Source: Actinomycetospora succinea
Lineage (GTDB): Bacteria; Actinomycetota; Actinomycetes; Mycobacteriales; Pseudonocardiaceae
Length of the DNA: 64,000 nt
NCBI RefSeq assembly: GCF_004363095.1
Contig: NZ_SNYO01000001.1
Coordinates: 496,001-560,000 of the forward strand
Direction: 5' to 3'
Part shown: one piece after another, positions 1 through 64,000 of the stretch
Numbering within the stretch: position 1 is the stretch's first letter
Layout: the number at the start of each line of letters is the position of its first letter
Made by a program: the position numbers and the translations under genes
The notes under the pieces: generated by a model
What the model saw: the letters and a program-made list of their open reading frames with translations, nothing else
Database searches by the model: none
Told to the model about the DNA's origin: nothing

Positions 1-798
1 GACTACGTCCTGCAGGCCCTCGGCGGGTGGATGTCGCTGACGGGCGAGCCGGGTGGGGCGCCGCAGAAGGCGGGCCTGTCGCTCGTCGACTACAGCGGCG
101 GGTTCGTCGCCGCGATCTCGCTGCTCGCCGGCATCCACGCCGCGCGGCGCGACGGGGTCGGCACCGACTGCGACCTCTCCCTCTACGACACCGCGGTCAG
201 CCTCCTGACCTACCCGGCGACGTGGCACCTCACCGAGGGCTACGAACCGGCGCGCACGCACCACTCCGCCCACCCCTCGCTCGTGCCGTTCCAGGCGTTC
301 GAGGCCGCCGACGGCTGGCTGGTCGTGGGGTGCGCGAAGGAGAAGTTCTGGCAGCGGCTCACCGTGGTGCTCGAGAACCCGGACCTCGCCACCGACCCCC
401 GCTTCGCGACGTTCCGCGACCGCGACCGGTACCGCGACGTCCTGGTGCCGCTGCTCGAGGACCTGTTCCGGGGCCGCGACGTCGCCACGTGGATCGCGGC
501 GATGACGGCGGCGGGCATCCCGTGCGCGCCGATCCACGACGTCGGCGAGGCCCTCACCGACGAGCACACCGCGGCCCGCGGGCTGATCGCCGAGACCGAG
601 CACCCGCACTGGGGCACCGTGCGGTCGCTGCGCTCGCCGGTGCGCGTCGGTCCGCCCGGCGACGACACGCAGCCCGCCCGCGGCGGGCCCGCGATGGGCG
701 AGCACACCGACTCCGTGCTGCGCGGGATCGGCTACGACGACGAGCGTCTGGACGCGCTGCGCGCGGCCGGGGCGTTCGGACCTGGGAAGGACGCCTGA
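1..798 (+). CDS. CaiB/BaiF-family CoA transferase (5' end outside window)
   Basis: This is the C-terminal 265 residues of a class III CoA transferase. The reading frame is open from base 1, so the true start lies upstream. Family members move CoA between carboxylic acids through an aspartyl-CoA intermediate; the usual length is about 400 residues, and the N-terminal part with the catalytic Asp is probably missing here. Visible family features are the stretch around residues 56-66 with DLSLYDTA, the TAAGIPCAPIHDVGEAL-type segment near residue 170, and a C-terminal GxDDERLDALRAAG end. It is translationally coupled to the acyl-CoA dehydrogenase that follows (1-base overlap, TGATG), so the pair probably activates and then desaturates one organic acid. 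The substrate cannot be read from the sequence. Confidence 0.9.
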   Translation, partial: DYVLQALGGWMSLTGEPGGAPQKAGLSLVDYSGGFVAAISLLAGIHAARRDGVGTDCDLSLYDTAVSLLTYPATWHLTEGYEPARTHHSAHPSLVPFQAFEAADGWLVVGCAKEKFWQRLTVVLENPDLATDPRFATFRDRDRYRDVLVPLLEDLFRGRDVATWIAAMTAAGIPCAPIHDVGEALTDEHTAARGLIAETEHPHWGTVRSLRSPVRVGPPGDDTQPARGGPAMGEHTDSVLRGIGYDDERLDALRAAGAFGPGKDA

Positions 799-1961
799 TG
801 GATTTCCGCCTCAACGACGAGCAGCGGCTCTTCCGCGAGACGCTGCGCTCGTTCGTCGACCGCGAGATCGTGCCGGTCGCCCGCGACTGGGAGCACGAGG
901 GCCGCTACCCGACCGAGATCGTCGCGGGCATGCGGGACCTCGGCCTGTTCGGGCTGGCCGTGCCCGAGGAGTACGGCGGGCTCGCCGCGGACACCGTCTC
1001 GTTCGCGCTGACGTTCGAGGAGATCTCGCGGGGCTGGATGGGCATCGCCGGCATCCTCGGGAGCCACTCGGTGTCGTGCTGGATGATCGCCCGCCACGGC
1101 ACCGAGGAGCAGAAGCAGCGCTACCTGCCCGAGCTCGCGACGGGGGAGCGGCGCACCGCGATCGCCCTCACCGAGCCCGGCGCCGGCACCGACCTGCAGA
1201 GCATCACCACGACCGCGAAGAAGGACGGCGACTCCTACATCGTCCGCGGCACCAAGATGTGGATCACGAACGCCCGGCACGCCGACCCGCTGCCGGTGCT
1301 CGTGAAGACCGACCCGGGCGCGACCCCGGCGCACCGCGGCATGAGCATGCTGCTCGTCGAGGCGGACTCGCCGGGCCTCGAGATCACCAAGGACATGGGC
1401 AAGCTCGGCTACAAGGGCACCGAGTCCTGCGAGGTGGTGCTCGACGACGTGCGCGTGCCGGCGTCGCAGCTGCTCGGCGGCGTCGAGGGCCGCGGGCTGC
1501 AGCAGGCGTTGTCGTCGCTGGAGACCGGGCGGATCAACATCGCCGCGCGCTCCGTCGGCATCGCCCAGCGGGCCTACGAGGAGTCCCTGGCCTACGCCCG
1601 GGAGCGCAGCGCGTTCGGGCAGCCCATAGGCGACTTCCAGGCCGTCCAGCTGCGTCTGTCCGCGATCGCGGTGAAGCTGCAGGCCGCCCGCCTCATGACC
1701 TACTGGGCGGCCTCGCGGATGGACGAGGGCGTGCGCATGGACACCGAGTCCGGTATGGCGAAGATCTTCGCGTCGGACGCGGCGCTGGAGTGCGCCACCG
1801 ACGCGATGCGCATCCACGGCGGCTACGGCTACTCGACGGAGTTCGAGGTCGAGCGCCTCTACCGTGACGCCCCGCTGATGTCGATCGGGGAGGGCACCAA
1901 CGACATGCTCGGCACGGTCGTCGCGCGCTCGTTGCTGGCGGGGAAGGCCTCCATCGGATGA
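798..1961 (+). CDS. Acyl-CoA dehydrogenase
   Basis: A 387-residue FAD-dependent acyl-CoA dehydrogenase that introduces an alpha-beta double bond into an acyl-CoA thioester and passes electrons to ETF. The length is the family standard. The N-terminal helical domain starts at DFRLNDEQ, the middle beta domain carries ALTEPGAGTD and WITNARHAD, and the C-terminal domain carries RIHGGYGYS and GEGTNDM. Glu365 of GEGTNDM sits where short-chain enzymes carry the catalytic base. The ATG at 798 overlaps the stop of the CoA transferase and is preferred over far-upstream in-frame starts that would run through that gene. The stop overlaps the next start (ATGA). Chain-length specificity is unknown; the glutaryl/isovaleryl/short-chain branch is likely from the neighbours, which is inference. 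Confidence 0.93.
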   Translation: MDFRLNDEQRLFRETLRSFVDREIVPVARDWEHEGRYPTEIVAGMRDLGLFGLAVPEEYGGLAADTVSFALTFEEISRGWMGIAGILGSHSVSCWMIARHGTEEQKQRYLPELATGERRTAIALTEPGAGTDLQSITTTAKKDGDSYIVRGTKMWITNARHADPLPVLVKTDPGATPAHRGMSMLLVEADSPGLEITKDMGKLGYKGTESCEVVLDDVRVPASQLLGGVEGRGLQQALSSLETGRINIAARSVGIAQRAYEESLAYARERSAFGQPIGDFQAVQLRLSAIAVKLQAARLMTYWAASRMDEGVRMDTESGMAKIFASDAALECATDAMRIHGGYGYSTEFEVERLYRDAPLMSIGEGTNDMLGTVVARSLLAGKASIG

Positions 1962-2167
1962 GTGGGCATCGGGTGAGCGTCCCGGATCGCGAGGAGCTCG
2001 CCGCCCTCGCCGCCCGCCTCGGCTACACGGTCGACGACGAGATCGTCGACGTGATGCGGGCGGCCGTCGAGGCCTCCGAGCCCGCAGTCGCCCGGCTCCG
2101 AGCGCGCCCACTGCCCTCCGACGGCGCCGCGGACCCGGCCCACGGCGACCGCTGGGTCCGCCCGTGA
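1958..2167 (+). CDS. AtzG/GatC-like small amidase subunit (DUF4089 type)
   Basis: A 69-residue protein placed between an acyl-CoA dehydrogenase and an amidase with a 4-base overlap at each end (ATGA and GTGA). It has a short helical body (residues 8-50) and a Pro/Arg-rich tail, the build of GatC-like accessory chains. Known family fact: AtzG is a small GatC-like protein required by the amidase AtzE, and DUF4089 proteins sit immediately upstream of amidase genes. The sequence shows the same size, order and coupling here, so I infer it stabilises or completes the downstream amidase. Sequence similarity to AtzG is weak by eye, so this call depends mainly on context. Confidence 0.62.
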   Translation: MSGHRVSVPDREELAALAARLGYTVDDEIVDVMRAAVEASEPAVARLRARPLPSDGAADPAHGDRWVRP

Positions 2168-3543
2168 CCGTCACCGACCTCCTCGACGCCTACGCGGCCG
2201 GCGACACCGACCCCGTCGCCGCCGTCGACGACGCCCTGACCCGGCTGAAGACCGCCCACGAGGCCCTGAACTGCACGATCGCCGTCCTCGACGACCGCGC
2301 CCGCGCCGCCGCCCAGGAGTCCGCGCGCCGCTGGGCCGACGGCACCGCGCGTCCGCTGGAGGGCGTGCCGTTCGGGGTCAAGGACGTCATCGACGTCGGC
2401 GGGGTGCCGACGACGCAGGGGTCCTGGAACCACGGTGACGAGCCCGCGCCGGCCTCGGCGACCGTCGTGCGCCGCCTCGAGGACGCCGGCGCCATCCCGA
2501 TCAGCAAGGACGGCACCACCGAGTTCGCCGTCGGCGGGCCGCACCCGCCGCGGTTCGGTGCGGTGCGCAACCCGTGGGACCCCGAGCGGTGGGCGGGCGG
2601 GTCGTCGACGGGGTCGGCGGCCGCGGTGGCGGCGCGCGCGGTCCCGTTCGCGCTCGGCACCGACGTCGGCGGCTCGGTGCGCCTGCCGTCGGCGTGGTGC
2701 GGGCTCACCGGGCTCAAGCCGACGGCCGGCGCGATCCCGCGCACCGGGGTCTTCCCGCTGTCGTGGACCACCGAGACCGTCGGCCCGCTGGCCCGCAGCG
2801 CGCGGGACGTCGCGACGCTGTTCGGGGTGCTGCGCGGGCCCGACGGCGCCGACCCGCGCAGCGAGCAGCTGCCGCCGCTCGAGGTCCCGACGACGAGCGA
2901 CCTGAGCGGCCTGCGCATCGCCGTGCCCGGCGGCGCTTTCACCGAGCTCTGTGACGCCGCGGTGCAGGCCGGCGTCGACGCCCTGGTGCGCGAGCTCGTG
3001 GCTGCGGGCGCCGAGGTGGTGCCCGGCGAGGTGCCGTCGGCGGGCGACGCGCTGCCGATCGGCTACCAGATCGTGTTCACCGAGGCGGCGACGCTGCACC
3101 GCGTCGACGCCGACCGCTGGGACACCTACGACCCGGTCGTCGTCCGCCGGATCAGCCAGGGCATCGTCACGCCCGCCGTCGACTACCTGCGGGCGCTGCA
3201 GTTCCGCGTGGAGCTGCAGCGCGAGCTGGACGCGGTGTTCGCCGGCGCCGACCTCGTCGTCGTGCCGACCTGCCCGTCGACGGCCCCGCGCCTGCCCGAC
3301 GGCACGGTCGTCGTGGACGGGCAGGAGTACCCGCTCTACGCCGCGCAGTCGCGCTCGACGATGCTCGGCAACCTCACCGGCGCCCCCGGTCTCGCCGTGC
3401 CGACGGGCCTCGCGCCCGACGGCTGCCCCGTCTCCGCGCAGCTCGTCGCGCCGCCGCACCGCGAGGCCACGGCGCTGTGGGCGGCGCGCGTGTTCCAGGA
3501 GCGGACCGACCACCACCGGCAGGCACCCCCTTCCGCGACCTAA
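2164..3543 (+). CDS. Amidase-signature hydrolase (AtzE/GatA-like)
   Basis: A 459-residue amidase-signature enzyme that hydrolyses a C-N amide bond with a Ser-cisSer-Lys triad. All three residues are visible: Lys73 in PFGVKDVI, Ser148 in AGGSSTGSA and Ser171 in TDVGGSVRLP. The GTG start overlaps the stop of the small upstream gene (GTGA), which points to a two-chain enzyme like AtzG-AtzE. The normal family length is 450-500 residues, so it is complete. With a RutA-like ring-opening monooxygenase in the same operon, a ureido or carbamoyl compound is a reasonable substrate, but this is inference; general amidase, aspartyl/glutamyl-tRNA amidotransferase-like or allophanate-type activity is also possible. 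GatA itself is unlikely because GatB is absent. Confidence 0.9.
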   Translation: MTVTDLLDAYAAGDTDPVAAVDDALTRLKTAHEALNCTIAVLDDRARAAAQESARRWADGTARPLEGVPFGVKDVIDVGGVPTTQGSWNHGDEPAPASATVVRRLEDAGAIPISKDGTTEFAVGGPHPPRFGAVRNPWDPERWAGGSSTGSAAAVAARAVPFALGTDVGGSVRLPSAWCGLTGLKPTAGAIPRTGVFPLSWTTETVGPLARSARDVATLFGVLRGPDGADPRSEQLPPLEVPTTSDLSGLRIAVPGGAFTELCDAAVQAGVDALVRELVAAGAEVVPGEVPSAGDALPIGYQIVFTEAATLHRVDADRWDTYDPVVVRRISQGIVTPAVDYLRALQFRVELQRELDAVFAGADLVVVPTCPSTAPRLPDGTVVVDGQEYPLYAAQSRSTMLGNLTGAPGLAVPTGLAPDGCPVSAQLVAPPHREATALWAARVFQERTDHHRQAPPSAT

Positions 3544-3595
3544 ACGTCTGACGTATGGTCCTGTGAGGCCAGTCACCCGATGGCAGGAGCCCCTC

Positions 3596-4996
3596 GTGTC
3601 CCTGGACAGCCCCACCCGCGCGACCACCGGCCAGGCCGGCCGCGTCGCCGACTTCGCCGCCGGGCTCGACGCCGCGGACATCCCCGACGAGGTCCTCGAG
3701 CGGGCGCGGTACCTGGTGCTCGACGCGGTCGGGCTGGCGTTCGCGTCCACCGCGTACCGCTTCCCGGGCGTCGCGCGCGACGCGCTGGCGACGTTCGGCG
3801 GTGGCGAGCACCCGGTGCTCGGCATGCCCGACCGGCTCTCGCCGCGCGACGCCGCGGTGCTCAACGGCGTCCTCGTGCACGGCATGGACTTCGACGACAC
3901 GCACATCCCCGCGGTCACCCACGTGTCCGCGGCCGCCCTGCCCGCGGCGATCTCGGCGGCCACGGTGGTCGGGGCCAGCACGCGCGACCTGCTCGCGGCC
4001 TACGTCCTCGGCGTCGAGGTGTCGGCGCGGGTCGGGCTCGGCGGGGCCGGCGGGTTCCACGACGTCGGGTTCCACCCCACCGCGGTGGCCGGGGCGTTCG
4101 GTGCCACGGTCGCCGCCGGCAAGCTCTCCGGGCTGGACGCCGCGGGGCTCGCGGCGGCGCAGGGCGTCGTCGGGTCGATGTCGGCGGGCCTGCTGGAGTT
4201 CCTCGAGGACGGCTCCTGGACCAAGCGGCTGCACCCGGGCTGGGCGGCGATGTCCGGGCTCACGGCGGCGGCGTTCGCGAAGGCCGGCTGGACCGGGCCC
4301 GCCGCGGTCTACGAGGGCCGCTTCGGCCTCTACGCCACCCACCTCGCCGGGCGCGCGACCCACCCGGAGGCGGTGTCCGAGGGCCTCGGCACCCAGTGGG
4401 AGCTGATGCGCACCGCGGTGAAGCCCTACCCGATCTGCCACTTCAACCACGCGTTCGCCGACGCGGCGCTGCTGCTGCGCGCCGAGCACGGCATCGCCCC
4501 CGCCGACGTCCGCGCGATCCGCTGCGCCATCCACCCGGTGCCCGGCAAGGTCGTCTGCCAGCCTGCGGAGAACAAGTGGGCGCCGCGCGACGAGTACGAC
4601 GCCAAGTTCAGCCTGCCGTTCGTGGTGTCCGCGGCGCTCTCGCGCGGGCAGTTCACGCTGGCCGAGCTGGAGGACGACGCGCTCGGCGACCCGGAGATCC
4701 TCGCGCTGGCCCGCCGCGTCGAGGTCACCGACGACGACGAGGGGCTGTTCCCCGACGCCTACTCGGGACGCGTCGAGATCGAGCTCGCCGACGGCCGGGT
4801 CGTCGCCCACCGCGAGCAGGTCAACCGCGGCCACGACCGGCGCCCGCTGACCAACGCGGAGATCGCCGAGAAGTTCGAGGGCACCATCGGGCGCGTGGCC
4901 GACGCCGGCACCGCCGCCCGCGTGCGGGACGCCGTGCTGTCCCTGGGCGACGAGCGCCCGGCCGCCGAGTTCGCCGAGGCGTGTCGTGGCCTCTGA
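3596..4996 (+). CDS. MmgE/PrpD family protein
   Basis: A 466-residue member of the MmgE/PrpD family, which includes 2-methylcitrate dehydratase, cis-aconitate decarboxylase and many enzymes of unknown substrate. The GTG at 3596 follows a CAGGAG-like ribosome site at 3583-3588; upstream in-frame codons lie inside the amidase. Visible family features are the N-terminal helical domain (residues 10-60 with ARYLVLDAVGLAF), the HGMDFDDTH segment near residue 98, the GFHPTAVAG segment, and KPYPICHFNHA near residue 280. It ends inside the first codons of the next gene (11-base overlap), so the two are co-translated. Neither a methylcitrate synthase nor a citrate-cycle gene is nearby, so a propionate role is not supported; isomerase or hydratase action on an unsaturated acid is a guess. 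Confidence 0.87.
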   Translation: MSLDSPTRATTGQAGRVADFAAGLDAADIPDEVLERARYLVLDAVGLAFASTAYRFPGVARDALATFGGGEHPVLGMPDRLSPRDAAVLNGVLVHGMDFDDTHIPAVTHVSAAALPAAISAATVVGASTRDLLAAYVLGVEVSARVGLGGAGGFHDVGFHPTAVAGAFGATVAAGKLSGLDAAGLAAAQGVVGSMSAGLLEFLEDGSWTKRLHPGWAAMSGLTAAAFAKAGWTGPAAVYEGRFGLYATHLAGRATHPEAVSEGLGTQWELMRTAVKPYPICHFNHAFADAALLLRAEHGIAPADVRAIRCAIHPVPGKVVCQPAENKWAPRDEYDAKFSLPFVVSAALSRGQFTLAELEDDALGDPEILALARRVEVTDDDEGLFPDAYSGRVEIELADGRVVAHREQVNRGHDRRPLTNAEIAEKFEGTIGRVADAGTAARVRDAVLSLGDERPAAEFAEACRGL

Positions 4997-6032
4997 CGTC
5001 CGTGCCGGTGTGTTCCTCACCCACCAGCAGCCGCCCGGCCGCGACCCGCTCGTCGCCCTCGACGAGCAGCTCTCCCTGGTGCGCACGGCGCGCGACGCGG
5101 GCCTCGACTCCGTCTTCGCCGGTCAGCACCACCTCGCCGAGTCGATGGCGCACATCCAGCCGCTGCCGTGGCTCGCGCGCCTCGCGGCCGAGGCCGGCGA
5201 CATGGCCGTCGGCACCGGCATCCATCTGCTCGCCCTGCACAACCCCGTCGACACCGCCGAGGCCTATGCGGGCCTCGACGTCGTCGCCGGCGGCCGCTCG
5301 ATCCTCGGGGTCGGGCTGGGCTACCGGCAGGTCGAGTACGACGCGTTCGGGATCCCGCCGGAGGACAAGGTCCGGCGGTTCACCGAGAACCTGCGGATCG
5401 TCGAGGCGCTGTGGCGCGGCGAGGCGGTCTCCGCCGACCTGCCGTGGTGCCGGCTCGACGGCGTCCGCGCCACCTTCCGGCCCGCGGCGAGGCCGTCAGA
5501 ACCGATGAGGCCCCCGATCTGGATGGCCGCCAACTCCGACGGCGCGGTGCGGCGGGCGGCCCGTCTCGCCGACACGTGGATGATCAATCCGCACGCCACC
5601 CGGGCCACCATCGCCCGGCAGCTCGAGCTCTTCCACGCCGAGCGGGAGGCCGCCGGACGCGGTCCGCTCGCCGAGCTCCCGCTGATCCGCGAGGTGTTCT
5701 GCGCCCCCACCCGGGAGCAGGCTCTCGAGCTCGCCATGCCGTACCTGGCGAACAAGTACGAGGTCTACGCCGACTGGGGCCAGGACCGTGTCATGCCCGG
5801 AACCGAGTCGTTCCGGGTCGGTTACGACGACCTCGCCCACGACCGATTCGTGGTGGGGTCCCCGGAGGACTGCATCGCCGCACTCCTCCCGTGGCGCGAC
5901 GAGCTCGGCGTCGACCACTTCGTGTTCCGCACCGACTGGGCCGGCATGCCGGTCGAGGCGGCGCGGACCTCCCTCGACCTCCTCGCCCGCGAGGTCGTCC
6001 CGGCGCTGCGCGCGCCCGTCCCCGTCTCCTGA
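4986..6032 (+). CDS. LLM-class flavin/F420-dependent oxidoreductase
   Basis: A 348-residue luciferase-like (bacterial luciferase/F420 TIM-barrel) oxidoreductase. The N-terminal strand [12 protein letters not shown], the segment AGQHHLAES, the [17 protein letters not shown] segment and [17 protein letters not shown] are typical of this superfamily. The GTG start overlaps the PrpD stop by 11 bases. It is followed 23 bases later by a second LLM enzyme (RutA-like), so two barrel-type flavin or F420 enzymes are encoded side by side. They may act in sequence or one may feed the other. Whether the cofactor is FMN or F420 cannot be told from these motifs. Confidence 0.88.
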
Positions 6033-6055
6033 CCCCGCAGGAAGGTGCTCCACCC

Positions 6056-7108
<1,053 letters not shown>

Positions 7109-7112
7109 GACC

Positions 7113-7153
7113 CCGGTGACGGACCCCGGTCCCCTCGCGGGGTCCGTCACCGG
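7113..7153. terminator. Strong GC-rich hairpin terminator, probably bidirectional
   Basis: A perfect 16-bp inverted repeat (7113-7128 with 7138-7153, arms beginning CCGGTGACGGACC) with a 9-base loop starts 4 bases after the rutA-like stop. Flanking GACCCC/GGGGTC bases could extend it. It sits between two convergent genes, so it can end transcription from both sides. There is no T-tract, as is usual in actinobacteria. Confidence 0.75.
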
Positions 7154-7161
7154 TTCCGGGG

Positions 7162-7680
7162 TCAGGCCCCGGCACCCCGGCGGCAGCGCTCGGTCGCGGC
7201 GAGCAGGGCCTCGCGGAAGCGCGCGGCGTCCGGGCCGTCGCCGAGCGGGACCATGCGGCTCCCGCGCTGGGTGCTGCCCACCGGCGTGCTCGTCAGCGGC
7301 ATCAGGCCCGCGGGCACGGCGACCTTCGCGCCGCCCGCCCGCTCCAGCAGTTCGGAGGGCAGCGGCGCGAACTCGATCTGGTACAGGCGGTGGAAGCTGA
7401 CCTGCGCCGCCGGGTCCTCACCGTCGCGCGCGCCGTCGCGGTAGGAGACGACCAGCAGGTCCGGGGTCAGCAGCATCTCGACCGTGCGCACCGACGTCCG
7501 GGTGCCGCCGAAGAGCCGTCTCTTGGTCGTCGTCTCGTCGGTGCGCAGCGCGTGCGTCACCTCGACGAGCGGATCGCGGAACAGCCCGCGCACCGCTCCC
7601 TGCTCGCGGATGAACGCGGCCGTCGCCGCCGGCAGCTGCCCGGCCGCGATGGCCCGGGACGTCGTCGATCGCTCGGCCAT
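7162..7680 (-). CDS. Hypothetical protein
   Basis: A 172-residue protein that I do not recognise. It has no signal peptide or membrane segment. The body shows a beta-rich stretch (residues 55-110, with VEMLLTPDLLVVSYRDG and SFHRLYQIEF), followed by a loop rich in Gly, Pro and Thr and a final helix (RFREALLAATERC). Such a profile would suit a PH-like or small regulatory domain, but no motif decides this. It is convergent with the operon at 1-7108 across the hairpin and divergent from serA. The ATG at 7680 is the first in a frame that fits neighbouring codon use. Confidence 0.7.
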   Translation of the reverse strand: MAERSTTSRAIAAGQLPAATAAFIREQGAVRGLFRDPLVEVTHALRTDETTTKRRLFGGTRTSVRTVEMLLTPDLLVVSYRDGARDGEDPAAQVSFHRLYQIEFAPLPSELLERAGGAKVAVPAGLMPLTSTPVGSTQRGSRMVPLGDGPDAARFREALLAATERCRRGAGA

Positions 7681-7807
7681 GAGCGCGGAGAGTAGTCACG
7701 ACCGCCTGGATCGCGGTAGATCGTCCTCACGCCGTTCACCGATCTGCCGGACGGGTGGACCGATCCGGAGGATGTGACGCAGCGCACCAGCACCCTACTC
7801 TCATGGT

Positions 7808-9007
7808 GTGAACGTGCTGCTGCTAAGGAACATCCACCCGGTCGCCACGGAAGCGCTGCGTGCCCGGGGCCACGAGGTCGACGTGCGGTCGGGCTCGATG
7901 AGTGGTGCCGAGCTGGCGGATGCGCTGGCGGGGGTGTCGTTGTTGGGGATCCGGTCGAACACCACGATCACCGAGGAGGTCCTCGACGCGGGCAAGGACC
8001 TGCTGGCGGTGGGCTGTTTCTGCATCGGCACCAACCAGGTCGACCTGCCCGCGGCCGCGGAGCGGGGGGTGGCGGTGTTCAACGCCCCGTTCTCCAACAC
8101 CCGCAGCGTGGTGGAGCTGGTGCTCGGGGAGATCATCGCGCTGGTGCGGCGGCTGCCGGAGAAGACCGCGCGGATGCACGAGGGCATCTGGGACAAGTCC
8201 GCGCGCGGTAGCCACGAGTTCCGCGGCCGCACGCTCGGGATCGTGGGGTACGGCAACATCGGTACCCAGCTGTCGAACATCGCCGAGGCGGTGGGGCTGC
8301 GGGTGATCTTCTTCGACACCCAGGACCGGTTGGCGCACGGCAACGCCCGCAAGGTGGAGTCGTTGGAGGCGTTGCTGGCCGAGGCCGATGTGGTGAGCCT
8401 GCACGTGGACGGCCGTCCGGGGAACGCGGGGTTGTTCGGCGCGGAGCAGTTCGCGCTGATGAAGCCGCGCTCGATCTTCATCAATGCCTCGCGGGGGATG
8501 GTGATCGACGACGAGGCGTTGCGGGAGAACATCCTGTCCGGGCATCTGGCGGGGGCGGCGATCGATGTGTTCCCGATCGAGCCGAAGGCGCAGGGCGATG
8601 TGTTCGAGTCGCCGTTGCGGGGGTTGGACAACGTGATCCTGACCCCGCACGTGGGGGGGTCGACCCAGGAGGCGCAGGAGGAGATCGGCGGGTTCGTGTC
8701 CACCAAGCTGCTGCAGTACGTGGGGACCGGGGTGACCGCGTTGTCGGTGAACCTGCCCGAGGTGGCGTTGCCGGTGGCGCCGAGTGCGTTCCGGATGGGG
8801 TATCTGCACACCAACACCCCCGGGGTGCTGGCCGGGATCAACCAGCTGCTGCTCGACAGCGGGGTCAACGTGGTGAGCCAGGCCCTCTCGACGCGGGGGG
8901 AGCGCGGCTACGTACTCACCGACACCGAAGCCGCCATCCCCGACGACGCCCTGGCCGAGCTGCGCCGCTCACCCCACACCGTGTCGCTGCGCACCTGGGG
9001 ACCCTGA
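7808..9007 (+). CDS. serA: D-3-phosphoglycerate dehydrogenase, E. coli type
   Basis: A 399-residue NAD-dependent 3-phosphoglycerate dehydrogenase, the first step of serine synthesis. It closely follows the short E. coli form: GCFCIGTNQVDL near residue 69, FNAPFSNTRSV near 91, the nucleotide-binding GYGNIG at 147-152, NASRGMVID, AAIDVFPIEP, LTPHVGGSTQEAQ and a C-terminal ACT domain from about residue 325 (HTNTPGVLAGIN) that in E. coli binds serine for feedback control. Most actinobacteria carry the long SerA with an extra domain, so this short form is notable. From about 7900 to 8880 the gene uses TTG, GGG and GTG codons much more than its neighbours, while the ends look native. The GTG at 7808 is the only sensible start. 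Confidence 0.93.
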   Translation: MNVLLLRNIHPVATEALRARGHEVDVRSGSMSGAELADALAGVSLLGIRSNTTITEEVLDAGKDLLAVGCFCIGTNQVDLPAAAERGVAVFNAPFSNTRSVVELVLGEIIALVRRLPEKTARMHEGIWDKSARGSHEFRGRTLGIVGYGNIGTQLSNIAEAVGLRVIFFDTQDRLAHGNARKVESLEALLAEADVVSLHVDGRPGNAGLFGAEQFALMKPRSIFINASRGMVIDDEALRENILSGHLAGAAIDVFPIEPKAQGDVFESPLRGLDNVILTPHVGGSTQEAQEEIGGFVSTKLLQYVGTGVTALSVNLPEVALPVAPSAFRMGYLHTNTPGVLAGINQLLLDSGVNVVSQALSTRGERGYVLTDTEAAIPDDALAELRRSPHTVSLRTWGP

Positions 9008-9032
9008 CAGCGAACCCCTGACCCGGACCCGG

Positions 9033-10688
9033 TCACTCGCCCTCGTCGGCCGCGTCCTGGCCCGTGTCGGGCTGGCCCGTGTCCTGCTGCTCGGACGCGT
9101 CCTCGCTGACGCTCGGCTGGTCGGCCTCGGCGGTGTCCTCCTCCACGACGGGGCCGTCGGGGGCGTCGCCCTCCTCGCTCGTCGCCGACGACGAGGCCGT
9201 GTCGGCGGCCGGGCCCTCGGCGAGCCCGGCGACCGCGAAGGCCCCGCCGACGACGGCCGCGAGCACGGCCGCGGCGACGAGGGCGGACAGCCACGGGCGG
9301 CCGGCGGGCCGGTCGGCGGCCGGGCGCGAGGCCGGGGCGACGACGTCGGTGAGCCTGCTGACCCCGGCCTCGAGGGGACCGCGACCGACGAAGCGCTGCC
9401 AGAGCAGGCCGACGAGCAGGGCGACCGTGATCTGGACGAGGTAGAGGGTCCACGGCTCGGCGGTCGGCGCGAGCCCGACGACCACGACGTGGAGCGTGTA
9501 GAAGGTCAGCGTCATCGCGCCGGCCGCGGCCAGCGGGCTGCGCACCGCGCCGACGACCCGCGCCCACGTCGCCGCACCCCCGTGGGCGAGCGCCCGGTCG
9601 AGGAGCAGCATCGCGCCGAGCACCGCGAGGGACGTCCCGACGGTGCGGGCGAGGTCGAGCGGGGTCGACGAGTGCGCGGTGTCGACGGCGAGCCACCACC
9701 AGGTGGTGGCCGGGGTGACGCCGTTCGGCCCTTCGGTGAGGGCGGCCTGCAGCTCCTCGGTGGGCAGGCCCGGGTTCGCGAGGATCTGGCCCAGACCGCC
9801 GGCCGTCACCAGCGCCAGGTGCGAGACGACCGCGGCGACGACGACGAGCAGGACGCCGCTGCCCGCGAGCACCGCGGCGGTGCGGGTGCGGGTGAGCGAG
9901 AGGCGCCCGACCGCGAGGCCCACGCAAAGGTAGGTCAGCCACGGCCAGATGGGGTAGGCGCCGGTGAAGAAGAGGGTGCCGACGAGGCCGGCCGGGTCGG
10001 TGACGAGCGCCGTGAACGAGGGGTCGATGAGCTCGGCGGGCGGCATCGAGGTGCGGACGAGGTGGCTCGTCACCGGGGCCACGACCGCGAGCGCCGCGCC
10101 GAGCGCGAACAGGCCACGGGTCGGGAGCAGGATCAGGGGGACGGCGAGCAGGAACAGCACGCCGTAGTACGTGAGGATGATGTCCACGTCGCCGAGCGCC
10201 GCCTCGCCCAGCGCCAGGCCCAGCACGCCGACCGCCAGCCCCCGCACGGCGAGGCGCAGCGCGTGGCTCCGGAACGACCCGCCGCGCAGGTCGACGCGCC
10301 GGCGCCCGGTGAGCAGCGCGACCGACAGCCCGACGAGGACACCGAACAGGGCCGCCGACGTCCCGCCGGCCAGGAGGCCGACGGTGGTGAGCTCGCCGTT
10401 CTCGGAGGTCGGCAGCGTGTGGACCGCGATCATGCCCAGGAGGGCGAGCCCGCGCGCCGCGTCGATCCCGCGCACCCGCGCGCCCGAGCCGCTCGTCGTC
10501 CTCGTCGGGCTCGCGCTCGTGACGACGGGCAGCCGGACGGTCGGCGCCTCGGCCAGGCCGGCTGTCCGGACCGCCACGGGCGGGGCCTGCCGGGGGAGAC
10601 GTGCCGTCATCCGTCGCGTCGCCACGGGAGGCGCCAGCGTCGTCGCCGGTCCCGAGTCACGGGGCGGTGCGGGGGTCCTGGTCGTCAT
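9033..10688 (-). CDS. DUF1624/heparan-alpha-glucosaminide N-acetyltransferase-like membrane protein
   Basis: A 551-residue polytopic membrane protein. After a 70-residue cytosolic lead comes RVRGIDAARGLALLGMIAVH, the start motif of DUF1624/heparan-alpha-glucosaminide N-acetyltransferase-like and DUF418 proteins, followed by about ten hydrophobic helices up to residue 480. Members are thought to move acyl groups across the membrane onto sugars or polymers. The last 70 residues are an acidic Ser/Glu/Asp/Gln-rich tail (repeats of DTGQ) after a final membrane helix. It is convergent with serA and divergent from the synthetase gene across a 309-bp promoter region, so it may be part of that cluster as an acyl-modifying enzyme, but that is uncertain. 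Confidence 0.8.
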   Translation of the reverse strand: MTTRTPAPPRDSGPATTLAPPVATRRMTARLPRQAPPVAVRTAGLAEAPTVRLPVVTSASPTRTTSGSGARVRGIDAARGLALLGMIAVHTLPTSENGELTTVGLLAGGTSAALFGVLVGLSVALLTGRRRVDLRGGSFRSHALRLAVRGLAVGVLGLALGEAALGDVDIILTYYGVLFLLAVPLILLPTRGLFALGAALAVVAPVTSHLVRTSMPPAELIDPSFTALVTDPAGLVGTLFFTGAYPIWPWLTYLCVGLAVGRLSLTRTRTAAVLAGSGVLLVVVAAVVSHLALVTAGGLGQILANPGLPTEELQAALTEGPNGVTPATTWWWLAVDTAHSSTPLDLARTVGTSLAVLGAMLLLDRALAHGGAATWARVVGAVRSPLAAAGAMTLTFYTLHVVVVGLAPTAEPWTLYLVQITVALLVGLLWQRFVGRGPLEAGVSRLTDVVAPASRPAADRPAGRPWLSALVAAAVLAAVVGGAFAVAGLAEGPAADTASSSATSEEGDAPDGPVVEEDTAEADQPSVSEDASEQQDTGQPDTGQDAADEGE

Positions 10689-10997
10689 CGGGGACTCCTG
10701 GGAGCTGGGCGGGCGGCGGTGTGACCAGCATCCGAGGCGGGGCCGGCCCCCGACATCGCCCCGCGGCCACCGTTCCCGCCGACCGGGGTCACAGCCTTCT
10801 CACCGCGAGGTAAGCGTGCCGAACGTGATGACGGAGAGTGCTCGCCACTCGGACGATCTTGGCGGGAAGGCGAAAAGACTGGCCAGCATTACTTCGTTCG
10901 GGTGATACTCCTGGGCGAGCGCGACGCCTCTGCGTGACGATGTCTCGGTCCCGCGCGCGCCCGCGCAGCAACGCCACAGCACGGACTGGGAGTCGCC
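10689..10997. promoter_or_regulatory. 309-bp divergent intergenic region with probable promoters
   Basis: This region separates the membrane acyltransferase (leftward) from the Pls-type synthetase (rightward). It contains a 19-bp dyad (10796-10814) and an unusually AT-rich stretch around 10865-10915 that includes GATACT, a possible -10 element for the synthetase. No ribosome site stands out before the ATG at 10998, and no small gene of convincing composition is present. Confidence 0.5.
10796..10814. promoter_or_regulatory. CTTCTCACC-N4-GGT(A/G)AG dyad, candidate cluster operator (copy 1)
   Basis: The sequence CTTCTCACC-GCGA-GGTAAG is a near-palindrome 184 bases before the synthetase start. 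A second copy in the opposite orientation lies at 20939-20957 before the SbnA-like gene; 14 of 19 bases agree and the mismatches fall in the spacer plus one arm base. I did not see it elsewhere in the window by eye. It may be the binding site of the FHA-HTH regulator encoded between the two copies. Confidence 0.45.
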
Positions 10998-13900
10998 ATG
11001 GTTGCCGGCGCAGCGCACGGCACCGCCACGGCACCTCCCGTCCCGCCGCCGAACCGTCGCCGCTGGACCGGGTCCCGACGCCGGCCCGGTCCCGGCCTGG
11101 GCGCCGGACCGGCGCCCGCTCCCGCGGACGAGAGGATCGACCGGCTCGTCGAGCGGACGTGCGACGAGCTCCGCCGCCACGGACGGGCCACCGCCGCCGC
11201 CGTGGACACCGGCGACGGCCCGATGTCCTACGTCGCGCTCGAGACCGCGGCCGCGCGGCTGGCGCGCTACCTCCGGCGGCGCCGGATCGCGGCGGGCGAC
11301 CGCGTCGCGGTGCTGCTCGACCGTCCCGGCGACGCGCTCGTCGCGCAGCTCGCGACCGCCAGGATCGGTGCCGTCGCCGTCCCGCTCGACGCCCGGCTCC
11401 CCGACGCCGCCCTCGCGGCCGTGCTCGAGGCCGCCGGGGTCGGCATCGTGCTGACCCGCACCGACGAGGCGTCCCGGCTCGACGCGTCCGACGTCGACGC
11501 CGTCTACCTGGACCGCGCCCAGGCCCGGATCGACCAGGAGGACGCCCAGCGTCTCACCGACACCGAGCGCGGCTCGGTCGTCGGGACGCCCGCCTACGTC
11601 GTGGTCCACGCCGCCGACCGCTCCGCCGGGGCCCACGGCGGCCTGCGCTCCACGGCCGTCGGTCACGACGCCGCGGCCGCCTTCGTCCGCGGCGTGGCGG
11701 GCCTGCTCCAGATCGGGCCCGACGACCGGTTCCACCACGACACCCGCGCGGGGTCGGACCTCGCGGTGCTCGAGACGTGGCTCGCGTGGTCGTGCGGGGC
11801 CGCCGTGGTCACCGCGCCGCCGGGGCCGCCGCTGCGCGGCACCGCGCTCGGGCGCCACCTGCGGGACCGGCGCGTCACCGTCCTGCGCGCATCGGCCGAG
11901 GACCTCGAGGGCATCGAGGAGACGCTGCCCGACCTGCGACTGCTCCTGCTGACCGGCACCGGCCGACCGCGCGACCTCCTCGCCCGGTGGCACCGGCCCG
12001 GGCGCCGGATCGTCGGTCTGCACGGGGCCCCCGAGACCACGGTCGCCGCCCTGTGGACCGAGCTCCACCCGCAGCGACCGGCCACCCACGGGCGTCCGCT
12101 GCCCGGCTACGGCGTGCTCATCACCGACCCCGCCGACCCGCGGCGCGTCCTGCCCGCCGGGGGGATCGGCGAGATCGCCGTCACCGGCCCCGGCGTGGCG
12201 CGGGGCTACGTCGGGCGCCGGGACCTCACCGCGGAGGCGTTCGTCCCCGTGCCGGGGCGCGGCCCGGGTCTCATGTTCCGCACCGGCGACCTCGGCCGGA
12301 TCGCCCCCTCGGGCGAGGTCGAGCGCATCGCGCGGCTGGACGGGGCCGATGGTAGGGGGGAGCGGATCCCGCCGTCGGCGGCGCGGCCGTCGCCCCAGGC
12401 GGCGCCCGGGCGCTCGCGGCGCACGACCGTCATGGCCCTGCTGTCCACGCCCGTCGCCGACGACGACGCCGCACCGGCCGGGGACGCCGCACCGGTCGAG
12501 GAGGCTCCGCCCGCGCCGGTCGCGAGCGGGACCGGGACGACGGCGCCGCACCCCGCCTCGGAGGCACCGGAAGCACCGGACACGGCCGCCGGCACGACCG
12601 ACGGCACGGCCGAGGGCACCGCCGCGACGACCGCCGAGGACACCGCCGGCGGCACCACCGAGAAGGCACCCGACGACACCGCCGACGGCACGACCGGTGA
12701 GAAGGCCGGCGACACGACGACCGGGAAGACGACGCGGTACCCCGCTCCCGAGCCGCTGTCCGGGGTCGACGCCCCGACGACCGCCCTCCGGGCGACGCCG
12801 CCCGCGGCCGCGCCCCGGGCACCCCAGGCGCCCCCAGCGCCGGGCCGCCCGCCGGCCCCGCCCGGGCGGCGCCCCACGCCGCCCGGCCAGGCGCCCCCCG
12901 GGCTCGCGACGCCCGGCCGTGGCACGCCCGGTCCCGGGACACCCGCTCGGGGCACTCCTGGCCGTGGGATGCCGGGCCCCGGGACTCCCGGCCCCGCTAC
13001 CCCCGGGGCACGAGCACCCGGCGCGCTCCCGCACCGCGGTCCCCCCGTCCGGCCGGGCGCGCCCGGCCGCCCGGGTCCGATGGGGCCGGGACCCGCCGGA
13101 CCGGCCGCCCGGCCGCAGGCCCCAGGCCGCCCGGGGATGCCGCCGGCGCCGGCGCGGCCGTCCGGGATCGGGTCGCCCGCGGCACCGGTCGCGGCCGCTG
13201 CGTCCGCCGTCGCGGCTCCGCCCGCGGCACCCGGCGCCACCGAGGCGCTCCTGAAGGAGATCCTCGTCGAGGTCCTGGGCCGCCCCGACGTGCCGAGGGA
13301 CGGGAACTTCTTCGACGACCTCGGCGCCGACTCGCTCCTCATGGCCCGCTTCTGCGCGAAGATCCGCAAGCACCCCGACCTGCCGTCGGCGGCCATGCAG
13401 GACGTCTACCAGCACCCGACGCTCGCGGGGCTCGCCGGAGCCCTCGCGCCCGCCGCGAAGCCGAAGGACACCGCCGGGGCCGCGCGCACGACCTCCGGGC
13501 TCGGCGCCCTGCTCGCCGAGGTCCTGGAGCGGCCCGACGTCCCGCCCCAGGCGCACTTCTTCGACGACCTGGGTGCGGACTCCCTGCTCATGGCCCGCTT
13601 CTGCGCCCGCACCCGCAAGCGCTCCGACCTGCCGTCGGTCGGCATGCCCGACGTCTACAAGCACCCCACGATCGCGAGCCTGACCGCGGCCCTCGGCGCC
13701 GGCGACGACCGGCCGGCCGGACCCGCGGGACCACCGCCGACCGAGGCCGACGAGCCGACCGGTCCGCGCGCGGGCACGGCCGCGTTCGTGCTGTGCGGCG
13801 CCGCGCAGCTCGTCTGCGTCCTCGCCTACAGCTACATCGCCGCGGTCATCCTCACGTGGGGCTTCCGGGCGGTCACCGCGGCGACGGGGCTCGTCGAGGG

Positions 13901-15908
13901 GTACGTCGCCGCGCTCCTCGCCGGCGTCGCGGGGTTCGTCACCCTCAGCGTCCTGCCCGTCGTGGCGAAGTGGGTGCTCATCGGTCGCTGGAAGCCCGGG
14001 GCGTTCCGCGTCTGGAGCCCCGCCTACCTGCGGTTCTGGGTGGTCAAGACGCTGGTCCGCACCAGCCCGATGGTGCTGTTCACCGGCACCCCGGCGTTCA
14101 CGCTCTACCTGCGGGCGCTGGGGGCGAAGGTCGGGCGCGACGTCACCTACCTGTCGAGCCAGGTGCCGGTGTGCACGGACCTGTTCAGCATCGGTGATCG
14201 CAGTCTGGTGCGGAAGGAGGCCGTCATCGCCTGCTACCGGGCGCAAGACGGCCGCATCGAGATCGGCGGCGTCAGCATCGGCGCGGACGCCTTCGTCGGC
14301 GAGGCGACCGTGCTCGACGTGCGGACCGCCGTCGGCGACGGCGCCTCGCTGGCCCACAGCTCGTCGCTGCACGCCGGGCAGGCGATCCCCACCGGCGAGG
14401 TCTGGCACGGCTCGCCCGGGCGCCGCGCCGACGGCCCGCTGCCCGCGGTGCCGCCCGCTCCCGGCAGCCGCCCGCGCCGGGCGCTGTACTCGTCGGTGCT
14501 CCTCGTCTTCGTGCTCGCCGTGGCCTCGCCCGCGACGCTCGCGGTGGCCGGGGCGCTGTACTCCCTGGTGCCGCAGTTCGCCGCGCTGTTCGAGCCCGCG
14601 CCGGGGGTGATCTTCACGGCGCAGTTCCACCTCGAGCTGCTCGCGCTGACGGCGATCCTCTTCTTCGGCGGGCTCGTGCTCGGGCTGGCCGTGATCGTGA
14701 CGCTGCCGCGGCTGCTCGCGGTGTGGGTCCGCCCCGACGTCGTCTATCCGCTCTACGGCGTCCGCTACTGGCTGCACCGCTCGATCGGGACCATGACCAA
14801 CGCCCGGCCGTTCGTCGAGCTGTTCGGCGACAGCTCCGCGATCGCCCACTACCTCGTGCTCGTCGGCTACCGGCTCAAGCCCCTGCAACAGACGGGCTCG
14901 AACTTCGGCATGGCCGTCCAGCACGAGAACCCGTTCCTCACCAGCGTGGGGAGCGGCACCGTCGTCGCCGACGGCCTGTCGGTGATGAACGCCGAGTACT
15001 CCGCGACTTCGTTCCGCGTCTCGCGCACGGCGATCGGGGCGAACAACTTCCTCGGCAACCGCATCGCCTACCCGCCGCAGGGCCGCACCGGCGACGACTG
15101 CCTGCTGGCGACGAAGGTGCAGGTCCCGCTGCACGGACCGGTGCGCCAGGGTGTCGGCCTGCTCGGGTCACCGAGCTTCGAGATCCCGCGCACGGTCGCG
15201 CGCGACAGCGCCCTCGACGTCGCCGACCCGCAGGAACTGGCCGCGTCGCTGCGGCGCAAGAACCGGAACAACGCGGTCTCCATGGTCCTGCACCTGCTCG
15301 TGCGGTGGTTCTTCTTCTACCTGTCGCTCGTGACCGTGGCGGCGGTCGCGTCGCTGCCGATCGCGGCGGGCCCGGCCGAGGTCGTCCTCGCCGAGCTCGT
15401 CGGCATCGTCGTGCTGGTCGCCTGGTTCACGCTGGTGCAGCGCAGCGTCTCGCCGCTGAAGGCCCGGCGACCCGACGGCGCCTCCATCTACGACCCCGTC
15501 TTCTGGCGCCACGAGCGGTACTGGAAGGTGCCCGCCCCCCACTGGGTGCAGATGTTCAACGGGACGCCCTTCAAGCCGCTCGTCTGGCGCCTGCTCGGGG
15601 TGCACGTCGGCGCCCGGGTGTTCGACGACGGCGCCAACCTCACCGAGAAGGGCTTCACCACCATCGGCGACGACGCCACCCTCGGCGAGGGCTGCGTCAT
15701 CCAGTGCCACTCGCAGGAGGACGGCGGGTTCAAGTCGGACGACGTCGTCATCGGCGCCCGCGTGACGCTCGGCGTCTCGTCCTTCATCCACTACGGCACG
15801 ACGATCGGTGACGGCGCGATCCTGGCGCCCGACACCTTCCTCATGAAGGGCGAGGAGGTGCCGCCCGGGGAGATCTGGGGCGGCAACCCCGCCCGCGGCA
15901 TCGACTGA
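10998..15908 (+). CDS. Pls/PosA-type membrane non-ribosomal peptide synthetase with degenerate A domain and two carrier domains
   Basis: A 1636-residue protein with the layout of epsilon-poly-lysine synthetase (Pls) and PosA. Residues 35-450 resemble an adenylation domain, but the phosphate loop is decayed (AADRSAGAHGG near 205 instead of TSGSTGxPKG), and the A8 and A10 motifs are absent, so it is probably inactive. Residues 455-755 form a Pro/Gly/Ala/Thr-rich linker with repeated GTPGxG units. Two carrier domains follow, each with FFDDLGADSL (phosphopantetheine Ser near 779 and 863). From 925 on there are three pairs of membrane helices (about 927-985, 1160-1245, 1430-1480), each followed by a soluble domain with left-handed beta-helix hexapeptides, the tandem module that in Pls couples amino acids iteratively. 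The next gene supplies an intact adenylation domain. Product unknown; a homo-oligomer or polymer is inferred. Confidence 0.88.
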   Translation: MVAGAAHGTATAPPVPPPNRRRWTGSRRRPGPGLGAGPAPAPADERIDRLVERTCDELRRHGRATAAAVDTGDGPMSYVALETAAARLARYLRRRRIAAGDRVAVLLDRPGDALVAQLATARIGAVAVPLDARLPDAALAAVLEAAGVGIVLTRTDEASRLDASDVDAVYLDRAQARIDQEDAQRLTDTERGSVVGTPAYVVVHAADRSAGAHGGLRSTAVGHDAAAAFVRGVAGLLQIGPDDRFHHDTRAGSDLAVLETWLAWSCGAAVVTAPPGPPLRGTALGRHLRDRRVTVLRASAEDLEGIEETLPDLRLLLLTGTGRPRDLLARWHRPGRRIVGLHGAPETTVAALWTELHPQRPATHGRPLPGYGVLITDPADPRRVLPAGGIGEIAVTGPGVARGYVGRRDLTAEAFVPVPGRGPGLMFRTGDLGRIAPSGEVERIARLDGADGRGERIPPSAARPSPQAAPGRSRRTTVMALLSTPVADDDAAPAGDAAPVEEAPPAPVASGTGTTAPHPASEAPEAPDTAAGTTDGTAEGTAATTAEDTAGGTTEKAPDDTADGTTGEKAGDTTTGKTTRYPAPEPLSGVDAPTTALRATPPAAAPRAPQAPPAPGRPPAPPGRRPTPPGQAPPGLATPGRGTPGPGTPARGTPGRGMPGPGTPGPATPGARAPGALPHRGPPVRPGAPGRPGPMGPGPAGPAARPQAPGRPGMPPAPARPSGIGSPAAPVAAAASAVAAPPAAPGATEALLKEILVEVLGRPDVPRDGNFFDDLGADSLLMARFCAKIRKHPDLPSAAMQDVYQHPTLAGLAGALAPAAKPKDTAGAARTTSGLGALLAEVLERPDVPPQAHFFDDLGADSLLMARFCARTRKRSDLPSVGMPDVYKHPTIASLTAALGAGDDRPAGPAGPPPTEADEPTGPRAGTAAFVLCGAAQLVCVLAYSYIAAVILTWGFRAVTAATGLVEGYVAALLAGVAGFVTLSVLPVVAKWVLIGRWKPGAFRVWSPAYLRFWVVKTLVRTSPMVLFTGTPAFTLYLRALGAKVGRDVTYLSSQVPVCTDLFSIGDRSLVRKEAVIACYRAQDGRIEIGGVSIGADAFVGEATVLDVRTAVGDGASLAHSSSLHAGQAIPTGEVWHGSPGRRADGPLPAVPPAPGSRPRRALYSSVLLVFVLAVASPATLAVAGALYSLVPQFAALFEPAPGVIFTAQFHLELLALTAILFFGGLVLGLAVIVTLPRLLAVWVRPDVVYPLYGVRYWLHRSIGTMTNARPFVELFGDSSAIAHYLVLVGYRLKPLQQTGSNFGMAVQHENPFLTSVGSGTVVADGLSVMNAEYSATSFRVSRTAIGANNFLGNRIAYPPQGRTGDDCLLATKVQVPLHGPVRQGVGLLGSPSFEIPRTVARDSALDVADPQELAASLRRKNRNNAVSMVLHLLVRWFFFYLSLVTVAAVASLPIAAGPAEVVLAELVGIVVLVAWFTLVQRSVSPLKARRPDGASIYDPVFWRHERYWKVPAPHWVQMFNGTPFKPLVWRLLGVHVGARVFDDGANLTEKGFTTIGDDATLGEGCVIQCHSQEDGGFKSDDVVIGARVTLGVSSFIHYGTTIGDGAILAPDTFLMKGEEVPPGEIWGGNPARGID

Positions 15909-15929
15909 CCCGACCCCGAGGACGGACCC

Positions 15930-18563
15930 ATGACCAACCCCACCATCTGCGCGGTCCCCGACGACAGCCGGTGGCGCGACGTCCTCGCGAGCGGCGCCAC
16001 CGCCGTCCCGCGGTGGAGCTCCGCGGAGGCGCCGGTCGGCGGCGGGACCGTCACCACGGCGGTCGCCGTCCCCGCCGAGCTGGCCGCCGCGGTGTTCGCG
16101 CAGGCGGGCCGCCTCGGCGTCGTGCCGGACGCGCTGCTCCTCGCGGCGCACGCCCGCGTCCTCGCGGCGCTGACCGCGGAGCCCGAGGTCCTCGCCGGTG
16201 TCGAGGTCGCGGGCCGGACCCTGCCCTGTCGCCTCGAGACCGGCGTCGCGTCGTGGCGGGTGCTCGTCACGACCGCGTTCGGGGCCCTGACCGAGCTGCG
16301 GGCCACGGACCGCACCGAGGACGCCGCCCTGGCCCGGGCGCGCCGCGACCTCGCGGGTCTCTGGCCCGAGACCGTCCTGGCCCTCGACCCCGCGGACACC
16401 GCCGCCGAGACCGCCGCCGAGCCCTCCCTCGACGACGGCGTCGTGTTCCGCATCGACCGCCCGGCGGACGACCTGCTGCGGGTCGTGCACCGGCCGGGCG
16501 ACCTGGACGCCGCGGCCGCCGAGCGGATCGCCGGGTACCACCTCGCCGCCCTCGGGCAGCTCTGCGCCGACCCGGACGCGGCGCCGGACGCGGCGGGGCT
16601 GGTCGGCCCCGACGAGCTGGCCTTCCTCGTCGACGGCCTCGCGGGTCCGGTGCGCGAGCGTCCCGCGAAGCCCGCGCACGAGATCTTCCGCGACCGCGCC
16701 GCCGCCGACCCGGACCGCGTCGCCGTGGTGAACGGCGAGCGATCGTGGACCTACCGCGAGCTCGACGAGGTCACCGACCGCGTCGCGCGGGCGATCCTGG
16801 CCCGCGGCCTGCCGGCCGAGGGCATCGTCGCCGTGGTCGCCGAGCGGACCCTCGACTGGGCCGCCTCGGTGCTCGGCATCCTCAAGGCGGGCGCCGCGTA
16901 CCTGCCGCTCGAGCCCCACTTCCCGGCCGACCGCATCGCGACCGTGCTCACCCGCGCCGACGCCCGCCTCGTGCTGGGGGAGCGCGGCAGCACGGCCACG
17001 CTCGACGAGGCCCTGGCCGGCCTCGGCGCGGCGGCGCCCGAGCGCCTGCTCGTCGACGACGCGGTCGCCGAGGAGCACGGCGACGCCGTCCCCCGCGTCG
17101 ACATCGCGGGCGACCGGCTCGCCTACCTGTACTTCACCTCCGGCTCCACCGGCGAGCCCAAGGGCGCCATGTGCGAGCACGCGGGGATGGTGAACCACCT
17201 CTACGCCAAGATCGAGGACCTCGGGATCACCGAGGGCACGGTGGTCACCGAGACCGCCCCGCAGTGCTTCGACATCTCGCTGTGGCAGCTCGTGGCGCCC
17301 TGGCTCGTCGGCGCGACCACGGTGATCGTCGAGCAGGCGACGATCCTCGACGTGCCTGCGTTCGTGGAGCTCCTGGCCCGCCGCCGCGTCGAGGTCGCCC
17401 AGCTCGTGCCGTCCTACCTCGACGTCGTCGTGTCCTACCTCGAGCAGCAGGACGTCCCGGCGGCCGAGGTCCTGCCCGCGCTGCGGCGCATCGCGGTCAC
17501 CGGCGAGGCCGTCAAGAAGGAACTGGTCGCGCGCTGGTTCTCGGTGCGCCCCGACGTCGCGATGGTGAACGCGTACGGGCTCACCGAGACGTGCGACGAC
17601 ACCAACCACGAGATCCTCACCGAGGTGCCCGCCGGTGAGCGGGTGCCGCTCGGACCCGCCGTCCCCAACGTCCGCGTCTACGTCGTCGACGAGGCGCTGC
17701 ACCCGGTCCCGCTGGGCGCGCCGGGGGAGATCGTCTTCTCCGGGGTGTGCGTCGGGCGCGGGTACGTCAACGACCCCGACCGCACGGCGAAGGCGTTCGT
17801 GCCCGACCCGCTGCGCGCCGGGGAGCGGCTCTACCGCAGCGGCGACCACGGCCGGTGGCTGCCCAGTGGGAAGCTCGACTTCCTCGGGCGGCGCGACCAC
17901 CAGGTGAAGATCTCCGGGTTCCGCATCGAGATCGGCGAGGTCGAGAACACGCTGCTGCGGGCGCCCGGCGTGCGCGACGCCGCCGTCGTCGTCGCCGAGC
18001 GGCCGGGACGCGGCAAGCAGCTGGTCGGCTTCTACGGCGCCGCCGCGCCCGTGGAGAACGAGGTGCTCCGCGCGACCCTCGGCGCGTCGCTGCCCGGGTA
18101 CATGGTCCCGCCGGTGCTGCACCACCAGGAGGTCCTGCCGCTCACCCCGAACGGCAAGATCGACCGCAAGGCGCTCACGACCCTCGCCCTGGCCCTCGAC
18201 GAGCCCGAGACCGCCGCCGACGCGGACACCACCCCGCTCAGCCCGACCGAGGAGCGCGTGGCGGCCGTGTGGGCGCCCCTGCTGGGCGTCGACGTGTCGG
18301 CGATCGGCCGGGACACCCACTTCTTCGACCGGGGCGGCTCCTCGCTGCTCGCGGTGAAGATGGCGGTCGGCCTGAAGAAGGTCGTGAGCCTGCCCGACAT
18401 CGTGGGCCACCCCGTGCTCGCCGACCTCGCCGCGCTCATCGACAGCAAGGCTGAGGTCCCGGCACAGGCGCCCGCGCCCGCCGCCGCACCTGCCGCCGCC
18501 GCACCCGCGGAGGAGGCGCCGACGGTGCGCTTCCGCCCCTCCGACCTCACGCCCTCGACGTGA
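15930..18563 (+). CDS. Stand-alone NRPS adenylation-carrier protein (A-PCP)
   Basis: An 877-residue protein starting 21 bases after the synthetase with a GAGG ribosome site. Residues 1-220 look like the remnant of a condensation domain without an HHxxxDG motif. Residues 235-755 are a full adenylation domain: YFTSGSTGEPKG at 401, FDISLW at 447-452, NAYGLTETCDD at 547-557, YRSGDHGRW, QVKISGFRIEIGEVE and NGKIDRKAL near 740. Residues 770-845 are a carrier domain with Ser805 in FFDRGGSSL. Aligning by the A4 and A5 motifs, the pocket begins Asp-Ile-Trp and has Asp556-Asp557 at the positions equal to GrsA 330-331; these acidic residues would suit a basic amino acid, but this reading is by eye. It most likely loads the neighbouring synthetase, whose own A domain is decayed. 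An Ala/Pro tail ends the protein. Confidence 0.92.
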   Translation: MTNPTICAVPDDSRWRDVLASGATAVPRWSSAEAPVGGGTVTTAVAVPAELAAAVFAQAGRLGVVPDALLLAAHARVLAALTAEPEVLAGVEVAGRTLPCRLETGVASWRVLVTTAFGALTELRATDRTEDAALARARRDLAGLWPETVLALDPADTAAETAAEPSLDDGVVFRIDRPADDLLRVVHRPGDLDAAAAERIAGYHLAALGQLCADPDAAPDAAGLVGPDELAFLVDGLAGPVRERPAKPAHEIFRDRAAADPDRVAVVNGERSWTYRELDEVTDRVARAILARGLPAEGIVAVVAERTLDWAASVLGILKAGAAYLPLEPHFPADRIATVLTRADARLVLGERGSTATLDEALAGLGAAAPERLLVDDAVAEEHGDAVPRVDIAGDRLAYLYFTSGSTGEPKGAMCEHAGMVNHLYAKIEDLGITEGTVVTETAPQCFDISLWQLVAPWLVGATTVIVEQATILDVPAFVELLARRRVEVAQLVPSYLDVVVSYLEQQDVPAAEVLPALRRIAVTGEAVKKELVARWFSVRPDVAMVNAYGLTETCDDTNHEILTEVPAGERVPLGPAVPNVRVYVVDEALHPVPLGAPGEIVFSGVCVGRGYVNDPDRTAKAFVPDPLRAGERLYRSGDHGRWLPSGKLDFLGRRDHQVKISGFRIEIGEVENTLLRAPGVRDAAVVVAERPGRGKQLVGFYGAAAPVENEVLRATLGASLPGYMVPPVLHHQEVLPLTPNGKIDRKALTTLALALDEPETAADADTTPLSPTEERVAAVWAPLLGVDVSAIGRDTHFFDRGGSSLLAVKMAVGLKKVVSLPDIVGHPVLADLAALIDSKAEVPAQAPAPAAAPAAAAPAEEAPTVRFRPSDLTPST

Positions 18564-18594
18564 CGCGAGCGGTACGGGGGAGGTGCCGGCGGGG

Positions 18595-19200
18595 TCAGGT
18601 CAGCTCGGCGGGGGTGACCGCCCCCCGCTGCAGCGCCGCGTTGGCGAGCTCGACGCGACGGCGGGTGCTCGTCGGGTCCAGCTCGAACTTGTCGTAGAGG
18701 CGCAGGAGGTGCTGCTTGACCGCGGCCTCGGAGACGACGAGCTCCGCGGCGACGGCACGGGCCGTCGCCGGCTCGGTGAACACCGCGCCCGAGAACAACG
18801 GCCGGCACAGCGCCACGAGGACGTCGCGCTCACGGCGCGTGAGCTCCGGCGCCTTCCGCGGCGCCTTGGTGGGTGCCGCGCGGCTCGCGGCGCCCCGGAA
18901 CACCAGCCGGGTCGCACCGACGTGGATCGCGTCGCCGTGACGCAGGGCGCGCTCGGCGATGAGGCGCTCGCCCGCCACGACGGTCCCGTTGGTGCTGCCG
19001 AGGTCGCGGATCGCCCAGCCCGCCCCGTAGGACTGCAGCACGGCGTGCAGCGAGGAGACCTGGCCGTCGTGGTCGAGGACGATCCCGTTGCCCTCCTCGC
19101 GCCCGATCGTCATCGACGGGCCGGCGAGCAGGACCACCTCGACCCCGCCGGGTCGCCACACCTCGAGGAAGCTCGTCGGGCGACCCGCGTCGCTGGTCAT
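18595..19200 (-). CDS. FHA-domain transcriptional regulator with C-terminal HTH
   Basis: A 201-residue protein. Residues 10-103 form a forkhead-associated domain with the phosphothreonine-binding residues in place: Arg34 in IGREEGN, Ser50 and His52 in VSSLH, and Asn71 in DLGSTNGT. Residues 117-180 (ELTRRERDVLVALC to AAVKQHLLRLYDKF) resemble a winged or LuxR-like helix-turn-helix. The ATG at 19200 has a strong GAGGAGG site at 19207-19213 on this strand; an earlier in-frame start at 19260 is less likely. It is divergent from a Ser/Thr kinase and convergent with the A-PCP gene, so a kinase-FHA switch controlling the peptide cluster is likely. This resembles the idea of EmbR-PknH, although EmbR has a different domain order. 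Confidence 0.85.
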   Translation of the reverse strand: MTSDAGRPTSFLEVWRPGGVEVVLLAGPSMTIGREEGNGIVLDHDGQVSSLHAVLQSYGAGWAIRDLGSTNGTVVAGERLIAERALRHGDAIHVGATRLVFRGAASRAAPTKAPRKAPELTRRERDVLVALCRPLFSGAVFTEPATARAVAAELVVSEAAVKQHLLRLYDKFELDPTSTRRRVELANAALQRGAVTPAELT

Positions 19201-19361
19201 GCGTCGCCTCCTCGGACGGGTCCGCGGCGTCGCCGCCGGCACGCCGACGACGGTCACCAACGGTCACATTCGAGTGAGAGTACGCCGTTCGGTGTATCAC
19301 GTTCGAGGGTGCGTGCGACATAGTGTCAGCAGCGTCGACCGGTCGGAGGGGGGTGTCCGGG

Positions 19362-20894
19362 GTGGCCGAACGGTTCGGGCCCTATGAGTTACTCCGCGTG
19401 GTCGGTCGCGGCGGAATGGGTGAGGTCTTCGAGGCCCACGACACCGAGCACGACCGGGTCGTCGCCCTCAAGCGCCTCACCGCCGAGGGCGCCGGCGACG
19501 AGGAGTACCAGCGGCGCTTCCGCCGCGAGGCCCGGCTCGTCGCGCGCCTGAGCAGCCCGCACGTCATCCCGATCCACTCGTACGGCGAGATCGACGGGCA
19601 GCTCTTCCTCGACATGCGGCTCGTCGGGGGCGCCGACCTCGAGCGGATCCTCGCCACCGAGGGGCGGCTCCCGCCCGCGCGCGCGGTGGCGATCGTCGAG
19701 CAGGTCGCGTCCGCGCTGGACGCCGCCCACCACGCGGGCCTGGTGCACCGCGACGTGAAGCCGTCGAACGTCCTCGTCGACGACGCGGTCGGCGCCAACG
19801 AGTTCGCCTACCTCGTCGACTTCGGGATCACCCGCTCCATGGTGGGCGACGACAGCGCGCCCCTCACCGGGACCCGCGTCCTGATCGGGAGCATGGACTA
19901 CATGGCGCCCGAGCGGTTCTCGGGCACGGGCGGGCACGGGATCGACGTCTACGCGCTGGCGTGCCTCCTGTACGAGTGCCTGACCGGGACCCGGCCGTTC
20001 CCGATCGACGACTTCACCGAGCTCATGACCGCGCACCTGTACACGGCCCCGCCCGCGCCGTCGCGCTCGGTGCCCGGCCTGGACGAGGCCTTCGACGCGG
20101 TCGTCGCCTCGGGCCTGGCCAAGGACCCCGAGCAGCGGCCCGCGAGCGCGGGGGCCCTCGCCGCCGCGGCCCGGGCGGCGCTCGACGCGGACACCGGGGC
20201 GAAGGTGCCGTCGACCCCGACGACGGCGCAGTGGGAGCGCCCCGTCCTCGAGCCCGGAGCCGGAGCGCCCCGCCGCGGCGGCACCGAGAGGTCGTCGGCC
20301 TCCTCGCCGGCCTCGTCATCGGGAGCCTCGTCACCGGTCGACGCGCCCACGACGGCCGTGCGGTCCACGACCGCCGCCGGGACCGCTGCCTCCGGCGCCG
20401 CGTCCCGCGCCGCGGCCGACGTCACCGACGCCCTGCGGCCCGGGGCGCGGTCGGCGCCGGCGGGCGCGGCGCACGGCCCGCGGCCCCAGGGCCCCGCCGG
20501 CCCACCCCGGGCGTCGCTGCAGGCCATGCGCCAGGCCCGGACCCCCGGGCCGCCGGCGCGGGGGACCGGGACCGGGATGCGGCCCCCGACGGGCGGGGTG
20601 ACCGACGGGCCCCGGCGCCCCGGCGCGCCACCGGCCAGGACACAGACCCGCGAGGGGGCGGGCGGGTCGGGCTACTACCCGCGGCCCGGCGCGGAGCCGG
20701 CCCCCACGACCCGTCCGGCGCCGACGGTCGGGCGCGAGCCCGAGCCGCTCGCGCCGCCGGAGACGACGGAGCCGGACGCCGGGCGTGGCACCGGCCGGAA
20801 GGCGCTGTGGATCGCCCTGGTGGTCCTCGGCACCGCGCTGGCGGTCGCGGCCGCCGTGTACGTCGCCGTGCTCCTCACGCCGGCGGCGGGCTGA
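19362..20894 (+). CDS. Membrane-anchored serine/threonine protein kinase
   Basis: A Hanks-type kinase of 510 residues. The catalytic domain (about 1-270) has GRGGMGEVF at 15-23, Lys37 in VALKRL, HRDVKPSN with Asp131, DFGI, and MAPERFSG. A 200-residue Pro/Ala/Gly-rich linker leads to one membrane helix (about 481-503) and almost no outside part, so it lacks PASTA or other sensor domains. GTG 19362 lies 12 bases after GGAGG (19345-19349); GTG 19353 and GTG 19323 are in-frame alternatives. It is encoded next to and opposite an FHA regulator, its most likely substrate. It precedes the SbnA-like gene by 176 bases with a candidate operator between, so it may be outside that transcript. Confidence 0.9.
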   Translation: MAERFGPYELLRVVGRGGMGEVFEAHDTEHDRVVALKRLTAEGAGDEEYQRRFRREARLVARLSSPHVIPIHSYGEIDGQLFLDMRLVGGADLERILATEGRLPPARAVAIVEQVASALDAAHHAGLVHRDVKPSNVLVDDAVGANEFAYLVDFGITRSMVGDDSAPLTGTRVLIGSMDYMAPERFSGTGGHGIDVYALACLLYECLTGTRPFPIDDFTELMTAHLYTAPPAPSRSVPGLDEAFDAVVASGLAKDPEQRPASAGALAAAARAALDADTGAKVPSTPTTAQWERPVLEPGAGAPRRGGTERSSASSPASSSGASSPVDAPTTAVRSTTAAGTAASGAASRAAADVTDALRPGARSAPAGAAHGPRPQGPAGPPRASLQAMRQARTPGPPARGTGTGMRPPTGGVTDGPRRPGAPPARTQTREGAGGSGYYPRPGAEPAPTTRPAPTVGREPEPLAPPETTEPDAGRGTGRKALWIALVVLGTALAVAAAVYVAVLLTPAAG

Positions 20895-20938
20895 CGGGAG
20901 GGCCGGGCGGTGGACCACGACGCGATCTCTCGCACGCC

Positions 20939-20957
20939 CTCACCAGAAGGTGAGAAG
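20939..20957. promoter_or_regulatory. CTCACC-N4-GGTGAG dyad, candidate cluster operator (copy 2)
   Basis: CTCACC-AGAA-GGTGAG is a perfect 6-bp dyad followed by AAG, 114 bases before the SbnA-like start. Read on the other strand it begins CTTCTCACC like the copy at 10796-10814. The promoter here is otherwise GC-rich with no clear -10. Confidence 0.45.
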
Positions 20958-21070
20958 ACCCTGACCCCGCGGGCCGGGAAGGCTGGCCCGGCGGCGATGT
21001 CGGCGCGGGGCGCGGGCGAGGACTCTCGTGGTGTCACCGAGACGACGACAGCGAAACCGAGGAGGTCGCC

Positions 21071-22078
21071 ATGACCATCATCTCCGCCCCTCAGCAGTAC
21101 AACACCGACGACCTCTTCATCGACCTGCGGGCGATCGTCGAGCACAACCTCTTCCTCAAGGTCGAGGGCATGAACTTCGCGGGCTCCGTGAAACTGAAGG
21201 CGGCCGCCTCGATGATCGCGGCCGCCCAGCAGCAGGGCCTGCTCAACCCCTGGTCGATCGTGGTCGAGTCGTCGTCGGGGAACCTCGGCGTGGCGCTGGC
21301 GATGGTCTGCGCGAACCACGGCTACCGCTTCATCTGCGTCACCGACGACCGCTGCAACATCCAGACCCGCCGGCTCATCGAGGCCTTCGGCGGCGAGGTC
21401 CACGTCGTCGACGTGCCGCACCCGCAGACCGGCCTGCTCGGCGCCCGCCTCGAGCACCTCGCCTCGATCTGCGCGAAGAACCCCGACGCCGTCTGGCTCA
21501 ACCAGTACGAGAACCCGGCCAACGCGGGCGCCCACTACGCCCAGACCGGCCCGGCGATCGCCCACACCTTCCCCCACGTCGACATCGTGTTCGTGGGGGC
21601 GGGCACCTGCGGGACGCTCATGGGCACCGCCCGCTGGTTCAAGCAGCACCGCCCGGACGTCAAGATCGTCGCGGTCGACGTCGAGGGCTCGGTGAGCTTC
21701 GGCGGCCAGGCCGGCACCCGCCGCATCCCCGGCCTGGGCATGGGCATGACGCCGCCCGCGCTCGACCGCTCGATGGTCGACGACGTCGTCATGGTCCCCG
21801 AGACCGAGACCCTGCGGATGTGCCAGCGCCTCGCGATGCGCGGGTTCCTCTTCGGCGGGTCCACCGGCACCGTCGTCGCGGGGGCGTCCTCCTGGCTGTC
21901 CGAGCACGGCCGGCCCGGCATGACCGCCGTGACCCTGGCGCCCGACTCCGGCGAGCGGTACCTCGAGACCGTCTACGCCCCGCTCTGGCGCGAGGAGCAC
22001 TACGGCGCCATGGCCCGCCTGACCGGCCGTCACATCCTGCCCGAGAAGCTGCCCGCCCCGCCGGCGTCCAGCGCCTGA
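21071..22078 (+). CDS. SbnA-like PLP-dependent synthase (2,3-diaminopropionate pathway type)
   Basis: A 335-residue fold-type II PLP enzyme of the cysteine synthase superfamily. It is most like SbnA, which joins O-phosphoserine and glutamate to N-(2-amino-2-carboxyethyl)-glutamate, the precursor of 2,3-diaminopropionate. Shared features are LKVEGMNFAGSVKLK with the PLP Lys41, ESSSGNLGVALAM, WLNQYENPAN, VAVDVEGSVSFGG, PGLGMGMTPPALDRS, FGGSTGTVVAG and PDSGERYLETVYAPLW. The strong AGGAGGT site at 21060-21066 fixes the ATG. The normal partner SbnB (an ornithine cyclodeaminase-like dehydrogenase) is not in the window; an Fe/2-oxoglutarate oxygenase follows instead. With a Pls-type synthetase upstream, it probably makes the monomer. 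A plain cysteine synthase is unlikely because NPxxSxKDR is changed to NFAGSVKLK. Confidence 0.85.
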   Translation: MTIISAPQQYNTDDLFIDLRAIVEHNLFLKVEGMNFAGSVKLKAAASMIAAAQQQGLLNPWSIVVESSSGNLGVALAMVCANHGYRFICVTDDRCNIQTRRLIEAFGGEVHVVDVPHPQTGLLGARLEHLASICAKNPDAVWLNQYENPANAGAHYAQTGPAIAHTFPHVDIVFVGAGTCGTLMGTARWFKQHRPDVKIVAVDVEGSVSFGGQAGTRRIPGLGMGMTPPALDRSMVDDVVMVPETETLRMCQRLAMRGFLFGGSTGTVVAGASSWLSEHGRPGMTAVTLAPDSGERYLETVYAPLWREEHYGAMARLTGRHILPEKLPAPPASSA

Positions 22079-22131
22079 TCCGTCGACCCCGCCTCACCCG
22101 ACCCGACAGCCCTAGCCCGACCGGAGACACC

Positions 22132-23115
22132 ATGTCGTCCACGATGCAGCAGCCCGCCGCCGGCAACCTCGACCTCCGGCCCGGCCACCCGCCGATCCTG
22201 TGGGTGAACCCCGGCCCCGATGCGGTCGGCTGGGCGGCGTACCACCGCAACGACGTGCGCCAGATCGTGGCCCGCCACGGCTCGGTGCTCATCCGGGGGC
22301 TCGGCGTGCGCGACCACGCGCAGACGGCCGCCGTGTTCGGCCGTCTCGCGGCGGTCGGCCTCCTGGCCGAGCGCGAGGCGTTCGCCGCCCGCACGGCGCT
22401 CGGGAACGGCCTGTACTCGGCCACCCCGTGGCCGGCGACCCAGCAGATGTGCCTGCACAACGAGCTGAGCTACCTGCCCGACCCGCCGGCCTTCATGTTC
22501 TTCGCGTGCCTCACCCCGGCCGCCGCCGGGGGTGCCACCCCGGTCGGCGACGCCGCGGCGGTCCTCCAGGCGCTGCCCCCGGCACTCGTGCAGCGGCTCG
22601 ACCACGAGGGCTGGATGCTCGTCCGCAACTACAACGACGAGATCGGCGCGTCGTGGGCGGAGGCCTTCGGCACGAACGATCGCGGCGCGGTCGAGCACTA
22701 CTGCCGCACCCAGGGCATCGAGTTCAGCTGGAACGGCGACGGCCTGAGCACCCGCCAGCGCCGCCGCGCCGTCGTGCGCCACCCCGTCGACGGACGGCCC
22801 TGCTGGTTCAACCAGGTCGCGTTCCTCAACGAGTGGACGCTCGACCCCGACATCCGCGAGTACCTCGTCGAGTCCTACGGCCCCGACGGGCTGCCGTTCA
22901 CCACGCGCTTCGGCAACGGCGAGCCGATCGGCGAGGACGTCGTGAACCTGATCAACAACGCCTACACCGCGCACACGGTCACCGAGCCCTGGCAGGCGGG
23001 CGACGTCATGGTCGTCGACAACATCCGCACGGCCCACGGCCGCGAGCCGTACCAGGGCGACCGCGAGGTCGTCGTCGGGATGGCCGACGCGATCCGGCTC
23101 GACGGTCGCCCGTAA
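22132..23115 (+). CDS. TauD/TfdA-family Fe(II)/2-oxoglutarate oxygenase (SyrP-like)
   Basis: A 327-residue non-haem iron oxygenase. His109 and Glu111 of LHNELSY and the distal His302 of RTAHGREPY make the metal triad, and Arg311 is placed to bind 2-oxoglutarate. The segments MFFACLTPAAAGGATPVGD and VRNYNDEIG are typical of the SyrP/clavaminate-synthase-like branch of TauD proteins, which often hydroxylate amino acids in peptide clusters. The ATG follows GGAGAC and lies 53 bases after the SbnA-like gene, so the two are one operon. It could hydroxylate the carrier-bound amino acid, or replace SbnB by oxidatively cleaving the SbnA product; both are inference. Confidence 0.87.
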   Translation: MSSTMQQPAAGNLDLRPGHPPILWVNPGPDAVGWAAYHRNDVRQIVARHGSVLIRGLGVRDHAQTAAVFGRLAAVGLLAEREAFAARTALGNGLYSATPWPATQQMCLHNELSYLPDPPAFMFFACLTPAAAGGATPVGDAAAVLQALPPALVQRLDHEGWMLVRNYNDEIGASWAEAFGTNDRGAVEHYCRTQGIEFSWNGDGLSTRQRRRAVVRHPVDGRPCWFNQVAFLNEWTLDPDIREYLVESYGPDGLPFTTRFGNGEPIGEDVVNLINNAYTAHTVTEPWQAGDVMVVDNIRTAHGREPYQGDREVVVGMADAIRLDGRP

Positions 23116-23127
23116 CGGCTGCTCGAG

Positions 23128-24420
23128 TCAGGCGGGTCCGAGCACGCGGTCGAGGTGCTCGTTCCCGAACAGGCCCGAGGGGTCGACGTCGCGGCGCACG
23201 CGCCGGAAGTCCTCGAAGCGCGGGTAGCGCTCGGCCAGCGCGGCGGCGTCCAGGTGGTGCTCCTTGCCCCAGTGCGGGCGCCCGCCGGCCGCGGCGGCGA
23301 TCTCGCCGAACGCCGCGAAGTACTCGGCGCGCGGGGCCCCGACGTACTGGTGGATCGCGACGTAGGCGGTGTCGCGGCCGTGCGCGGTGGAGAGCCAGAC
23401 GTCGTCGGCGGCGGCGACACGCACCTCGACGGGGAAGAGCACGGGGTGCTCGAGGCGCGGGACCAGCGCGCGCAGCTCGTCGAGGACCCCGGCGAGCCGC
23501 GCCCGCGGCACCGCCCACTCGGACTCGGCGAACCGCACCCGGCGCCGCGTGGTGAACACGCGGTGGGAGCGGTCGCCGTACTCGCGCGCGGACAGCACCC
23601 CGGACGCGACGCGGCCCAGCGGGACGGCGGTGGCGGGGAACGCGCGCCCGACCCGGCACAGCGCCCCGAACGCGGCGTTCTCGACGACGTCGTACTCGAC
23701 GAACCGGCGCACGGGGTGCAGCGGGGCCGGCGGGTCGTCCACCCGCTGGTTGCGCTTGACCAGGGCCTGCGCGCCGTAGGGGAACCAGTAGAACTCGACG
23801 TGGTCGGCCTCGTCGAAGAGCGTGTCCAGGTGCGCGAGCACGTCCTCCAGCGGCTCCGGGCGCTCGCTGGCCCGCAGCGCGAACGCGGGCACGCACCGCA
23901 GGGTCACGTGGGTGACGACGCCGAGCGCGCCGAGCCCGATCCGCGCGGCCTCGAAGAGGGCGTCACCCGCCGAGCACGCGACGGGGGTGCCGTCGGCGAG
24001 CACGAGGTCGAGCGCGACGACCTGGGTGGCGAGGCCGCCGAGGCGCGCGCCGGTGCCGTGGGTGCCGGTGGCGAGGGCGCCCGAGATCGTCTGGACGTCG
24101 ATGTCGCCGAGGTTCTCCAGCGCGAGCCCGTGGGCGTCGAGCGCGGCGTTCAGCGCGCGCAGGGTGGTGCCGGCGCGGACCCGCACCCGGCCGGTGGTGG
24201 TGTCGAGCGACTCGATCCCGGTCCATCCGCGCAGGTCCAGGGCGTGCGCGTCGGTGGCCGCGAGCGGGGTGAACGAGTGGCCGCTGCCGCGCGGGCGCAG
24301 GTGCGAGCCCCGGACGGCGCGTACGGCGGCGACGACGTCGTCGACCGAGCGGGGGACGTGGACGCGGGCCGGGGTCGCGGTGACGGTGCCCGACCAGTTG
24401 CGCCACACGCCACGAGCCAC
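23128..24420 (-). CDS. FAD-linked D-arabinono-1,4-lactone oxidase family protein
   Basis: A 430-residue flavoprotein of the aldonolactone oxidase family. The N-terminal FAD domain shows the strand around VARGVWRNWSG, then RPRGSGHSFTPL (near residue 42), and ISGALATGTHGTG (near residue 113); the C-terminal ALO domain ends with VDPSGLFGNEHLDRVLG. The usual His for covalent FAD attachment matches the GSGHSF histidine. The GTG at 24420 gives the normal family start. It is divergent by 22 bases from an alanine-racemase-like aldolase gene, a pairing that I recall as common in actinobacteria but whose joint function is unknown to me. It is convergent with the oxygenase gene 12 bases away and so is probably not part of the peptide cluster. 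Confidence 0.88.
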   Translation of the reverse strand: MARGVWRNWSGTVTATPARVHVPRSVDDVVAAVRAVRGSHLRPRGSGHSFTPLAATDAHALDLRGWTGIESLDTTTGRVRVRAGTTLRALNAALDAHGLALENLGDIDVQTISGALATGTHGTGARLGGLATQVVALDLVLADGTPVACSAGDALFEAARIGLGALGVVTHVTLRCVPAFALRASERPEPLEDVLAHLDTLFDEADHVEFYWFPYGAQALVKRNQRVDDPPAPLHPVRRFVEYDVVENAAFGALCRVGRAFPATAVPLGRVASGVLSAREYGDRSHRVFTTRRRVRFAESEWAVPRARLAGVLDELRALVPRLEHPVLFPVEVRVAAADDVWLSTAHGRDTAYVAIHQYVGAPRAEYFAAFGEIAAAAGGRPHWGKEHHLDAAALAERYPRFEDFRRVRRDVDPSGLFGNEHLDRVLGPA

Positions 24421-24442
24421 GCGAGCACCGTAGCCTCCGCAC

Positions 24443-25648
24443 GTGATCGGTAGGTCGGGTCGAGCTCCGCTGCGCTTCGTCTCCCGTGACTGGGATCGCG
24501 CCACCGCCGACCTCGACCCACCGTTCGCGGTCGTCGACCTCGACGCCTTCGACGCCAACCTCGCCGACCTGCTGGCCCGCGCGCAGGGGCTGCCGATCCG
24601 CCTGGCCACCAAGTCGCTGCGGTGCCGGGCGCTGATCGAGCGCGCGGGCCTTCCGCGGCTGATGTGCTACGCGCTGCGCGAGGCGCTCTGGCACGCCGGT
24701 CTCGGGACCGGCGACGACCTCCTCGTCGGCTACCCGAGCGTCGACCGCGGCGCACTGCGCACCCTCGCCGCCGACGAGCACGCGCGGGCCCGGGTCACGC
24801 TCATGGTCGACTCCGTCGCGCACCTCGACCTGGTCGACGACGCCGTCGGCGCCGGCCACCCCGAGCTGCGCGTGTGCCTCGACCTCGACGCCGCGTGGCG
24901 CCCGGTGCCCGGCGTGCCCCGCGTGCACGTGGGCGCCCGCCGCTCGCCGGTCCGCACGCCCGCCGAGGCGCGCCGTCTCGCCGCCCGGATCGCGGAGCGG
25001 CCGGGCTTCCGCCTGGTCGGGCTCATGGCCTACGAGGGCCAGATCGCCGGGGTGCCGGACGCGACCGGCTCCCGGCTGCGCGACGCGGTGGTGCGGGCGA
25101 TGCAGCGGCGCTCGGCCGCCGAGCTGGCGGGGCGCCGTGGCGCGGTGGTGGCCGCGGTCCGGGAGGTCGCCGACCTGGAGTTCGTCAACGGCGGGGGCAG
25201 CGGCAGCGTGGAGACCACCCGCGCGGACCCGTCGGTCACCGAGATCGCCGCCGGCTCCGCGCTGATCGGCTCGACGCTCTTCGACGGCTACACCCGCATG
25301 CACCCCCGGCCCGCGCTCGCCTATGCGCTGCCGGTGGTGCGCCGCCCCGACGCCCGCCACGCCACCCTGGCCGGCGGCGGCTGGGTGGCCTCGGGACCCG
25401 CGGCGGCGTCGCGCCTGCCCACGCCGTTCGGGCCCGGCGACCTGGCGCTGACCGGCACCGAGGGCGCCGGCGAGGTGCAGACGCCCGTGACCGGGCGGCC
25501 TCTGCCCGCACTCGGCGACCGGGTGTGGATGCGGCACGCGAAGGCCGGCGAGCTCGCCGAGCACGTCCGGGAGTACCACCTCGTGCAGTCCGACCGGGTC
25601 GTCCGCACCGCCGCGACGTACCGGGGCGAGGGCCAGGCCTTCGGCTGA
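24443..25648 (+). CDS. PLP-dependent amino acid deaminase/aldolase (D-threonine aldolase-like)
   Basis: A 401-residue fold-type III PLP enzyme with an alanine racemase-like N-terminal barrel. PFAVVDLDAFDANLADL starts the barrel and the PLP lysine is in RLATKSLR (near residue 55). ARTxMHPRP-like and ALPVVRRPD segments and the C-terminal HAKAGELAEH motif match D-threonine/D-serine aldolase or dehydratase relatives, where a His and a Cys or Asp bind a metal. The start at 24443 is 22 bases from the divergent lactone oxidase. The first 14 codons contain a copy of a 27-bp dispersed repeat (24458-24484), so this N-terminus is unusual; the conserved part begins at about residue 20. Confidence 0.83.
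   Translation: MIGRSGRAPLRFVSRDWDRATADLDPPFAVVDLDAFDANLADLLARAQGLPIRLATKSLRCRALIERAGLPRLMCYALREALWHAGLGTGDDLLVGYPSVDRGALRTLAADEHARARVTLMVDSVAHLDLVDDAVGAGHPELRVCLDLDAAWRPVPGVPRVHVGARRSPVRTPAEARRLAARIAERPGFRLVGLMAYEGQIAGVPDATGSRLRDAVVRAMQRRSAAELAGRRGAVVAAVREVADLEFVNGGGSGSVETTRADPSVTEIAAGSALIGSTLFDGYTRMHPRPALAYALPVVRRPDARHATLAGGGWVASGPAAASRLPTPFGPGDLALTGTEGAGEVQTPVTGRPLPALGDRVWMRHAKAGELAEHVREYHLVQSDRVVRTAATYRGEGQAFG
24458..24484 (-). repeat. 27-bp dispersed repeat, copy A (reverse)
   Basis: On the minus strand this begins GGAGACGAAGCGCAGCGG and matches 26 of 27 bases of copy B at 35380-35406. It lies within the first codons of the aldolase gene. A 17-base piece is also found at 32820-32836. Confidence 0.7.
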
Positions 25649-25652
25649 GGCC

Positions 25653-26390
25653 CTAGGGACCGCTCACCCGCGACACCACCAGCTCCGGGGTGTCGGCGGG
25701 GTCGTGGGCGGGGTGGTCGGGGAAGTCGAACACCGCGATCATCAGCTGCATCGGGTAGGCGGGCGCCTGGCGGCAGGTGCGGGTCACCATGCCGTCGATC
25801 ATGAAGTCGACGCGGCCGGGCTGGCGGTGCACGGCGTAGCGGTGCGCCACGGTGATGTCGAGGTCGCGGGGCTCGGCGACGAAGTCCTCGACGAGGTCCG
25901 GGTCGCGGAACGCCTTGATCCCGGAGCCGACGCTCACGCGGGCGCCCTCGACGGTGTCGCCGAAGACCTCCACGAGGCAGACCTCGCCGCACCGCTCGGG
26001 GGCGTCCTCGAGCCCCACGAGCCACGCCGAGAACATCGCCGCCGGGCCGATGCGGGCCCGGGCCTCGACCTCGACCATCCCGGTCCGCGGCGTGAAGCCC
26101 CACACGGTCGGCTGCTCCTCGCGCACCCGCTGCCCCTCGCGGAAACGCTGCTGGCCGTCGGTGCTGCCGACGGGCCCGGAACGGTTGCCGCTCTGCACGC
26201 CCGAGACGCGCAGCGGCGGCTCGTGGTCGCCGGCGCACCACAGCGGCTGCTCCGGCGGGATCGTCAGGTGCAGGCCCTCGCCGTCGACCGACCAGGTGGC
26301 CGCGGCCTCGGCCCGCGAGCTCCAGGCCGGCAGGTAGGCGGGCGTCCAGACGGCCGGGTCGAGGCCGCCGGCGAAGCGCTCGTCGAACAC
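25653..26390 (-). CDS. GH16-like concanavalin-fold protein with altered catalytic motif
   Basis: A 245-residue protein that resembles small glycoside hydrolase family 16 or related jelly-roll proteins: FDERFAGGLDPAVWTPAYLP at the start, a GMVEVEARARIGP strand, then GEVCLVEVFG near residue 135. In active GH16 enzymes this place holds ExDxxE; here both Glu residues are kept but the middle Asp is Cys, so catalysis is doubtful. No signal peptide is seen, which is unusual for a polysaccharide hydrolase. The GTG start lies one base after the stop of the cobalamin adenosyltransferase, so they share a transcript; the link is not obvious. It may be a binding protein or act inside the cell. Confidence 0.68.
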   Translation of the reverse strand: MFDERFAGGLDPAVWTPAYLPAWSSRAEAAATWSVDGEGLHLTIPPEQPLWCAGDHEPPLRVSGVQSGNRSGPVGSTDGQQRFREGQRVREEQPTVWGFTPRTGMVEVEARARIGPAAMFSAWLVGLEDAPERCGEVCLVEVFGDTVEGARVSVGSGIKAFRDPDLVEDFVAEPRDLDITVAHRYAVHRQPGRVDFMIDGMVTRTCRQAPAYPMQLMIAVFDFPDHPAHDPADTPELVVSRVSGP

Positions 26391-26391
26391 G

Positions 26392-26973
26392 TCAGCGCTG
26401 CTCCTCGGGCCCGCCCGGCACCCACAGGACGTCGCCGCCCGGGTTGGCGACGCGGCCGAGGATGAACAGCAGGTCCGAGAGCCGGTTGAGGTAGTGCGCG
26501 GGCAGCTTGCTGGTGCGGTCCGGGTCGGCGGCGACGACGGCCCAGGTGCTGCGCTCGGCGCGGCGGGTGACGGTGCGCGCGACGTTGAGGTACGCGGCCG
26601 CGGGGGTGCCGCCGGGCAGGATGAACGAGTTGAGCTTGGGCAGGTCCTCGTTGAACTCGTCGCACCAGCCCTCGAGCCGCTCGATCTGGCGCTCGGTGAC
26701 GCGCAGCGGCGGGTACTCCGGGTTCTCGATGATCGGCGTGGCCAGGTCGGCGCCGACGTCGAACAGGTCGTTCTGGATCTGCTGCAGCGGCGCGACGATG
26801 GCCTCGGGCGGCGCGCCCACCGAGAGCGCGACGCCGATCGCGGCGTTGGCCTCCTCGGAGTCGGCGTAGGCCGACAGCCGCGGGTCGGTCTTGGGCACGC
26901 GCGAGAAGTCCGAGAGACCGGTGGTCCCGTCGTCGCCGGTGCGCGTGTAGATCCGGGTCAGGTGAACGGCCAC
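26392..26973 (-). CDS. Cob(I)yrinic acid a,c-diamide adenosyltransferase, PduO type
   Basis: A 193-residue ATP:cob(I)alamin adenosyltransferase that makes adenosylcobalamin. The ATP loop TRTGDDGTTGLSDFSRV at the N-terminus, FDVGADLATP, FILPGGTPAAAYLNVARTVTRRAER and LNRLSDLLFILGR are the PduO-type signatures; length is normal. The GTG at 26973 puts the ATP loop at residues 10-16 as in the family. It probably supplies coenzyme B12 for the ethylmalonyl-CoA mutase at 32846, although the genes are 6 kb apart. No cobalamin riboswitch is visible before it. Confidence 0.95.
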   Translation of the reverse strand: MAVHLTRIYTRTGDDGTTGLSDFSRVPKTDPRLSAYADSEEANAAIGVALSVGAPPEAIVAPLQQIQNDLFDVGADLATPIIENPEYPPLRVTERQIERLEGWCDEFNEDLPKLNSFILPGGTPAAAYLNVARTVTRRAERSTWAVVAADPDRTSKLPAHYLNRLSDLLFILGRVANPGGDVLWVPGGPEEQR

Positions 26974-27026
26974 GGCGCCAGTCTAGGGACGCCGTAACCG
27001 TTCACCGAGCCGTCCACCACGGTGTC

Positions 27027-28046
27027 TCAGCGCTGCAGCGCCTGCCCGAACAGCGGCGCGGCGCGGTCGAGCGCGGCCGCGGTGCCGGGCACCGAGCCGG
27101 ACGAGAACGCGTCGCTCGTGGTCTTGTCGTCGAGGACGACGAGGTGCCCGGCCTGCGCGGCCGGGGTCTGCGAGAGCACCGGGTCGGTGCGGATGGCGTC
27201 GGCGCTCGCGTTGATCGGGAACACGACGGTGAGGTCGGAGGACAGCAGCCCGACCTGCTCGCCCGAGAGCTGCACGTAGAACGACCCGGCGGCCTGGGGC
27301 GCGAGGGCCTCGATCTGCGGCGGGGTCCGGAAGCCGAGCTCGCTCATGACGTCGACGCGGGAGTCACCGGGGACGTAGGCGCCCCACTGCCCGCCGTAGA
27401 AGGCGCCGACACCCGCGGCCCGGCCCGCGAACGACGGGTTGGCGGCGGTCGTGGCGCGGAACTTCTCCTCGAGTCCGGCGATCTGCTGGGCGCCGACGTC
27501 CGGCTTGCCCAGGGCCCGGGACACCATGTCCATCTGCTGGCGCCAGGTCGTGCCGTACGCGGCCGCGAGGCCCGGGGGCGGCCCGACGGTCGGGGCGATG
27601 CGCGAGAGCGTGTCGTAGCGCTGGCGGTCGCCCGACGAGCGCGTGTCGAGGATGAGGTCGGGGCGCAGGGCCGCGACGGCCTCGTAGTCGAGCTGCGTCG
27701 TGCCGAGGATCGTCGGCGGCGTCTGGTACGGCGGCGACCACGGGCCGACGCCGGTGCCGCCGAAGCCGAGCCAGTCCGACGCGCCGACGGGCTGGACGCC
27801 GAGCACGAGCGCGGTCTCGGCGTCCGACCAGCCGAGCGCGACGATGCGCTGCGGCGGCTCCTCGATCGTCACCGGACCGAACTGGGTGTCGACCGTCGCG
27901 GGGTACTGGGCGCCGACGGCCGAGCCGGCCGGGGCGCCGCCACCGCCGCCGTCGCCGCCCCCGCCGCAGGCCGCGAGGAGGAGCAGGGCGGCGGCGCTCG
28001 CCGCGAGGACGAGGCGCCTGAGGGCACCGCGGGGGCCGGGGGACAC
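27027..28046 (-). CDS. Iron-siderophore ABC transporter substrate-binding lipoprotein
   Basis: A 339-residue FepB/FhuD-type periplasmic-binding lipoprotein. The GTG at 28046 has AGGAG five bases upstream and yields a short basic stretch, a hydrophobic core and the lipobox LLAAC with Cys27, followed by a Gly-rich linker. The binding domain shows IEEPPQRIVALGWSDAETALVLGV, LDYEAVAALRPDLIL and PVLSQTPAAQAGHLVVLDD, typical of siderophore or haem binders. It is divergent from its two permease genes, with an IdeR-type iron box between, so expression should rise when iron is low. Substrate not known; an Fe(III)-siderophore is most likely. Confidence 0.9.
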   Translation of the reverse strand: MSPGPRGALRRLVLAASAAALLLLAACGGGGDGGGGGAPAGSAVGAQYPATVDTQFGPVTIEEPPQRIVALGWSDAETALVLGVQPVGASDWLGFGGTGVGPWSPPYQTPPTILGTTQLDYEAVAALRPDLILDTRSSGDRQRYDTLSRIAPTVGPPPGLAAAYGTTWRQQMDMVSRALGKPDVGAQQIAGLEEKFRATTAANPSFAGRAAGVGAFYGGQWGAYVPGDSRVDVMSELGFRTPPQIEALAPQAAGSFYVQLSGEQVGLLSSDLTVVFPINASADAIRTDPVLSQTPAAQAGHLVVLDDKTTSDAFSSGSVPGTAAALDRAAPLFGQALQR

Positions 28047-28084
28047 ACGCACTCCTGGAACTCGAATCGGACAATCTGGGAGTC

Positions 28085-28103
28085 TGAGGCTAGGCAACCC
28101 TAA
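28085..28103. promoter_or_regulatory. IdeR/DmdR-type iron box
   Basis: The 19 bases beginning TGAGGCTAGGC match 15 of 19 positions of the IdeR/DmdR1 consensus TTAGGTTAGGCTAACCTAA. The site lies between the divergent substrate-binding and permease genes. A further GGTTAGGCTGCAC half-site follows at 28105-28117. Confidence 0.75.
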
Positions 28104-28140
28104 TGGTTAGGCTGCACAGCGGATCCCCCGTCGGACGAGA

Positions 28141-29229
28141 GTGGGTGAGCGCGCGGTGGTGGTGGACGCGCCCGGGCAGGCGCCGCCCGCGCGGCGCACC
28201 GGGACGCCCGGCGGCGTGGTGGGGTCGGCGACCCGCGTGCTCGGGCTGCTCGCGCTGGTCGCGATCGCGGTGCTCGTGCTGCTGGTCAGCATCGGCATCG
28301 GCTCGCGCGACATCGGCATCGCGCAGTCGTGGACGCTCCTGCTCGGCGGCGACCCCGGTGGCGCCGCCGGCATCGACGCGGCCGTCGTGCGCGACCTGCG
28401 GGTGCCCCGCGGCCTGCTCGCGCTGGCGGTCGGCGCCGCGCTCGGGCTCGCCGGCGCCGTGATGCAGGGCCTGTCGCGCAACCCGCTGGCCGACCCCGGC
28501 CTGCTCGGGGTCAACGCCGGCGCGTCGGCCGCGGTCGTCGTGGCGATCGGCGTGTTCGGGATCGGCAGCATCACGGGCTACGTGTGGTTCGGGCTCGTCG
28601 GGGCGGGCGTGGCGATGTTCGGGGTGCACGCGCTCGGCGCCACCGGGCGGGCGTCGGGGACGCCGGACCGCCTCGTGCTCGCCGGCGCCGCGATCACCGC
28701 CGTGCTCATCGCGCTGGTCAACGCCGCGCTCGTGCTCTCGCCGCGGACCTTCGACTCCTTCCGGTTCTGGAACCTCGGCTCGCTGTCCGGGCGGCGGATG
28801 GACGTGCTGCTCGCGGTCGGCCCGTTCATCGCGGTCGGGGTGCTCGCCGCCTTTGCGATGGCCCGCGCGCTCGACACGCTCGCGCTCGGCGACCGCGCCG
28901 GCCGAGCGCTCGGGCTCGACGTCGGGCGCACCCGGGTCGCCGCCGGCGCCGTCGTCACCGTCCTCGCGGGCGCCGCGACGGCCGCGGTCGGCCCGATCGC
29001 GTTCCTCGGCCTCGCCGTCCCGCACGTCGTGCGCGGTCTCGTCGGGCCCGCCCACCGCTGGCTGCTGCCCTACACCGCCGTCCTGGGAGCGATCGTGCTG
29101 CTCGTCGCCGACGTCGTCGGCCGCGTCCTCGTCCCGCCCGGCGAGATCCAGGTGGGCGTCACCACGGCCGTGCTCGGCGCGCCCGTCTTCGTGGCCCTGT
29201 GCCGCCGGCGCCGGCTGGTGGGCGTGTGA
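28141..29229 (+). CDS. FecCD-family iron-siderophore permease, first subunit
   Basis: A 362-residue integral membrane permease of the FecCD family with about ten helices. Typical segments are LRVPRGLLALAVGAALGLAGAVMQGLSRNPLADPGLLGVNAGAS-like parts near residues 80-125, the RALGLDVGRTR loop that contacts the ATPase, and GPIAFLGLAVPHVVRGLVGPAHR near the end. The GTG at 28141 precedes a 30-residue cytosolic lead. It overlaps the second permease by four bases (GTGA), and the iron box lies about 40 bases upstream. Confidence 0.93.
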   Translation: MGERAVVVDAPGQAPPARRTGTPGGVVGSATRVLGLLALVAIAVLVLLVSIGIGSRDIGIAQSWTLLLGGDPGGAAGIDAAVVRDLRVPRGLLALAVGAALGLAGAVMQGLSRNPLADPGLLGVNAGASAAVVVAIGVFGIGSITGYVWFGLVGAGVAMFGVHALGATGRASGTPDRLVLAGAAITAVLIALVNAALVLSPRTFDSFRFWNLGSLSGRRMDVLLAVGPFIAVGVLAAFAMARALDTLALGDRAGRALGLDVGRTRVAAGAVVTVLAGAATAAVGPIAFLGLAVPHVVRGLVGPAHRWLLPYTAVLGAIVLLVADVVGRVLVPPGEIQVGVTTAVLGAPVFVALCRRRRLVGV

Positions 29230-30278
29230 ACGCGCCGCTCGTCACGGGGCGGCTGCTCCGCCTCGGCGGCGGCCGGATCTCGCTGCGCGTCGGTCCGCGC
29301 TCGGTCGTGGTCGGCGCGGTCGCGGCCGTCGTGGTCGTGGTCGGCGCGCTCCTGGCGATGACCACGGGCTCGTTCCCGCTGACGCTCACCGAGGTCGCCG
29401 AGACCCTCGTCGGGCAGGGCAGCCGGTCGACCGAGTTCATCGTGCTCGACCAGCGGCTGCCCCGGCTGGTGCTCGCCGTCGGGGTGGGCGCGGCGCTCGC
29501 GGTCAGCGGCGCGGTGCTGCAGAGCCTCTCGCGCAACGCGCTCGGCAGCCCCGACGTCATCGGGTTCACCACCGGCGCCTCGACCGGCGCGCTCGTCGCC
29601 ATCGTCGTGCTCGGCGCCGGCACCCTCGGGACCTCGCTCGGGGCGCTGGTCGGCGGCCTGCTCACGGCGCTGCTCGTCGTCGCGCTGTCCGCGGGGCGCG
29701 GCACGCAGGGCCTGCGCATGGTGCTCATCGGGATCGGCATCGGCGCGGCGCTGCTCGCCGTCAACAGCTGGCTGATCACCACGGCGCAGCTGCAGACCGC
29801 CGTCGACGCCCAGGCCTGGCTGCTCGGCGACCTCAGCAATCGCGGCTGGCCCCAGATCCTCGCCCTCGCGGCGGTGGTCGTCGTGCTGCTGCCCGTGCTG
29901 TTCGCGCTGGGCCGGCGCCTCGCGCTGCTCGAGCTCGGCGACCGCCCGGCCGGCGCGCTCGGCGTCGACGTCGGGCGCACCCGCACGATCCTGCTGCTGT
30001 GCGCGGTGGCCCTCGCCGCCGCCTCGACGGCCGCCGCCGGGCCGATCCCGTTCCTGGCCCTCGCGGCCCCGCAGATCGCGCGCAGCCTGACCCGGGCGGC
30101 GACGCCGGTGCTCCTGCCGAGCGCGCTGGTCGGGGCGGCCCTGCTCGTCGTCAGCGACCTCGCCGTCACCCGCCTGTTCCAGCCCGTCCCGCTGCCGGTC
30201 GGGGTCGCCACCGGCCTCATCGGCGGGCTCTACCTCGTCGCGCTGCTCGTGCGCCTGTGGCGGGGGAGCACGACGTGA
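29226..30278 (+). CDS. FecCD-family iron-siderophore permease, second subunit
   Basis: A 350-residue FecCD permease that pairs with the preceding gene to form the membrane channel. It shows LDQRLPRLVLAVGVGAALAVSG, LQSLSRNALGSPDVIGF, the GALGVDVGRTR ATPase-contact loop and GPIPFLALAAPQIAR. The GTG at 29226 overlaps the previous stop; longer in-frame versions run backwards through the first permease and are rejected. About ten membrane helices are expected and the length is normal. Confidence 0.93.
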   Translation: MNAPLVTGRLLRLGGGRISLRVGPRSVVVGAVAAVVVVVGALLAMTTGSFPLTLTEVAETLVGQGSRSTEFIVLDQRLPRLVLAVGVGAALAVSGAVLQSLSRNALGSPDVIGFTTGASTGALVAIVVLGAGTLGTSLGALVGGLLTALLVVALSAGRGTQGLRMVLIGIGIGAALLAVNSWLITTAQLQTAVDAQAWLLGDLSNRGWPQILALAAVVVVLLPVLFALGRRLALLELGDRPAGALGVDVGRTRTILLLCAVALAAASTAAAGPIPFLALAAPQIARSLTRAATPVLLPSALVGAALLVVSDLAVTRLFQPVPLPVGVATGLIGGLYLVALLVRLWRGSTT

Positions 30279-30306
30279 GCACCACTTCCTACCCGGCAGG
30301 AGCCCG

Positions 30307-31149
30307 ATGACCCGCCTGCTCGCCCGCGACGTGACGCTCGGCTACGAGGGCCGCACGGTGGCCCGCGACCTCTCGGTGGAGATCCCGGACGACTCGTTCA
30401 CCGTGATCGTCGGGCCGAACGCCTGCGGCAAGTCGACGCTGCTCGCGGCCCTGGCGCGGGTGCTCGCCCCGCAGGCCGGCGCGGTGGTGCTCGACGGCGC
30501 CGAGATCGCGAGCTACAGGTCCAAGGAGGTGGCGCGCCGCCTCGGCCTGCTGCCCCAGACCGCGACGGCGCCCGGCGGCATCACCGTCGGCGACCTCGTC
30601 GCCCGCGGCCGCTACCCGCACCAGCAGCTGCTCAAGCAGTGGTCGGACGACGACGAGGTGGCCGTCGCCGAGGCGATGGCGCTGACGAACGTCTCCGACC
30701 TCGCCCCCCGGCTGGTCGACGAGCTCTCCGGCGGCCAGCGCCAGCGGGTGTGGCTCGCGATGGCGCTCGCCCAAGAGACGCCCATCCTGCTGCTCGACGA
30801 GCCGACCACCTACCTCGACATCTCCCACCAGGTCGACGTCCTCGAGCTCTGCGCGCGCCTGCACGCGCACCACGGCCGCACGCTGGTCGCGGTGCTGCAC
30901 GACCTCAACCAGGCCGCCCGGTACGCCTCGCACCTCGTCGCCCTGCGCCGGGGCGGGGTCGTGGCCGCGACCGGGCCGCCGGGCGAGGTCCTCACCGAGG
31001 AGCTGGTCACCGACGTCTACGGCCTGGCCTGCCGGGTGCTGCCCGACCCCGAGACCGGCACGCCGATGGTGGTGCCCCGCCGGCCGGACTGGATGGCCGG
31101 ACGCGCCGTGGAGGGTGCTGGCGACGGCCGCTCCGTGGCGGGCGGGTAG
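30307..31149 (+). CDS. Iron-siderophore ABC transporter ATPase
   Basis: A 280-residue FepC/FhuC-type ATPase, 28 bases after the permeases. Walker A is GPNACGKST (36-44), the signature LSGGQRQRVW, Walker B ILLLDEPTTYLD and the switch His follows in VAVLHDLNQAARY. The C-terminal half has TDVYGLACRVLPDPETGTP, the usual FepC tail. It powers uptake of the ferri-siderophore bound by the divergent lipoprotein and shares its iron control. Confidence 0.95.
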   Translation: MTRLLARDVTLGYEGRTVARDLSVEIPDDSFTVIVGPNACGKSTLLAALARVLAPQAGAVVLDGAEIASYRSKEVARRLGLLPQTATAPGGITVGDLVARGRYPHQQLLKQWSDDDEVAVAEAMALTNVSDLAPRLVDELSGGQRQRVWLAMALAQETPILLLDEPTTYLDISHQVDVLELCARLHAHHGRTLVAVLHDLNQAARYASHLVALRRGGVVAATGPPGEVLTEELVTDVYGLACRVLPDPETGTPMVVPRRPDWMAGRAVEGAGDGRSVAGG

Positions 31150-31161
31150 CGTCCCGGCGCG

Positions 31162-32430
31162 ATGAACGAGCACTTCGTGGTGCACGGCTCCGGGCCGCTC
31201 TCCGGGGCGGTCGACGTCGTCGGCGCCAAGAACAGCGTGCTCAAGCTGATGGCGGCCGCGCTGCTCGCCGAAGGCCGGACGGTCATCACCAACTGTCCGG
31301 AGATCCTCGACGTCCCCCTGATGGCCGACGTGCTGCGCAGCCTCGGCTGCGCGGTGGCGGTCGACGGCGCCACGGTGACCATCGACGTCCCGGCCGAGCT
31401 GACCCCGGAGGCGGACTACCGCTCGGTGTCGCGGCTGCGGGCCTCGGTGTGCGTACTCGGGCCGCTGGTGGCCCGCTGCCGGCGCGCGGTGGTGCCGCTG
31501 CCCGGCGGCGATGCGATCGGCTCGCGCCCGCTCGACATGCACCAGGCGGGCCTGCGCCTGCTCGGCGCCTCGAGCGAGATCTCGCACGGCTGCGTCGTCG
31601 CGGGCGCCGAGACGCTGCGCGGCGCCCAGATCTGGCTCGACTTCCCCAGCGTCGGGGCCACCGAGAACATCCTCATGGCCGCGGTCTTCGCCGACGGCAC
31701 GACGGTCATCGACAACGCGGCCCGCGAGCCGGAGATCGTCGACCTCGTCACGATGCTCCAGCAGATGGGCGCCAAGATCGAGGGCGGCGGGACGTCCACG
31801 CTCACCGTCCACGGCGGCGGGCCGCTGACGCCCACGACGCACCGGGTCATCGGCGACCGGATCGTGGGCGCGACCTGGGGCTTCGCCGCCGCGATGGCAG
31901 GCGGAGACGTCACGGTCAACGGCGTCGACCCGCACCACCTCGACCTCGTGCTCGACCGGCTCGGGCAGGCCGGCGCGCAGGTGTCCACGCTCGACGGCGG
32001 GTTCCGGGTCGTCATGGAGGGCCGGCCGCGCTCCGTGGACTGGGTGACGCTGCCCTACCCGGGCTTCGCGACCGACCTGCAGCCCATGGCGATCGCGCTG
32101 TCGGCGATCTCCGAGGGCACCTCGATGATCACCGAGAACGTCTTCGAGGGGCGCTTCCGCTTCGTCGAGGAGATGGTCCGGCTCGGCGCCGACGCGCGCA
32201 CCGACGGGCACCACGCCGTCGTGCGGGGCGTGCGGCGGCTGTCCTCGGCGCCGGTGTGGGCGTCGGACATCCGCGCGGGCGCGGGCCTGGTGCTCGCGGG
32301 GCTCTGCGCGGACGGCGAGACCGAGGTCTGGGACGTCGCGCACATCGATCGCGGCTACCCGCTGTTCGTCGAGAACCTCGCCGCCCTCGGCGGCGGCATC
32401 CACCGGATCGTCGCCCCGCCCCAGCGCTGA
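31162..32430 (+). CDS. murA: UDP-N-acetylglucosamine 1-carboxyvinyltransferase with Asp117
   Basis: A 422-residue MurA, the enzyme that adds enolpyruvate to UDP-GlcNAc at the start of peptidoglycan synthesis. [18 protein letters not shown] at 21-38 carries the conserved Lys-Asn pair, and [18 protein letters not shown], [12 protein letters not shown] and [13 protein letters not shown] segments follow. The active loop reads [11 protein letters not shown] with Asp117 where E. coli has Cys115; the same Cys-to-Asp change in Mycobacterium tuberculosis MurA (Asp117) makes it insensitive to fosfomycin. The ATG at 31162 is 12 bases after the ABC ATPase stop. Most actinobacteria place murA near the rRNA operon or atp genes; here the cobO-type gene is 4 kb upstream, a linkage also typical of the group. 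Confidence 0.95.
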
Positions 32431-32431
32431 C

Positions 32432-32734
32432 TCACATGGCGCGGAGGACCACGCGGGCGTCGTCGGCGTCGCTCGGGAACGCCAGCAGGCGCCAGCCGTC
32501 GGCGCCGTGGCTCAGCGTCACCCGCACCTTCTCGCGCGCGAGCTTGGCCACCAGCACGTCCGCGGCCTCGCGGGTGGGCACGACGGCGACGGTCTCGAGG
32601 AGCCCCAGGTCGCCGTTCTCGTCGGGCAGCGCGCCCTCGGGCCCGCGACCGAACGTGTAGCGCAGGATGCCGGCGAGCAGGATGACCAGCGACACCACCA
32701 GCGCGATCTCGGTCACCGAACCCACGCCCACCAT
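32432..32734 (-). CDS. Small single-span membrane protein of unknown function
   Basis: A 100-residue protein with one N-terminal membrane helix (about 6-24, EIALVVSLVILLAGILRYTFG) and a cytosolic domain of about 70 residues that has an ACT- or DUF2007-like alternation (LLETVAVVPTREAADVLVAKLAREKVRVTLSH). It ends one base after murA on the other strand, and starts at ATG 32734 facing the ethylmalonyl-CoA mutase gene. I do not know a function; the soluble part resembles small domains found in putative signal-transducing proteins. Confidence 0.72.
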   Translation of the reverse strand: MVGVGSVTEIALVVSLVILLAGILRYTFGRGPEGALPDENGDLGLLETVAVVPTREAADVLVAKLAREKVRVTLSHGADGWRLLAFPSDADDARVVLRAM

Positions 32735-32819
32735 CGTGACCGATCCTGTGGGCCACGGCATCCCGCGTGCGATTCCGTCGCGGCGACCCGTCGGTAACAT
32801 CAGCGGGTCATCGCCAGGT

Positions 32820-32836
32820 GACGAAGCGCAGCGGAG
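32820..32836 (+). repeat. 17-bp fragment of dispersed repeat, copy C
   Basis: GACGAAGCGCAGCGGAG is identical to the first part of copy A (24458-24484 on the minus strand). Its end forms the GGAGG ribosome site of the ethylmalonyl-CoA mutase. Confidence 0.5.
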
Positions 32837-32845
32837 GTACCTGAC

Positions 32846-34885
32846 GTGCCCTACCCCAGTGACGACGCCCGCGACCGCCCCTGGGTCATGCGGACGTACG
32901 CCGGCCACTCGTCGGCCCGCGCGTCGAACGAGCTCTACCGGCGCAACCTGGAGAAGGGCCAGACCGGCCTCTCGGTGGCCTTCGACCTGCCCACGCAGAC
33001 CGGCTACGACCCCGACCACGAGCTCGCCAAGGGCGAGGTCGGCAAGGTCGGCGTGCCGGTGTCGCACATCGGCGACATGCGGGCCCTCTTCGACGGCATC
33101 CCGCTCAACGACGCCAACACGTCGATGACGATCAACGCGACGGCGATGTACATGCTGGCGCTCTACGTCACCGTGGCCGACGAGCACGGCGCCGACCGCG
33201 AGAAGCTCGCGGGCACCACGCAGAACGACATCGTCAAGGAGTACCTGTCCCGCGGGACGTACGCCTTCCCGCCGGCGCCGAGCGTCCGGCTGATCACCGA
33301 CATGATCGCGTGGACGTACACCAACGTCCCGAAGTGGAACCCGATCAACATCTGCAGCTATCACCTGCAGGAGGCCGGGGCGACGCCGACGCAGGAGGTC
33401 GCCTACACGCTCTCGACGGCGATCGCGGTGCTCGACGCGGTGCGCGACTCGGGCCAGGTGCCGCCCGAGAAGTTCGGCCAGGTCGTCGGGCGCATCTCGT
33501 TCTTCGTCAACGCCGGGCTGCACTTCATCGAGGAGATCGCGAAGCTCCGCGCGTTCTCGCAGCTCTGGGACGAGCTGTGCCGCGAGCGCTACGGCGTCGA
33601 GGACGAGAAGATGCGCCGCTTCCGCTACGGCGTGCAGGTCAACTCGCTCGGGCTCACCGAGGCGCAGCCGGAGAACAACGTCCAGCGCATCGTGCTGGAG
33701 ATGCTCGCGGTGACGCTGTCGAAGGACGCCCGGGCCCGCGCGGTGCAGCTGCCGGCGTGGAACGAGGCGCTCGGCCTGCCGCGGCCGTGGGACCAGCAGT
33801 GGGCGCTGCGGATGCAGCAGGTGCTGGCCTACGAGACCGACCTGCTCGACCACGACGACATCTTCGCCGGCTCCCACGTCATGGAGGCCAAGACCGCCGC
33901 CATCGTCGAGGGCGCCCGCGCGGAGATGGCCAAGGTCGCCGAGATGGGCGGCGCGGTGCCCGCCGTCGACTCCGGCTACATGAAGTCGCAGCTGGTGTCG
34001 TCGCTCGCCCAGCGCCGCCAGCGCATGGAGTCCGGCGAGGACGTGGTCGTCGGCGTCAACAAGTTCACCTCCACCGAGCCCAGCCCGCTGCAGGCCGAGG
34101 GCGCCGAGGCGATCTTCACCGTCGAGAAGTCGGTCGAGGAGGAGGCCGCCCGCGCGGTCCAGGAGTGGCGGTCCTCGCGCGACCAGCAGGCCGCCGACGC
34201 CGCGCTCGAGCACCTCCGGACGGCCGCGGGAACCGACGAGAACCTCATGGAGGCCACGCTCGAGTGCGCCCGCGCCGGCGTGACCACGGGGGAGTGGTCG
34301 GGCGCGCTGCGCGACGTCTTCGGCTCCTACCGCGCCCCGACGGGCGTCGCTGGAGCTACTGGCGCGACCTCCGGCTCCGGCGAGGCCCCCGAGGAGCTCG
34401 CCGAGGTCCGGGCCCGCGTCCGCCGGACGGCCGAGGAGATGGGCACGGCGTCGCTGCGCATGCTCGTCGGCAAGCCGGGCCTCGACGGACACTCCAACGG
34501 CGCCGAGCAGATCGCCGTGCGCGCCCGCGACGCCGGCTTCGAGGTCATCTACCAGGGCATCCGCCTGACGCCGGCCGAGATCGTCGCGGCCGCCGTCCAG
34601 GAGGGCGTGCACGTCGTCGGCCTGTCGGTGCTCTCCGGCTCGCACCTCGAGGTCGTGCCCGCCGTGCTCGACGGGCTGGCCCGCGCGGGTGCCGACGACA
34701 TCCCGGTGGTCGTCGGCGGGATCATCCCGCCCGCCGACGCGGAGCAGCTCCAGCGCCTCGGCGTGCAGCGCGTCGTCACGCCGAAGACCTACTCGCTGAC
34801 CGGGATCATGGGCGAGTTCGTCGACGTCGTCCGCGAGGCGAACGGTCTCGACTCGCCGTCGCCGGCGCCCGTCGCGGGGGCCTGA
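32846..34885 (+). CDS. ecm: Ethylmalonyl-CoA mutase (MeaA type)
   Basis: A 679-residue single-chain adenosylcobalamin-dependent mutase that converts (2R)-ethylmalonyl-CoA to (2S)-methylsuccinyl-CoA. The N-terminus MRTYAGHSSARASNELYRRNLEKGQTG and FDLPTQTGYDPDH are the MeaA/Ecm form rather than methylmalonyl-CoA mutase (TIRQYAGFS), and the protein is shorter than MutB. The C-terminal B12 domain carries DGHSNG with the cobalt-ligand His549, SVLSGSH and GGIIP. A Gly/Ala/Thr-rich linker (about 495-515) joins the two parts. The GTG at 32846 follows GCGGAGGTA. Its partners ccr, epimerase and meaB are 13-18 kb downstream. The pathway assimilates acetyl-CoA and supplies ethylmalonyl-CoA for polyketides. 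Confidence 0.94.
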   Translation: MPYPSDDARDRPWVMRTYAGHSSARASNELYRRNLEKGQTGLSVAFDLPTQTGYDPDHELAKGEVGKVGVPVSHIGDMRALFDGIPLNDANTSMTINATAMYMLALYVTVADEHGADREKLAGTTQNDIVKEYLSRGTYAFPPAPSVRLITDMIAWTYTNVPKWNPINICSYHLQEAGATPTQEVAYTLSTAIAVLDAVRDSGQVPPEKFGQVVGRISFFVNAGLHFIEEIAKLRAFSQLWDELCRERYGVEDEKMRRFRYGVQVNSLGLTEAQPENNVQRIVLEMLAVTLSKDARARAVQLPAWNEALGLPRPWDQQWALRMQQVLAYETDLLDHDDIFAGSHVMEAKTAAIVEGARAEMAKVAEMGGAVPAVDSGYMKSQLVSSLAQRRQRMESGEDVVVGVNKFTSTEPSPLQAEGAEAIFTVEKSVEEEAARAVQEWRSSRDQQAADAALEHLRTAAGTDENLMEATLECARAGVTTGEWSGALRDVFGSYRAPTGVAGATGATSGSGEAPEELAEVRARVRRTAEEMGTASLRMLVGKPGLDGHSNGAEQIAVRARDAGFEVIYQGIRLTPAEIVAAAVQEGVHVVGLSVLSGSHLEVVPAVLDGLARAGADDIPVVVGGIIPPADAEQLQRLGVQRVVTPKTYSLTGIMGEFVDVVREANGLDSPSPAPVAGA

Positions 34886-34917
34886 GCCGGGGCCTGAGCC
34901 GGGGCCCTCAGCCCGGC
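34886..34917. terminator. Possible bidirectional terminator hairpin
   Basis: GCCGGG and CTGAG pair with CTCAG and CCCGGC around an eight-base loop, with a two-base bulge. It directly follows the mutase stop and overlaps the last codons of the convergent SnoaL-like gene. Confidence 0.4.
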
Positions 34918-35258
34918 ACCTTGTCGAGGAAGCCGTGGACGGTGCGCAGGCGCCCGTCCTCGGCGATCTCGGCGACGTCGAACCCGATCACGACGGGCTC
35001 GGCGCCCGCGGGCCCGAGGTGCCAGGTGAAGCGCACGACGTCGTGGTGGGCGTCGAGCACGTCGCCGCGCGAGAACGTCAGACCCGCGAACTGCTCCTGC
35101 GCGCCGGCGATCAGCGCGTCCACGCCGTCGTGGCCGGAGACGTCGGCGAGCGGGTCGACGTAGCGCGCGTCGGGCGTGAACGCCGCGGCGATCGCGTCGC
35201 GACGCGCGGACGGGTCGGTCGTGTTCCAGGCGGCCAGGTAGCGGTCGATGGTCTCCAT
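34908..35258 (-). CDS. SnoaL/NTF2-like protein
   Basis: A 116-residue nuclear transport factor 2-like fold protein. The start METIDRYLAAWNTTDPSARRDAIAAAFTPDARYVDPLADVSGHDGVDALI is the classic SnoaL-like N-terminal half, followed by strands with FSRGDVLDAHHDVVRFTWHLG and VIGFDVAEIAEDGRL. Family members include polyketide cyclases and isomerases, but most are uncharacterised. The ATG at 35258 has a good AGGAGG site on its own strand; the longer frame upstream has no such site. Confidence 0.82.
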   Translation of the reverse strand: METIDRYLAAWNTTDPSARRDAIAAAFTPDARYVDPLADVSGHDGVDALIAGAQEQFAGLTFSRGDVLDAHHDVVRFTWHLGPAGAEPVVIGFDVAEIAEDGRLRTVHGFLDKVPG

Positions 35259-35371
35259 GGGGTCCTCCTTCGTCGTGGCTGACGAGGAGAACCCTGAGCG
35301 CCACGGGTAGCCGGGTCGATGACCTCGCAGGTCATGGACGATCACCGCTGCGGGCGGCGACGCTGGTCCCC

Positions 35372-35797
35372 ATGACCCAGGAGACGGAGCGCAGCGGAGC
35401 TCGACCATCGATCGACGACCTCATCGCCGCCATGCCCTTCGCCGCCGGCCTCGGCATGCGGCTCGAGACCGCGGGCGCCGACGAGACCGTCGCCGTGCTG
35501 CCCTGGTCCGACGCGAACACGACCCTCGGCGGGCTGCTGCACGGCGGGGCGCTGATGACGCTTGCCGACACCACCGGTGCGGTCTGCGCCTACCTGGGCC
35601 TGCCCGAGGGCGCGCGGACCGCGACCACGCAGTCGGGCACGCACCTGCTGCGCGCGGTCTCGGGCTCCGACGTCCGGGCGACGGCGCGTCCCGTGCACTC
35701 CGGGCGCACGCAGATCGTCGTGCAGACCGATCTCACCGACGACCGCGGGCGCCTCGTCGCGCGGACCACCCAGACGCAGGCCGTCATTCCTGCGTGA
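35372..35797 (+). CDS. PaaI-type hotdog thioesterase
   Basis: A 141-residue single-hotdog protein of the PaaI/YbgC-like acyl-CoA thioesterase family. The signature LLHGGALMTLADTTGAVCAYLGL carries the HGG(A)xxxxxD catalytic region, and the C-terminal strand pair with GRTQIVVQTDLTDDRGRLVARTTQTQAVI matches the fold. It hydrolyses an acyl- or aryl-CoA; substrate unknown. Residues 4-12 are encoded by copy B of a dispersed repeat. The last 14 bases overlap the convergent SRPBCC gene. Confidence 0.87.
   Translation: MTQETERSGARPSIDDLIAAMPFAAGLGMRLETAGADETVAVLPWSDANTTLGGLLHGGALMTLADTTGAVCAYLGLPEGARTATTQSGTHLLRAVSGSDVRATARPVHSGRTQIVVQTDLTDDRGRLVARTTQTQAVIPA
35380..35406 (+). repeat. 27-bp dispersed repeat, copy B
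   Basis: Begins GGAGACGGAGCGCAGCGG, starting eight bases after the thioesterase ATG. It differs by one base in 27 from copy A at 24458-24484, which is inverted relative to it. Confidence 0.7.
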
Positions 35798-36278
35798 TGC
35801 CCTCGCGGACGTCCGTGCCGTGCTCGGCGAACGCCTTGAAGTCCAGCATGTGCCGGCGCGACTGCTTGCGGAAGACGGGGCGCATCAACGGCCCCAGCAG
35901 CCGCATCGGCCCGCTGAACCGGTACTCGTTCTCGCTCGTCCAGAGCGTCGTCCCCGGACCGGCCTCGGTCAGCCGCTCGCGCGCGGCGTTCCACATGCCC
36001 TCGGCGACGATCTCGCGCTCGTAGTGCACGACGCCGCCCTCCGGGAGGCGTGTGAGGTCCGCGGGCTCCCGGCGCGTGATGGTCTCGGTGGCCTCCATCT
36101 CCTGCTGCCCCGTGCGCAGCACGACGCGCGACGTCGTCCCGACCTGCCCGTGCTCCCCGTGCAGCGGCTCGTGGCGCACCAGACCCCGCAGCCACTTCGG
36201 CAGGTGGGCGGGGTCGGCGAGCAGCGCGACCGCCTGCTCCCGCGGCAGGGCGAGCTCGATCGAGACGGTGTACTTCAT
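35784..36278 (-). CDS. SRPBCC (START-like) family protein
   Basis: A 164-residue ligand-binding-fold protein. MKYTVSIELALPREQAVALLADPAHLPKWLRGL is the SRPBCC/polyketide cyclase N-terminal pattern; the central strands VVLRTGQQEMEATETITRREP and GTTLWTSENEYRF and the long C-terminal helix (QSRRHMLDFKAFAEH) complete the helix-grip fold. Such proteins bind hydrophobic ligands or act as cyclases; no partner suggests which. The start ATG 36278 faces an AT-rich stretch (36285-36310) that likely holds its promoter. Confidence 0.83.
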   Translation of the reverse strand: MKYTVSIELALPREQAVALLADPAHLPKWLRGLVRHEPLHGEHGQVGTTSRVVLRTGQQEMEATETITRREPADLTRLPEGGVVHYEREIVAEGMWNAARERLTEAGPGTTLWTSENEYRFSGPMRLLGPLMRPVFRKQSRRHMLDFKAFAEHGTDVREGITQE

Positions 36279-36319
36279 GCCGACGACCGTATCAGTGTCG
36301 ACTTATAGAACGCGTTGCC

Positions 36320-37288
36320 TCACGCGTCGGCGTCGTCAGGCTCGTCGTCGTCCTTCGCGGCCCCGCGCCGTTTGAGGAACGAGAAGCCGGGGATGCCGTC
36401 GATGGCCCGGCGCAGGTCCTTGGTGACGTCGAGCAGCTCGTGGAGGTCCGGTCCGACGCGGTCGAGGGTCGCGAGGATCGGCATGATGTCGGCGACCATG
36501 TGCTCGGTGAACTGCGGCATCTGGTCCACGAGCTTGATCGCCGCGTCGACCTCCTCGGGGCTGAGCTCGTCGACGAACTTGCCGGCCAGCGGGGCGGCGC
36601 GCTCGAGCATCGGGCGGTAGGTGTCCAGCAGCTCCTGGGCCGAGCGGCTGGTCGCCCCGGCGCCGTCGACGATCTCCCGCGCGCCCTCGGTGATCTCCCG
36701 GGCGCTGCCGACGACGCCCTCCGCGCCGCTCGTGATCGACCGGGCGGACCCGACGACCTCCTCGGCGCCGCTGGTGATGGTCCGCGCGGACTCCACGACC
36801 TCGCTCGCGCCGGACGTGATGGTCCGCGCGCTGCCCACGACGTCCTCCGCGCCGCTCGTGATCGCGCGCGCCGAGGTGACCACCTCGTCGGCCCCGGACG
36901 TGATGAGCCGCGCCGACCCGACCACCTCGTCGGCGCCCTCGGTGATCTTCTGCGCGGAGCCGACGACCTCCTCGGCGCCGCTGGTGATCGACCGCGCCGA
37001 GCCGACGACCTCGTTCGCGCCGTCGGTGATGCGGCGGGCCTCGCCGATCACGGTGTCGATCTCGCCGACGATCCCGTCCGCGCGGGCGACCAGGCCGTCG
37101 GCGCGGTCGGCGAGCGCTCCGAGCACGCCGACCAGGCGCGTCACCTCGTCGAGCAGGGCGTCCACGCGCCCGGGCAGGCGGGCGCCGACGTCCACGACCT
37201 CGCCGACCCACCCCACGACCGAGCGGCTCGTGTCGAGCACCTCGCCCGGGGTGGGCACCGCCAGCGGTCCGAGCCGCACCAACGCCAT
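36320..37288 (-). CDS. Protein with nine 14-residue coiled-coil repeats
   Basis: A 322-residue protein. Residues 86-211 are nine head-to-tail copies of a 14-residue unit close to x-ITSGAEEVVGSAR. Ile1, Ala5, Val8 and Ala12 of each unit give a strict 4-3-4-3 hydrophobic spacing, so each unit is two heptads of a long coiled coil. A shorter helical lead (40-85, VDALLDEVTRLVGVLGALADRADGL) and a C-terminal domain (225-305, with VDELSPEEVDAAIKLVDQMPQF) flank the array, and the end is basic then acidic. There is no signal peptide or membrane helix. Function is unknown; a structural, membrane-surface or polymer-associated role would fit. ATG 37288 is preferred to a start 11 codons upstream, which has no better site. 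Gain and loss of units is expected. Confidence 0.8.
   Translation of the reverse strand: MALVRLGPLAVPTPGEVLDTSRSVVGWVGEVVDVGARLPGRVDALLDEVTRLVGVLGALADRADGLVARADGIVGEIDTVIGEARRITDGANEVVGSARSITSGAEEVVGSAQKITEGADEVVGSARLITSGADEVVTSARAITSGAEDVVGSARTITSGASEVVESARTITSGAEEVVGSARSITSGAEGVVGSAREITEGAREIVDGAGATSRSAQELLDTYRPMLERAAPLAGKFVDELSPEEVDAAIKLVDQMPQFTEHMVADIMPILATLDRVGPDLHELLDVTKDLRRAIDGIPGFSFLKRRGAAKDDDEPDDADA
36656..37033 (-). repeat. Nine tandem 42-bp coding repeats
   Basis: The 42-bp units each encode 14 residues ending in VVGSAR or close variants. Units differ mostly at third codon positions and at variable residues 1, 7 and 11, so the array is old or under selection for protein sequence. 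The period is exact with no indels. Confidence 0.85.
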
Positions 37289-37327
37289 GTCCCCACTCTG
37301 CCCGCGCGCGGCCGCGGGCACGCGCGG

Positions 37328-37864
37328 TCAGGCCGAGCGGAGCACCAGGAGGGTGTAGGCGGCGAGGGTCTGGGCGTCGGTGATCTCGCCGGCGCGGGCG
37401 CGCTCCTCGAACGCCGAGCGGGTGACCCAGGCGAAGCGCATGTCGGCCTCGGTGTCCTCGCGGTCGGGGCGCCCTTCGGTGAGGTCGGTGGCGAGGAACG
37501 CGCGCCCGCGCTGCGACGACAGCCCGGGGGCGACGTCGAGCAGGCCGAGGTAGGTCCAGGTGGCGGCGGTCAGGCCCGTCTCCTCGCGCAGCTCGCGGGC
37601 GGCGAGGTCCCGGGCCGGCATCTCCGCGCGGTCGGGGGCGGTGCCCTGCGGGAACTCCCAGCGCCGCAGCCCGAGGGGGTAGCGGTACTGCTCGACCATG
37701 GCCAGGCGGTCTCCGTCGAGGGCCAGGACCAGCGCGTAGTCGGGCTTGTCGACGACGCCGTAGACGCCGCCGGACCCGTCCGGGCGGCGGAACGTGTCCT
37801 CGCGCAGCGACATCCAGGGGTTGGCGTAGATCTCACGGCTGGACGTGGTGACGGGTGGCTCCAC
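37328..37864 (-). CDS. NUDIX hydrolase (ADP-ribose pyrophosphatase-like)
   Basis: A 178-residue NUDIX protein that cleaves nucleoside diphosphates linked to another group. The box is [15 protein letters not shown] (core REL-x-EE-x-GL), preceded by [10 protein letters not shown]; this is the ADP-ribose/ADP-sugar pyrophosphatase pattern, although the spacing before the core is two residues longer than the textbook form. [23 protein letters not shown] is the typical preceding strand. The GTG at 37864 was chosen because upstream residues are Arg/Gly-rich and would overlap the nucS promoter. It is divergent from nucS. Confidence 0.87.
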
Positions 37865-37907
37865 ACCCCGGGATGATCCTCGCCGCCCGTCTCCTACCCT
37901 GCCCGGT

Positions 37908-38567
37908 GTGCGTCTCGTCATCGCCCGCTGCACGGTCGACTACGCCGGCCGCCTGACCGCGCACCTGCCGAGCGCGCTGCGGCTGCTGCTGGTCAAGGCC
38001 GACGGGTCGGTCAGCGTCCACGCCGACGACCGCGCCTACAAGCCGCTGAACTGGATGAGCCCGCCGTGCTGGCTCACCGAGGAGCCCGGCGTGTGGACGG
38101 TGCGCAACAAGGCCGACGAGACGCTGACGATCACCCTCGAGGAGATCCAGCACGATTCCAGCCACGAGCTCGGCGTCGACCCGGGCCTGGTCAAGGACGG
38201 CGTCGAGGCCCACCTGCAGGAGCTCCTCGCCGCGCACGTCACGACGCTGGGGGAGGGCTGGTCGCTCGTGCGCCGCGAGTACCCCACGGCGATCGGCCCG
38301 GTCGACCTGCTCTGCCGCGACGACGCCGGGCGGTCCGTCGCGGTCGAGATCAAGCGGCGCGGGGAGATCGACGGCGTCGAGCAGCTCACCCGCTACCTCG
38401 AGCTGCTCAACCGTGACCCGCTGCTCGCGCCGGTGGCCGGGATCTTCGCCGCCCAGCAGATCAAGCCCCAGGCCCGGGTGCTCGCGACCGATCGCGGCAT
38501 CCGCTGCGTGACGCTCGACTACGACACCCTGCGCGGGGCCGAGGTCGACGAGTTCCGGTTGTTCTGA
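37908..38567 (+). CDS. nucS: Endonuclease NucS (EndoMS)
   Basis: A 219-residue mismatch-specific endonuclease that cuts both strands near mismatched bases and with the sliding clamp performs non-canonical mismatch repair in actinobacteria and archaea. It is very close to mycobacterial NucS throughout: [20 protein letters not shown] at the start, [38 protein letters not shown], and the nuclease core Asp133, Glu147 and Lys149 in [10 protein letters not shown] and VAVEIKRR. The C-terminus ends in RLF, the place of the clamp-binding tail. The GTG at 37908 gives the conserved N-terminus. Confidence 0.97.
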
Positions 38568-38585
38568 CGTGGGCGGCCGGAACTG

Positions 38586-39077
38586 ATGGGCGGCCGCCTG
38601 TCCCGCGCGCTCGCCCGGCGCCTCGGCCGTGGTCGTGTGCGGGAGCGCCTGCCGGCCGAGGTCGACGGCGAGTGCGTGTTCTGCCGGATCGTCGACGGGC
38701 GCGGTGAGGCGAGCGTCGTCGCGGAGTCCGAGGGAGCGCTCGCGTTCCTCGACCTCCAGCCCGTCACGCCGGGCCATGTGCTCGTCGTGCCCCGGGCGCA
38801 CGCGGCGCATCTCGCGGACACCACCGACGCCGACGGCGCCGCGGTGTGGGCGCTGGCGCGGCGGGTAGCGGCGGGCCTGCGCGCGGCGGGGCTCGCCGAC
38901 GGTGTGAACCTGCTCCTCGCCGACGGGGCCGTGGCCTGGCAGACCGTGTGGCACGTGCACCTGCACGTCATCCCGCGTCGGCGCGGCGACGGGCTGCGCC
39001 TCCTGGCGGCCTGGAAGACGCCGGGGCGCGCGAGCCTCGACGCGACGGCGGACCGCCTCCGCGCCGCCGTGCCCTGA
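38586..39077 (+). CDS. HIT-family nucleotide hydrolase
   Basis: A 163-residue histidine triad protein. CVFCRIVDG (Cys30, Cys33) begins the HIT domain, TPGHVLVVPRAH follows, and the triad HVHLHVIP has His123, His125 and His127. A basic lead of 25 residues is longer than in most HIT proteins and may be a mis-chosen start, but the ATG at 38586 is the only one before the domain that avoids the nucS end. It acts on AMP-lysine, AMP-N or other nucleotidyl conjugates in family members; the substrate here is unknown. Confidence 0.87.
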   Translation: MGGRLSRALARRLGRGRVRERLPAEVDGECVFCRIVDGRGEASVVAESEGALAFLDLQPVTPGHVLVVPRAHAAHLADTTDADGAAVWALARRVAAGLRAAGLADGVNLLLADGAVAWQTVWHVHLHVIPRRRGDGLRLLAAWKTPGRASLDATADRLRAAVP

Positions 39078-39135
39078 ACGTGGCGACCCCGACGAACAGT
39101 CGCGCCTGACCGCTACTGCCGAGTACCTTCGCCGC

Positions 39136-40641
39136 ATGACGAGCACCCGCGACGCGGGAACGGTGCCCGCCGCTTCTGCGCAGACGTTCGACTCCTTCGA
39201 TCCCCGCTCCGGCGAGGTGATCGCGTCCTACCCGCGGCACACGCCCGAGCAGGTCGAGGCGACGGTCGCGCGGGCCCGGCGGGCGACGCGCTGGTGGACC
39301 GACCTGGGGTTCGACGGGCGGTCGCACAAGCTCGCGGCGTGGCGCCAGCTGATCGACAGGCGTCGCGAGGAGCTCGCCGAGGTGGTCAGCCGCGAGACCG
39401 GCAAGCCGCTGGACGACGCGCGCATCGAGGGCATCCTCGCCCTCGACCACCTGCACTGGGCCGCGACCCACGCGAAGAAGGTGCTCGGGCCGCGCAACGC
39501 CGCCGCCGGCCTGCTGATGATCAACCACAAGGCGACCGTCGAGTACCCGGCGGTCGGTGTCGTCGGGGTGCTCGGGCCCTGGAACTACCCGGTGTTCACG
39601 CCGATGGGCTCGATCGCCTACGCGCTCGCCGCGGGCAACACGGTCGTCTTCAAGCCCAGCGAGCTGACCCCGGGCGTCGGGAAGTGGCTGGTCGACACCT
39701 TCGCCGAGGCGGTCGGTGAGGACGCGGTGTTCCAGCTGGTCACCGGCGAGGGCGAGACCGGCGCGGCGCTGTGCCGGGCCGGGGTCGACAAGGTCGCGTT
39801 CACCGGGTCGACGGCCACGGCCAAGAAGGTCATGGCGACCTGCGCGGAGACGCTGACCCCGGTGCTCGTCGAGTGCGGCGGCAAGGACGCCCTGCTCGTC
39901 GACGCCGACGCGGACCTCGACGACGCCGCCGCGGCCGTGGTCTGGGGCGCGATGTCGAACGCCGGCCAGACCTGCGTGGGCGTGGAGCGCGTGTACGTCG
40001 TGGACGCGGTCGCCGAGGACCTCCTCGACCGCGTCGCCCGCCGCGCCGCCACCGTCACCCCGGGCGGGGCGCCGGACTCCCAGTACGGCCCGATCACCAT
40101 GCCCTCGCAGCTCGGGGTCATCTCCGGGCAGATCGACGACGCGCTCACCCGCGGCGGGCGCGCCGTCGTCGGCGGCCGCGAGTCGGTGCGCGCGCCCTAC
40201 GTCGACCCCGTCGTGCTCGCCGACGTCCCCGAGGACTCGAGCGCGGTCACCGACGAGACCTTCGGCCCGACGGTGGTCGTCAACCGGGTGCGCGACATCG
40301 ACGAGGCCGTCGAGCGCGCCAACGCCTCGCGCTACGGGCTCGGCGCCTCGGTGTTCGCGACGGCCCGCGGCCACGAGGTCGCCCGCCGCCTGCGCGCCGG
40401 CATGGTCTCGGTCAACGGCGTCATCGCCTTCGCCGGCATCCCGTCGCTGCCCTTCGGCGGCGTCGGCGACTCCGGCTTCGGGCGCATCCACGGCGTCGAC
40501 GGGCTCCGCGAGTTCACCCGCCCGCTCGCGATCTCCGAGCGCCGCTTCCGCAGCGTCAACGTCATGACGTTCGACCGCCCGGGCTGGGTCGTGAAGGTGC
40601 TCGCCGGACTGGTCAGCGTCCTCTACGGCCGCCGTCGCTGA
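39136..40641 (+). CDS. Aldehyde dehydrogenase
   Basis: A 501-residue NAD(P)-dependent aldehyde dehydrogenase. GVLGPWNYPVFTPMG (145-159), NTVVFKPSELTPG, the FTGSTATAKKVM nucleotide loop, Glu246 in VLVECGGKDA and the catalytic Cys280 in SNAGQTCVGVE are all present. Sequence style is nearest to succinate-semialdehyde or long-chain aldehyde dehydrogenases of actinobacteria. The last 30 residues (GWVVKVLAGLVSVLYGRRR) are hydrophobic with a basic end, which could peripherally anchor the enzyme to the membrane, as in fatty aldehyde dehydrogenases. It appears to stand alone. Confidence 0.92.
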   Translation: MTSTRDAGTVPAASAQTFDSFDPRSGEVIASYPRHTPEQVEATVARARRATRWWTDLGFDGRSHKLAAWRQLIDRRREELAEVVSRETGKPLDDARIEGILALDHLHWAATHAKKVLGPRNAAAGLLMINHKATVEYPAVGVVGVLGPWNYPVFTPMGSIAYALAAGNTVVFKPSELTPGVGKWLVDTFAEAVGEDAVFQLVTGEGETGAALCRAGVDKVAFTGSTATAKKVMATCAETLTPVLVECGGKDALLVDADADLDDAAAAVVWGAMSNAGQTCVGVERVYVVDAVAEDLLDRVARRAATVTPGGAPDSQYGPITMPSQLGVISGQIDDALTRGGRAVVGGRESVRAPYVDPVVLADVPEDSSAVTDETFGPTVVVNRVRDIDEAVERANASRYGLGASVFATARGHEVARRLRAGMVSVNGVIAFAGIPSLPFGGVGDSGFGRIHGVDGLREFTRPLAISERRFRSVNVMTFDRPGWVVKVLAGLVSVLYGRRR

Positions 40642-40678
40642 GTCACGCGATCACGCTTCCGGCGTCTTGGTGAGCGAT

Positions 40679-40697
40679 GTCGGTTAGGCCAAGCTCA
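40679..40697. promoter_or_regulatory. Weak IdeR-like iron box
   Basis: GTCGGTTAGGCCAAGCTCA matches 14 of 19 positions of the IdeR/DmdR1 consensus and ends six bases before the GTG of the flavoprotein gene. It is less symmetric than the box at 28085 and may be chance. Confidence 0.35.
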
Positions 40698-40702
40698 CTC
40701 GT

Positions 40703-42079
40703 GTGATCGAAGACCTTCGACGCCGGGTCGCCGGTCCTGTGCTCCAGGCGGGTGACGACGGCTACGAGGACGAGTTCGCCGGGTTCGACCTCGCGGTGCG
40801 CCAGCACCCGGCGGTCGTCGTCGGCGCGACCGGCGCCGCCGACGTCGTGGCTGCGGTGCGGGGCGCGGTCGCGGCGGGCCTCGCGGTCGGGGTGCAGGCG
40901 ACGGGGCACGGGATCACGGTCCCGGCCGACGGCGACGCCCTGCTGATCACCACCCGGCGCATGGACGGCGTCCGCGTGGACACCGACGCGCACACCGCGT
41001 GGATCGACGCGGGCGTCAGCTGGGAGCGGGTGCTGCAGGAGGCCGCCCCGCACGGCCTCGCCCCGCTCGTCGGCTCCGCGCCCGCGGTCGGCGCGGTCTC
41101 GTACACCCTGGGCGGCGGGCTCGGGGAGCTCGGGCGGCGCTGGGGCTTCGCCGCCGACCGCGTGCGCCGCCTCGACGTGGTCACCGCGGACGGCGTCGCC
41201 CGGCGGGTCACCGCCGACGACCACCCGGACCTGTTCTGGGCGCTGCGCGGGGGCGGGGGCAACGTCGGCGTCGTCACCGGCGCCGAGGTCGACCTCGTGC
41301 AGCTGGCCGGGGTGTACGGCGGCGGGCTCTTCTTCGCGGGCGAGGACGCCGGGCCGGTGCTCACGGCCCTGCTCGCGGCCGGGCGCGACGCGCCCGACGA
41401 GGTCACCCTCTCGATCGCGCTGATGACCTTCCCCGACGTGCCCGCCGTCCCCGGGCCGCTGCGCGGGCGGTGGTGCGCCCACGTGCGGGTCTGCTCGTCG
41501 GGCGAGCCGGGGCGCTGCGAGGACGTGATCGCCCCGCTGCGCGCCGCGGCGACGCCGCTGCTCGACACCGTCCGGTCGATGCCCGTCACCGACATCGGCA
41601 CGATCCACAACGACCCCGTCACGCCGCTCGCGACGAACAGCCGCTCGCGGGCCCTGCACCGCCTCGACGAGGACGCCGTGGCGACGATCCTGCGGCACGC
41701 CGGCCCGCGGACGCCCTTCCTCGTCGAGCTGCGCCTCATGGGCGGGGCGCTGGCCCGCCCGCCCGCCGTGGCGAACGCGGTCGGCCACCGGTCCGCGGCG
41801 GCCACCGTCTACACGACGGCCCACCCGCACCCGGACGGGCCGACGGCGTCCGACACCGCCGCCGAGCAGGCGTTCCTCGACGACCTCGACGCGTGGAGCG
41901 ACGGCGGTGCGCTGGTCAACTTCCTCGCCGGGGCGCACGTCTCGGGCGCCGACGTCCGCGCCGCCTACGACGCGGAAACGTGGACCCGCCTCGTGGCGAT
42001 CAAGTCGGCGTGGGACCCGGGCAACGTCTTCCGGATCAACCACAACGTCCCCCCGACGCCCAGCAGGGAGAGCCCGTGA
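40703..42079 (+). CDS. BBE-like FAD-binding oxidoreductase
   Basis: A 458-residue flavoprotein of the berberine-bridge-enzyme/6-hydroxynicotine oxidase family. The FAD domain has VQATGHGITVPAD near residue 70, LGGGLGELGRRWGFAADRVRRLDVVTADG near 135 and LFWALRGGGGNVGVVTG; the C-terminal BBE motif is WDPGNVFRINHNVPP. The His of TGHG could bind FAD covalently; the second (Cys) attachment of bicovalent BBEs is absent. It starts an operon with an MBL hydrolase and an MFS exporter (4-base overlaps), a layout seen in modification or detoxification cassettes. Confidence 0.9.
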   Translation: MIEDLRRRVAGPVLQAGDDGYEDEFAGFDLAVRQHPAVVVGATGAADVVAAVRGAVAAGLAVGVQATGHGITVPADGDALLITTRRMDGVRVDTDAHTAWIDAGVSWERVLQEAAPHGLAPLVGSAPAVGAVSYTLGGGLGELGRRWGFAADRVRRLDVVTADGVARRVTADDHPDLFWALRGGGGNVGVVTGAEVDLVQLAGVYGGGLFFAGEDAGPVLTALLAAGRDAPDEVTLSIALMTFPDVPAVPGPLRGRWCAHVRVCSSGEPGRCEDVIAPLRAAATPLLDTVRSMPVTDIGTIHNDPVTPLATNSRSRALHRLDEDAVATILRHAGPRTPFLVELRLMGGALARPPAVANAVGHRSAAATVYTTAHPHPDGPTASDTAAEQAFLDDLDAWSDGGALVNFLAGAHVSGADVRAAYDAETWTRLVAIKSAWDPGNVFRINHNVPPTPSRESP

Positions 42080-43221
42080 CCGAGACCCCCCTCGGCACCG
42101 TCGTCGAGATCGACGACCGCACCGTCCTCGTCACGGGACAGGAGCTGGACGTCGAGCACGAGCAGCCGGACGTCGGCCACGCGCTCGTGCACCGCACCGG
42201 GGACACCCTCGTGCTCGTCGACACGGGCGTCACCGAGGCCTTCCGTGCCGCGCTGAAGGGCGCCGTCGACCGGGTCGGGCCGTGGTCGCGACTGCTCCTG
42301 CTCACCACCCACGGCCACACCGACCACGTCGGCAACAACGACCTGGTCGACGAGCTCGCCGCCGAGCGCGGCGTGCCCGCCGAGCACCGGTTCCCGGCCC
42401 GCGACGTCGAGCAGATGCGCGACCCGGTCACCTACTGGGAGCACGCGTTCGCCGGCATCAGCGGCGTCGCCCCGCTCCCGGCGCCGCCGGCGCTGTCCGC
42501 GAAGAAGGTCGTCTCGCTCTTCCAGCCGATGCACCCGTTCGGCGCCACGAGCCGGCCCTACGAGGAGCGCCCGCTCGAGCGCCTGCCGCTCGGCCCGGTG
42601 CGGATGACCGGGTGGTCGTTCGCCGACGGCGCGGTGCGGGTGCTGCGCAGCCAGGGCCACACCGCGGGCCACGTCGTGGTCCACCTGCGCGACGCGGGGC
42701 TGGTGCACCTCGGCGACGAGGCCAACGGCGGCTGCGGGGCGATGCCCGACGCCGATCAGCTCAAGCTGCACTCCGTGCTCGGTGCCGTGGCCACCGCGGC
42801 CGCCGACGGCGCGGTGACGACCGTGACCCAGGCCCACGACGCCACGGTCCGGCGCGGGGCCGACGCGGTCGCCCACCTCGACGAGATGCTCGAGCAGGGC
42901 GTGGCCCTGCAGGAGGCCGCCCTCGACGTCACGGCCGGGCACGAGCCCGTCGACCCGCACCGCTTCGTCGACGACATCACCCGCCGCCTCGCCGAGATCG
43001 GCGGCGGCGGGCCGAACCCGAACCCGGTGTTCACCGGGATGATGTCGGTCAACCTGCTCGCCGAGATCGGGCTGCGCGCCGACCACGGGCGTGACGACCG
43101 GCCCTGGTCCCGGCCCGCTCAGGAGGACCCCGCGCCGGTCGCCGGGATGCCGCACGGACTCGCGCTCCTGCCCGCGGCCGCCGCGATGGCGGGCTGGAAG
43201 CTGCGCCGGCGCGACCGATGA
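42076..43221 (+). CDS. MBL-fold metallo-hydrolase
   Basis: A 381-residue metallo-beta-lactamase-fold hydrolase. The zinc motif is TTHGHTDHVGN with His79, His81, Asp83 and His84, then LRSQGHTAGHVVVHL and VHLGDEANGG supply the other ligands. The GTG start overlaps the flavoprotein stop. The C-terminal part after residue 250 is helical with no recognised domain and ends in a hydrophobic segment (ALLPAAAAMAGW). The substrate could be a lactone, thioester or phosphoester; the flavoprotein next door could make a lactone, but this is inference. Confidence 0.88.
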   Translation: MTETPLGTVVEIDDRTVLVTGQELDVEHEQPDVGHALVHRTGDTLVLVDTGVTEAFRAALKGAVDRVGPWSRLLLLTTHGHTDHVGNNDLVDELAAERGVPAEHRFPARDVEQMRDPVTYWEHAFAGISGVAPLPAPPALSAKKVVSLFQPMHPFGATSRPYEERPLERLPLGPVRMTGWSFADGAVRVLRSQGHTAGHVVVHLRDAGLVHLGDEANGGCGAMPDADQLKLHSVLGAVATAAADGAVTTVTQAHDATVRRGADAVAHLDEMLEQGVALQEAALDVTAGHEPVDPHRFVDDITRRLAEIGGGGPNPNPVFTGMMSVNLLAEIGLRADHGRDDRPWSRPAQEDPAPVAGMPHGLALLPAAAAMAGWKLRRRDR

Positions 43222-44675
43222 GCGCGCCCGTCACGGAGGGCTCGCCGAAGCGGTGGCTGGTCCTCGTCGCGATGACCGGCTCGCTGTCGATGATCATGCT
43301 CGACCAGACGGTCGTGTCGGTCGCCCTGCCCACGATGGGGCGCGACCTGTCGCTGGACCCCGCCGGCCAGCAGTGGGTGGTCAACGCCTACGTGCTGGCC
43401 CTCGCGGCCCTGGTCGCCCTCGGGGGCAAGGCCGCGGACCTGCTCGGCCCGCGGCGCGCGTTCCGCTCCGGGGTGACGCTGTTCTTCCTCGCCTCGGTGG
43501 GCTGCGGGCTCTCCCCGGCGGGCGACCTCGGCGAGGCCACGATCATCGCCTGCCGGACGCTGCAGGGGGCGGGCGCGGCCCTGATGGTGCCGGTGTCGGG
43601 CGCGATCGTCATCGCCTCGTTCGGCCCGGGGGAGCGTGGCCGCGCCATGGCCATCTTCGCCGGCATCAGCCAGATCTTCGTGGCGCTCGGGCCGCTCATC
43701 GGCGGCCTGCTCACCGAGTACGTGTCGTGGCGCGCGGTGTTCTTCCTCAACGTGCCGGTCGGGATCGCGACCCTCGTGCTCGTGGCGATCGCCCCCGTGC
43801 CGGCCGAGCGCGTCCCCGGCACCCGCGTCCGGCCCCTGGACGTGGTGCTCGTGGTGGCGGGCCTGGCCGCGACGACGTTCGGGATCCAGCTCGCGGGCAC
43901 CGACGGCCTGTCCTCGCCGGCGGTCCTGGCCCTGGTCGTCGGGGGGCTGGCGGCCACGGGCTGGTTCGTCGTGCGCCAGGTGCGCGCGTCCGACCCGTTG
44001 ATCCACGTCCGCCTGTTCACCGACCGGGGCTTCACCGGCGCGGCCGTGGTCATGGGGTTCGTGCAGTTCGGGCTGCTCGGGCTCGTGCTCTACAGCTCGA
44101 TCTACCTGCAGGAACTGCTCGACTTCGGGCCGATGAGCGCCGGGCTCGCGGTGCTGCCGCTGATCCTGCCGCTGACGCTCGCCGCCCAGATCGGGGGCCG
44201 GTGGTTCGACCGGGCCGGCGTGCGGGGCCCGGTGCTCACCGGCCTGGTGCTCTGCGCGGTCGGCACGGTCCTGTGGCTGCTCGCGCTGCCGGGCCTGGAC
44301 TACGCCCTCCAGACGCCCGGGATGGCCCTGGTCGGGGTGGGGCTCGGGCTGACGCTCTCCCCGACCAACACCGACGCGCTCGCCCGCGTGGGGGTCTCCG
44401 AGCGCACCCAGGCCTCCGGCGTCGTCCAGACCGTCCGCCAGCTCGGCGGCACGCTGGGCGTCGCGGTGATCGGGGCGGTCGTGATCGCCGCCGACGGTGA
44501 GCAGCCCGGTCAGACCGCCGCGCCGGCCGGGATCGCCGCCGGGTTCGGGGTCGCGGCGGGCGCGTTCGTCCTCGCGGCGCTGGTCGGGGCCCTCCTCCTG
44601 GCCCGTCGGTCGCCGCGACCTACCGGAACGGTCAAGTTACCGGCTGGTACGAACCCCTCCGTCGGACCCGGGTGA
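43218..44675 (+). CDS. DHA2/EmrB-type MFS exporter
   Basis: A 485-residue major facilitator with about 14 membrane helices. Motif D1-like LDQTVVSVALPTMGRDL in helix 1, GGKAADLLGPRRAF (motif A) after helix 2, RTLQGAGAALMVPVSGAIV (motif C area) and LIGGLLTEYVSWRAVFFLNVPVGIATL are standard for drug:H+ antiporters of the EmrB/QacA branch. The ATG overlaps the MBL stop (ATGA). It probably exports the compound made or modified by the two upstream enzymes, or protects against it. Confidence 0.93.
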   Translation: MSAPVTEGSPKRWLVLVAMTGSLSMIMLDQTVVSVALPTMGRDLSLDPAGQQWVVNAYVLALAALVALGGKAADLLGPRRAFRSGVTLFFLASVGCGLSPAGDLGEATIIACRTLQGAGAALMVPVSGAIVIASFGPGERGRAMAIFAGISQIFVALGPLIGGLLTEYVSWRAVFFLNVPVGIATLVLVAIAPVPAERVPGTRVRPLDVVLVVAGLAATTFGIQLAGTDGLSSPAVLALVVGGLAATGWFVVRQVRASDPLIHVRLFTDRGFTGAAVVMGFVQFGLLGLVLYSSIYLQELLDFGPMSAGLAVLPLILPLTLAAQIGGRWFDRAGVRGPVLTGLVLCAVGTVLWLLALPGLDYALQTPGMALVGVGLGLTLSPTNTDALARVGVSERTQASGVVQTVRQLGGTLGVAVIGAVVIAADGEQPGQTAAPAGIAAGFGVAAGAFVLAALVGALLLARRSPRPTGTVKLPAGTNPSVGPG

Positions 44676-44735
44676 GACACCGGCAGACATGGCAGGATCG
44701 CGCCCGTCAACGGACGTCGGCAGGAAGGTCTCAGC

Positions 44736-46520
44736 GTGGCGCGCGAATTCGCCCGGGTCGGAGTGGTCGGTCTCGGCACCATGGGTGCCGGCATCGTCGA
44801 GGTGTTCGCCCGGGGCGGCATCGAGGTCGTCGCGGTGGAGGTCGACGAGGCGTCGGCCACCCACGGCCGCGAGACCCTCGAGGCGTCGACCCAGCGGGCC
44901 GTCGACCGCTCGAAGCTGGCCACCGACGACCGCGAGGCCCTGCTGGGGCGGGTGCGGATCAGCACCAACCTCGACGACCTCGCCGACGTCGACCTCGTCG
45001 TCGAGGCCGTGCCCGAGCGCCTCGAGCTCAAGGCCGAGGTCTTCGCCGCGCTGAGCAAGGTCTGCGGCCCGGAGACGATCTTCGCGTCGAACACCTCGTC
45101 GCTCTCGATCACCGAGCTGTCGGTGCGCACCGAGCGCCCGCACCAGGTGGTCGGCATGCACTTCTTCAACCCCGCGCCGGTCCAGGCGCTGGTCGAGGTC
45201 GTGCGCACGGTCGTCACCGACCCCGAGGTGCTCTCCGACGTCACCGGCCTGGCCGTGCAGCTCGGCAAGAGCCCGGTGGTGTGCGGCGACCGCGCCGGGT
45301 TCATCGCCAACAACCTGCTCTTCACCTACCTCAACCAGGCCGTGGGGATGTTCGAGTCCCACTACGCCGGGCGCGAGGACCTCGACGCGGCCATGCGCTA
45401 CGGCTGCGGCTACCCGATGGGCCCGCTGGCCCTCATGGACCTCATCGGCCTCGACACGGCCTACGAGATCCTCGACACGATGTACCGGCAGTCGCGCAAC
45501 CAGCGCCACGCGCCGGCCCCGATCCTCAAGCAGATGATCACCGCCGGGCTGCTCGGCCGGAAGTCCGGTCGCGGCTTCTACACCTACGCCGCCCCCGGCT
45601 CGCCCGAGGTCGTCGCCGACTCGCTGACCCCGCCGCCGCCCGGGCAGGAGGGCGGCGACCAGCGATCGGTCCAGCGCGTCGGCGTCGTCGGCACCGGCAC
45701 GATGGCCACCGGCATCGCCGAGGTGTTCGCGAAGTCCGGCTACGACGTCGTCGTCCGCGCCCGCACCGAGGCCAAGGGCGAGGGCGTCGTCGCCGGCATC
45801 CGCAAGTCGCTGGAGAAGGCCGTCGTCAAGGGCAAGCTCTCCGAGAGCGCCCGCGACGAGACCCTCGCCCGGGTCCGCCCGACCACGACCTTCGACGACC
45901 TCACCGACTGCGACCTCGTCGTCGAGGCCGTCGCCGAGGACCTCGAGGTCAAGCAGGCCGTGTTCGGCGCGCTCGACGACGTCGTCAAGCAGGGCGCGAT
46001 CCTCGCGACCACCACCTCGTCGCTGCCGGTCGTCGAGTGCGCCGCGGCCACCCAGCGCCCCGACGACGTCGTCGGCATGCACTTCTTCAACCCGGCGTCG
46101 GTGATGAAGCTGGTGGAGATCGTCAGCCCGATCACCACGGCGCCCGACGTGACGAGCACCGTCCGCGCGGTCACGGCGAAGATCGGCAAGCACCCGGTGC
46201 TCTGCGGCGACCGCGCCGGCTTCATCGTCAACGCGCTGCTCTTCCCCTACCTCAACGACGCGACGGCGATGCTCGAGGCGAACTACGCCACCGCCGACGA
46301 CATCGACTCGGCCATGAAGAACGGCTGCGGCCTGCCGATGGGCCCGTTCGCGCTGCTCGACGTCGTCGGCCTGGACGTGTCGCTGGCGATCGAGCGCTCG
46401 CTGTACATGGAGTTCCGCGTGCCGGGCTTCGCGCCGGCGCCGCTGCTCGAGCACCTGGTCACCGCGGGGCGTCTCGGCCGCAAGACCGGCCAGGGCTTCC
46501 GGGACTACCAGAAGAAGTAG
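44736..46520 (+). CDS. Tandem two-domain 3-hydroxybutyryl-CoA dehydrogenase
   Basis: A 594-residue fusion of two 3-hydroxyacyl-CoA dehydrogenase units (about 1-290 and 310-594), each with its own Rossmann motif (GLGTMGAGI and GTGTMATGI), catalytic His in GMHFFNPA and the C-terminal dimer domain with GYPMGPLALMD or GLPMGPFALLD and ending in LGRKSGRGFY or LGRKTGQGFR. The second Rossmann acidic residue that binds NAD ribose differs (VVARTEAKG), so the two halves may prefer different cofactors. In this setting it likely makes or uses 3-hydroxybutyryl-CoA on the way to crotonyl-CoA for Ccr. The GTG at 44736 follows AGGAAGG. Confidence 0.92.
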   Translation: MAREFARVGVVGLGTMGAGIVEVFARGGIEVVAVEVDEASATHGRETLEASTQRAVDRSKLATDDREALLGRVRISTNLDDLADVDLVVEAVPERLELKAEVFAALSKVCGPETIFASNTSSLSITELSVRTERPHQVVGMHFFNPAPVQALVEVVRTVVTDPEVLSDVTGLAVQLGKSPVVCGDRAGFIANNLLFTYLNQAVGMFESHYAGREDLDAAMRYGCGYPMGPLALMDLIGLDTAYEILDTMYRQSRNQRHAPAPILKQMITAGLLGRKSGRGFYTYAAPGSPEVVADSLTPPPPGQEGGDQRSVQRVGVVGTGTMATGIAEVFAKSGYDVVVRARTEAKGEGVVAGIRKSLEKAVVKGKLSESARDETLARVRPTTTFDDLTDCDLVVEAVAEDLEVKQAVFGALDDVVKQGAILATTTSSLPVVECAAATQRPDDVVGMHFFNPASVMKLVEIVSPITTAPDVTSTVRAVTAKIGKHPVLCGDRAGFIVNALLFPYLNDATAMLEANYATADDIDSAMKNGCGLPMGPFALLDVVGLDVSLAIERSLYMEFRVPGFAPAPLLEHLVTAGRLGRKTGQGFRDYQKK

Positions 46521-46783
46521 TGCCCCGCAGGCCTCGTCGCACCCCGCCCCCCGCGGCGGCACCCCCGCCGCTGCGGGGCGGCTGGGTGCGCGACGAGGAC
46601 GGCTGGACGGTGCGCTCGATCAGCGGCACCGCGGCGACGAAGACCTACGTCTGCCCGGGCTGCCACCAGGACATCCCGCCGGGGACGCCGCACGTGGTGG
46701 CCTGGCCGTCCGACGAGGCGGAAGGCACCGTCGAGCGGCGGCACTGGCACACCGGCTGCTGGCGCCGGGAGCGACGCTCCTAG
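46520..46783 (+). CDS. Small zinc-ribbon-like protein, actinobacterial
   Basis: An 87-residue protein starting at a GTG that shares one base with the previous stop. After a Pro/Arg-rich lead, residues 40-85 carry CPGC and then RHWHTGCW, which together offer two Cys, one or two His and a Cys for zinc. The pattern TYVCPGCHQDIPPGTPHVVAW followed by RRHWHTGCW recurs in short actinobacterial proteins that are often labelled ATP/GTP-binding, without proof. It ends four bases into the convergent DivIVA-like gene. Function unknown. Confidence 0.78.
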   Translation: MPRRPRRTPPPAAAPPPLRGGWVRDEDGWTVRSISGTAATKTYVCPGCHQDIPPGTPHVVAWPSDEAEGTVERRHWHTGCWRRERRS

Positions 46784-47874
46784 CGGCTGGGCGCGGCGCT
46801 GCGCTGCTCGGGGGCCGCGGCGCCGCCGAGGTCCCCCGTCTCGTGGGTGCCGTTGGCGTGCGTCGGCGGGTCGGGCAGCACCGGGCGCCCGTCGCCGGGC
46901 GCCTCGTCGGGGAACGACTCCACGGTGGGCAGCGCCCCGAGGGCCGCGCGCAGGGAGTTCAGCTGCTGGCCGACACGGTCGCGCAGGCGCTTCATGTCGG
47001 CGACCTCGGCGTCGGCCTCGCGCAGGCGGCGCCGGGCCTCCTCGGACGCGTCGCCCACGTACTTGTCGGCCCGCTCGCGCGACGCCTTCTCGTCGGCCTC
47101 GAGCTGGCGCATCGCCTCGCGCCGGCGCGCCGCCATGGCCACGGCGAAGTCGTTCTCGACCTGCTCGCGCGTGGCGCGGCCCTCGGTGTCGAGGCGCTCG
47201 CGCTCCTGCTCGGCCTCCTGGCGCACGTGCGCGGCCTCGGCGCGCGCCGCGTCCATGAGGTTGCGGTGCTCCTCCTCCATCGCGTGGCGGCGGCGCTCGT
47301 TGTCGGCGAGGCCGTCGTCGTAGCGGTGGCGGGCCTGGTCGGCCTCGGCCTCGGCGCGCTCGAGGATCGCGCGGGCCTCGCCGCGGGCCTCCTCGAGGGC
47401 GGCGCGCGCCTGCTCGTCGGTCTCCGCGAGCGTCTGGCGGGCGCGCTGCTCGGCCTCGGCCGCCGTCTTGCGCGCGTGCTCGTCGGCGCCGTTCATCGTG
47501 CGGCGCGCGTATTCGTCGGCCTCCTCGCGGATGCGACGGGACGCGTCGGCGGCCTCGTCGCGCATGGACCGGGTCTCGTCCTGGGCGAGCCGCAGCATGC
47601 GCTGCAGGCGCTCGGAGAGGCCCTCCATGGTGTCCGGCGGCGCGGAGAGCCGGTCGACCTGCGCGCGCAGGTCCTCGACGTGCGCGCGGTGGTGGTCGAG
47701 CGCCCGGGCGAGCTCGGTCGCCTGCGCCACGGCGGCGTCGCGGTCGGCGGTGAGGATGCGCAGGTCCGCCTCGACGCGGTCGAGGTGCTCCTCGACCTGC
47801 CCGCGGTCGTACCCGCGGCGCACGACGTCGAAGCCGGTCCCCAGCGGCAACAGCTCGTGCTCGTCGGACGGCAT
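46780..47874 (-). CDS. DivIVA-like coiled-coil protein
   Basis: A 364-residue protein with a DivIVA-type N-terminal segment (GFDVVRRGYDRGQVEEHLDRVEADLRIL, residues 12-39) and then an almost uninterrupted coiled coil rich in Glu, Ala and Arg to about residue 300, and a Pro/Gly tail. This fits the actinobacterial Wag31/DivIVA-related or Scy/FilP-like scaffold family that works at the cell pole or septum. ATG 47874 was preferred over GTG 47883, three codons upstream. A strong hairpin 34 bases before the start separates it from ccr, which reads in the same direction. Confidence 0.83.
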   Translation of the reverse strand: MPSDEHELLPLGTGFDVVRRGYDRGQVEEHLDRVEADLRILTADRDAAVAQATELARALDHHRAHVEDLRAQVDRLSAPPDTMEGLSERLQRMLRLAQDETRSMRDEAADASRRIREEADEYARRTMNGADEHARKTAAEAEQRARQTLAETDEQARAALEEARGEARAILERAEAEADQARHRYDDGLADNERRRHAMEEEHRNLMDAARAEAAHVRQEAEQERERLDTEGRATREQVENDFAVAMAARRREAMRQLEADEKASRERADKYVGDASEEARRRLREADAEVADMKRLRDRVGQQLNSLRAALGALPTVESFPDEAPGDGRPVLPDPPTHANGTHETGDLGGAAAPEQRSAAPSR

Positions 47875-47907
47875 GCGGGTCACGGTACCGGCGTGACGGA
47901 GGGTGCT

Positions 47908-47946
47908 CCACGGACGGGTGAGGGAGATTCCCGCACCCGTCCGTGG
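47908..47946 (-). terminator. Hairpin terminator after ccr
   Basis: A perfect 13-bp inverted repeat (CCACGGACGGGTG with CACCCGTCCGTGG) and a 13-base loop lie 17 bases past the ccr stop on the minus strand and before the DivIVA-like start. Confidence 0.72.
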
Positions 47947-47962
47947 GTCGTGGAGGTGTTGA

Positions 47963-49294
47963 TCACACGCCCCGGAAGCGGTTGATGCCCTCGAGGTGCT
48001 GGGCGCGCTTCTCGGTGTCCGTCACGCCGAGGCCCTCCTCGGGGGCGAGGGCCAGCACGCCGACCTTGCCCTGGTGGCTGTTGTGGTGGACGTCGTTGGC
48101 GGCCTCGCCGGTCTCGTGCAGCGGGTAGACGCGCGAGACGGTCGGGTGGATCGCGCCCTGGGCCACCAGGCGGTTCGCCAGGTAGGCCTCCTTGTAGTTC
48201 GCGAAGTGCGACCCGATGATCCGCTTGAGGTTCATCCAGAGGTAGCGGTTGTCGTACTGGTGCATGAAACCGCTGGTGGAGGCGCAGGTGACGATCGTGC
48301 CGCCGCGCTTGGCGACGTAGACGCTCGCGCCGAAGGTCTCCCGGCCCGGGTGCTCGAAGACGATGTCGGGGTCGTCGCCGCCGGTCAGCTCACGGATCTT
48401 CTGGCCGAAGCGCTTCCACTCGCGCGGGTCCTGGGTCTCGGGGTCGGACCAGAACTTGTAGCCCTCCTCCGACCGGTCGATGATCAGCTCGGCGCCCATC
48501 TTGCGGCAGATCTCGGCCTTCTCGGGGTTCGAGACCACGCAGACCGGGGTGGCGCCGCCGTTGAGCGCGAACTGGGTGGCGTAGGAGCCCAGGCCGCCCG
48601 AGGCGCCCCAGATCAGCACGACGTCGCCCTGGGTCATGTTGGCGCCGTTGGCGCTGACCAGCTGGCGGTACGCGGTGGAGTTGACCAGCCCGGGGGAGGC
48701 GGCCTCCTCCCAGGTGAGGTGGTCGGGCTTGGGCATGAGCTGGTTGGTCTTGACCAGCGCCAGCTCGGCCAGGCCGCCGAAGTTGGTCTCGAAGCCCCAG
48801 ATGCGCTGCTCGGGGTCCATCATCGTGTCGTCGTGGCCGTCGGGGGCCTCGAGCTCGACCGAGAGGCAGTGCGCGACGACCTTGTCGCCGGGCTTCCACG
48901 TGTGCACGCCCTCGCCGGTCTTGAGCACGACGCCGGCGAGGTCGGAGCCGACCACGTGGTAGGGCAGGTCGTGGCGCTTGGCCAGCGGCGAGATCTTGCC
49001 GTAGCGCTTGAGGAAGCTGAACGTCGAGACCGGCTCGAAGATCGAGGTCCAGACGGTGTTGTAGTTGATGGCGCTGGCCATCACGGCCACCAGCGCCTCG
49101 CCCGGGGCGACCTCGGGGGTGGGCACGTCGTCGAGGTGCAGCGACTTGCGCGGGTCCTTCTCGCGCGAGGCCATCCCCTCGAACATGTCGGCCTCGTCGG
49201 CGTGGACGGTGATGCCCCGGTACGACTCGGGGACCGAGAGCCCGGCCAGGGCGGCGGTGTCGTCGGCGAGGATGGCGTCGCGGATGTCCTGCAC
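47963..49294 (-). CDS. ccr: Crotonyl-CoA carboxylase/reductase
   Basis: A 443-residue MDR-superfamily enzyme that reductively carboxylates crotonyl-CoA to (2S)-ethylmalonyl-CoA with NADPH and CO2, the key step of the ethylmalonyl-CoA pathway. INYNTVWTSIFEPVSTF near residue 75, the WGFETNFGG motif carrying the Phe-Glu pair of the CO2 pocket, VLIWGASGGLGSYATQ for NADPH and STSGFMHQYDNRYLWM with the pocket His near 365 are present. These are the residues that distinguish true Ccr from plain enoyl-CoA reductases. The GTG at 49294 follows GGAGG on its strand. Its product also serves as a polyketide extender unit. Confidence 0.96.
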   Translation of the reverse strand: MQDIRDAILADDTAALAGLSVPESYRGITVHADEADMFEGMASREKDPRKSLHLDDVPTPEVAPGEALVAVMASAINYNTVWTSIFEPVSTFSFLKRYGKISPLAKRHDLPYHVVGSDLAGVVLKTGEGVHTWKPGDKVVAHCLSVELEAPDGHDDTMMDPEQRIWGFETNFGGLAELALVKTNQLMPKPDHLTWEEAASPGLVNSTAYRQLVSANGANMTQGDVVLIWGASGGLGSYATQFALNGGATPVCVVSNPEKAEICRKMGAELIIDRSEEGYKFWSDPETQDPREWKRFGQKIRELTGGDDPDIVFEHPGRETFGASVYVAKRGGTIVTCASTSGFMHQYDNRYLWMNLKRIIGSHFANYKEAYLANRLVAQGAIHPTVSRVYPLHETGEAANDVHHNSHQGKVGVLALAPEEGLGVTDTEKRAQHLEGINRFRGV

Positions 49295-49381
49295 GTTCTT
49301 GCCTCCGGGTGTGGTGCGGTGGCGCGAGGCTACCGACCGGTAACAGTCCTGGGGACCGGGGTGTGAGGTGGTCGGTGTCCT

Positions 49382-49831
49382 CTAGTGCTCGTCGGCGGGT
49401 TCGACGAGCTCCACGAGCACCCCACCGGCGTCCTTGGGGTGCACGAAGTTGACCCGCGAGCCGGCGGTGCCGCGGCGCGGGGCGTCGTAGAGCAGGCGCA
49501 GACCCTTGGCGCGCAGGGTCTCGGCGCTCTGCTCGACGTCGGTGACCCGGTAGGCGACCTGCTGCAGCCCGGGCCCGTTGCGGTCGATGAACTTGGCGAT
49601 CGTCGAGGTCTCGTCCACCGGGGCGAGCAGCTGGACCGCCGGTCCGGCGTCGTCGCCCGGGGCGTGCAGCATCGCCTCCCGCACGCCCTGCTCCTCGTTG
49701 ACCTCCTGGTGGGTGGCCACCAGCCCGAGGTTCTCGGCGTACCAGGCGATGGCGGCGTCGAGGTCGGGGACGGCGATCCCCACGTGGTCGATCGTGGTGA
49801 TCCCGCTCGCGGCCAGGTCGTCGTTAGCCAT
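49382..49831 (-). CDS. mce: Methylmalonyl/ethylmalonyl-CoA epimerase
   Basis: A 149-residue vicinal-oxygen-chelate epimerase. ITTIDHVGIAVPDLDAAIAWYAENLG gives the first metal His and LQQVAYRVTDVE and GVLVELVEP supply the others, with the Gln found in actinobacterial forms. It switches the C2 stereochemistry of methylmalonyl-CoA and usually of ethylmalonyl-CoA, which Ecm needs in the 2R form after Ccr makes 2S. ATG 49831 is taken rather than ATG 49849 because the conserved protein begins soon after; neither has a clear ribosome site. It lies upstream of and in line with ccr on the minus strand, so the two are probably co-transcribed. Confidence 0.93.
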   Translation of the reverse strand: MANDDLAASGITTIDHVGIAVPDLDAAIAWYAENLGLVATHQEVNEEQGVREAMLHAPGDDAGPAVQLLAPVDETSTIAKFIDRNGPGLQQVAYRVTDVEQSAETLRAKGLRLLYDAPRRGTAGSRVNFVHPKDAGGVLVELVEPADEH

Positions 49832-49929
49832 GGCGGGCAGGGTAACCATCTGAATCGAAGTATCCGCTCCGTGACGCAGCGCACGCTCGATTTATCAAGC
49901 ACGCGCGGCGGTCGGTACCGTCCCGCGCC

Positions 49930-50883
49930 GTGGACCTGGACCGACTGGTCGCGGAGGCGCGCGACGGGACCCCGCGCGCGGTGGCGCGGCTGATCTCCCT
50001 GGTGGAGGACGGGAGCCCGCGCCTGCGCGAGCTGGCGGCCGCGCTCGCCCCCCACACGGGGCACGCCCGGGTCGTCGGCCTCACCGGCTCGCCCGGCGTG
50101 GGCAAGTCGACGACGACGTCGGCGCTGGTCACGGCCCTGCGCGCCGACGACCGTCGCGTCGGCGTGCTCGCCGTCGACCCGAGCTCGCCGTTCTCCGGCG
50201 GCGCGCTGCTGGGCGACCGCGTCCGGATGGGCGAGCACGCGACCGATCCGGGGGTGTTCATCCGATCGATGGCCACGCGGGGGCACCTCGGCGGGCTCGC
50301 GGCCGCGACACCGCAGGCGCTGCGCGTCCTGGACGCCGCGGGCTGCGACGTGATCCTGGTCGAGACGGTGGGGGTGGGCCAGTCCGAGGTCGAGGTCGTG
50401 GCCCTGGCCGACACGACGGTCGTGCTCCTGGCCCCCGGGATGGGTGACGGCGTCCAGGCCGCCAAGGCCGGGATCCTCGAGGTCGGGGACGTGTTCGTCG
50501 TCAACAAGGCCGACCGCGACGGTGCGGACGCCACGGTGCGCGAGCTGCAGCACATGGTGTCGCTGAACCGCCGGGAGGTCTCCGGCCCCGCGTGGCGCCC
50601 GCCGGTGGTCCGGACGGTGGCCTCGGCGGGCGAGGGCGTCGACGACCTCGTCGGCGCCCTCGACGACCACCGCGCCTGGATGGCCGACCACGACCGGCTC
50701 GCCGAGGGCCCGCGGCGCCGGGCGCGCGCCGAGATCGAGGCGATCGCGCTGGCGGACCTGCGGGCGCGGATCCGGGAGCTGGCCGGGGATGCGGCGCTGG
50801 GCGAGCTCGCCGAGCGCGTGGTCGCGGGCGAGCTGGACCCCTACGCCGCGGCGGACGAGGTCGTGTCGTCGGTGCGGGGCTGA
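49930..50883 (+). CDS. meaB: MeaB-type G-protein chaperone of B12 mutases
   Basis: A 317-residue G3E GTPase of the MeaB/ArgK family that guards and reloads adenosylcobalamin-dependent acyl-CoA mutases. The P-loop GSPGVGKST (53-61), VLAVDPSSPFSGGALLGDRVRM, the VIKxxMATRGHLGGL switch segment, VETVGVGQSEVEV and NKAD are complete. The GTG at 49930 is divergent from the epimerase by 98 bases. The natural client in this window is the ethylmalonyl-CoA mutase at 32846; a methylmalonyl-CoA mutase elsewhere in the genome is also possible. The middle bases of the intergenic gap are AT-rich and may hold promoters for both directions. Confidence 0.95.
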   Translation: MDLDRLVAEARDGTPRAVARLISLVEDGSPRLRELAAALAPHTGHARVVGLTGSPGVGKSTTTSALVTALRADDRRVGVLAVDPSSPFSGGALLGDRVRMGEHATDPGVFIRSMATRGHLGGLAAATPQALRVLDAAGCDVILVETVGVGQSEVEVVALADTTVVLLAPGMGDGVQAAKAGILEVGDVFVVNKADRDGADATVRELQHMVSLNRREVSGPAWRPPVVRTVASAGEGVDDLVGALDDHRAWMADHDRLAEGPRRRARAEIEAIALADLRARIRELAGDAALGELAERVVAGELDPYAAADEVVSSVRG

Positions 50884-50908
50884 CGCGTCGCGGGGGCTGC
50901 GGCGGTGG

Positions 50909-51811
50909 TCAGCGCAGGACGCCGGCGGCGGGCAGGGCGACGGCGAGCCACGGGATGACGACGGCGACCGTCGGGACGACGACGACCGCGGCGGCCGCGA
51001 GGTAGGTCCCGGTCGCGAGGGCCCGGCTGCCGCAGGCCTGGGCGCGCACGCGGGCCAGGCGGGCGCCGACCTCGGTGTCGCCGGCGGCGCCGAACGCCTC
51101 GAGCGCGCCGGCCATGGCCGTGTCCGAGCAGCGGGAGCGCCCGGCGTCGTCGGCGAGCATCTCCAGGAGCATCCCGACCGCGTCGCGGGCCTGGCGGCTG
51201 CGCGCGAGCACCGGGAACGCCTGGTGCAGGGCGACGAAGCCCTCGCGGACGAGGTCGTGGCGCGCGTCGAGGTGGGCCTGCTCATGGGCGAGGACGGCGC
51301 GCAGCTCGTCGGCGTCGAGCGTGTCGAGGGCGGCCTCGGTGACCACCACCCGCGGCGCGCGCCCGGGCACGCAGTAGGCGAAGGGCACGGCGCCGTCGAG
51401 CACCCGCAGCACCGACTTCGCCCCGCCGCCGCCGATCAGCGCGCTGCGCTCGGCGCGGTCGAGCAGGTCGACCATGTCCCGGTGGCGGGCGCGCCGGCGC
51501 CGGGTGCGCACCGCGAGCAGCACCAGCACGCCGAGCAGCCGCAGGACGATGAGGCCGGCGAGGATCGCCGCGATCGCCACCGCGACGACCATCGTGGTGC
51601 CCTGGCGCTGCTCGGGGCCCAGGGCGCGCAGCAGCTCCTCGGGGGCGGCGAGGGCACTGCCGACGGCGGCGAGCACGGCGGCGAGGGCGATCGCCTGCCA
51701 GAGCACGATGGCCGCGCGGGGCACGCGCTGCGGCCACTGGGCGCGGGCCAGCACCGAGGGGACGGGGCCCGCCAGCACGAGGGCCAGCGCGGCCAGCCAC
51801 ACCGACGCCAT
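50909..51811 (-). CDS. M56-family (BlaR1-like) membrane metallopeptidase
   Basis: A 300-residue membrane zinc protease. Four or so hydrophobic helices (about 5-22, 35-57, 72-100, 270-295) surround the cytosolic domain with the HEQAH motif (His176, Glu177, His180). It lacks the penicillin-binding sensor domain of BlaR1, as do many actinobacterial M56 proteins. It is downstream of a BlaI-type repressor gene (30-base gap) on the same strand, so it probably cleaves that repressor in response to a signal and so induces the adjacent cyd operon. Confidence 0.9.
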   Translation of the reverse strand: MASVWLAALALVLAGPVPSVLARAQWPQRVPRAAIVLWQAIALAAVLAAVGSALAAPEELLRALGPEQRQGTTMVVAVAIAAILAGLIVLRLLGVLVLLAVRTRRRRARHRDMVDLLDRAERSALIGGGGAKSVLRVLDGAVPFAYCVPGRAPRVVVTEAALDTLDADELRAVLAHEQAHLDARHDLVREGFVALHQAFPVLARSRQARDAVGMLLEMLADDAGRSRCSDTAMAGALEAFGAAGDTEVGARLARVRAQACGSRALATGTYLAAAAVVVVPTVAVVIPWLAVALPAAGVLR

Positions 51812-51841
51812 GGGATCAGTCTGGGGCCGGGACCACCGTGA

Positions 51842-52291
51842 TCACGACTCGGGGCCGCGCTCCGGTCCGGACGGCATCCCGTCCGTGCGGGGCTGGGGCA
51901 CCTCGGGCATGGCCGCCGCAGGGGGCGGCACGGCGCCGGGGCCGGCCTGCAGTGCGGCGCGCAGGGCGGCCGCCTCCTCGGGCCCGACCTGGTCGACGAA
52001 CGCCACGAGCGCGGCCGTGCGGTCCTCGCCGACGTCGCCCAGCGCGTCGAGCATGAGCGACGCGGCGAGCTGCTCGCGCGTGGAGGCCGCCGTGTAGCGG
52101 TAGGCCTTCCCGTCGCGCTCCTGGCGGACCACGCCCTTCTTGGCCAGCCGGCCCAGGACGGTCATCACCGTGGTGTACGCCAGCTCGCGCTCGAGCCGGT
52201 CGTGCACCTCACGGACGGTCAGGGGCGCCGGAGCGGCCCACAGCTGCGCCATCACCGCGCGCTCGAGCTCACCCAGGGCCACGTCACGCAT
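51842..52291 (-). CDS. BlaI/MecI/CopY-family repressor
   Basis: A 149-residue winged-helix repressor. MRDVALGELERAVMAQLW, PLTVREVHDRLERELAYTTVMTVLGRLAKKGVVRQERDGKAYRY is the BlaI DNA-binding domain, followed by the dimerising helix REQLAASLMLDALGD and a Pro-rich tail of about 30 residues. ATG 52291 is chosen because upstream codons lie in the operator region. It is divergent from cydA and overlooks a cluster of dyads at 52326-52363, so it likely represses both itself and cydABDC. In Mycobacterium a BlaI homologue also controls respiration genes. Confidence 0.92.
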   Translation of the reverse strand: MRDVALGELERAVMAQLWAAPAPLTVREVHDRLERELAYTTVMTVLGRLAKKGVVRQERDGKAYRYTAASTREQLAASLMLDALGDVGEDRTAALVAFVDQVGPEEAAALRAALQAGPGAVPPPAAAMPEVPQPRTDGMPSGPERGPES

Positions 52292-52325
52292 CCTAGCCGT
52301 GGATCCCCTTGCCAACGCAAACCGT

Positions 52326-52363
52326 CGTACTACGCTTGGTCGTAGATACGACGCAGCGTCGTA
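52326..52363. promoter_or_regulatory. Overlapping dyad array, probable BlaI operator
   Basis: Four dyads with TACG/CGTA arms crowd 38 bases: CGTA-C-TACG (52326-52334), CTACG-N6-CGTAG (52330-52345), TCGTA-GA-TACGA (52340-52351) and TACGACGC-A-GCGTCGTA (52347-52363). The array lies 35 bases from the BlaI-type start and 14 bases from the cydA start, ending just before its GGGAGG ribosome site. Confidence 0.68.
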
Positions 52364-52377
52364 GGTGGGAGGTCGTC

Positions 52378-53790
52378 GTGACCGCACTGGAGCTGTCCCG
52401 ACTGCAGTTCGCGGTCGTGACCGTGTACCACTACCTGTTCGTCCCGCTGTCGATCTCGCTCGCGTCCCTGACGGCGCTGCTGCAGACGTTGTCGTACCGG
52501 AGCGGCGATCCCCGGTGGCAGCGGTTGACGCTGGTCGCGGGCAAGCTGCTCATGATCACGTTCGCGGTCGGCATCGTCACCGGGCTCGTCCAGGAGTTCC
52601 AGTTCGGGCTGTCGTGGTCGGCGTTCGCGCGCTTCTACGGCGACGTCTTCGGCCCGACGCTGGCCATCGAGGGGATGCTCGCGTTCTTCCTCGAGGCCAC
52701 GTTCCTGGGGCTGTGGTGGTTCGGCGCCGACCGTCTGCGGCCCGCGCTGCACCTCGCGACGATCTGGATCGTGGCGGTCGGCACGCTGATCTCCGCCTAC
52801 GTGATCCTCGCGGCCAACGCGTTCATGCAGAACCCGGTCGCCTACACGCTCGACCCCGCCACCGGCCGCGCGCGGCTGGGCAGCTTCGCCGACCTGCTGA
52901 CCAACGAGGTCGTCCTCGCCGCCTTCCCGCACACGATCGCCGGCGCGTTCGCCGGCGGCGGGGCGCTGGTGCTCGCGATCGGCGCGTACCGGATGCACCG
53001 CGGCGACCCGGACGGGCGCTGGCGGCTGTTCACGCGGGTGGGGGCGTGGACGACGTTCGCGGCCGGCGCGCTGGTGGCCCTGACCGGCGACCTGCTGGGC
53101 AAGGTCATGACCGAGGTCCAGCCGATGAAGATGGCCGCCGCCGAGGCGCTGTACGCGACGCAGGCCGGGGCACCGTTCTCGCTGTTCGCCGTCGGCGCGC
53201 CGGGGGCGAAGGAGCCGTTCTTCTCGCTCGACGTGCCGTGGCTGCTGTCGTTCGTCGCGACCGGCGACCCGACCGGGACCGTGCAGGGCATCGACGACCT
53301 GCAGGCCCAGTACACGGCCCAGTTCGGGCCGGGCGACTACGTGCCCGTCGTCCCGATGGCCTACTGGAGCTTCCGCCTCATGATCGGCTTCGGGGTGCTG
53401 GCGACGATCGTGGCCGCGTGGGTGCTGTGGAGGACGCGGCGAGGCCGTGGTCTGGCTCCGGGCACGGGTCTCTCCGGGTCGGCCGACCGCTGGCTGCTGC
53501 GCCTGCTCTGGACCGTGCCCGTGCTGCCGGCGCTCGCCGCCACCGCCGGCTGGCTGTTCACCGAGACCGCGCGCCAGCCCTGGCTCGTCTTCGGCCTCTT
53601 CCGCACCGCCGACGGGGTGTCGCCCGGGCTGACGCCGATCGAGCTCGCGGCCTCGCTGGCCGGGTTCGCGCTGGTCTACGGCGTGCTGGCGGTGGTGTGG
53701 GTGCGGCTGATGCTGCGCATCGCCCGGGCGTCCGACGACGCGCCGGTCCCGGTGGACGAGCCCGACCGTCCCCTCGTCCCTTCGTACTGA
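52378..53790 (+). CDS. cydA: Cytochrome bd quinol oxidase subunit I
   Basis: A 470-residue CydA with about nine helices, which carries the haems and quinol site of the high-affinity terminal oxidase. LSRLQFAVVTVYHYLFVPLSI provides the haem b595 His near residue 18; VIVAVGTLISAYVILAANAFMQNP, PMKMAAAEALY and the GWLFTETARQPWLVFGLFRT motif near the end are diagnostic. The Q-loop is the short form usual in actinobacteria. The GTG at 52378 follows GGGAGG. It begins the cydA-cydB-cydDC operon and is controlled by the dyad array just upstream. Confidence 0.96.
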   Translation: MTALELSRLQFAVVTVYHYLFVPLSISLASLTALLQTLSYRSGDPRWQRLTLVAGKLLMITFAVGIVTGLVQEFQFGLSWSAFARFYGDVFGPTLAIEGMLAFFLEATFLGLWWFGADRLRPALHLATIWIVAVGTLISAYVILAANAFMQNPVAYTLDPATGRARLGSFADLLTNEVVLAAFPHTIAGAFAGGGALVLAIGAYRMHRGDPDGRWRLFTRVGAWTTFAAGALVALTGDLLGKVMTEVQPMKMAAAEALYATQAGAPFSLFAVGAPGAKEPFFSLDVPWLLSFVATGDPTGTVQGIDDLQAQYTAQFGPGDYVPVVPMAYWSFRLMIGFGVLATIVAAWVLWRTRRGRGLAPGTGLSGSADRWLLRLLWTVPVLPALAATAGWLFTETARQPWLVFGLFRTADGVSPGLTPIELAASLAGFALVYGVLAVVWVRLMLRIARASDDAPVPVDEPDRPLVPSY

Positions 53791-53802
53791 CGGAGACTGG
53801 TC

Positions 53803-54765
53803 ATGGATCTCCCGACCCTGTGGTTCGCCCTCGCGATCACCTGCTGGGTGCTGTTCTTCGTGCTGGAGGGGTTCGACTTCGGCGTCGGCGTGCTCGCCGC
53901 CGCCCTCGGCCGCGACGACCACGAGCGCGGCGCCGGCGTCTCGACGATCGGTCCGGTGTGGGACGGCAACGAGGTGTGGCTCGTCGCCGCGGTCGGGGTG
54001 ACGTTCGCGGCGTTCCCCGACTGGTACGCCGCCCTGATGAGCGGTCTCTACCTGCCGTTCGTGCTGGTCCTGCTCGTGCTGGCGGCCCGCGGCGTGGCGC
54101 TCGAGTTCCGCGGGAAGGGTGGGACCGAGCGCTGGCGGCGCTGGTGCGACGGCGTGCTCGCGGTGTCGTCGCTGCTGGTCGCGGCCCTGTGGGGCGCGGT
54201 GCTCGGCGTGCTCGCGACGGGGCTGGCGCTGGGTCCCGACGGGGAGGTCGTCGGCGGCGGGCTCGCCCGGTCGCTGGCGCCGCTGGTGTCGGGGCCGGCG
54301 CTGCTCGGGGCGGCGCTCGGCGTCGGGGCGGCGCTGCTGCAGGGCGCGACGTTCCTCGGGCTGCGCACGACCGGGCCGCTGCGGGCGCGGGCGCGGACGA
54401 CGGCGCTCGGGGTGCTCGTGCCGGTGGCGGTGCTCGTCGCGGTGGTTGCACCACTGGGGCTGGTGGGGGTCGGCGCAGTCCTCGTCTGCGTGCTGCTGCG
54501 TCGTGAGGTCCTGGCGTTCGCGGCGGCGTCGGTGGCGGTGGCGCTCGGCGTCGTCGGCGTCCTCGCCGCGCACCTGCCGGTGGTGCTGCCGAGCACGCTG
54601 GACCCGGCGTTCTCGCTGACCGTCGCGTCCGCGGCCGCGGGCCCCGCGGCGCTGGAGCTGATCACGATCGCGGCGGTGGTCGTGCTGCCCGGCGTCGTCG
54701 CCTACCAGGCGTTCTCGTACTGGGTGTTCCGGCGGCGGGTCGCGAGCGAGCGGGTGGCGTCGTGA
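53803..54765 (+). CDS. cydB: Cytochrome bd quinol oxidase subunit II
   Basis: A 320-residue CydB with eight or nine helices. MDLPTLWFALAITCWVLFFVLEGFDFGVG, TIGPVWDGNEVWLVAAVGVTFAAFPDWYA and LPFVLVLLVLAARGVALEFR are textbook CydB. It is 12 bases after cydA and overlaps the next gene (GTGA). It completes the bd oxidase, which lets the cell respire at low oxygen or under nitrosative stress. Confidence 0.96.
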   Translation: MDLPTLWFALAITCWVLFFVLEGFDFGVGVLAAALGRDDHERGAGVSTIGPVWDGNEVWLVAAVGVTFAAFPDWYAALMSGLYLPFVLVLLVLAARGVALEFRGKGGTERWRRWCDGVLAVSSLLVAALWGAVLGVLATGLALGPDGEVVGGGLARSLAPLVSGPALLGAALGVGAALLQGATFLGLRTTGPLRARARTTALGVLVPVAVLVAVVAPLGLVGVGAVLVCVLLRREVLAFAAASVAVALGVVGVLAAHLPVVLPSTLDPAFSLTVASAAAGPAALELITIAAVVVLPGVVAYQAFSYWVFRRRVASERVAS

Positions 54766-57700
54766 TCGATCGGCGGTTGCTGCTCCTGGCGCGGGGGGCC
54801 TGGGCGGGCACGGCGGGGCTGGTGCTCGTCGGGGTGCTGCAGGCGGCCGGGACCGTGGCGGCGGCGCTGGCGGCGGCGAGCGTGGTGACGGCGCTGGTGG
54901 TGGGGCCCGGTTCGGTGCCCACGACGGCCGTCGCGGTGCTGGCGGGCGTCATCGTGCTCCGTTCCGGGCTCGCATGGCTCGAGCCCGTGGTGGCGGCGCG
55001 GACGGGGGAGCGGGTCGTCGAGGCCGAGCGTGAGCGGCTGCTCGACCGGCTCTCCCACGACGACGCCCCGGCCGTCGTGCCGCTCGCGTCGCACGGGGTC
55101 GACGCCCTGCGCGGCTGGTTCACCGCGACGCTGCCCGCGCTCGTGCTCGCGGTGGTCCTGCCGCCCGCCGTGCTGGTGGTGCTGGCGCTCGCCGACCCGA
55201 CGTCCGCGCTGGTCGTGGCCGTGACGCTGCCGCTGGTGCCGGTGTTCGCGGTGCTGCTCGGGTGGGCGGCGCGGGCGCGCGCACGGCGGGAGTGGGCGGC
55301 GGGGGAGCGGCTGGCCGGGCACTTCCTCGACACGGTGACGGGGCTGGCGACGCTGCGGCTGTTCGGGCGCTCGTCGCGGGCGGTGGCGTCGGTCGAGGAG
55401 CTCGGCGAGCGGCACCGGGAGGCGTCGACGCGCGTGCTGCGCGTGGCGTTCCTGTCGTCGACGGCCCTGGAGCTGCTCGGGACGCTGTCGGTGGGGCTGG
55501 TCGCGGTCGGGGCCGGGGTGCGGCTCGTCGAGGGCGCGATGGCGCTCTACCCGGCGCTCGTGGCGATCCTGCTCGCCGGCGAGGCGCACCGGCCGGTGCG
55601 CGAGGCCGGCGCGCGCTTCCACGACACGGCGCGGGCGACGGCGGTGCTGGACGAGAGGGACGCGCTGGGGTCCGCTCGCGCTCCTGCCGTGGAGCGATCC
55701 CTCGTGGCGGGCGAGGCGCGGGTGCGCGTGCGGGACCTCGCCGTCACGCACCCGGGGCGCACGGTGCCGACGCCGTCGCTTCCCGCGCTCGACGCCCGTG
55801 GGGGCGAGCTCGTCGTCGTCGCCGGGCCGTCCGGGGCGGGCAAGACCACGCTGCTGCGGGCGCTGGCGGGGACGCTGGACGACGCGGCGTCCGCGAGTGG
55901 CGCCGTCGAGGTGGCCGGCCGGCTCCTGGTGCTCGGCCAGCATCCGCAGCTCCCGCACGCCGCGACCGTCGGCGAGGCGCTGGGTGCCGGGTCGCCGGAC
56001 CTGCTGCGTCGGCTGGGCCTGGACCTCGACCTCGCCCTGCCCCTCGCCGAGGCCGGGCGCTCGCTGTCCTCGGGGCAGCGCCGCCGCCTGGCCCTCGCGG
56101 GCGTGCTCGGCGACGCCGACACGGACCCGGCGCGCACCGTCGTCCTGCTCGACGAGCCCACCGCGCACCTCGACGGGGACTCGGAGCAGGCGGTGATCGC
56201 CGAGCTCCGCGCGATCGCCGACCGCGGCGCGCTGGTCCTCGCCGTCGCCCACCGCCCCGCCCTGCGCGACGCCGCCGACCGCGTCGTGGAGCTGGGCGCG
56301 CCTGTCCCCGTTGCAGCGAACGCGCCGTTCGTTGCTTCTAGGCGCGCACAGTCCCCGCTCGCGACGAACGACGGCGCGCCGACCGAGGCAGCGAACGCGG
56401 AGTTCGTGCGCGTAGACGCAGCGAACACCACGTTCGCTGCGGCACCCCGGCCCCGGCGCGGGCTCCCGACGGCCGTGGTGCTCGGGGCCGGCGCGGCGGT
56501 GGCGGGCGTCGCGCTGACGGCGTCGGCCGCCTGGTTGATCGCGCGCGCCGCGGCGCAGCCGCCGATCCTCACGCTGTCGATCGCCGTGGTCGCGGTGCGC
56601 GGGTTCGCGATCGCCCGGCCCGTGCTGCGCTACCTCGAGCGGGTCACGGCGCACGCCGACGGGCTCGCGCGCATGGTCCGGTGGCGCCGGGCGGTGGTCG
56701 CGGCGCTCGCCGAGCGCGTGCCCGGGGCGGTCGCGGGGCGGCGGGGCCACCTGCTCGCCCGGGTGACCGACGACGTCGACGTCCGCCTCGACGGCCTCGT
56801 CCGCGGGGTGCTGCCGCTCGCCGTCGCCGCGCTGGCGCTGCCGGCGCTGCTCGGGGCCGCGGCGCTCGCGAGCCCGCCGCTCGCCGCGGCCCTGCTCCCG
56901 GGGCTCGCCGTCGCCACGGTCGGCGCCCCGGTCGCCGCCGCCCTCGCCGCCCGGCGCGTCGGCCCCGCGGTGGAGGCGGCGACCGACGACCTGCGCGCCG
57001 CCGTCGTCGAGACCCACGCCGCCCGCGACGAGCTCGCCGCCCGGGGCCCCGAGGCGCTGCGGGCACGCCCGCGGGCGACGGCCGCGGCGCTCGCCCGCGC
57101 CCGGCGTCGCGAGGCCGCGGGCGGCGCCGTCGCCGTCGCGCTCGCGCAGCTGGGGCTGGGCGCGGCGTCGGTCGCCGCGGCGCTGGCCGCCCCCGCGAGC
57201 GGGTCCCCGGAGCTCGCCGCCGTCGCCGTGCTCGCGCCGCTCGCGCTCGGCGAGACGCTCCTCGCCCTCCCGGCGGCCGCCGCCGCCGTGGTCCGGGGCC
57301 GGCGGGCCCGCGCGCGCCTGGCCGCCCTGAGCACGCCCGTCCCGCCCGCCCGCGAGCCCGCGCACCCGCGGTCACCCTTCGGCCGCGACCTCCACCTGCA
57401 CGGCGTCACCGCCGGCTGGGGCACCGCGCCCGCCCTGCGCGGGCTCGACCTCGACCTGCCCGCCGGGTCTCGCCTCGGGATCACCGGGGCGTCGGGCTCG
57501 GGCAAGTCGACGCTCGCGGCGCTCCTGCTGCGGCTGCTCGACCCCCGCGGCGGCACGGTGACGCTCGGCGGGGTCGACGCGACCACGGTCCCCGGCGACG
57601 TCTGGCGCCGCGCCGTCGCGCTGGTCGGCGAGCACGACCACGTCTTCGCCACGACCCTGCGCGAGAACCTCCGCTTCGCCTCGCCGGACGCCGACGACGC

Positions 57701-58052
57701 CGAGCTCCTCGCCGTCCTTCGGCGGGTCCGCCTCGGTGCGTGGTTCGCCGGGCTGCCCGACGGTCTCGACACCTGGCTCGGCGCCGGGTCGGTCTCCGGC
57801 GGCGAGCGCCGCCGCCTCGCCGCCGCGCGTGCGCTGCTCGTCGACCCGGCGGTGCTCGTGCTCGACGAGCCGACCGAGGGCCTCGACCCGGCCACCGCCC
57901 GCGCGCTGGTCGCCGACCTCCTCGACGCCTCGGCCGGCCGGACCGTCGTCCTGCTCGCCCACCGCGGCGAGGGGCTCGAGCTCGTCGACGAGGTGCGCCA
58001 CCTCGCCGGCGGGGTGCTCCAGGAGGCTCAGGCGAAGTCGCCGGCGGCGTGA
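54762..58052 (+). CDS. cydDC: Fused CydD-CydC thiol reductant ABC exporter
   Basis: A 1096-residue fusion of the two half-transporters that export glutathione or cysteine and are needed to assemble cytochrome bd. The CydD half (1-510) has six membrane helices, Walker A GPSGAGKTTL (near 357), signature LSSGQRRRLALAGVL and Walker B VVLLDEPTAHLD. The CydC half (565-1096) has its own helices, Walker A GASGSGKSTL (near 909), SGGERRRLAAARALL and VLVLDEPTEGLD. The linker (514-565) is translated from several copies of a palindromic repeat and reads as repeated AAN-x-x-F units, unlike the rest. The fused form is known in streptomycetes. It overlaps MarR at its end by 25 bases. Confidence 0.94.
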   Translation: MIDRRLLLLARGAWAGTAGLVLVGVLQAAGTVAAALAAASVVTALVVGPGSVPTTAVAVLAGVIVLRSGLAWLEPVVAARTGERVVEAERERLLDRLSHDDAPAVVPLASHGVDALRGWFTATLPALVLAVVLPPAVLVVLALADPTSALVVAVTLPLVPVFAVLLGWAARARARREWAAGERLAGHFLDTVTGLATLRLFGRSSRAVASVEELGERHREASTRVLRVAFLSSTALELLGTLSVGLVAVGAGVRLVEGAMALYPALVAILLAGEAHRPVREAGARFHDTARATAVLDERDALGSARAPAVERSLVAGEARVRVRDLAVTHPGRTVPTPSLPALDARGGELVVVAGPSGAGKTTLLRALAGTLDDAASASGAVEVAGRLLVLGQHPQLPHAATVGEALGAGSPDLLRRLGLDLDLALPLAEAGRSLSSGQRRRLALAGVLGDADTDPARTVVLLDEPTAHLDGDSEQAVIAELRAIADRGALVLAVAHRPALRDAADRVVELGAPVPVAANAPFVASRRAQSPLATNDGAPTEAANAEFVRVDAANTTFAAAPRPRRGLPTAVVLGAGAAVAGVALTASAAWLIARAAAQPPILTLSIAVVAVRGFAIARPVLRYLERVTAHADGLARMVRWRRAVVAALAERVPGAVAGRRGHLLARVTDDVDVRLDGLVRGVLPLAVAALALPALLGAAALASPPLAAALLPGLAVATVGAPVAAALAARRVGPAVEAATDDLRAAVVETHAARDELAARGPEALRARPRATAAALARARRREAAGGAVAVALAQLGLGAASVAAALAAPASGSPELAAVAVLAPLALGETLLALPAAAAAVVRGRRARARLAALSTPVPPAREPAHPRSPFGRDLHLHGVTAGWGTAPALRGLDLDLPAGSRLGITGASGSGKSTLAALLLRLLDPRGGTVTLGGVDATTVPGDVWRRAVALVGEHDHVFATTLRENLRFASPDADDAELLAVLRRVRLGAWFAGLPDGLDTWLGAGSVSGGERRRLAAARALLVDPAVLVLDEPTEGLDPATARALVADLLDASAGRTVVLLAHRGEGLELVDEVRHLAGGVLQEAQAKSPAA
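56313..56440. repeat. Expanded palindromic repeat inside cydDC linker
   Basis: Three copies of GCAGCGAAC-N5-GTTCGCTGC lie at 56313-56335, 56388-56410 and 56418-56440, with a half copy near 56363. The last has perfect 9-bp arms; the others have one or more mismatches in the right arm. Translated, they give AAN-x-x-F-x-A units in frame. Confidence 0.75.
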
Positions 58053-58531
58053 CGCACGCGGGCCAGGAGGTCCGTGAGCGCCTGCGTCTCGTCGTCGTCG
58101 AGCCCGACGAGGCCGAAGTCGATCGCCGTCACCGACGCCGTCGCCGCCGCGCACAGCTCCCGGCCGGCGTCGGTGATCTCCACGAGCGTCGTGCGGCCGT
58201 CGGTGGGGTGCGGGCGCCGCGCCACGAGGTCCGAGGCCTGGAGCCGGTCCACGATGTTGGTGATCGAGGTCGGGTGCAGCTGCAGGCGCTCGCCCATGAT
58301 CCGCATCGGCAGGGACCCGGAGCGCGCGAACCGCAGCAGCACCAGCGCCTCGTAGCGGGCGAACGTCAGCCCGTGCGGGCGCAGCGCCCCGTCCACGGCG
58401 TGCTGGAGGATCTGCTGGACGCGCATGATGCTCGTGACCGCCGCCATCGCCCGCGGCTCGCCGATCCGGTCGTTCCACAACGACGCGGCCCGCGCGATCG
58501 GGTCGAACGGCAGGGGCGTGGAAGCGGTCAT
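58028..58531 (-). CDS. MarR-family transcriptional regulator
   Basis: A 167-residue winged-helix regulator. [71 protein letters not shown] is the full MarR domain with the wing Asp-Gly-Arg; helices at both ends make the dimer. It is convergent with and overlaps cydDC by 25 bases, and divergent from the thiamine-binding gene. The promoter between (58532-58569) is short and relatively AT-rich; its own control or control of the neighbour is likely. Confidence 0.92.
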
Positions 58532-58569
58532 GACATGGGCGAATCTAACAAAGCCCGCGTGGCAGGCTG

Positions 58570-58893
58570 GTGCTCGTGATCGTGGCGTTCAGCGTGTCCC
58601 CGTCCGGTGTCGGTGTCGACGGCTCCCCGGCCGACGACGGATCGGTGTCCGAGGCGGTCGCGGCGGCGGTCCGCGTCGTGCGCGAGTCGGGCCTGCCGCA
58701 CGAGACCTCGTCGATGTTCACCTCGCTCGAGGGCGAGTGGGACGAGGTGATGGACGTCGTGCGCCGCGCCACCGAGGCGGCCGGGCGCTACGGCTCGCGG
58801 GTCTCGCTCGTGCTCAAGGCCGACATCCGCCCCGGCCACACCGGGCAGATGCAGGCCAAGGTCGCGCGCGTCGAGGAGCGGTTGCAGGGCTGA
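58570..58893 (+). CDS. MTH1187-type thiamine-binding protein
   Basis: A 107-residue ferredoxin-like protein of the MTH1187/YkoF family, which bind thiamine or hydroxymethylpyrimidine. [64 protein letters not shown] and [17 protein letters not shown] are typical. The GTG at 58570 could be replaced by one two codons later. It may share a promoter region with the divergent MarR gene. A transporter partner is not adjacent. Confidence 0.86.
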
Positions 58894-58928
58894 GTCGCGC
58901 GTGTCACGCAAGTGGCAGACTTGACCGC

Positions 58929-59930
58929 GTGGCACGTCCCGATTCCCGCCAGGCCGCGCAGGCGGCTGCACTCTCGTCCGCGATGGCCGGAGCCGTCGAC
59001 CTGTCCGGTCTGAAAGCGCGGGCCGAGGCCCGGCCCCAGGCCTCGCCGGGCGGCGGGCCGAGCCCCGCGGGCCCGCCGGCCGACGGCGGCGCCCCCGGCG
59101 GCGCGCCGGCGACCGTCGTCGACGTCACCGAGGCGACGTTCCAGGCCGAGGTCATCGACCGCTCGATGACCATCCCGGTCGTCGTCGACCTCTGGGCCGA
59201 GTGGTGCCAGCCGTGCAAGCAGCTGTCCCCGGTGCTCGAGAAGCTCGCCGCCGAGGGCGGTGGCGCGTGGGTGCTCGCGAAGATCGACGTCGACGCGAAC
59301 CCGCGCATCTCGCAGGCGTTCCAGGTGCAGTCGATCCCGATGGTGGTCGTGGTCGCGGGCGGCCAGCCCGTCACGTCGTTCCAGGGCGCCCAGCCCGAGC
59401 CGCAGCTCCGCGAGTGGATCACGCAGCTGCTCGACGCGCTGCGCGAGCAGATGCCCGGGATCGCCGAGGCCGAGGCGCGCGCGGGCGACCAGGGCGCGGC
59501 CGAGCCCGTCGAGGAGCCCGAGGACCCGCGGGTCGTCGCCGCCGAGGAGGCCCTCGAGCAGGGCGACTACGCCGCGGCCGCCGCGGCCTACGAGGCGATC
59601 CTGGCCGCCGAGCCGGCCAACGCCGAGGCGCAGGCCGCGCTGGCGCAGGTGAAGTTCCTCGAGCGCGCCGAGTCGGCCGACCCCTCGGCGATCGCCCGCG
59701 CCGACGCCGCGCCCGACGACGTCGACGCCCAGCTCGCGGCCGCCGACGCCCAGATCGCCGCCCAGGACGTCACCGGGGCCTTCGACCGGCTCGTGGCCAC
59801 CGTGGCCCGCACCGCCGGCGACGAGCGCGACCGCGCGCGGACCCACCTCGTCGAGCTGTTCGAGCTCTTCGGCACCGAGGACGAGCGCGTCACCACGGCC
59901 CGCCGGGCCCTGGCCCGCGCGCTGTACTAG
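58929..59930 (+). CDS. Thioredoxin-TPR protein (CnoX/YbbN-like)
   Basis: A 333-residue protein with a thioredoxin domain (about 62-170) and a C-terminal helical repeat region. The redox site is WCQPC (Cys93, Cys96) in [18 protein letters not shown] holds the cis-Pro. Residues 185-333 are Ala/Glu/Asp-rich helix pairs with the pattern of degenerate TPRs ([26 protein letters not shown]). This is the CnoX/YbbN co-chaperone layout; many actinobacteria carry it as a probable co-chaperonin protecting proteins from oxidation. GTG 58929 gives an additional 60-residue disordered lead. Confidence 0.9.
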
Positions 59931-59967
59931 CCCGCGACGCCGCCACGAACGGGGACTTCCGACGCCT

Positions 59968-59998
59968 CGAAGCAGCGAACCGCCCGTTCGCTGCTTCG
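59968..59998. repeat. Perfect palindromic repeat copy, likely terminator
   Basis: CGAAGCAGCGAAC-CGCCC-GTTCGCTGCTTCG has perfect 13-bp arms and a 5-base loop. It sits 37 bases after the thioredoxin stop and 20 bases from the end of the convergent metallopeptidase gene, where it could terminate both. Confidence 0.78.
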
Positions 59999-60017
59999 GT
60001 GACGGCGCGGGCGCGCC

Positions 60018-61403
60018 TCAGACGCCCCGCAGGCACGCGTCGGTGCCGCCGGTGACGCCGGCGCGGAAGACGCGGATGCGCTCGTAGCCGGTGCCGGCGG
60101 CGGCGACGCCGTCGGTGCCGCGCGAGGCGGTGTCCTCGCGCAGGAGCAGGGTCACCGACTCGTCGAGGTCGCCCGGGGACAGAGCGAAGCCGCTCGCCCC
60201 GCTGCCGACGGCCGCGCTGTAGGCGCCGGCGAGGCAGAGCGCGGCGCGCCCGCCCTCGGCGCCCGCCGTGGGGCGGTTCAGCGCGGCGAGGGCCGCGGTG
60301 CCGAAGCGGGAGGCCAGCAGCGTGCCGGTGGCGTAGTCGCCGATGCGGGCGTGGTCGGCGGCGAGGGTGCCGGACCCGTCGATGTGCACCGCGGACGGCG
60401 TCGCGCACCACGCGACCGGCCCCTGGACCGCGCCGTCGGCGTCCGGGCAGGTCGCCTCGTCCCGCTCGGTGCCCGGCGTCGTCCACTGCCCGCCGCGCCG
60501 GCGGACCTCGCCGCCGAACCAGCGGTCGAGGTCGGGGACCATCGCGTCGATCAGCGGCTGGAGCCCCAGGTTGCCCCCGGAGCTCTCGTCGGCCTGCGAC
60601 CGGAACGCCTCCTGGGTGAACACGCGGTCGCGCCCGATCGCCTGGCACACGTCCGGGTCGCCGTCGAAACCGTCCTGGAACGACGAGACCCGGTCGAACG
60701 CGTTGCCGTGGGCCTGGACGTTGCGCGGCGAGGTGCCCACCGGGTCGCGGAACCCGATCAGCGCGCCCATCGCCCCGTCGATGCCCGCCGCGCCCGTGCG
60801 CAGGTCGGGCAGCGCGCCGTCGCGCACCTGGCGCAGGAACACGCCCGCGTAGCAGTCGGCCTGGGCCTCGAGCAGGATCGTCGGGGCGCCCTGGAGCGCG
60901 CCGGTGCGGTCGAGGCGGCCCTGGACGGCGTGCCCGAACTCGTGGGAGAGCACGACGACCACCGCGGAGTCGCCGAAGTCGCGCCGCAGCTGCGGCAGGA
61001 GCTCGCCGCGGTCCCAGGCGATGATGTCCGCGCTCGGGCAGTAGAACGCCGTGCCCCGGACCTCCTGGGGGTTCTGCAGGCACGGCACGGGCACGGCGCC
61101 GGTGCGGTTGCGCGGGTCGACCGAGAAGTAGCCGGCGAGCGGGCGGAACGGCGCACCGCCCGCGACCTGCGGGAGCTCGCGGCCCCAGTAGCCCTCGAGG
61201 TCGCGCAGGGTGGCCGCGGCGAGGCGGTCCTCGTCGCCCCCGTTGGTGCCCTGGACGAACGAGGGATCGATGCCCGGGCTGACCTCCGGGCCGGCGATCG
61301 CCCGCCCGTCGACCGGGAAGGCGCACGCCGTCGTGACCAGCACGGCCAGCACCGCACACGTCACGACCAGCGCCCGCACCGATCCCCGCACGCGCGCCAT
61401 CAT
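60018..61403 (-). CDS. Neutral zinc metallopeptidase lipoprotein
   Basis: A 461-residue secreted protein with a signal peptide and lipobox (LVTTAC, Cys27). The zinc motif is HEFGH (His154, Glu155, His158), with LEAQADCYAGVFL beyond it supplying the third ligand, as in the YpfJ/neutral zinc metallopeptidase family. The C-terminal half has two Cys pairs that may form disulphides (CQAIG, TCPDAD, WCATP, ACLRG). The two ATGs at 61403 and 61400 are equivalent. It is a stand-alone gene; the substrate is unknown. Confidence 0.88.
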   Translation of the reverse strand: MMARVRGSVRALVVTCAVLAVLVTTACAFPVDGRAIAGPEVSPGIDPSFVQGTNGGDEDRLAAATLRDLEGYWGRELPQVAGGAPFRPLAGYFSVDPRNRTGAVPVPCLQNPQEVRGTAFYCPSADIIAWDRGELLPQLRRDFGDSAVVVVLSHEFGHAVQGRLDRTGALQGAPTILLEAQADCYAGVFLRQVRDGALPDLRTGAAGIDGAMGALIGFRDPVGTSPRNVQAHGNAFDRVSSFQDGFDGDPDVCQAIGRDRVFTQEAFRSQADESSGGNLGLQPLIDAMVPDLDRWFGGEVRRRGGQWTTPGTERDEATCPDADGAVQGPVAWCATPSAVHIDGSGTLAADHARIGDYATGTLLASRFGTAALAALNRPTAGAEGGRAALCLAGAYSAAVGSGASGFALSPGDLDESVTLLLREDTASRGTDGVAAAGTGYERIRVFRAGVTGGTDACLRGV

Positions 61404-61450
61404 GCCGGTGGTGCGGGCGCCGCGAGGGCGGTTCCGCGCAACTCGGGCCG

Positions 61451-63667
61451 TCACCCCGGTGCGAGCCAGAGGACGCCGTTCGCGGGCAGGGTCACCTCGG
61501 CCGAGGCGGGGCGGCCGTGCCAGCCCGTCGACGACGCGATGACGGCCCCGTAGTTGCCGACCCCGCGCCCGCCGTAGATCTCGGCGTCGGTGTTGATGAC
61601 CTCGCGCCAGCGCCCCGTGGACGGCAGGCCGACCCGGTAGTTCGGGTGGTCGGACCCGGAGAAGTTGACGACGCAGGCCACCGGGTTGCCGGCGCGGTCC
61701 TGGCGCACGAACGACAGCACGTTGCCCGTGGCGTCGTTGGCGTCGATCCACGAGAAGCCGGCCGGGTCGGTGTCCAGCTCGTACAGCGGGGGCAGCGCCC
61801 GGTAGGCGGCGTTGAGGTCGCCGACCAGCCGGCGCAGCCCCCCGTGGCGCGGGTCGTCGAGCAGCTCCCAGTCGACCGAGCGCTCCTCGGACCACTCGCG
61901 GACCTGCCCGAACTCGCCGCCCATGAAGATCAGCTGCTTGCCGGGGTGCGCCCACATGAAGCCGAACAGCGCCCGCACGCCCGCGGCCTTGCGCTCGTCG
62001 TCGCCGGGCTGGCGGGTCCACAGCGAGCCCTTGCCGTGCACGACCTCGTCGTGCGAGAGCGGCAGCACGTAGTTCTCGCTGTACGCGTACGTCATCGAGA
62101 ACGTCATCTGGTTGTGGTGGTAGCTGCGGTGCACGGGGTCGCGCCCGATGTAGTCGAGCGTGTCGTGCATCCAGCCCATGTTCCACTTGAACCCGAAGCC
62201 GAGCCCGCCGAGGTGGGTGGGCCGGGTGACGCCGGGCCACGCCGTCGACTCCTCGGCGATCGTCACGACGCTCGGGTGGGCCTTGTAGACGGTGGCGTTG
62301 ACCTCCTGGAGGAACGACACCGCCTCGAGGTTCTCGCGGCCGCCGTAGCGGTTGGGCGTCCAGCCGCCGTCGGGGCGCGAGTAGTCGAGGTAGAGCATCG
62401 AGGCGACCGCGTCGACGCGCAGACCGTCGACGTGGAACTCGTCGAGCCAGTACAGCGCGTTGGCGACGAGGAAGTTCCGCACCTGCGAGCGGCCGAAGTC
62501 GAACACGAGCGTGCCCCAGTCGAGCTGCTCGCCGCGGCGCGGGTCGCCGTGCTCGTAGCAGGGCGTGCCGTCGAAGCGGGCCAGCGCCCACTCGTCCTTG
62601 GGGAAGTGCGCGGGCACCCAGTCGACGATGACGCCGATGCCCGCGCGGTGCAGACGGTCGACGAAGTAGCGGAAGTCGTCGGGGGAGCCGAACCGCGAGG
62701 TCGGCGCGTAGTACGAGCTGACCTGGTAGCCCCACGAGCCGCCGAACGGGTGCTCGGCCACCGGCAGCAGTTCGACGTGGGTGAAGCCGGTCTCGGTGAG
62801 GTAGTCGGCGAGCTGGTCGGCGAGGTCGCGATAGCTCAGCCCCTGGCGCCACGAGCCCAGGTGCAGCTCGTAGACGCTCATCGGCTCGATGTGCGGGGTC
62901 GACGCGGCCCGCTGCGTCATCCAGTCCTGGTCGGTCCACTCGTGGGTCGACGTGGTGACCACCGACGCCGGCGTGGGCGGCAGGTCGGCGGCGAAGGCCA
63001 TCGGGTCGGCCTTGTCGAGCCAGTTGCCGTCCGGGGAGAGGATCCGGAACCCGTAGCGGGCGCCGTCACCGATGCCCGGGACGAACAGCTCCCAGACGCC
63101 CGAGCCGAGCGCGCGCATCGGGGTGGCCGTCCCGTCCCACCCGTCCCAGTCGCCGCAGACGCGCACGCCGCGGGCGTGCGGCGCCCACACGGCGAACGAG
63201 GTGCCCTCGACGGGGCCGGCCGGCGTGGGCCAGCGGCGGAAGTGAGCGCCGAGGGCGTCCCAGAGCCGCTCGTGGCGGCCCTCGCCGATGAGGTGCAGGT
63301 CGACGGGGCCCAGCACCGGCGAGAAGCGGTACGGGTCGTCGGCGATCGTCTCGACGGTCTCGCCGGTGGCCTCGTCGGTGCGCCGCGTCGCGAGGCGGTA
63401 GCGCGGCAGCGGGCCGGGCACGCCGGCCGCGAACACACCCGCGTGGTGCACCTCGGCGAGCGGGTAGCGCCCGGCCGTCGGGCCGTCGTCGATGACGACG
63501 TCGACCGCGTCGGCACCGGGGCGCAGCGCGCGCACGATGACCGTGCCGGGCGACTCGGGGTCACGGTGCGGGCCGAGCACCCCGTGCGGGTCGCGGTGCG
63601 AGCCCTCCATGAGGAGGTGGACGTCGAGGTCCGAGGGGGTCGGGGTGAGGGGACGGGCCCGGGTCAT
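61451..63667 (-). CDS. glgB: 1,4-alpha-glucan branching enzyme
   Basis: A 738-residue GH13 branching enzyme that makes alpha-1,6 branches in glycogen or alpha-glucan. The N-terminal carbohydrate-binding domains (1-220) precede the barrel with [30 protein letters not shown]. The catalytic residues are Asp419 ([11 protein letters not shown]), Glu472 ([10 protein letters not shown]) and Asp540 ([11 protein letters not shown]). ATG 63667 overlaps the stop of the maltokinase gene upstream (ATGA). With maltokinase it belongs to the TreS-Mak-GlgE-GlgB route, which makes alpha-glucan from trehalose in actinobacteria. Confidence 0.97.
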
Positions 63668-64000
63668 CGCTCACCACGCCCCGCGGGCGTGAGCAGTCGA
63701 CGCATCGACCGGAGCGGGATGGACACCCAGCTCGGCCGGTTGCGGGTCTCGTACAGCACCTCGTACACCGCCTTGTCCAGCTCGTAGGCCCGCAGCAGCT
63801 CGGGCGACTCCCGGGGGTCGGTCCCGGTGGCCTCGGCGTAGCCGTCGCAGAACGCCGACCGGTTGCGGTCGGCCCACTCCTGCGCGCGGCGCTCGAGCTG
63901 CGGATCGGGGTCGTCCGCGGATTGTTCCCACTCCGAGAGCTGGTGGAACGCGGCGTAGTCGAACGAGCGCAGCATCGCGGCGACGTCGCGCATCGGGGAG
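63664..64000 (-). CDS. mak: Maltokinase, C-terminal part (5' end outside window)
   Basis: The frame stays open to the window edge, so only the last 111 residues are seen. The fragment [18 protein letters not shown] near the visible start, [18 protein letters not shown], and [32 protein letters not shown] match the C-terminal helical end of Pep2/maltokinase, which phosphorylates maltose to maltose-1-phosphate for GlgE. Its stop overlaps the glgB start by four bases, so the two are translated together. TreS or a TreS-Mak fusion probably lies further upstream. Confidence 0.9.

Follow-up and report, generated by a model that had tools for sequence, protein, structure and literature searches.

In the Pls-type polymerases, so far as they are portrayed in the published descriptions, the chain that polymerizes the monomer also loads it. 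Among them is PDAPs of Streptomyces albulus PD-1, reported together with NjxA/NjxB, the synthetase of poly-2,3-diaminopropionate (poly-Dap), a polymer that is accordingly already known (PMC4668381). According to that description, the A, PCP and condensing domains of PDAPs reside in one protein, and its Dap comes from cysteine synthase-like and ornithine cyclodeaminase-like enzymes that are encoded apart. The PosA delta-poly-L-ornithine and epsilon-poly-L-lysine synthetases are likewise described as loading in cis (PMC10522769). In S. aureus, the SbnA/SbnB pair is reported to release 2-oxoglutarate together with Dap (PMC4668381), and Dap is also described as the precursor of alanosine in S. alanosinicus (PMC11705231).

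Here we describe a locus of the soil actinobacterium Actinomycetospora succinea within a stretch of 64,000 nucleotides (hereinafter, the window; Table 1). The genus assignment agrees with the nearest relatives of the encoded proteins, P0005 being 98% identical to an A. lutea protein. The resemblance to PDAPs, which was compared by its published description and is absent from our trees, consists in a condensing domain of the Pls type, which has tandem soluble domains, and in the two kinds of Dap enzymes; unlike in PDAPs, loading is expected in trans, and the Dap genes of the window-type set lie close to the synthetase gene and are accompanied by an oxygenase gene. The PosA and epsilon-poly-L-lysine synthetases share the terminal domain family with the window protein, but have a pocket signature unlike that of the split type (PMC10522769). 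As in the staphyloferrin B pathway, SbnA scores above the curated cut-off in the window and SbnB does so in relatives; the difference is that SbnA and SbnB are here linked to a polymer-type synthetase, and that the window itself has no SbnB over the cut-off. The alanosine cluster of S. alanosinicus (L038) encodes SbnA, SbnB and an A domain with seven of nine pocket positions in common, but neither a PlsC condensing domain nor a related oxygenase in the stretch examined, and Dap is converted there, by the published account, to a small molecule; the gene after this A domain resembles, by eye, the acyl-CoA dehydrogenase described in that account (PMC11705231).

Table 1. Features of the window discussed in the text
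Feature	Position	Strand	Evidence
SerA-type phosphoglycerate dehydrogenase	7808..9007	+	PRK11790, 573 bits (cut-off 404)
Membrane acyltransferase, HGSNAT-like, oriented divergently to the Pls gene	9033..10688	-	PF07786, 45 bits (cut-off 22)
Split-type Pls protein P0001, 1636 aa	10998..15908	+	TIGR02353; PP-binding (two stretches); no A3, A8 or A10 motif
Degenerate A domain of P0001	about 11175-12209
Carrier domains of P0001 (two)	Ser779 at 13332; Ser862 at 13581
Membrane condensing domain PlsC of P0001	about 13794-15893
Stand-alone A-PCP P0002, N-terminal stretch resembling a partial condensation domain	15930..18563	+	AMP-binding, AMP-binding_C, PP-binding; pocket DIWQATADD
Apparent scar of deleted sbnB	18564..18594	+	comparison with L028
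FHA protein, HTH-like C-terminus (by eye only)	18595..19260	-	PF00498, 59 bits
Ser/Thr protein kinase, one C-terminal hydrophobic segment	19323..20894	+	PF00069, 146 bits; hydropathy
SbnA-type PLP enzyme	21071..22078	+	TIGR03945, 368.6 bits (cut-off 349.95)
TauD-type Fe/2-oxoglutarate oxygenase, H109-x-E111...H302 and R311	22132..23115	+	TauD, 152 bits

A Pls-type synthetase with a degenerate A domain and a separate A-PCP

The C-terminal part of P0001 (aa 933-1632) matches the "Pls/PosA family NRPS" profile with 658 bits (cut-off 423). Hydropathy peaks after aa 900, with overlapping peaks merged by eye, indicate about six membrane segments in three clusters (aa 924-996, 1161-1245 and 1426-1482) and, between or after these clusters, three soluble stretches, each some 150-180 aa long, in line with the six helices and three soluble domains reported in the first-pass annotation of this locus. 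The A domain of the same chain is still recognizable, with 126 bits to AMP-binding (above the Pfam cut-off) and sequence matches to solved A domains of the PosA and epsilon-poly-L-lysine synthetases (8g95, 136 bits; 7wew, 102 bits). Its score against the amino acid adenylation profile is 206 bits, under the cut-off of 317, and alignment with intact A domains shows that the A3 P-loop motif, motif A8 and the A10 lysine are missing; the pocket reads SDLAVLETW and is too decayed for the D-F-E signature discussed below to be read. Judged by these motifs, P0001 does not have the functional A domain that is expected in the chain of a Pls/PosA synthetase, and given that its in cis A domain is degenerate, loading is expected in trans.

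The intact A-PCP protein that had been noted after the synthetase is indeed separate and complete: P0002 scores 262 bits with AMP-binding, also matches AMP-binding_C and PP-binding, and keeps the A3 P-loop, A8 and A10 lysine motifs that are missing from P0001. For the N-terminal stretch of this family, a condensation domain match was obtained below the cut-off only, in the orthologue L152. These sequence features argue strongly for the split design as an architecture and agree with the discontinuous Pls-type machine proposed earlier.

The pocket of P0002, predicted by motif mapping with positions assigned, not computed, in GrsA numbering, is DIWQATADD. The pocket table excludes alignments shorter than 300 residues and the loci L001-L016, L095-L149 and L190-L213, and L033 and L163 contribute two rows apiece; with these definitions, 46 A-PCP rows read DIWQ(A/S)TADD and one further row was partly read. 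At the other SbnA/SbnB loci, S. alanosinicus included, 25 A-domain rows have DIWE or DVWE and then (L/I/V/M)TADD, and three further A domains show other readings. In this numbering, P0002 is identical to DIWELTADD at seven of nine positions, with Q instead of E at 278 and A at 299. The link to Dap made in the first-pass annotation is supported by SbnA in the window, by SbnA and SbnB in relatives and by the similarity of the A-PCP pocket to those of SbnA/SbnB-linked A domains, and Dap is the likely monomer as predicted from these genes. Dap and Dab pocket codes are reported to resemble each other in a survey that assigns the code DVWQMIGDDK to beta-OH Dab; this code and the A-PCP pocket have D, W, Q, D and D in common (PMC12283262). 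A thioesterase-like tail is present on 14 of 47 distinct A-PCPs and was not seen on the other 33, two of which are unreadable for it; in L152, the sole one scanned, it was confirmed by Pfam. Such a tail could serve to set free a small product, or to edit.

The SbnA-like synthase and the Fe/2-oxoglutarate oxygenase were both correctly named at first pass. The closest solved structure to the former by sequence is SbnA itself (5d87), and the latter shows H109, E111, H302 and R311 invariant across 44 aligned sequences. In the SyrP and dapdiamide systems, the latter of which also uses Dap, Fe/2-oxoglutarate oxygenases stand beside carrier proteins; neither system is known to include a Pls-type condensing domain. 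By its TauD family membership, intact HxE...H triad and position adjoining the A-PCP, the oxygenase of the present set would fit a SyrP-like enzyme acting on a carrier-bound amino acid.

Conservation of the gene set and the apparent loss of sbnB

Loci were gathered in three ways, via SbnA, via the oxygenase and via the polymerase domain. The oxygenase route yielded matches in 37 of 394 class genomes at E <= 1e-60, and 20 of the 43 listed places were taken, with one at 51% identity left out; by the polymerase route, 302 of 390 family genomes were over the cut-off, and 26 places from among the matches listed were picked by open-frame length or at first look. Split-type loci, defined as those whose polymerase domain shares 45% identity or more with that of the window or of L031, number at least 58 distinct ones, window included, with repeats dropped and some genomes contributing more than one locus.

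The shared set consists of PCP-PlsC, A-PCP, oxygenase, SbnB and SbnA, with all four partners of PlsC present at 45 of the 58 split-type loci; the oxygenase is found at 51 of them, and in the 45 complete ones by definition of the count. When the open frames of 24 loci were clustered by similarity, the recurring ones among the 25 largest groups were these five families, and the other large groups were mostly antisense to them. The 13 incomplete loci include the window, which has no SbnB, and six at contig ends (L161, L163, L178, L188, L231 and L236). PlsC stands without an A domain in cis and without partners nearby in L180, L181, L186 and L237, the genomes of which encode A-PCP and SbnB elsewhere (one A-PCP being cut by a contig start), whereas in L229 and L233 an intact cis A domain is present, with no partners nearby, a trans A-PCP included. 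Among the 26 polymerase-route loci, chosen from the matches listed, 17 are complete, three lie at contig ends and six have none of the four partners. By this comparison, the set is conserved together beyond chance. The first-pass annotation had tied its reading to a five-gene set being kept together in relatives; given the recurrence at 45 of the 58 loci, such a set is kept together, but its membership has to be revised, with the FHA and kinase genes outside and sbnB inside.

An FHA domain and a kinase are present, as stated in the proposal of an FHA-HTH/kinase switch, and the HTH is discernible by eye only. By synteny across the loci compared, the FHA gene is restricted to part of Actinomycetospora and the kinase to that genus; neither is matched at the Streptomyces, Pseudonocardia or other non-Actinomycetospora loci compared, which rules them out as core members of the set. 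A candidate gene on the plus strand at 18583-19323 was ruled out as well, as the FHA gene occupies the minus strand.

Among the matches listed, this gene set was not found described in titles and abstracts of the open literature. Genome-mining papers class such synthetases as NAPAA, and single copies of the set may already have been flagged under that name.

In relatives with the window-type layout, sbnB is located between the A-PCP and FHA genes. L028 carries 1123 extra bases at the scar position, including the whole sbnB, and the scar itself resembles, by eye, the final sbnB codons. The best match to the SbnB profile in the window genome is 221.5 bits, under the cut-off of 326.9; across 18 genomes of the genus, a close SbnA (E <= 1e-90) was detected in 14 and SbnB over the cut-off in 13, the window genome being the only one of those 14 without SbnB above the cut-off. 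As judged from these comparisons, the gene set occurs in other actinobacteria and the window strain has lost one precursor gene, with the reservation that the apparent deletion may be an assembly error. The dN/dS values between the window and L028 are low (SbnA, 0.12; oxygenase, 0.09; A-PCP, 0.19; PlsC, 0.26), and the remaining operon genes in the window look to be under constraint, suggesting that the loss of sbnB is recent or that Dap is supplied otherwise. With sbnB gone, the Dap supply of the window strain is doubtful, and the product may not be made unaided. Contig 9 encodes another SbnA/SbnB-like pair, which is a weak candidate for a backup: the SbnB-like protein is below the cut-off, is encoded about 35 kb from the SbnA-like gene and is of a type found in 7 of the 18 genus genomes, one of which lacks the cluster SbnA.

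Relic A domains and a proposed origin of the split type

The P-loop motif in cis is missing at 56 of the 58 distinct split-type PlsC loci and is kept by all 22 single-chain relatives tested, which were drawn from the 30 best-scoring family loci. According to the published account of pocket signatures, position 2 is occupied by Phe in synthetases of poly-Dap or poly-Dab and by Ala in those of poly-Lys, whereas the Glu at position 3 is conserved (PMC10522769). All 22 single-chain synthetases have the D-A-E pocket and are therefore considered poly-Lys-like. Outside Actinomycetospora, seven split-type relics have a readable A-domain pocket, and six of these show D-F-E. The A domains that L229 and L233 retain intact in cis show it too; these two loci are exceptions that overturn the generalization that no split PlsC has an A domain in cis. 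In a quick tree without these two, a single branch separates the split from the single-chain rows; when they were added (FastTree), both fell inside the split clade, poorly resolved. The decay of the relics is graded, from a P-loop with the lysine replaced (L175, L188) to complete absence of the A domain (Streptomyces L031 and others). With the caveat of the weakly resolved tree, we infer that the split type goes back to a synthetase of the poly-Dap/Dab kind, the own loader of which was lost, perhaps more than once, after a Dap-type A-PCP had taken over. This series of decaying A domains suggests that a loading domain of an NRPS can be lost following takeover by an outside loader.

Predicted pathway and alternatives

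We propose, with about even confidence, that a split synthetase of the poly-Dap/poly-Dab branch joins Dap to an oligomer or polymer after its oxidation on a stand-alone carrier. SbnA and SbnB would produce L-Dap; the A-PCP would adenylate it and keep it as a thioester; the TauD-type oxygenase, using 2-oxoglutarate, would oxidize the carrier-bound Dap; the monomer would then move to the carrier domain(s) of the membrane Pls protein with the dead A domain; and the three-part condensing domain would link the monomers, probably via the side-chain amine. The use of Dap as substrate, its oxidation while carrier-bound, the transfer in trans and the polymeric nature of the product are predictions, and SbnB-derived 2-oxoglutarate would supply the oxygenase. 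Free beta-hydroxy-Dap would be an unstable aminal, so the oxygenase may catalyze something else. Also counting against this reading are the missing sbnB of the window, Q in place of the alanosine-type E at pocket position 278, the thioesterase-like tails, the occurrence of the four partners without PlsC described below, and the PlsC loci that have neither a cis A domain nor partners nearby (L180, L181, L186 and L237). More tentatively, and at somewhat less than even confidence, we suggest that split actinobacterial membrane synthetases polymerize oxidized Dap, such as beta-hydroxy-Dap stabilized as an N-acyl hemiaminal, or dehydro-Dap, that the loader was moved off so that the oxygenase acts first, and that the oxygenase consumes the 2-oxoglutarate released by SbnB.

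The oxygenase argues against plain oligo- or poly-Dap made by the split enzyme, with the oxygenase acting elsewhere, e.g., on the finished chain. Such a product has a precedent in poly-Dap, described for the Pls-type enzyme of S. albulus PD-1 (PMC4668381), and would fit the D-F-E signature of the relics, but the oxygenase is retained at 51 of the 58 split-type loci and, moreover, travels with A-PCP, SbnB and SbnA without PlsC in the stretches examined of L029, L166, L167 and L168, an association that connects it with the monomer on the carrier. We consider this alternative rather improbable. (In L169, at 43% identity, SbnA, SbnB and PlsC are all absent from the stretch examined.) A-PCP, oxygenase, SbnB and SbnA look like a portable group that would make and oxidize carrier-bound Dap, a chemistry that is not bound to polymer formation given that the group is also found without PlsC.

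The same observation favors the possibility that no polymer is formed, and that the role of PlsC is to link a single modified Dap unit or a small number of them, or to attach them to a different acceptor, with a thioesterase or acyltransferase finishing the product. The thioesterase-like tails of some A-PCPs and the HGSNAT-like acyltransferase that recurs beside some operons point in this direction too; conversely, most A-PCPs showed no such tail, and the characterized Pls-type enzymes yield homopolymers or oligomers in the published descriptions. We regard this scenario as unlikely. Little credence is given to the activation by the A-PCP of another amino acid, e.g., Dab hydroxylated by the oxygenase, with Dap as a second component: the A-PCP pocket does resemble the published beta-OH-Dab code (PMC12283262) and departs from the alanosine-type pocket at position 278, but the A-PCP is the only motif-intact A domain of the conserved set and is accompanied by SbnA and SbnB at 45 of the 58 loci. 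Under the preferred reading, polymerization of Dap oxidized on a separate carrier, a trans-fed polymerase could accept monomers modified on that carrier, which might give access to polycationic materials and antimicrobials of a new kind. The intact operons found in Streptomyces make direct tests feasible.

Two flanking genes might belong to the system. The SerA-type gene, a possible operon member and candidate supplier of O-phosphoserine, is located near the operon in the window, L215, L217 and L218 and adjoins the oxygenase in L022 (four congener loci); in L029, a phosphoglycerate dehydrogenase-like gene, under its cut-off, adjoins SbnA. The HGSNAT-like acyltransferase, a possible accessory, is encoded beside the operon in the window, L215, L217 and L218, with distant homologues in L158, L160 and L175, and the genome of the window strain contains two genes of this Pfam family (PF07786).

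A four-gene group and its A-PCP protein

The stand-alone adenylation-carrier (A-PCP), TauD-type oxygenase, SbnB and SbnA genes occur together at four compared loci (L166, L167, L168 and L029) where PlsC is absent within the stretch compared at each locus. By eye, other NRPS genes adjoin this group in L167, and ketosynthase-like genes do so in L168. The group reads as a portable unit predicted to supply modified 2,3-diaminopropionate. A C-terminal thioesterase-like domain, checked against Pfam for L152 only, is present on the A-PCP orthologs of L152, L154, L156, L157, L159, L166, L174, L178, L179, L182, L183, L184, L187 and L224.

Solitary and tandem PlsC genes

The PCP-PlsC genes of L180, L181, L186 and L237 are solitary, with no partner genes nearby; A-PCP and SbnB are encoded elsewhere in these genomes. 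A tandem pair of PlsC genes lies within a single operon in L235 (13280-19585).

Additional and flanking genes

Contig 9 of the A. succinea genome encodes a second SbnA and, ~35 kb away, an SbnB-like protein. In the L025, L026 and L027 subgroup, the SbnA open frame extends ~100 residues farther upstream (of position 10001), either a fusion or a chance frame. The SerA-type dehydrogenase is a possible source of O-phosphoserine, and distant homologs of the HGSNAT-like acyltransferase adjoin the operon in L158, L160 and L175.

Coordinates of flanking and additional genes
Feature	Position	Remark
SerA-type phosphoglycerate dehydrogenase	window 7808-9007	near operon
HGSNAT-like membrane acyltransferase	window 9033-10688	divergent from Pls gene
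Second SbnA	contig 9, 207066-207974	above family cut-off; partly within own-genome pieces L170-L172
SbnB-like protein	contig 9, 242131-243111	below family cut-off; partly within L170-L172
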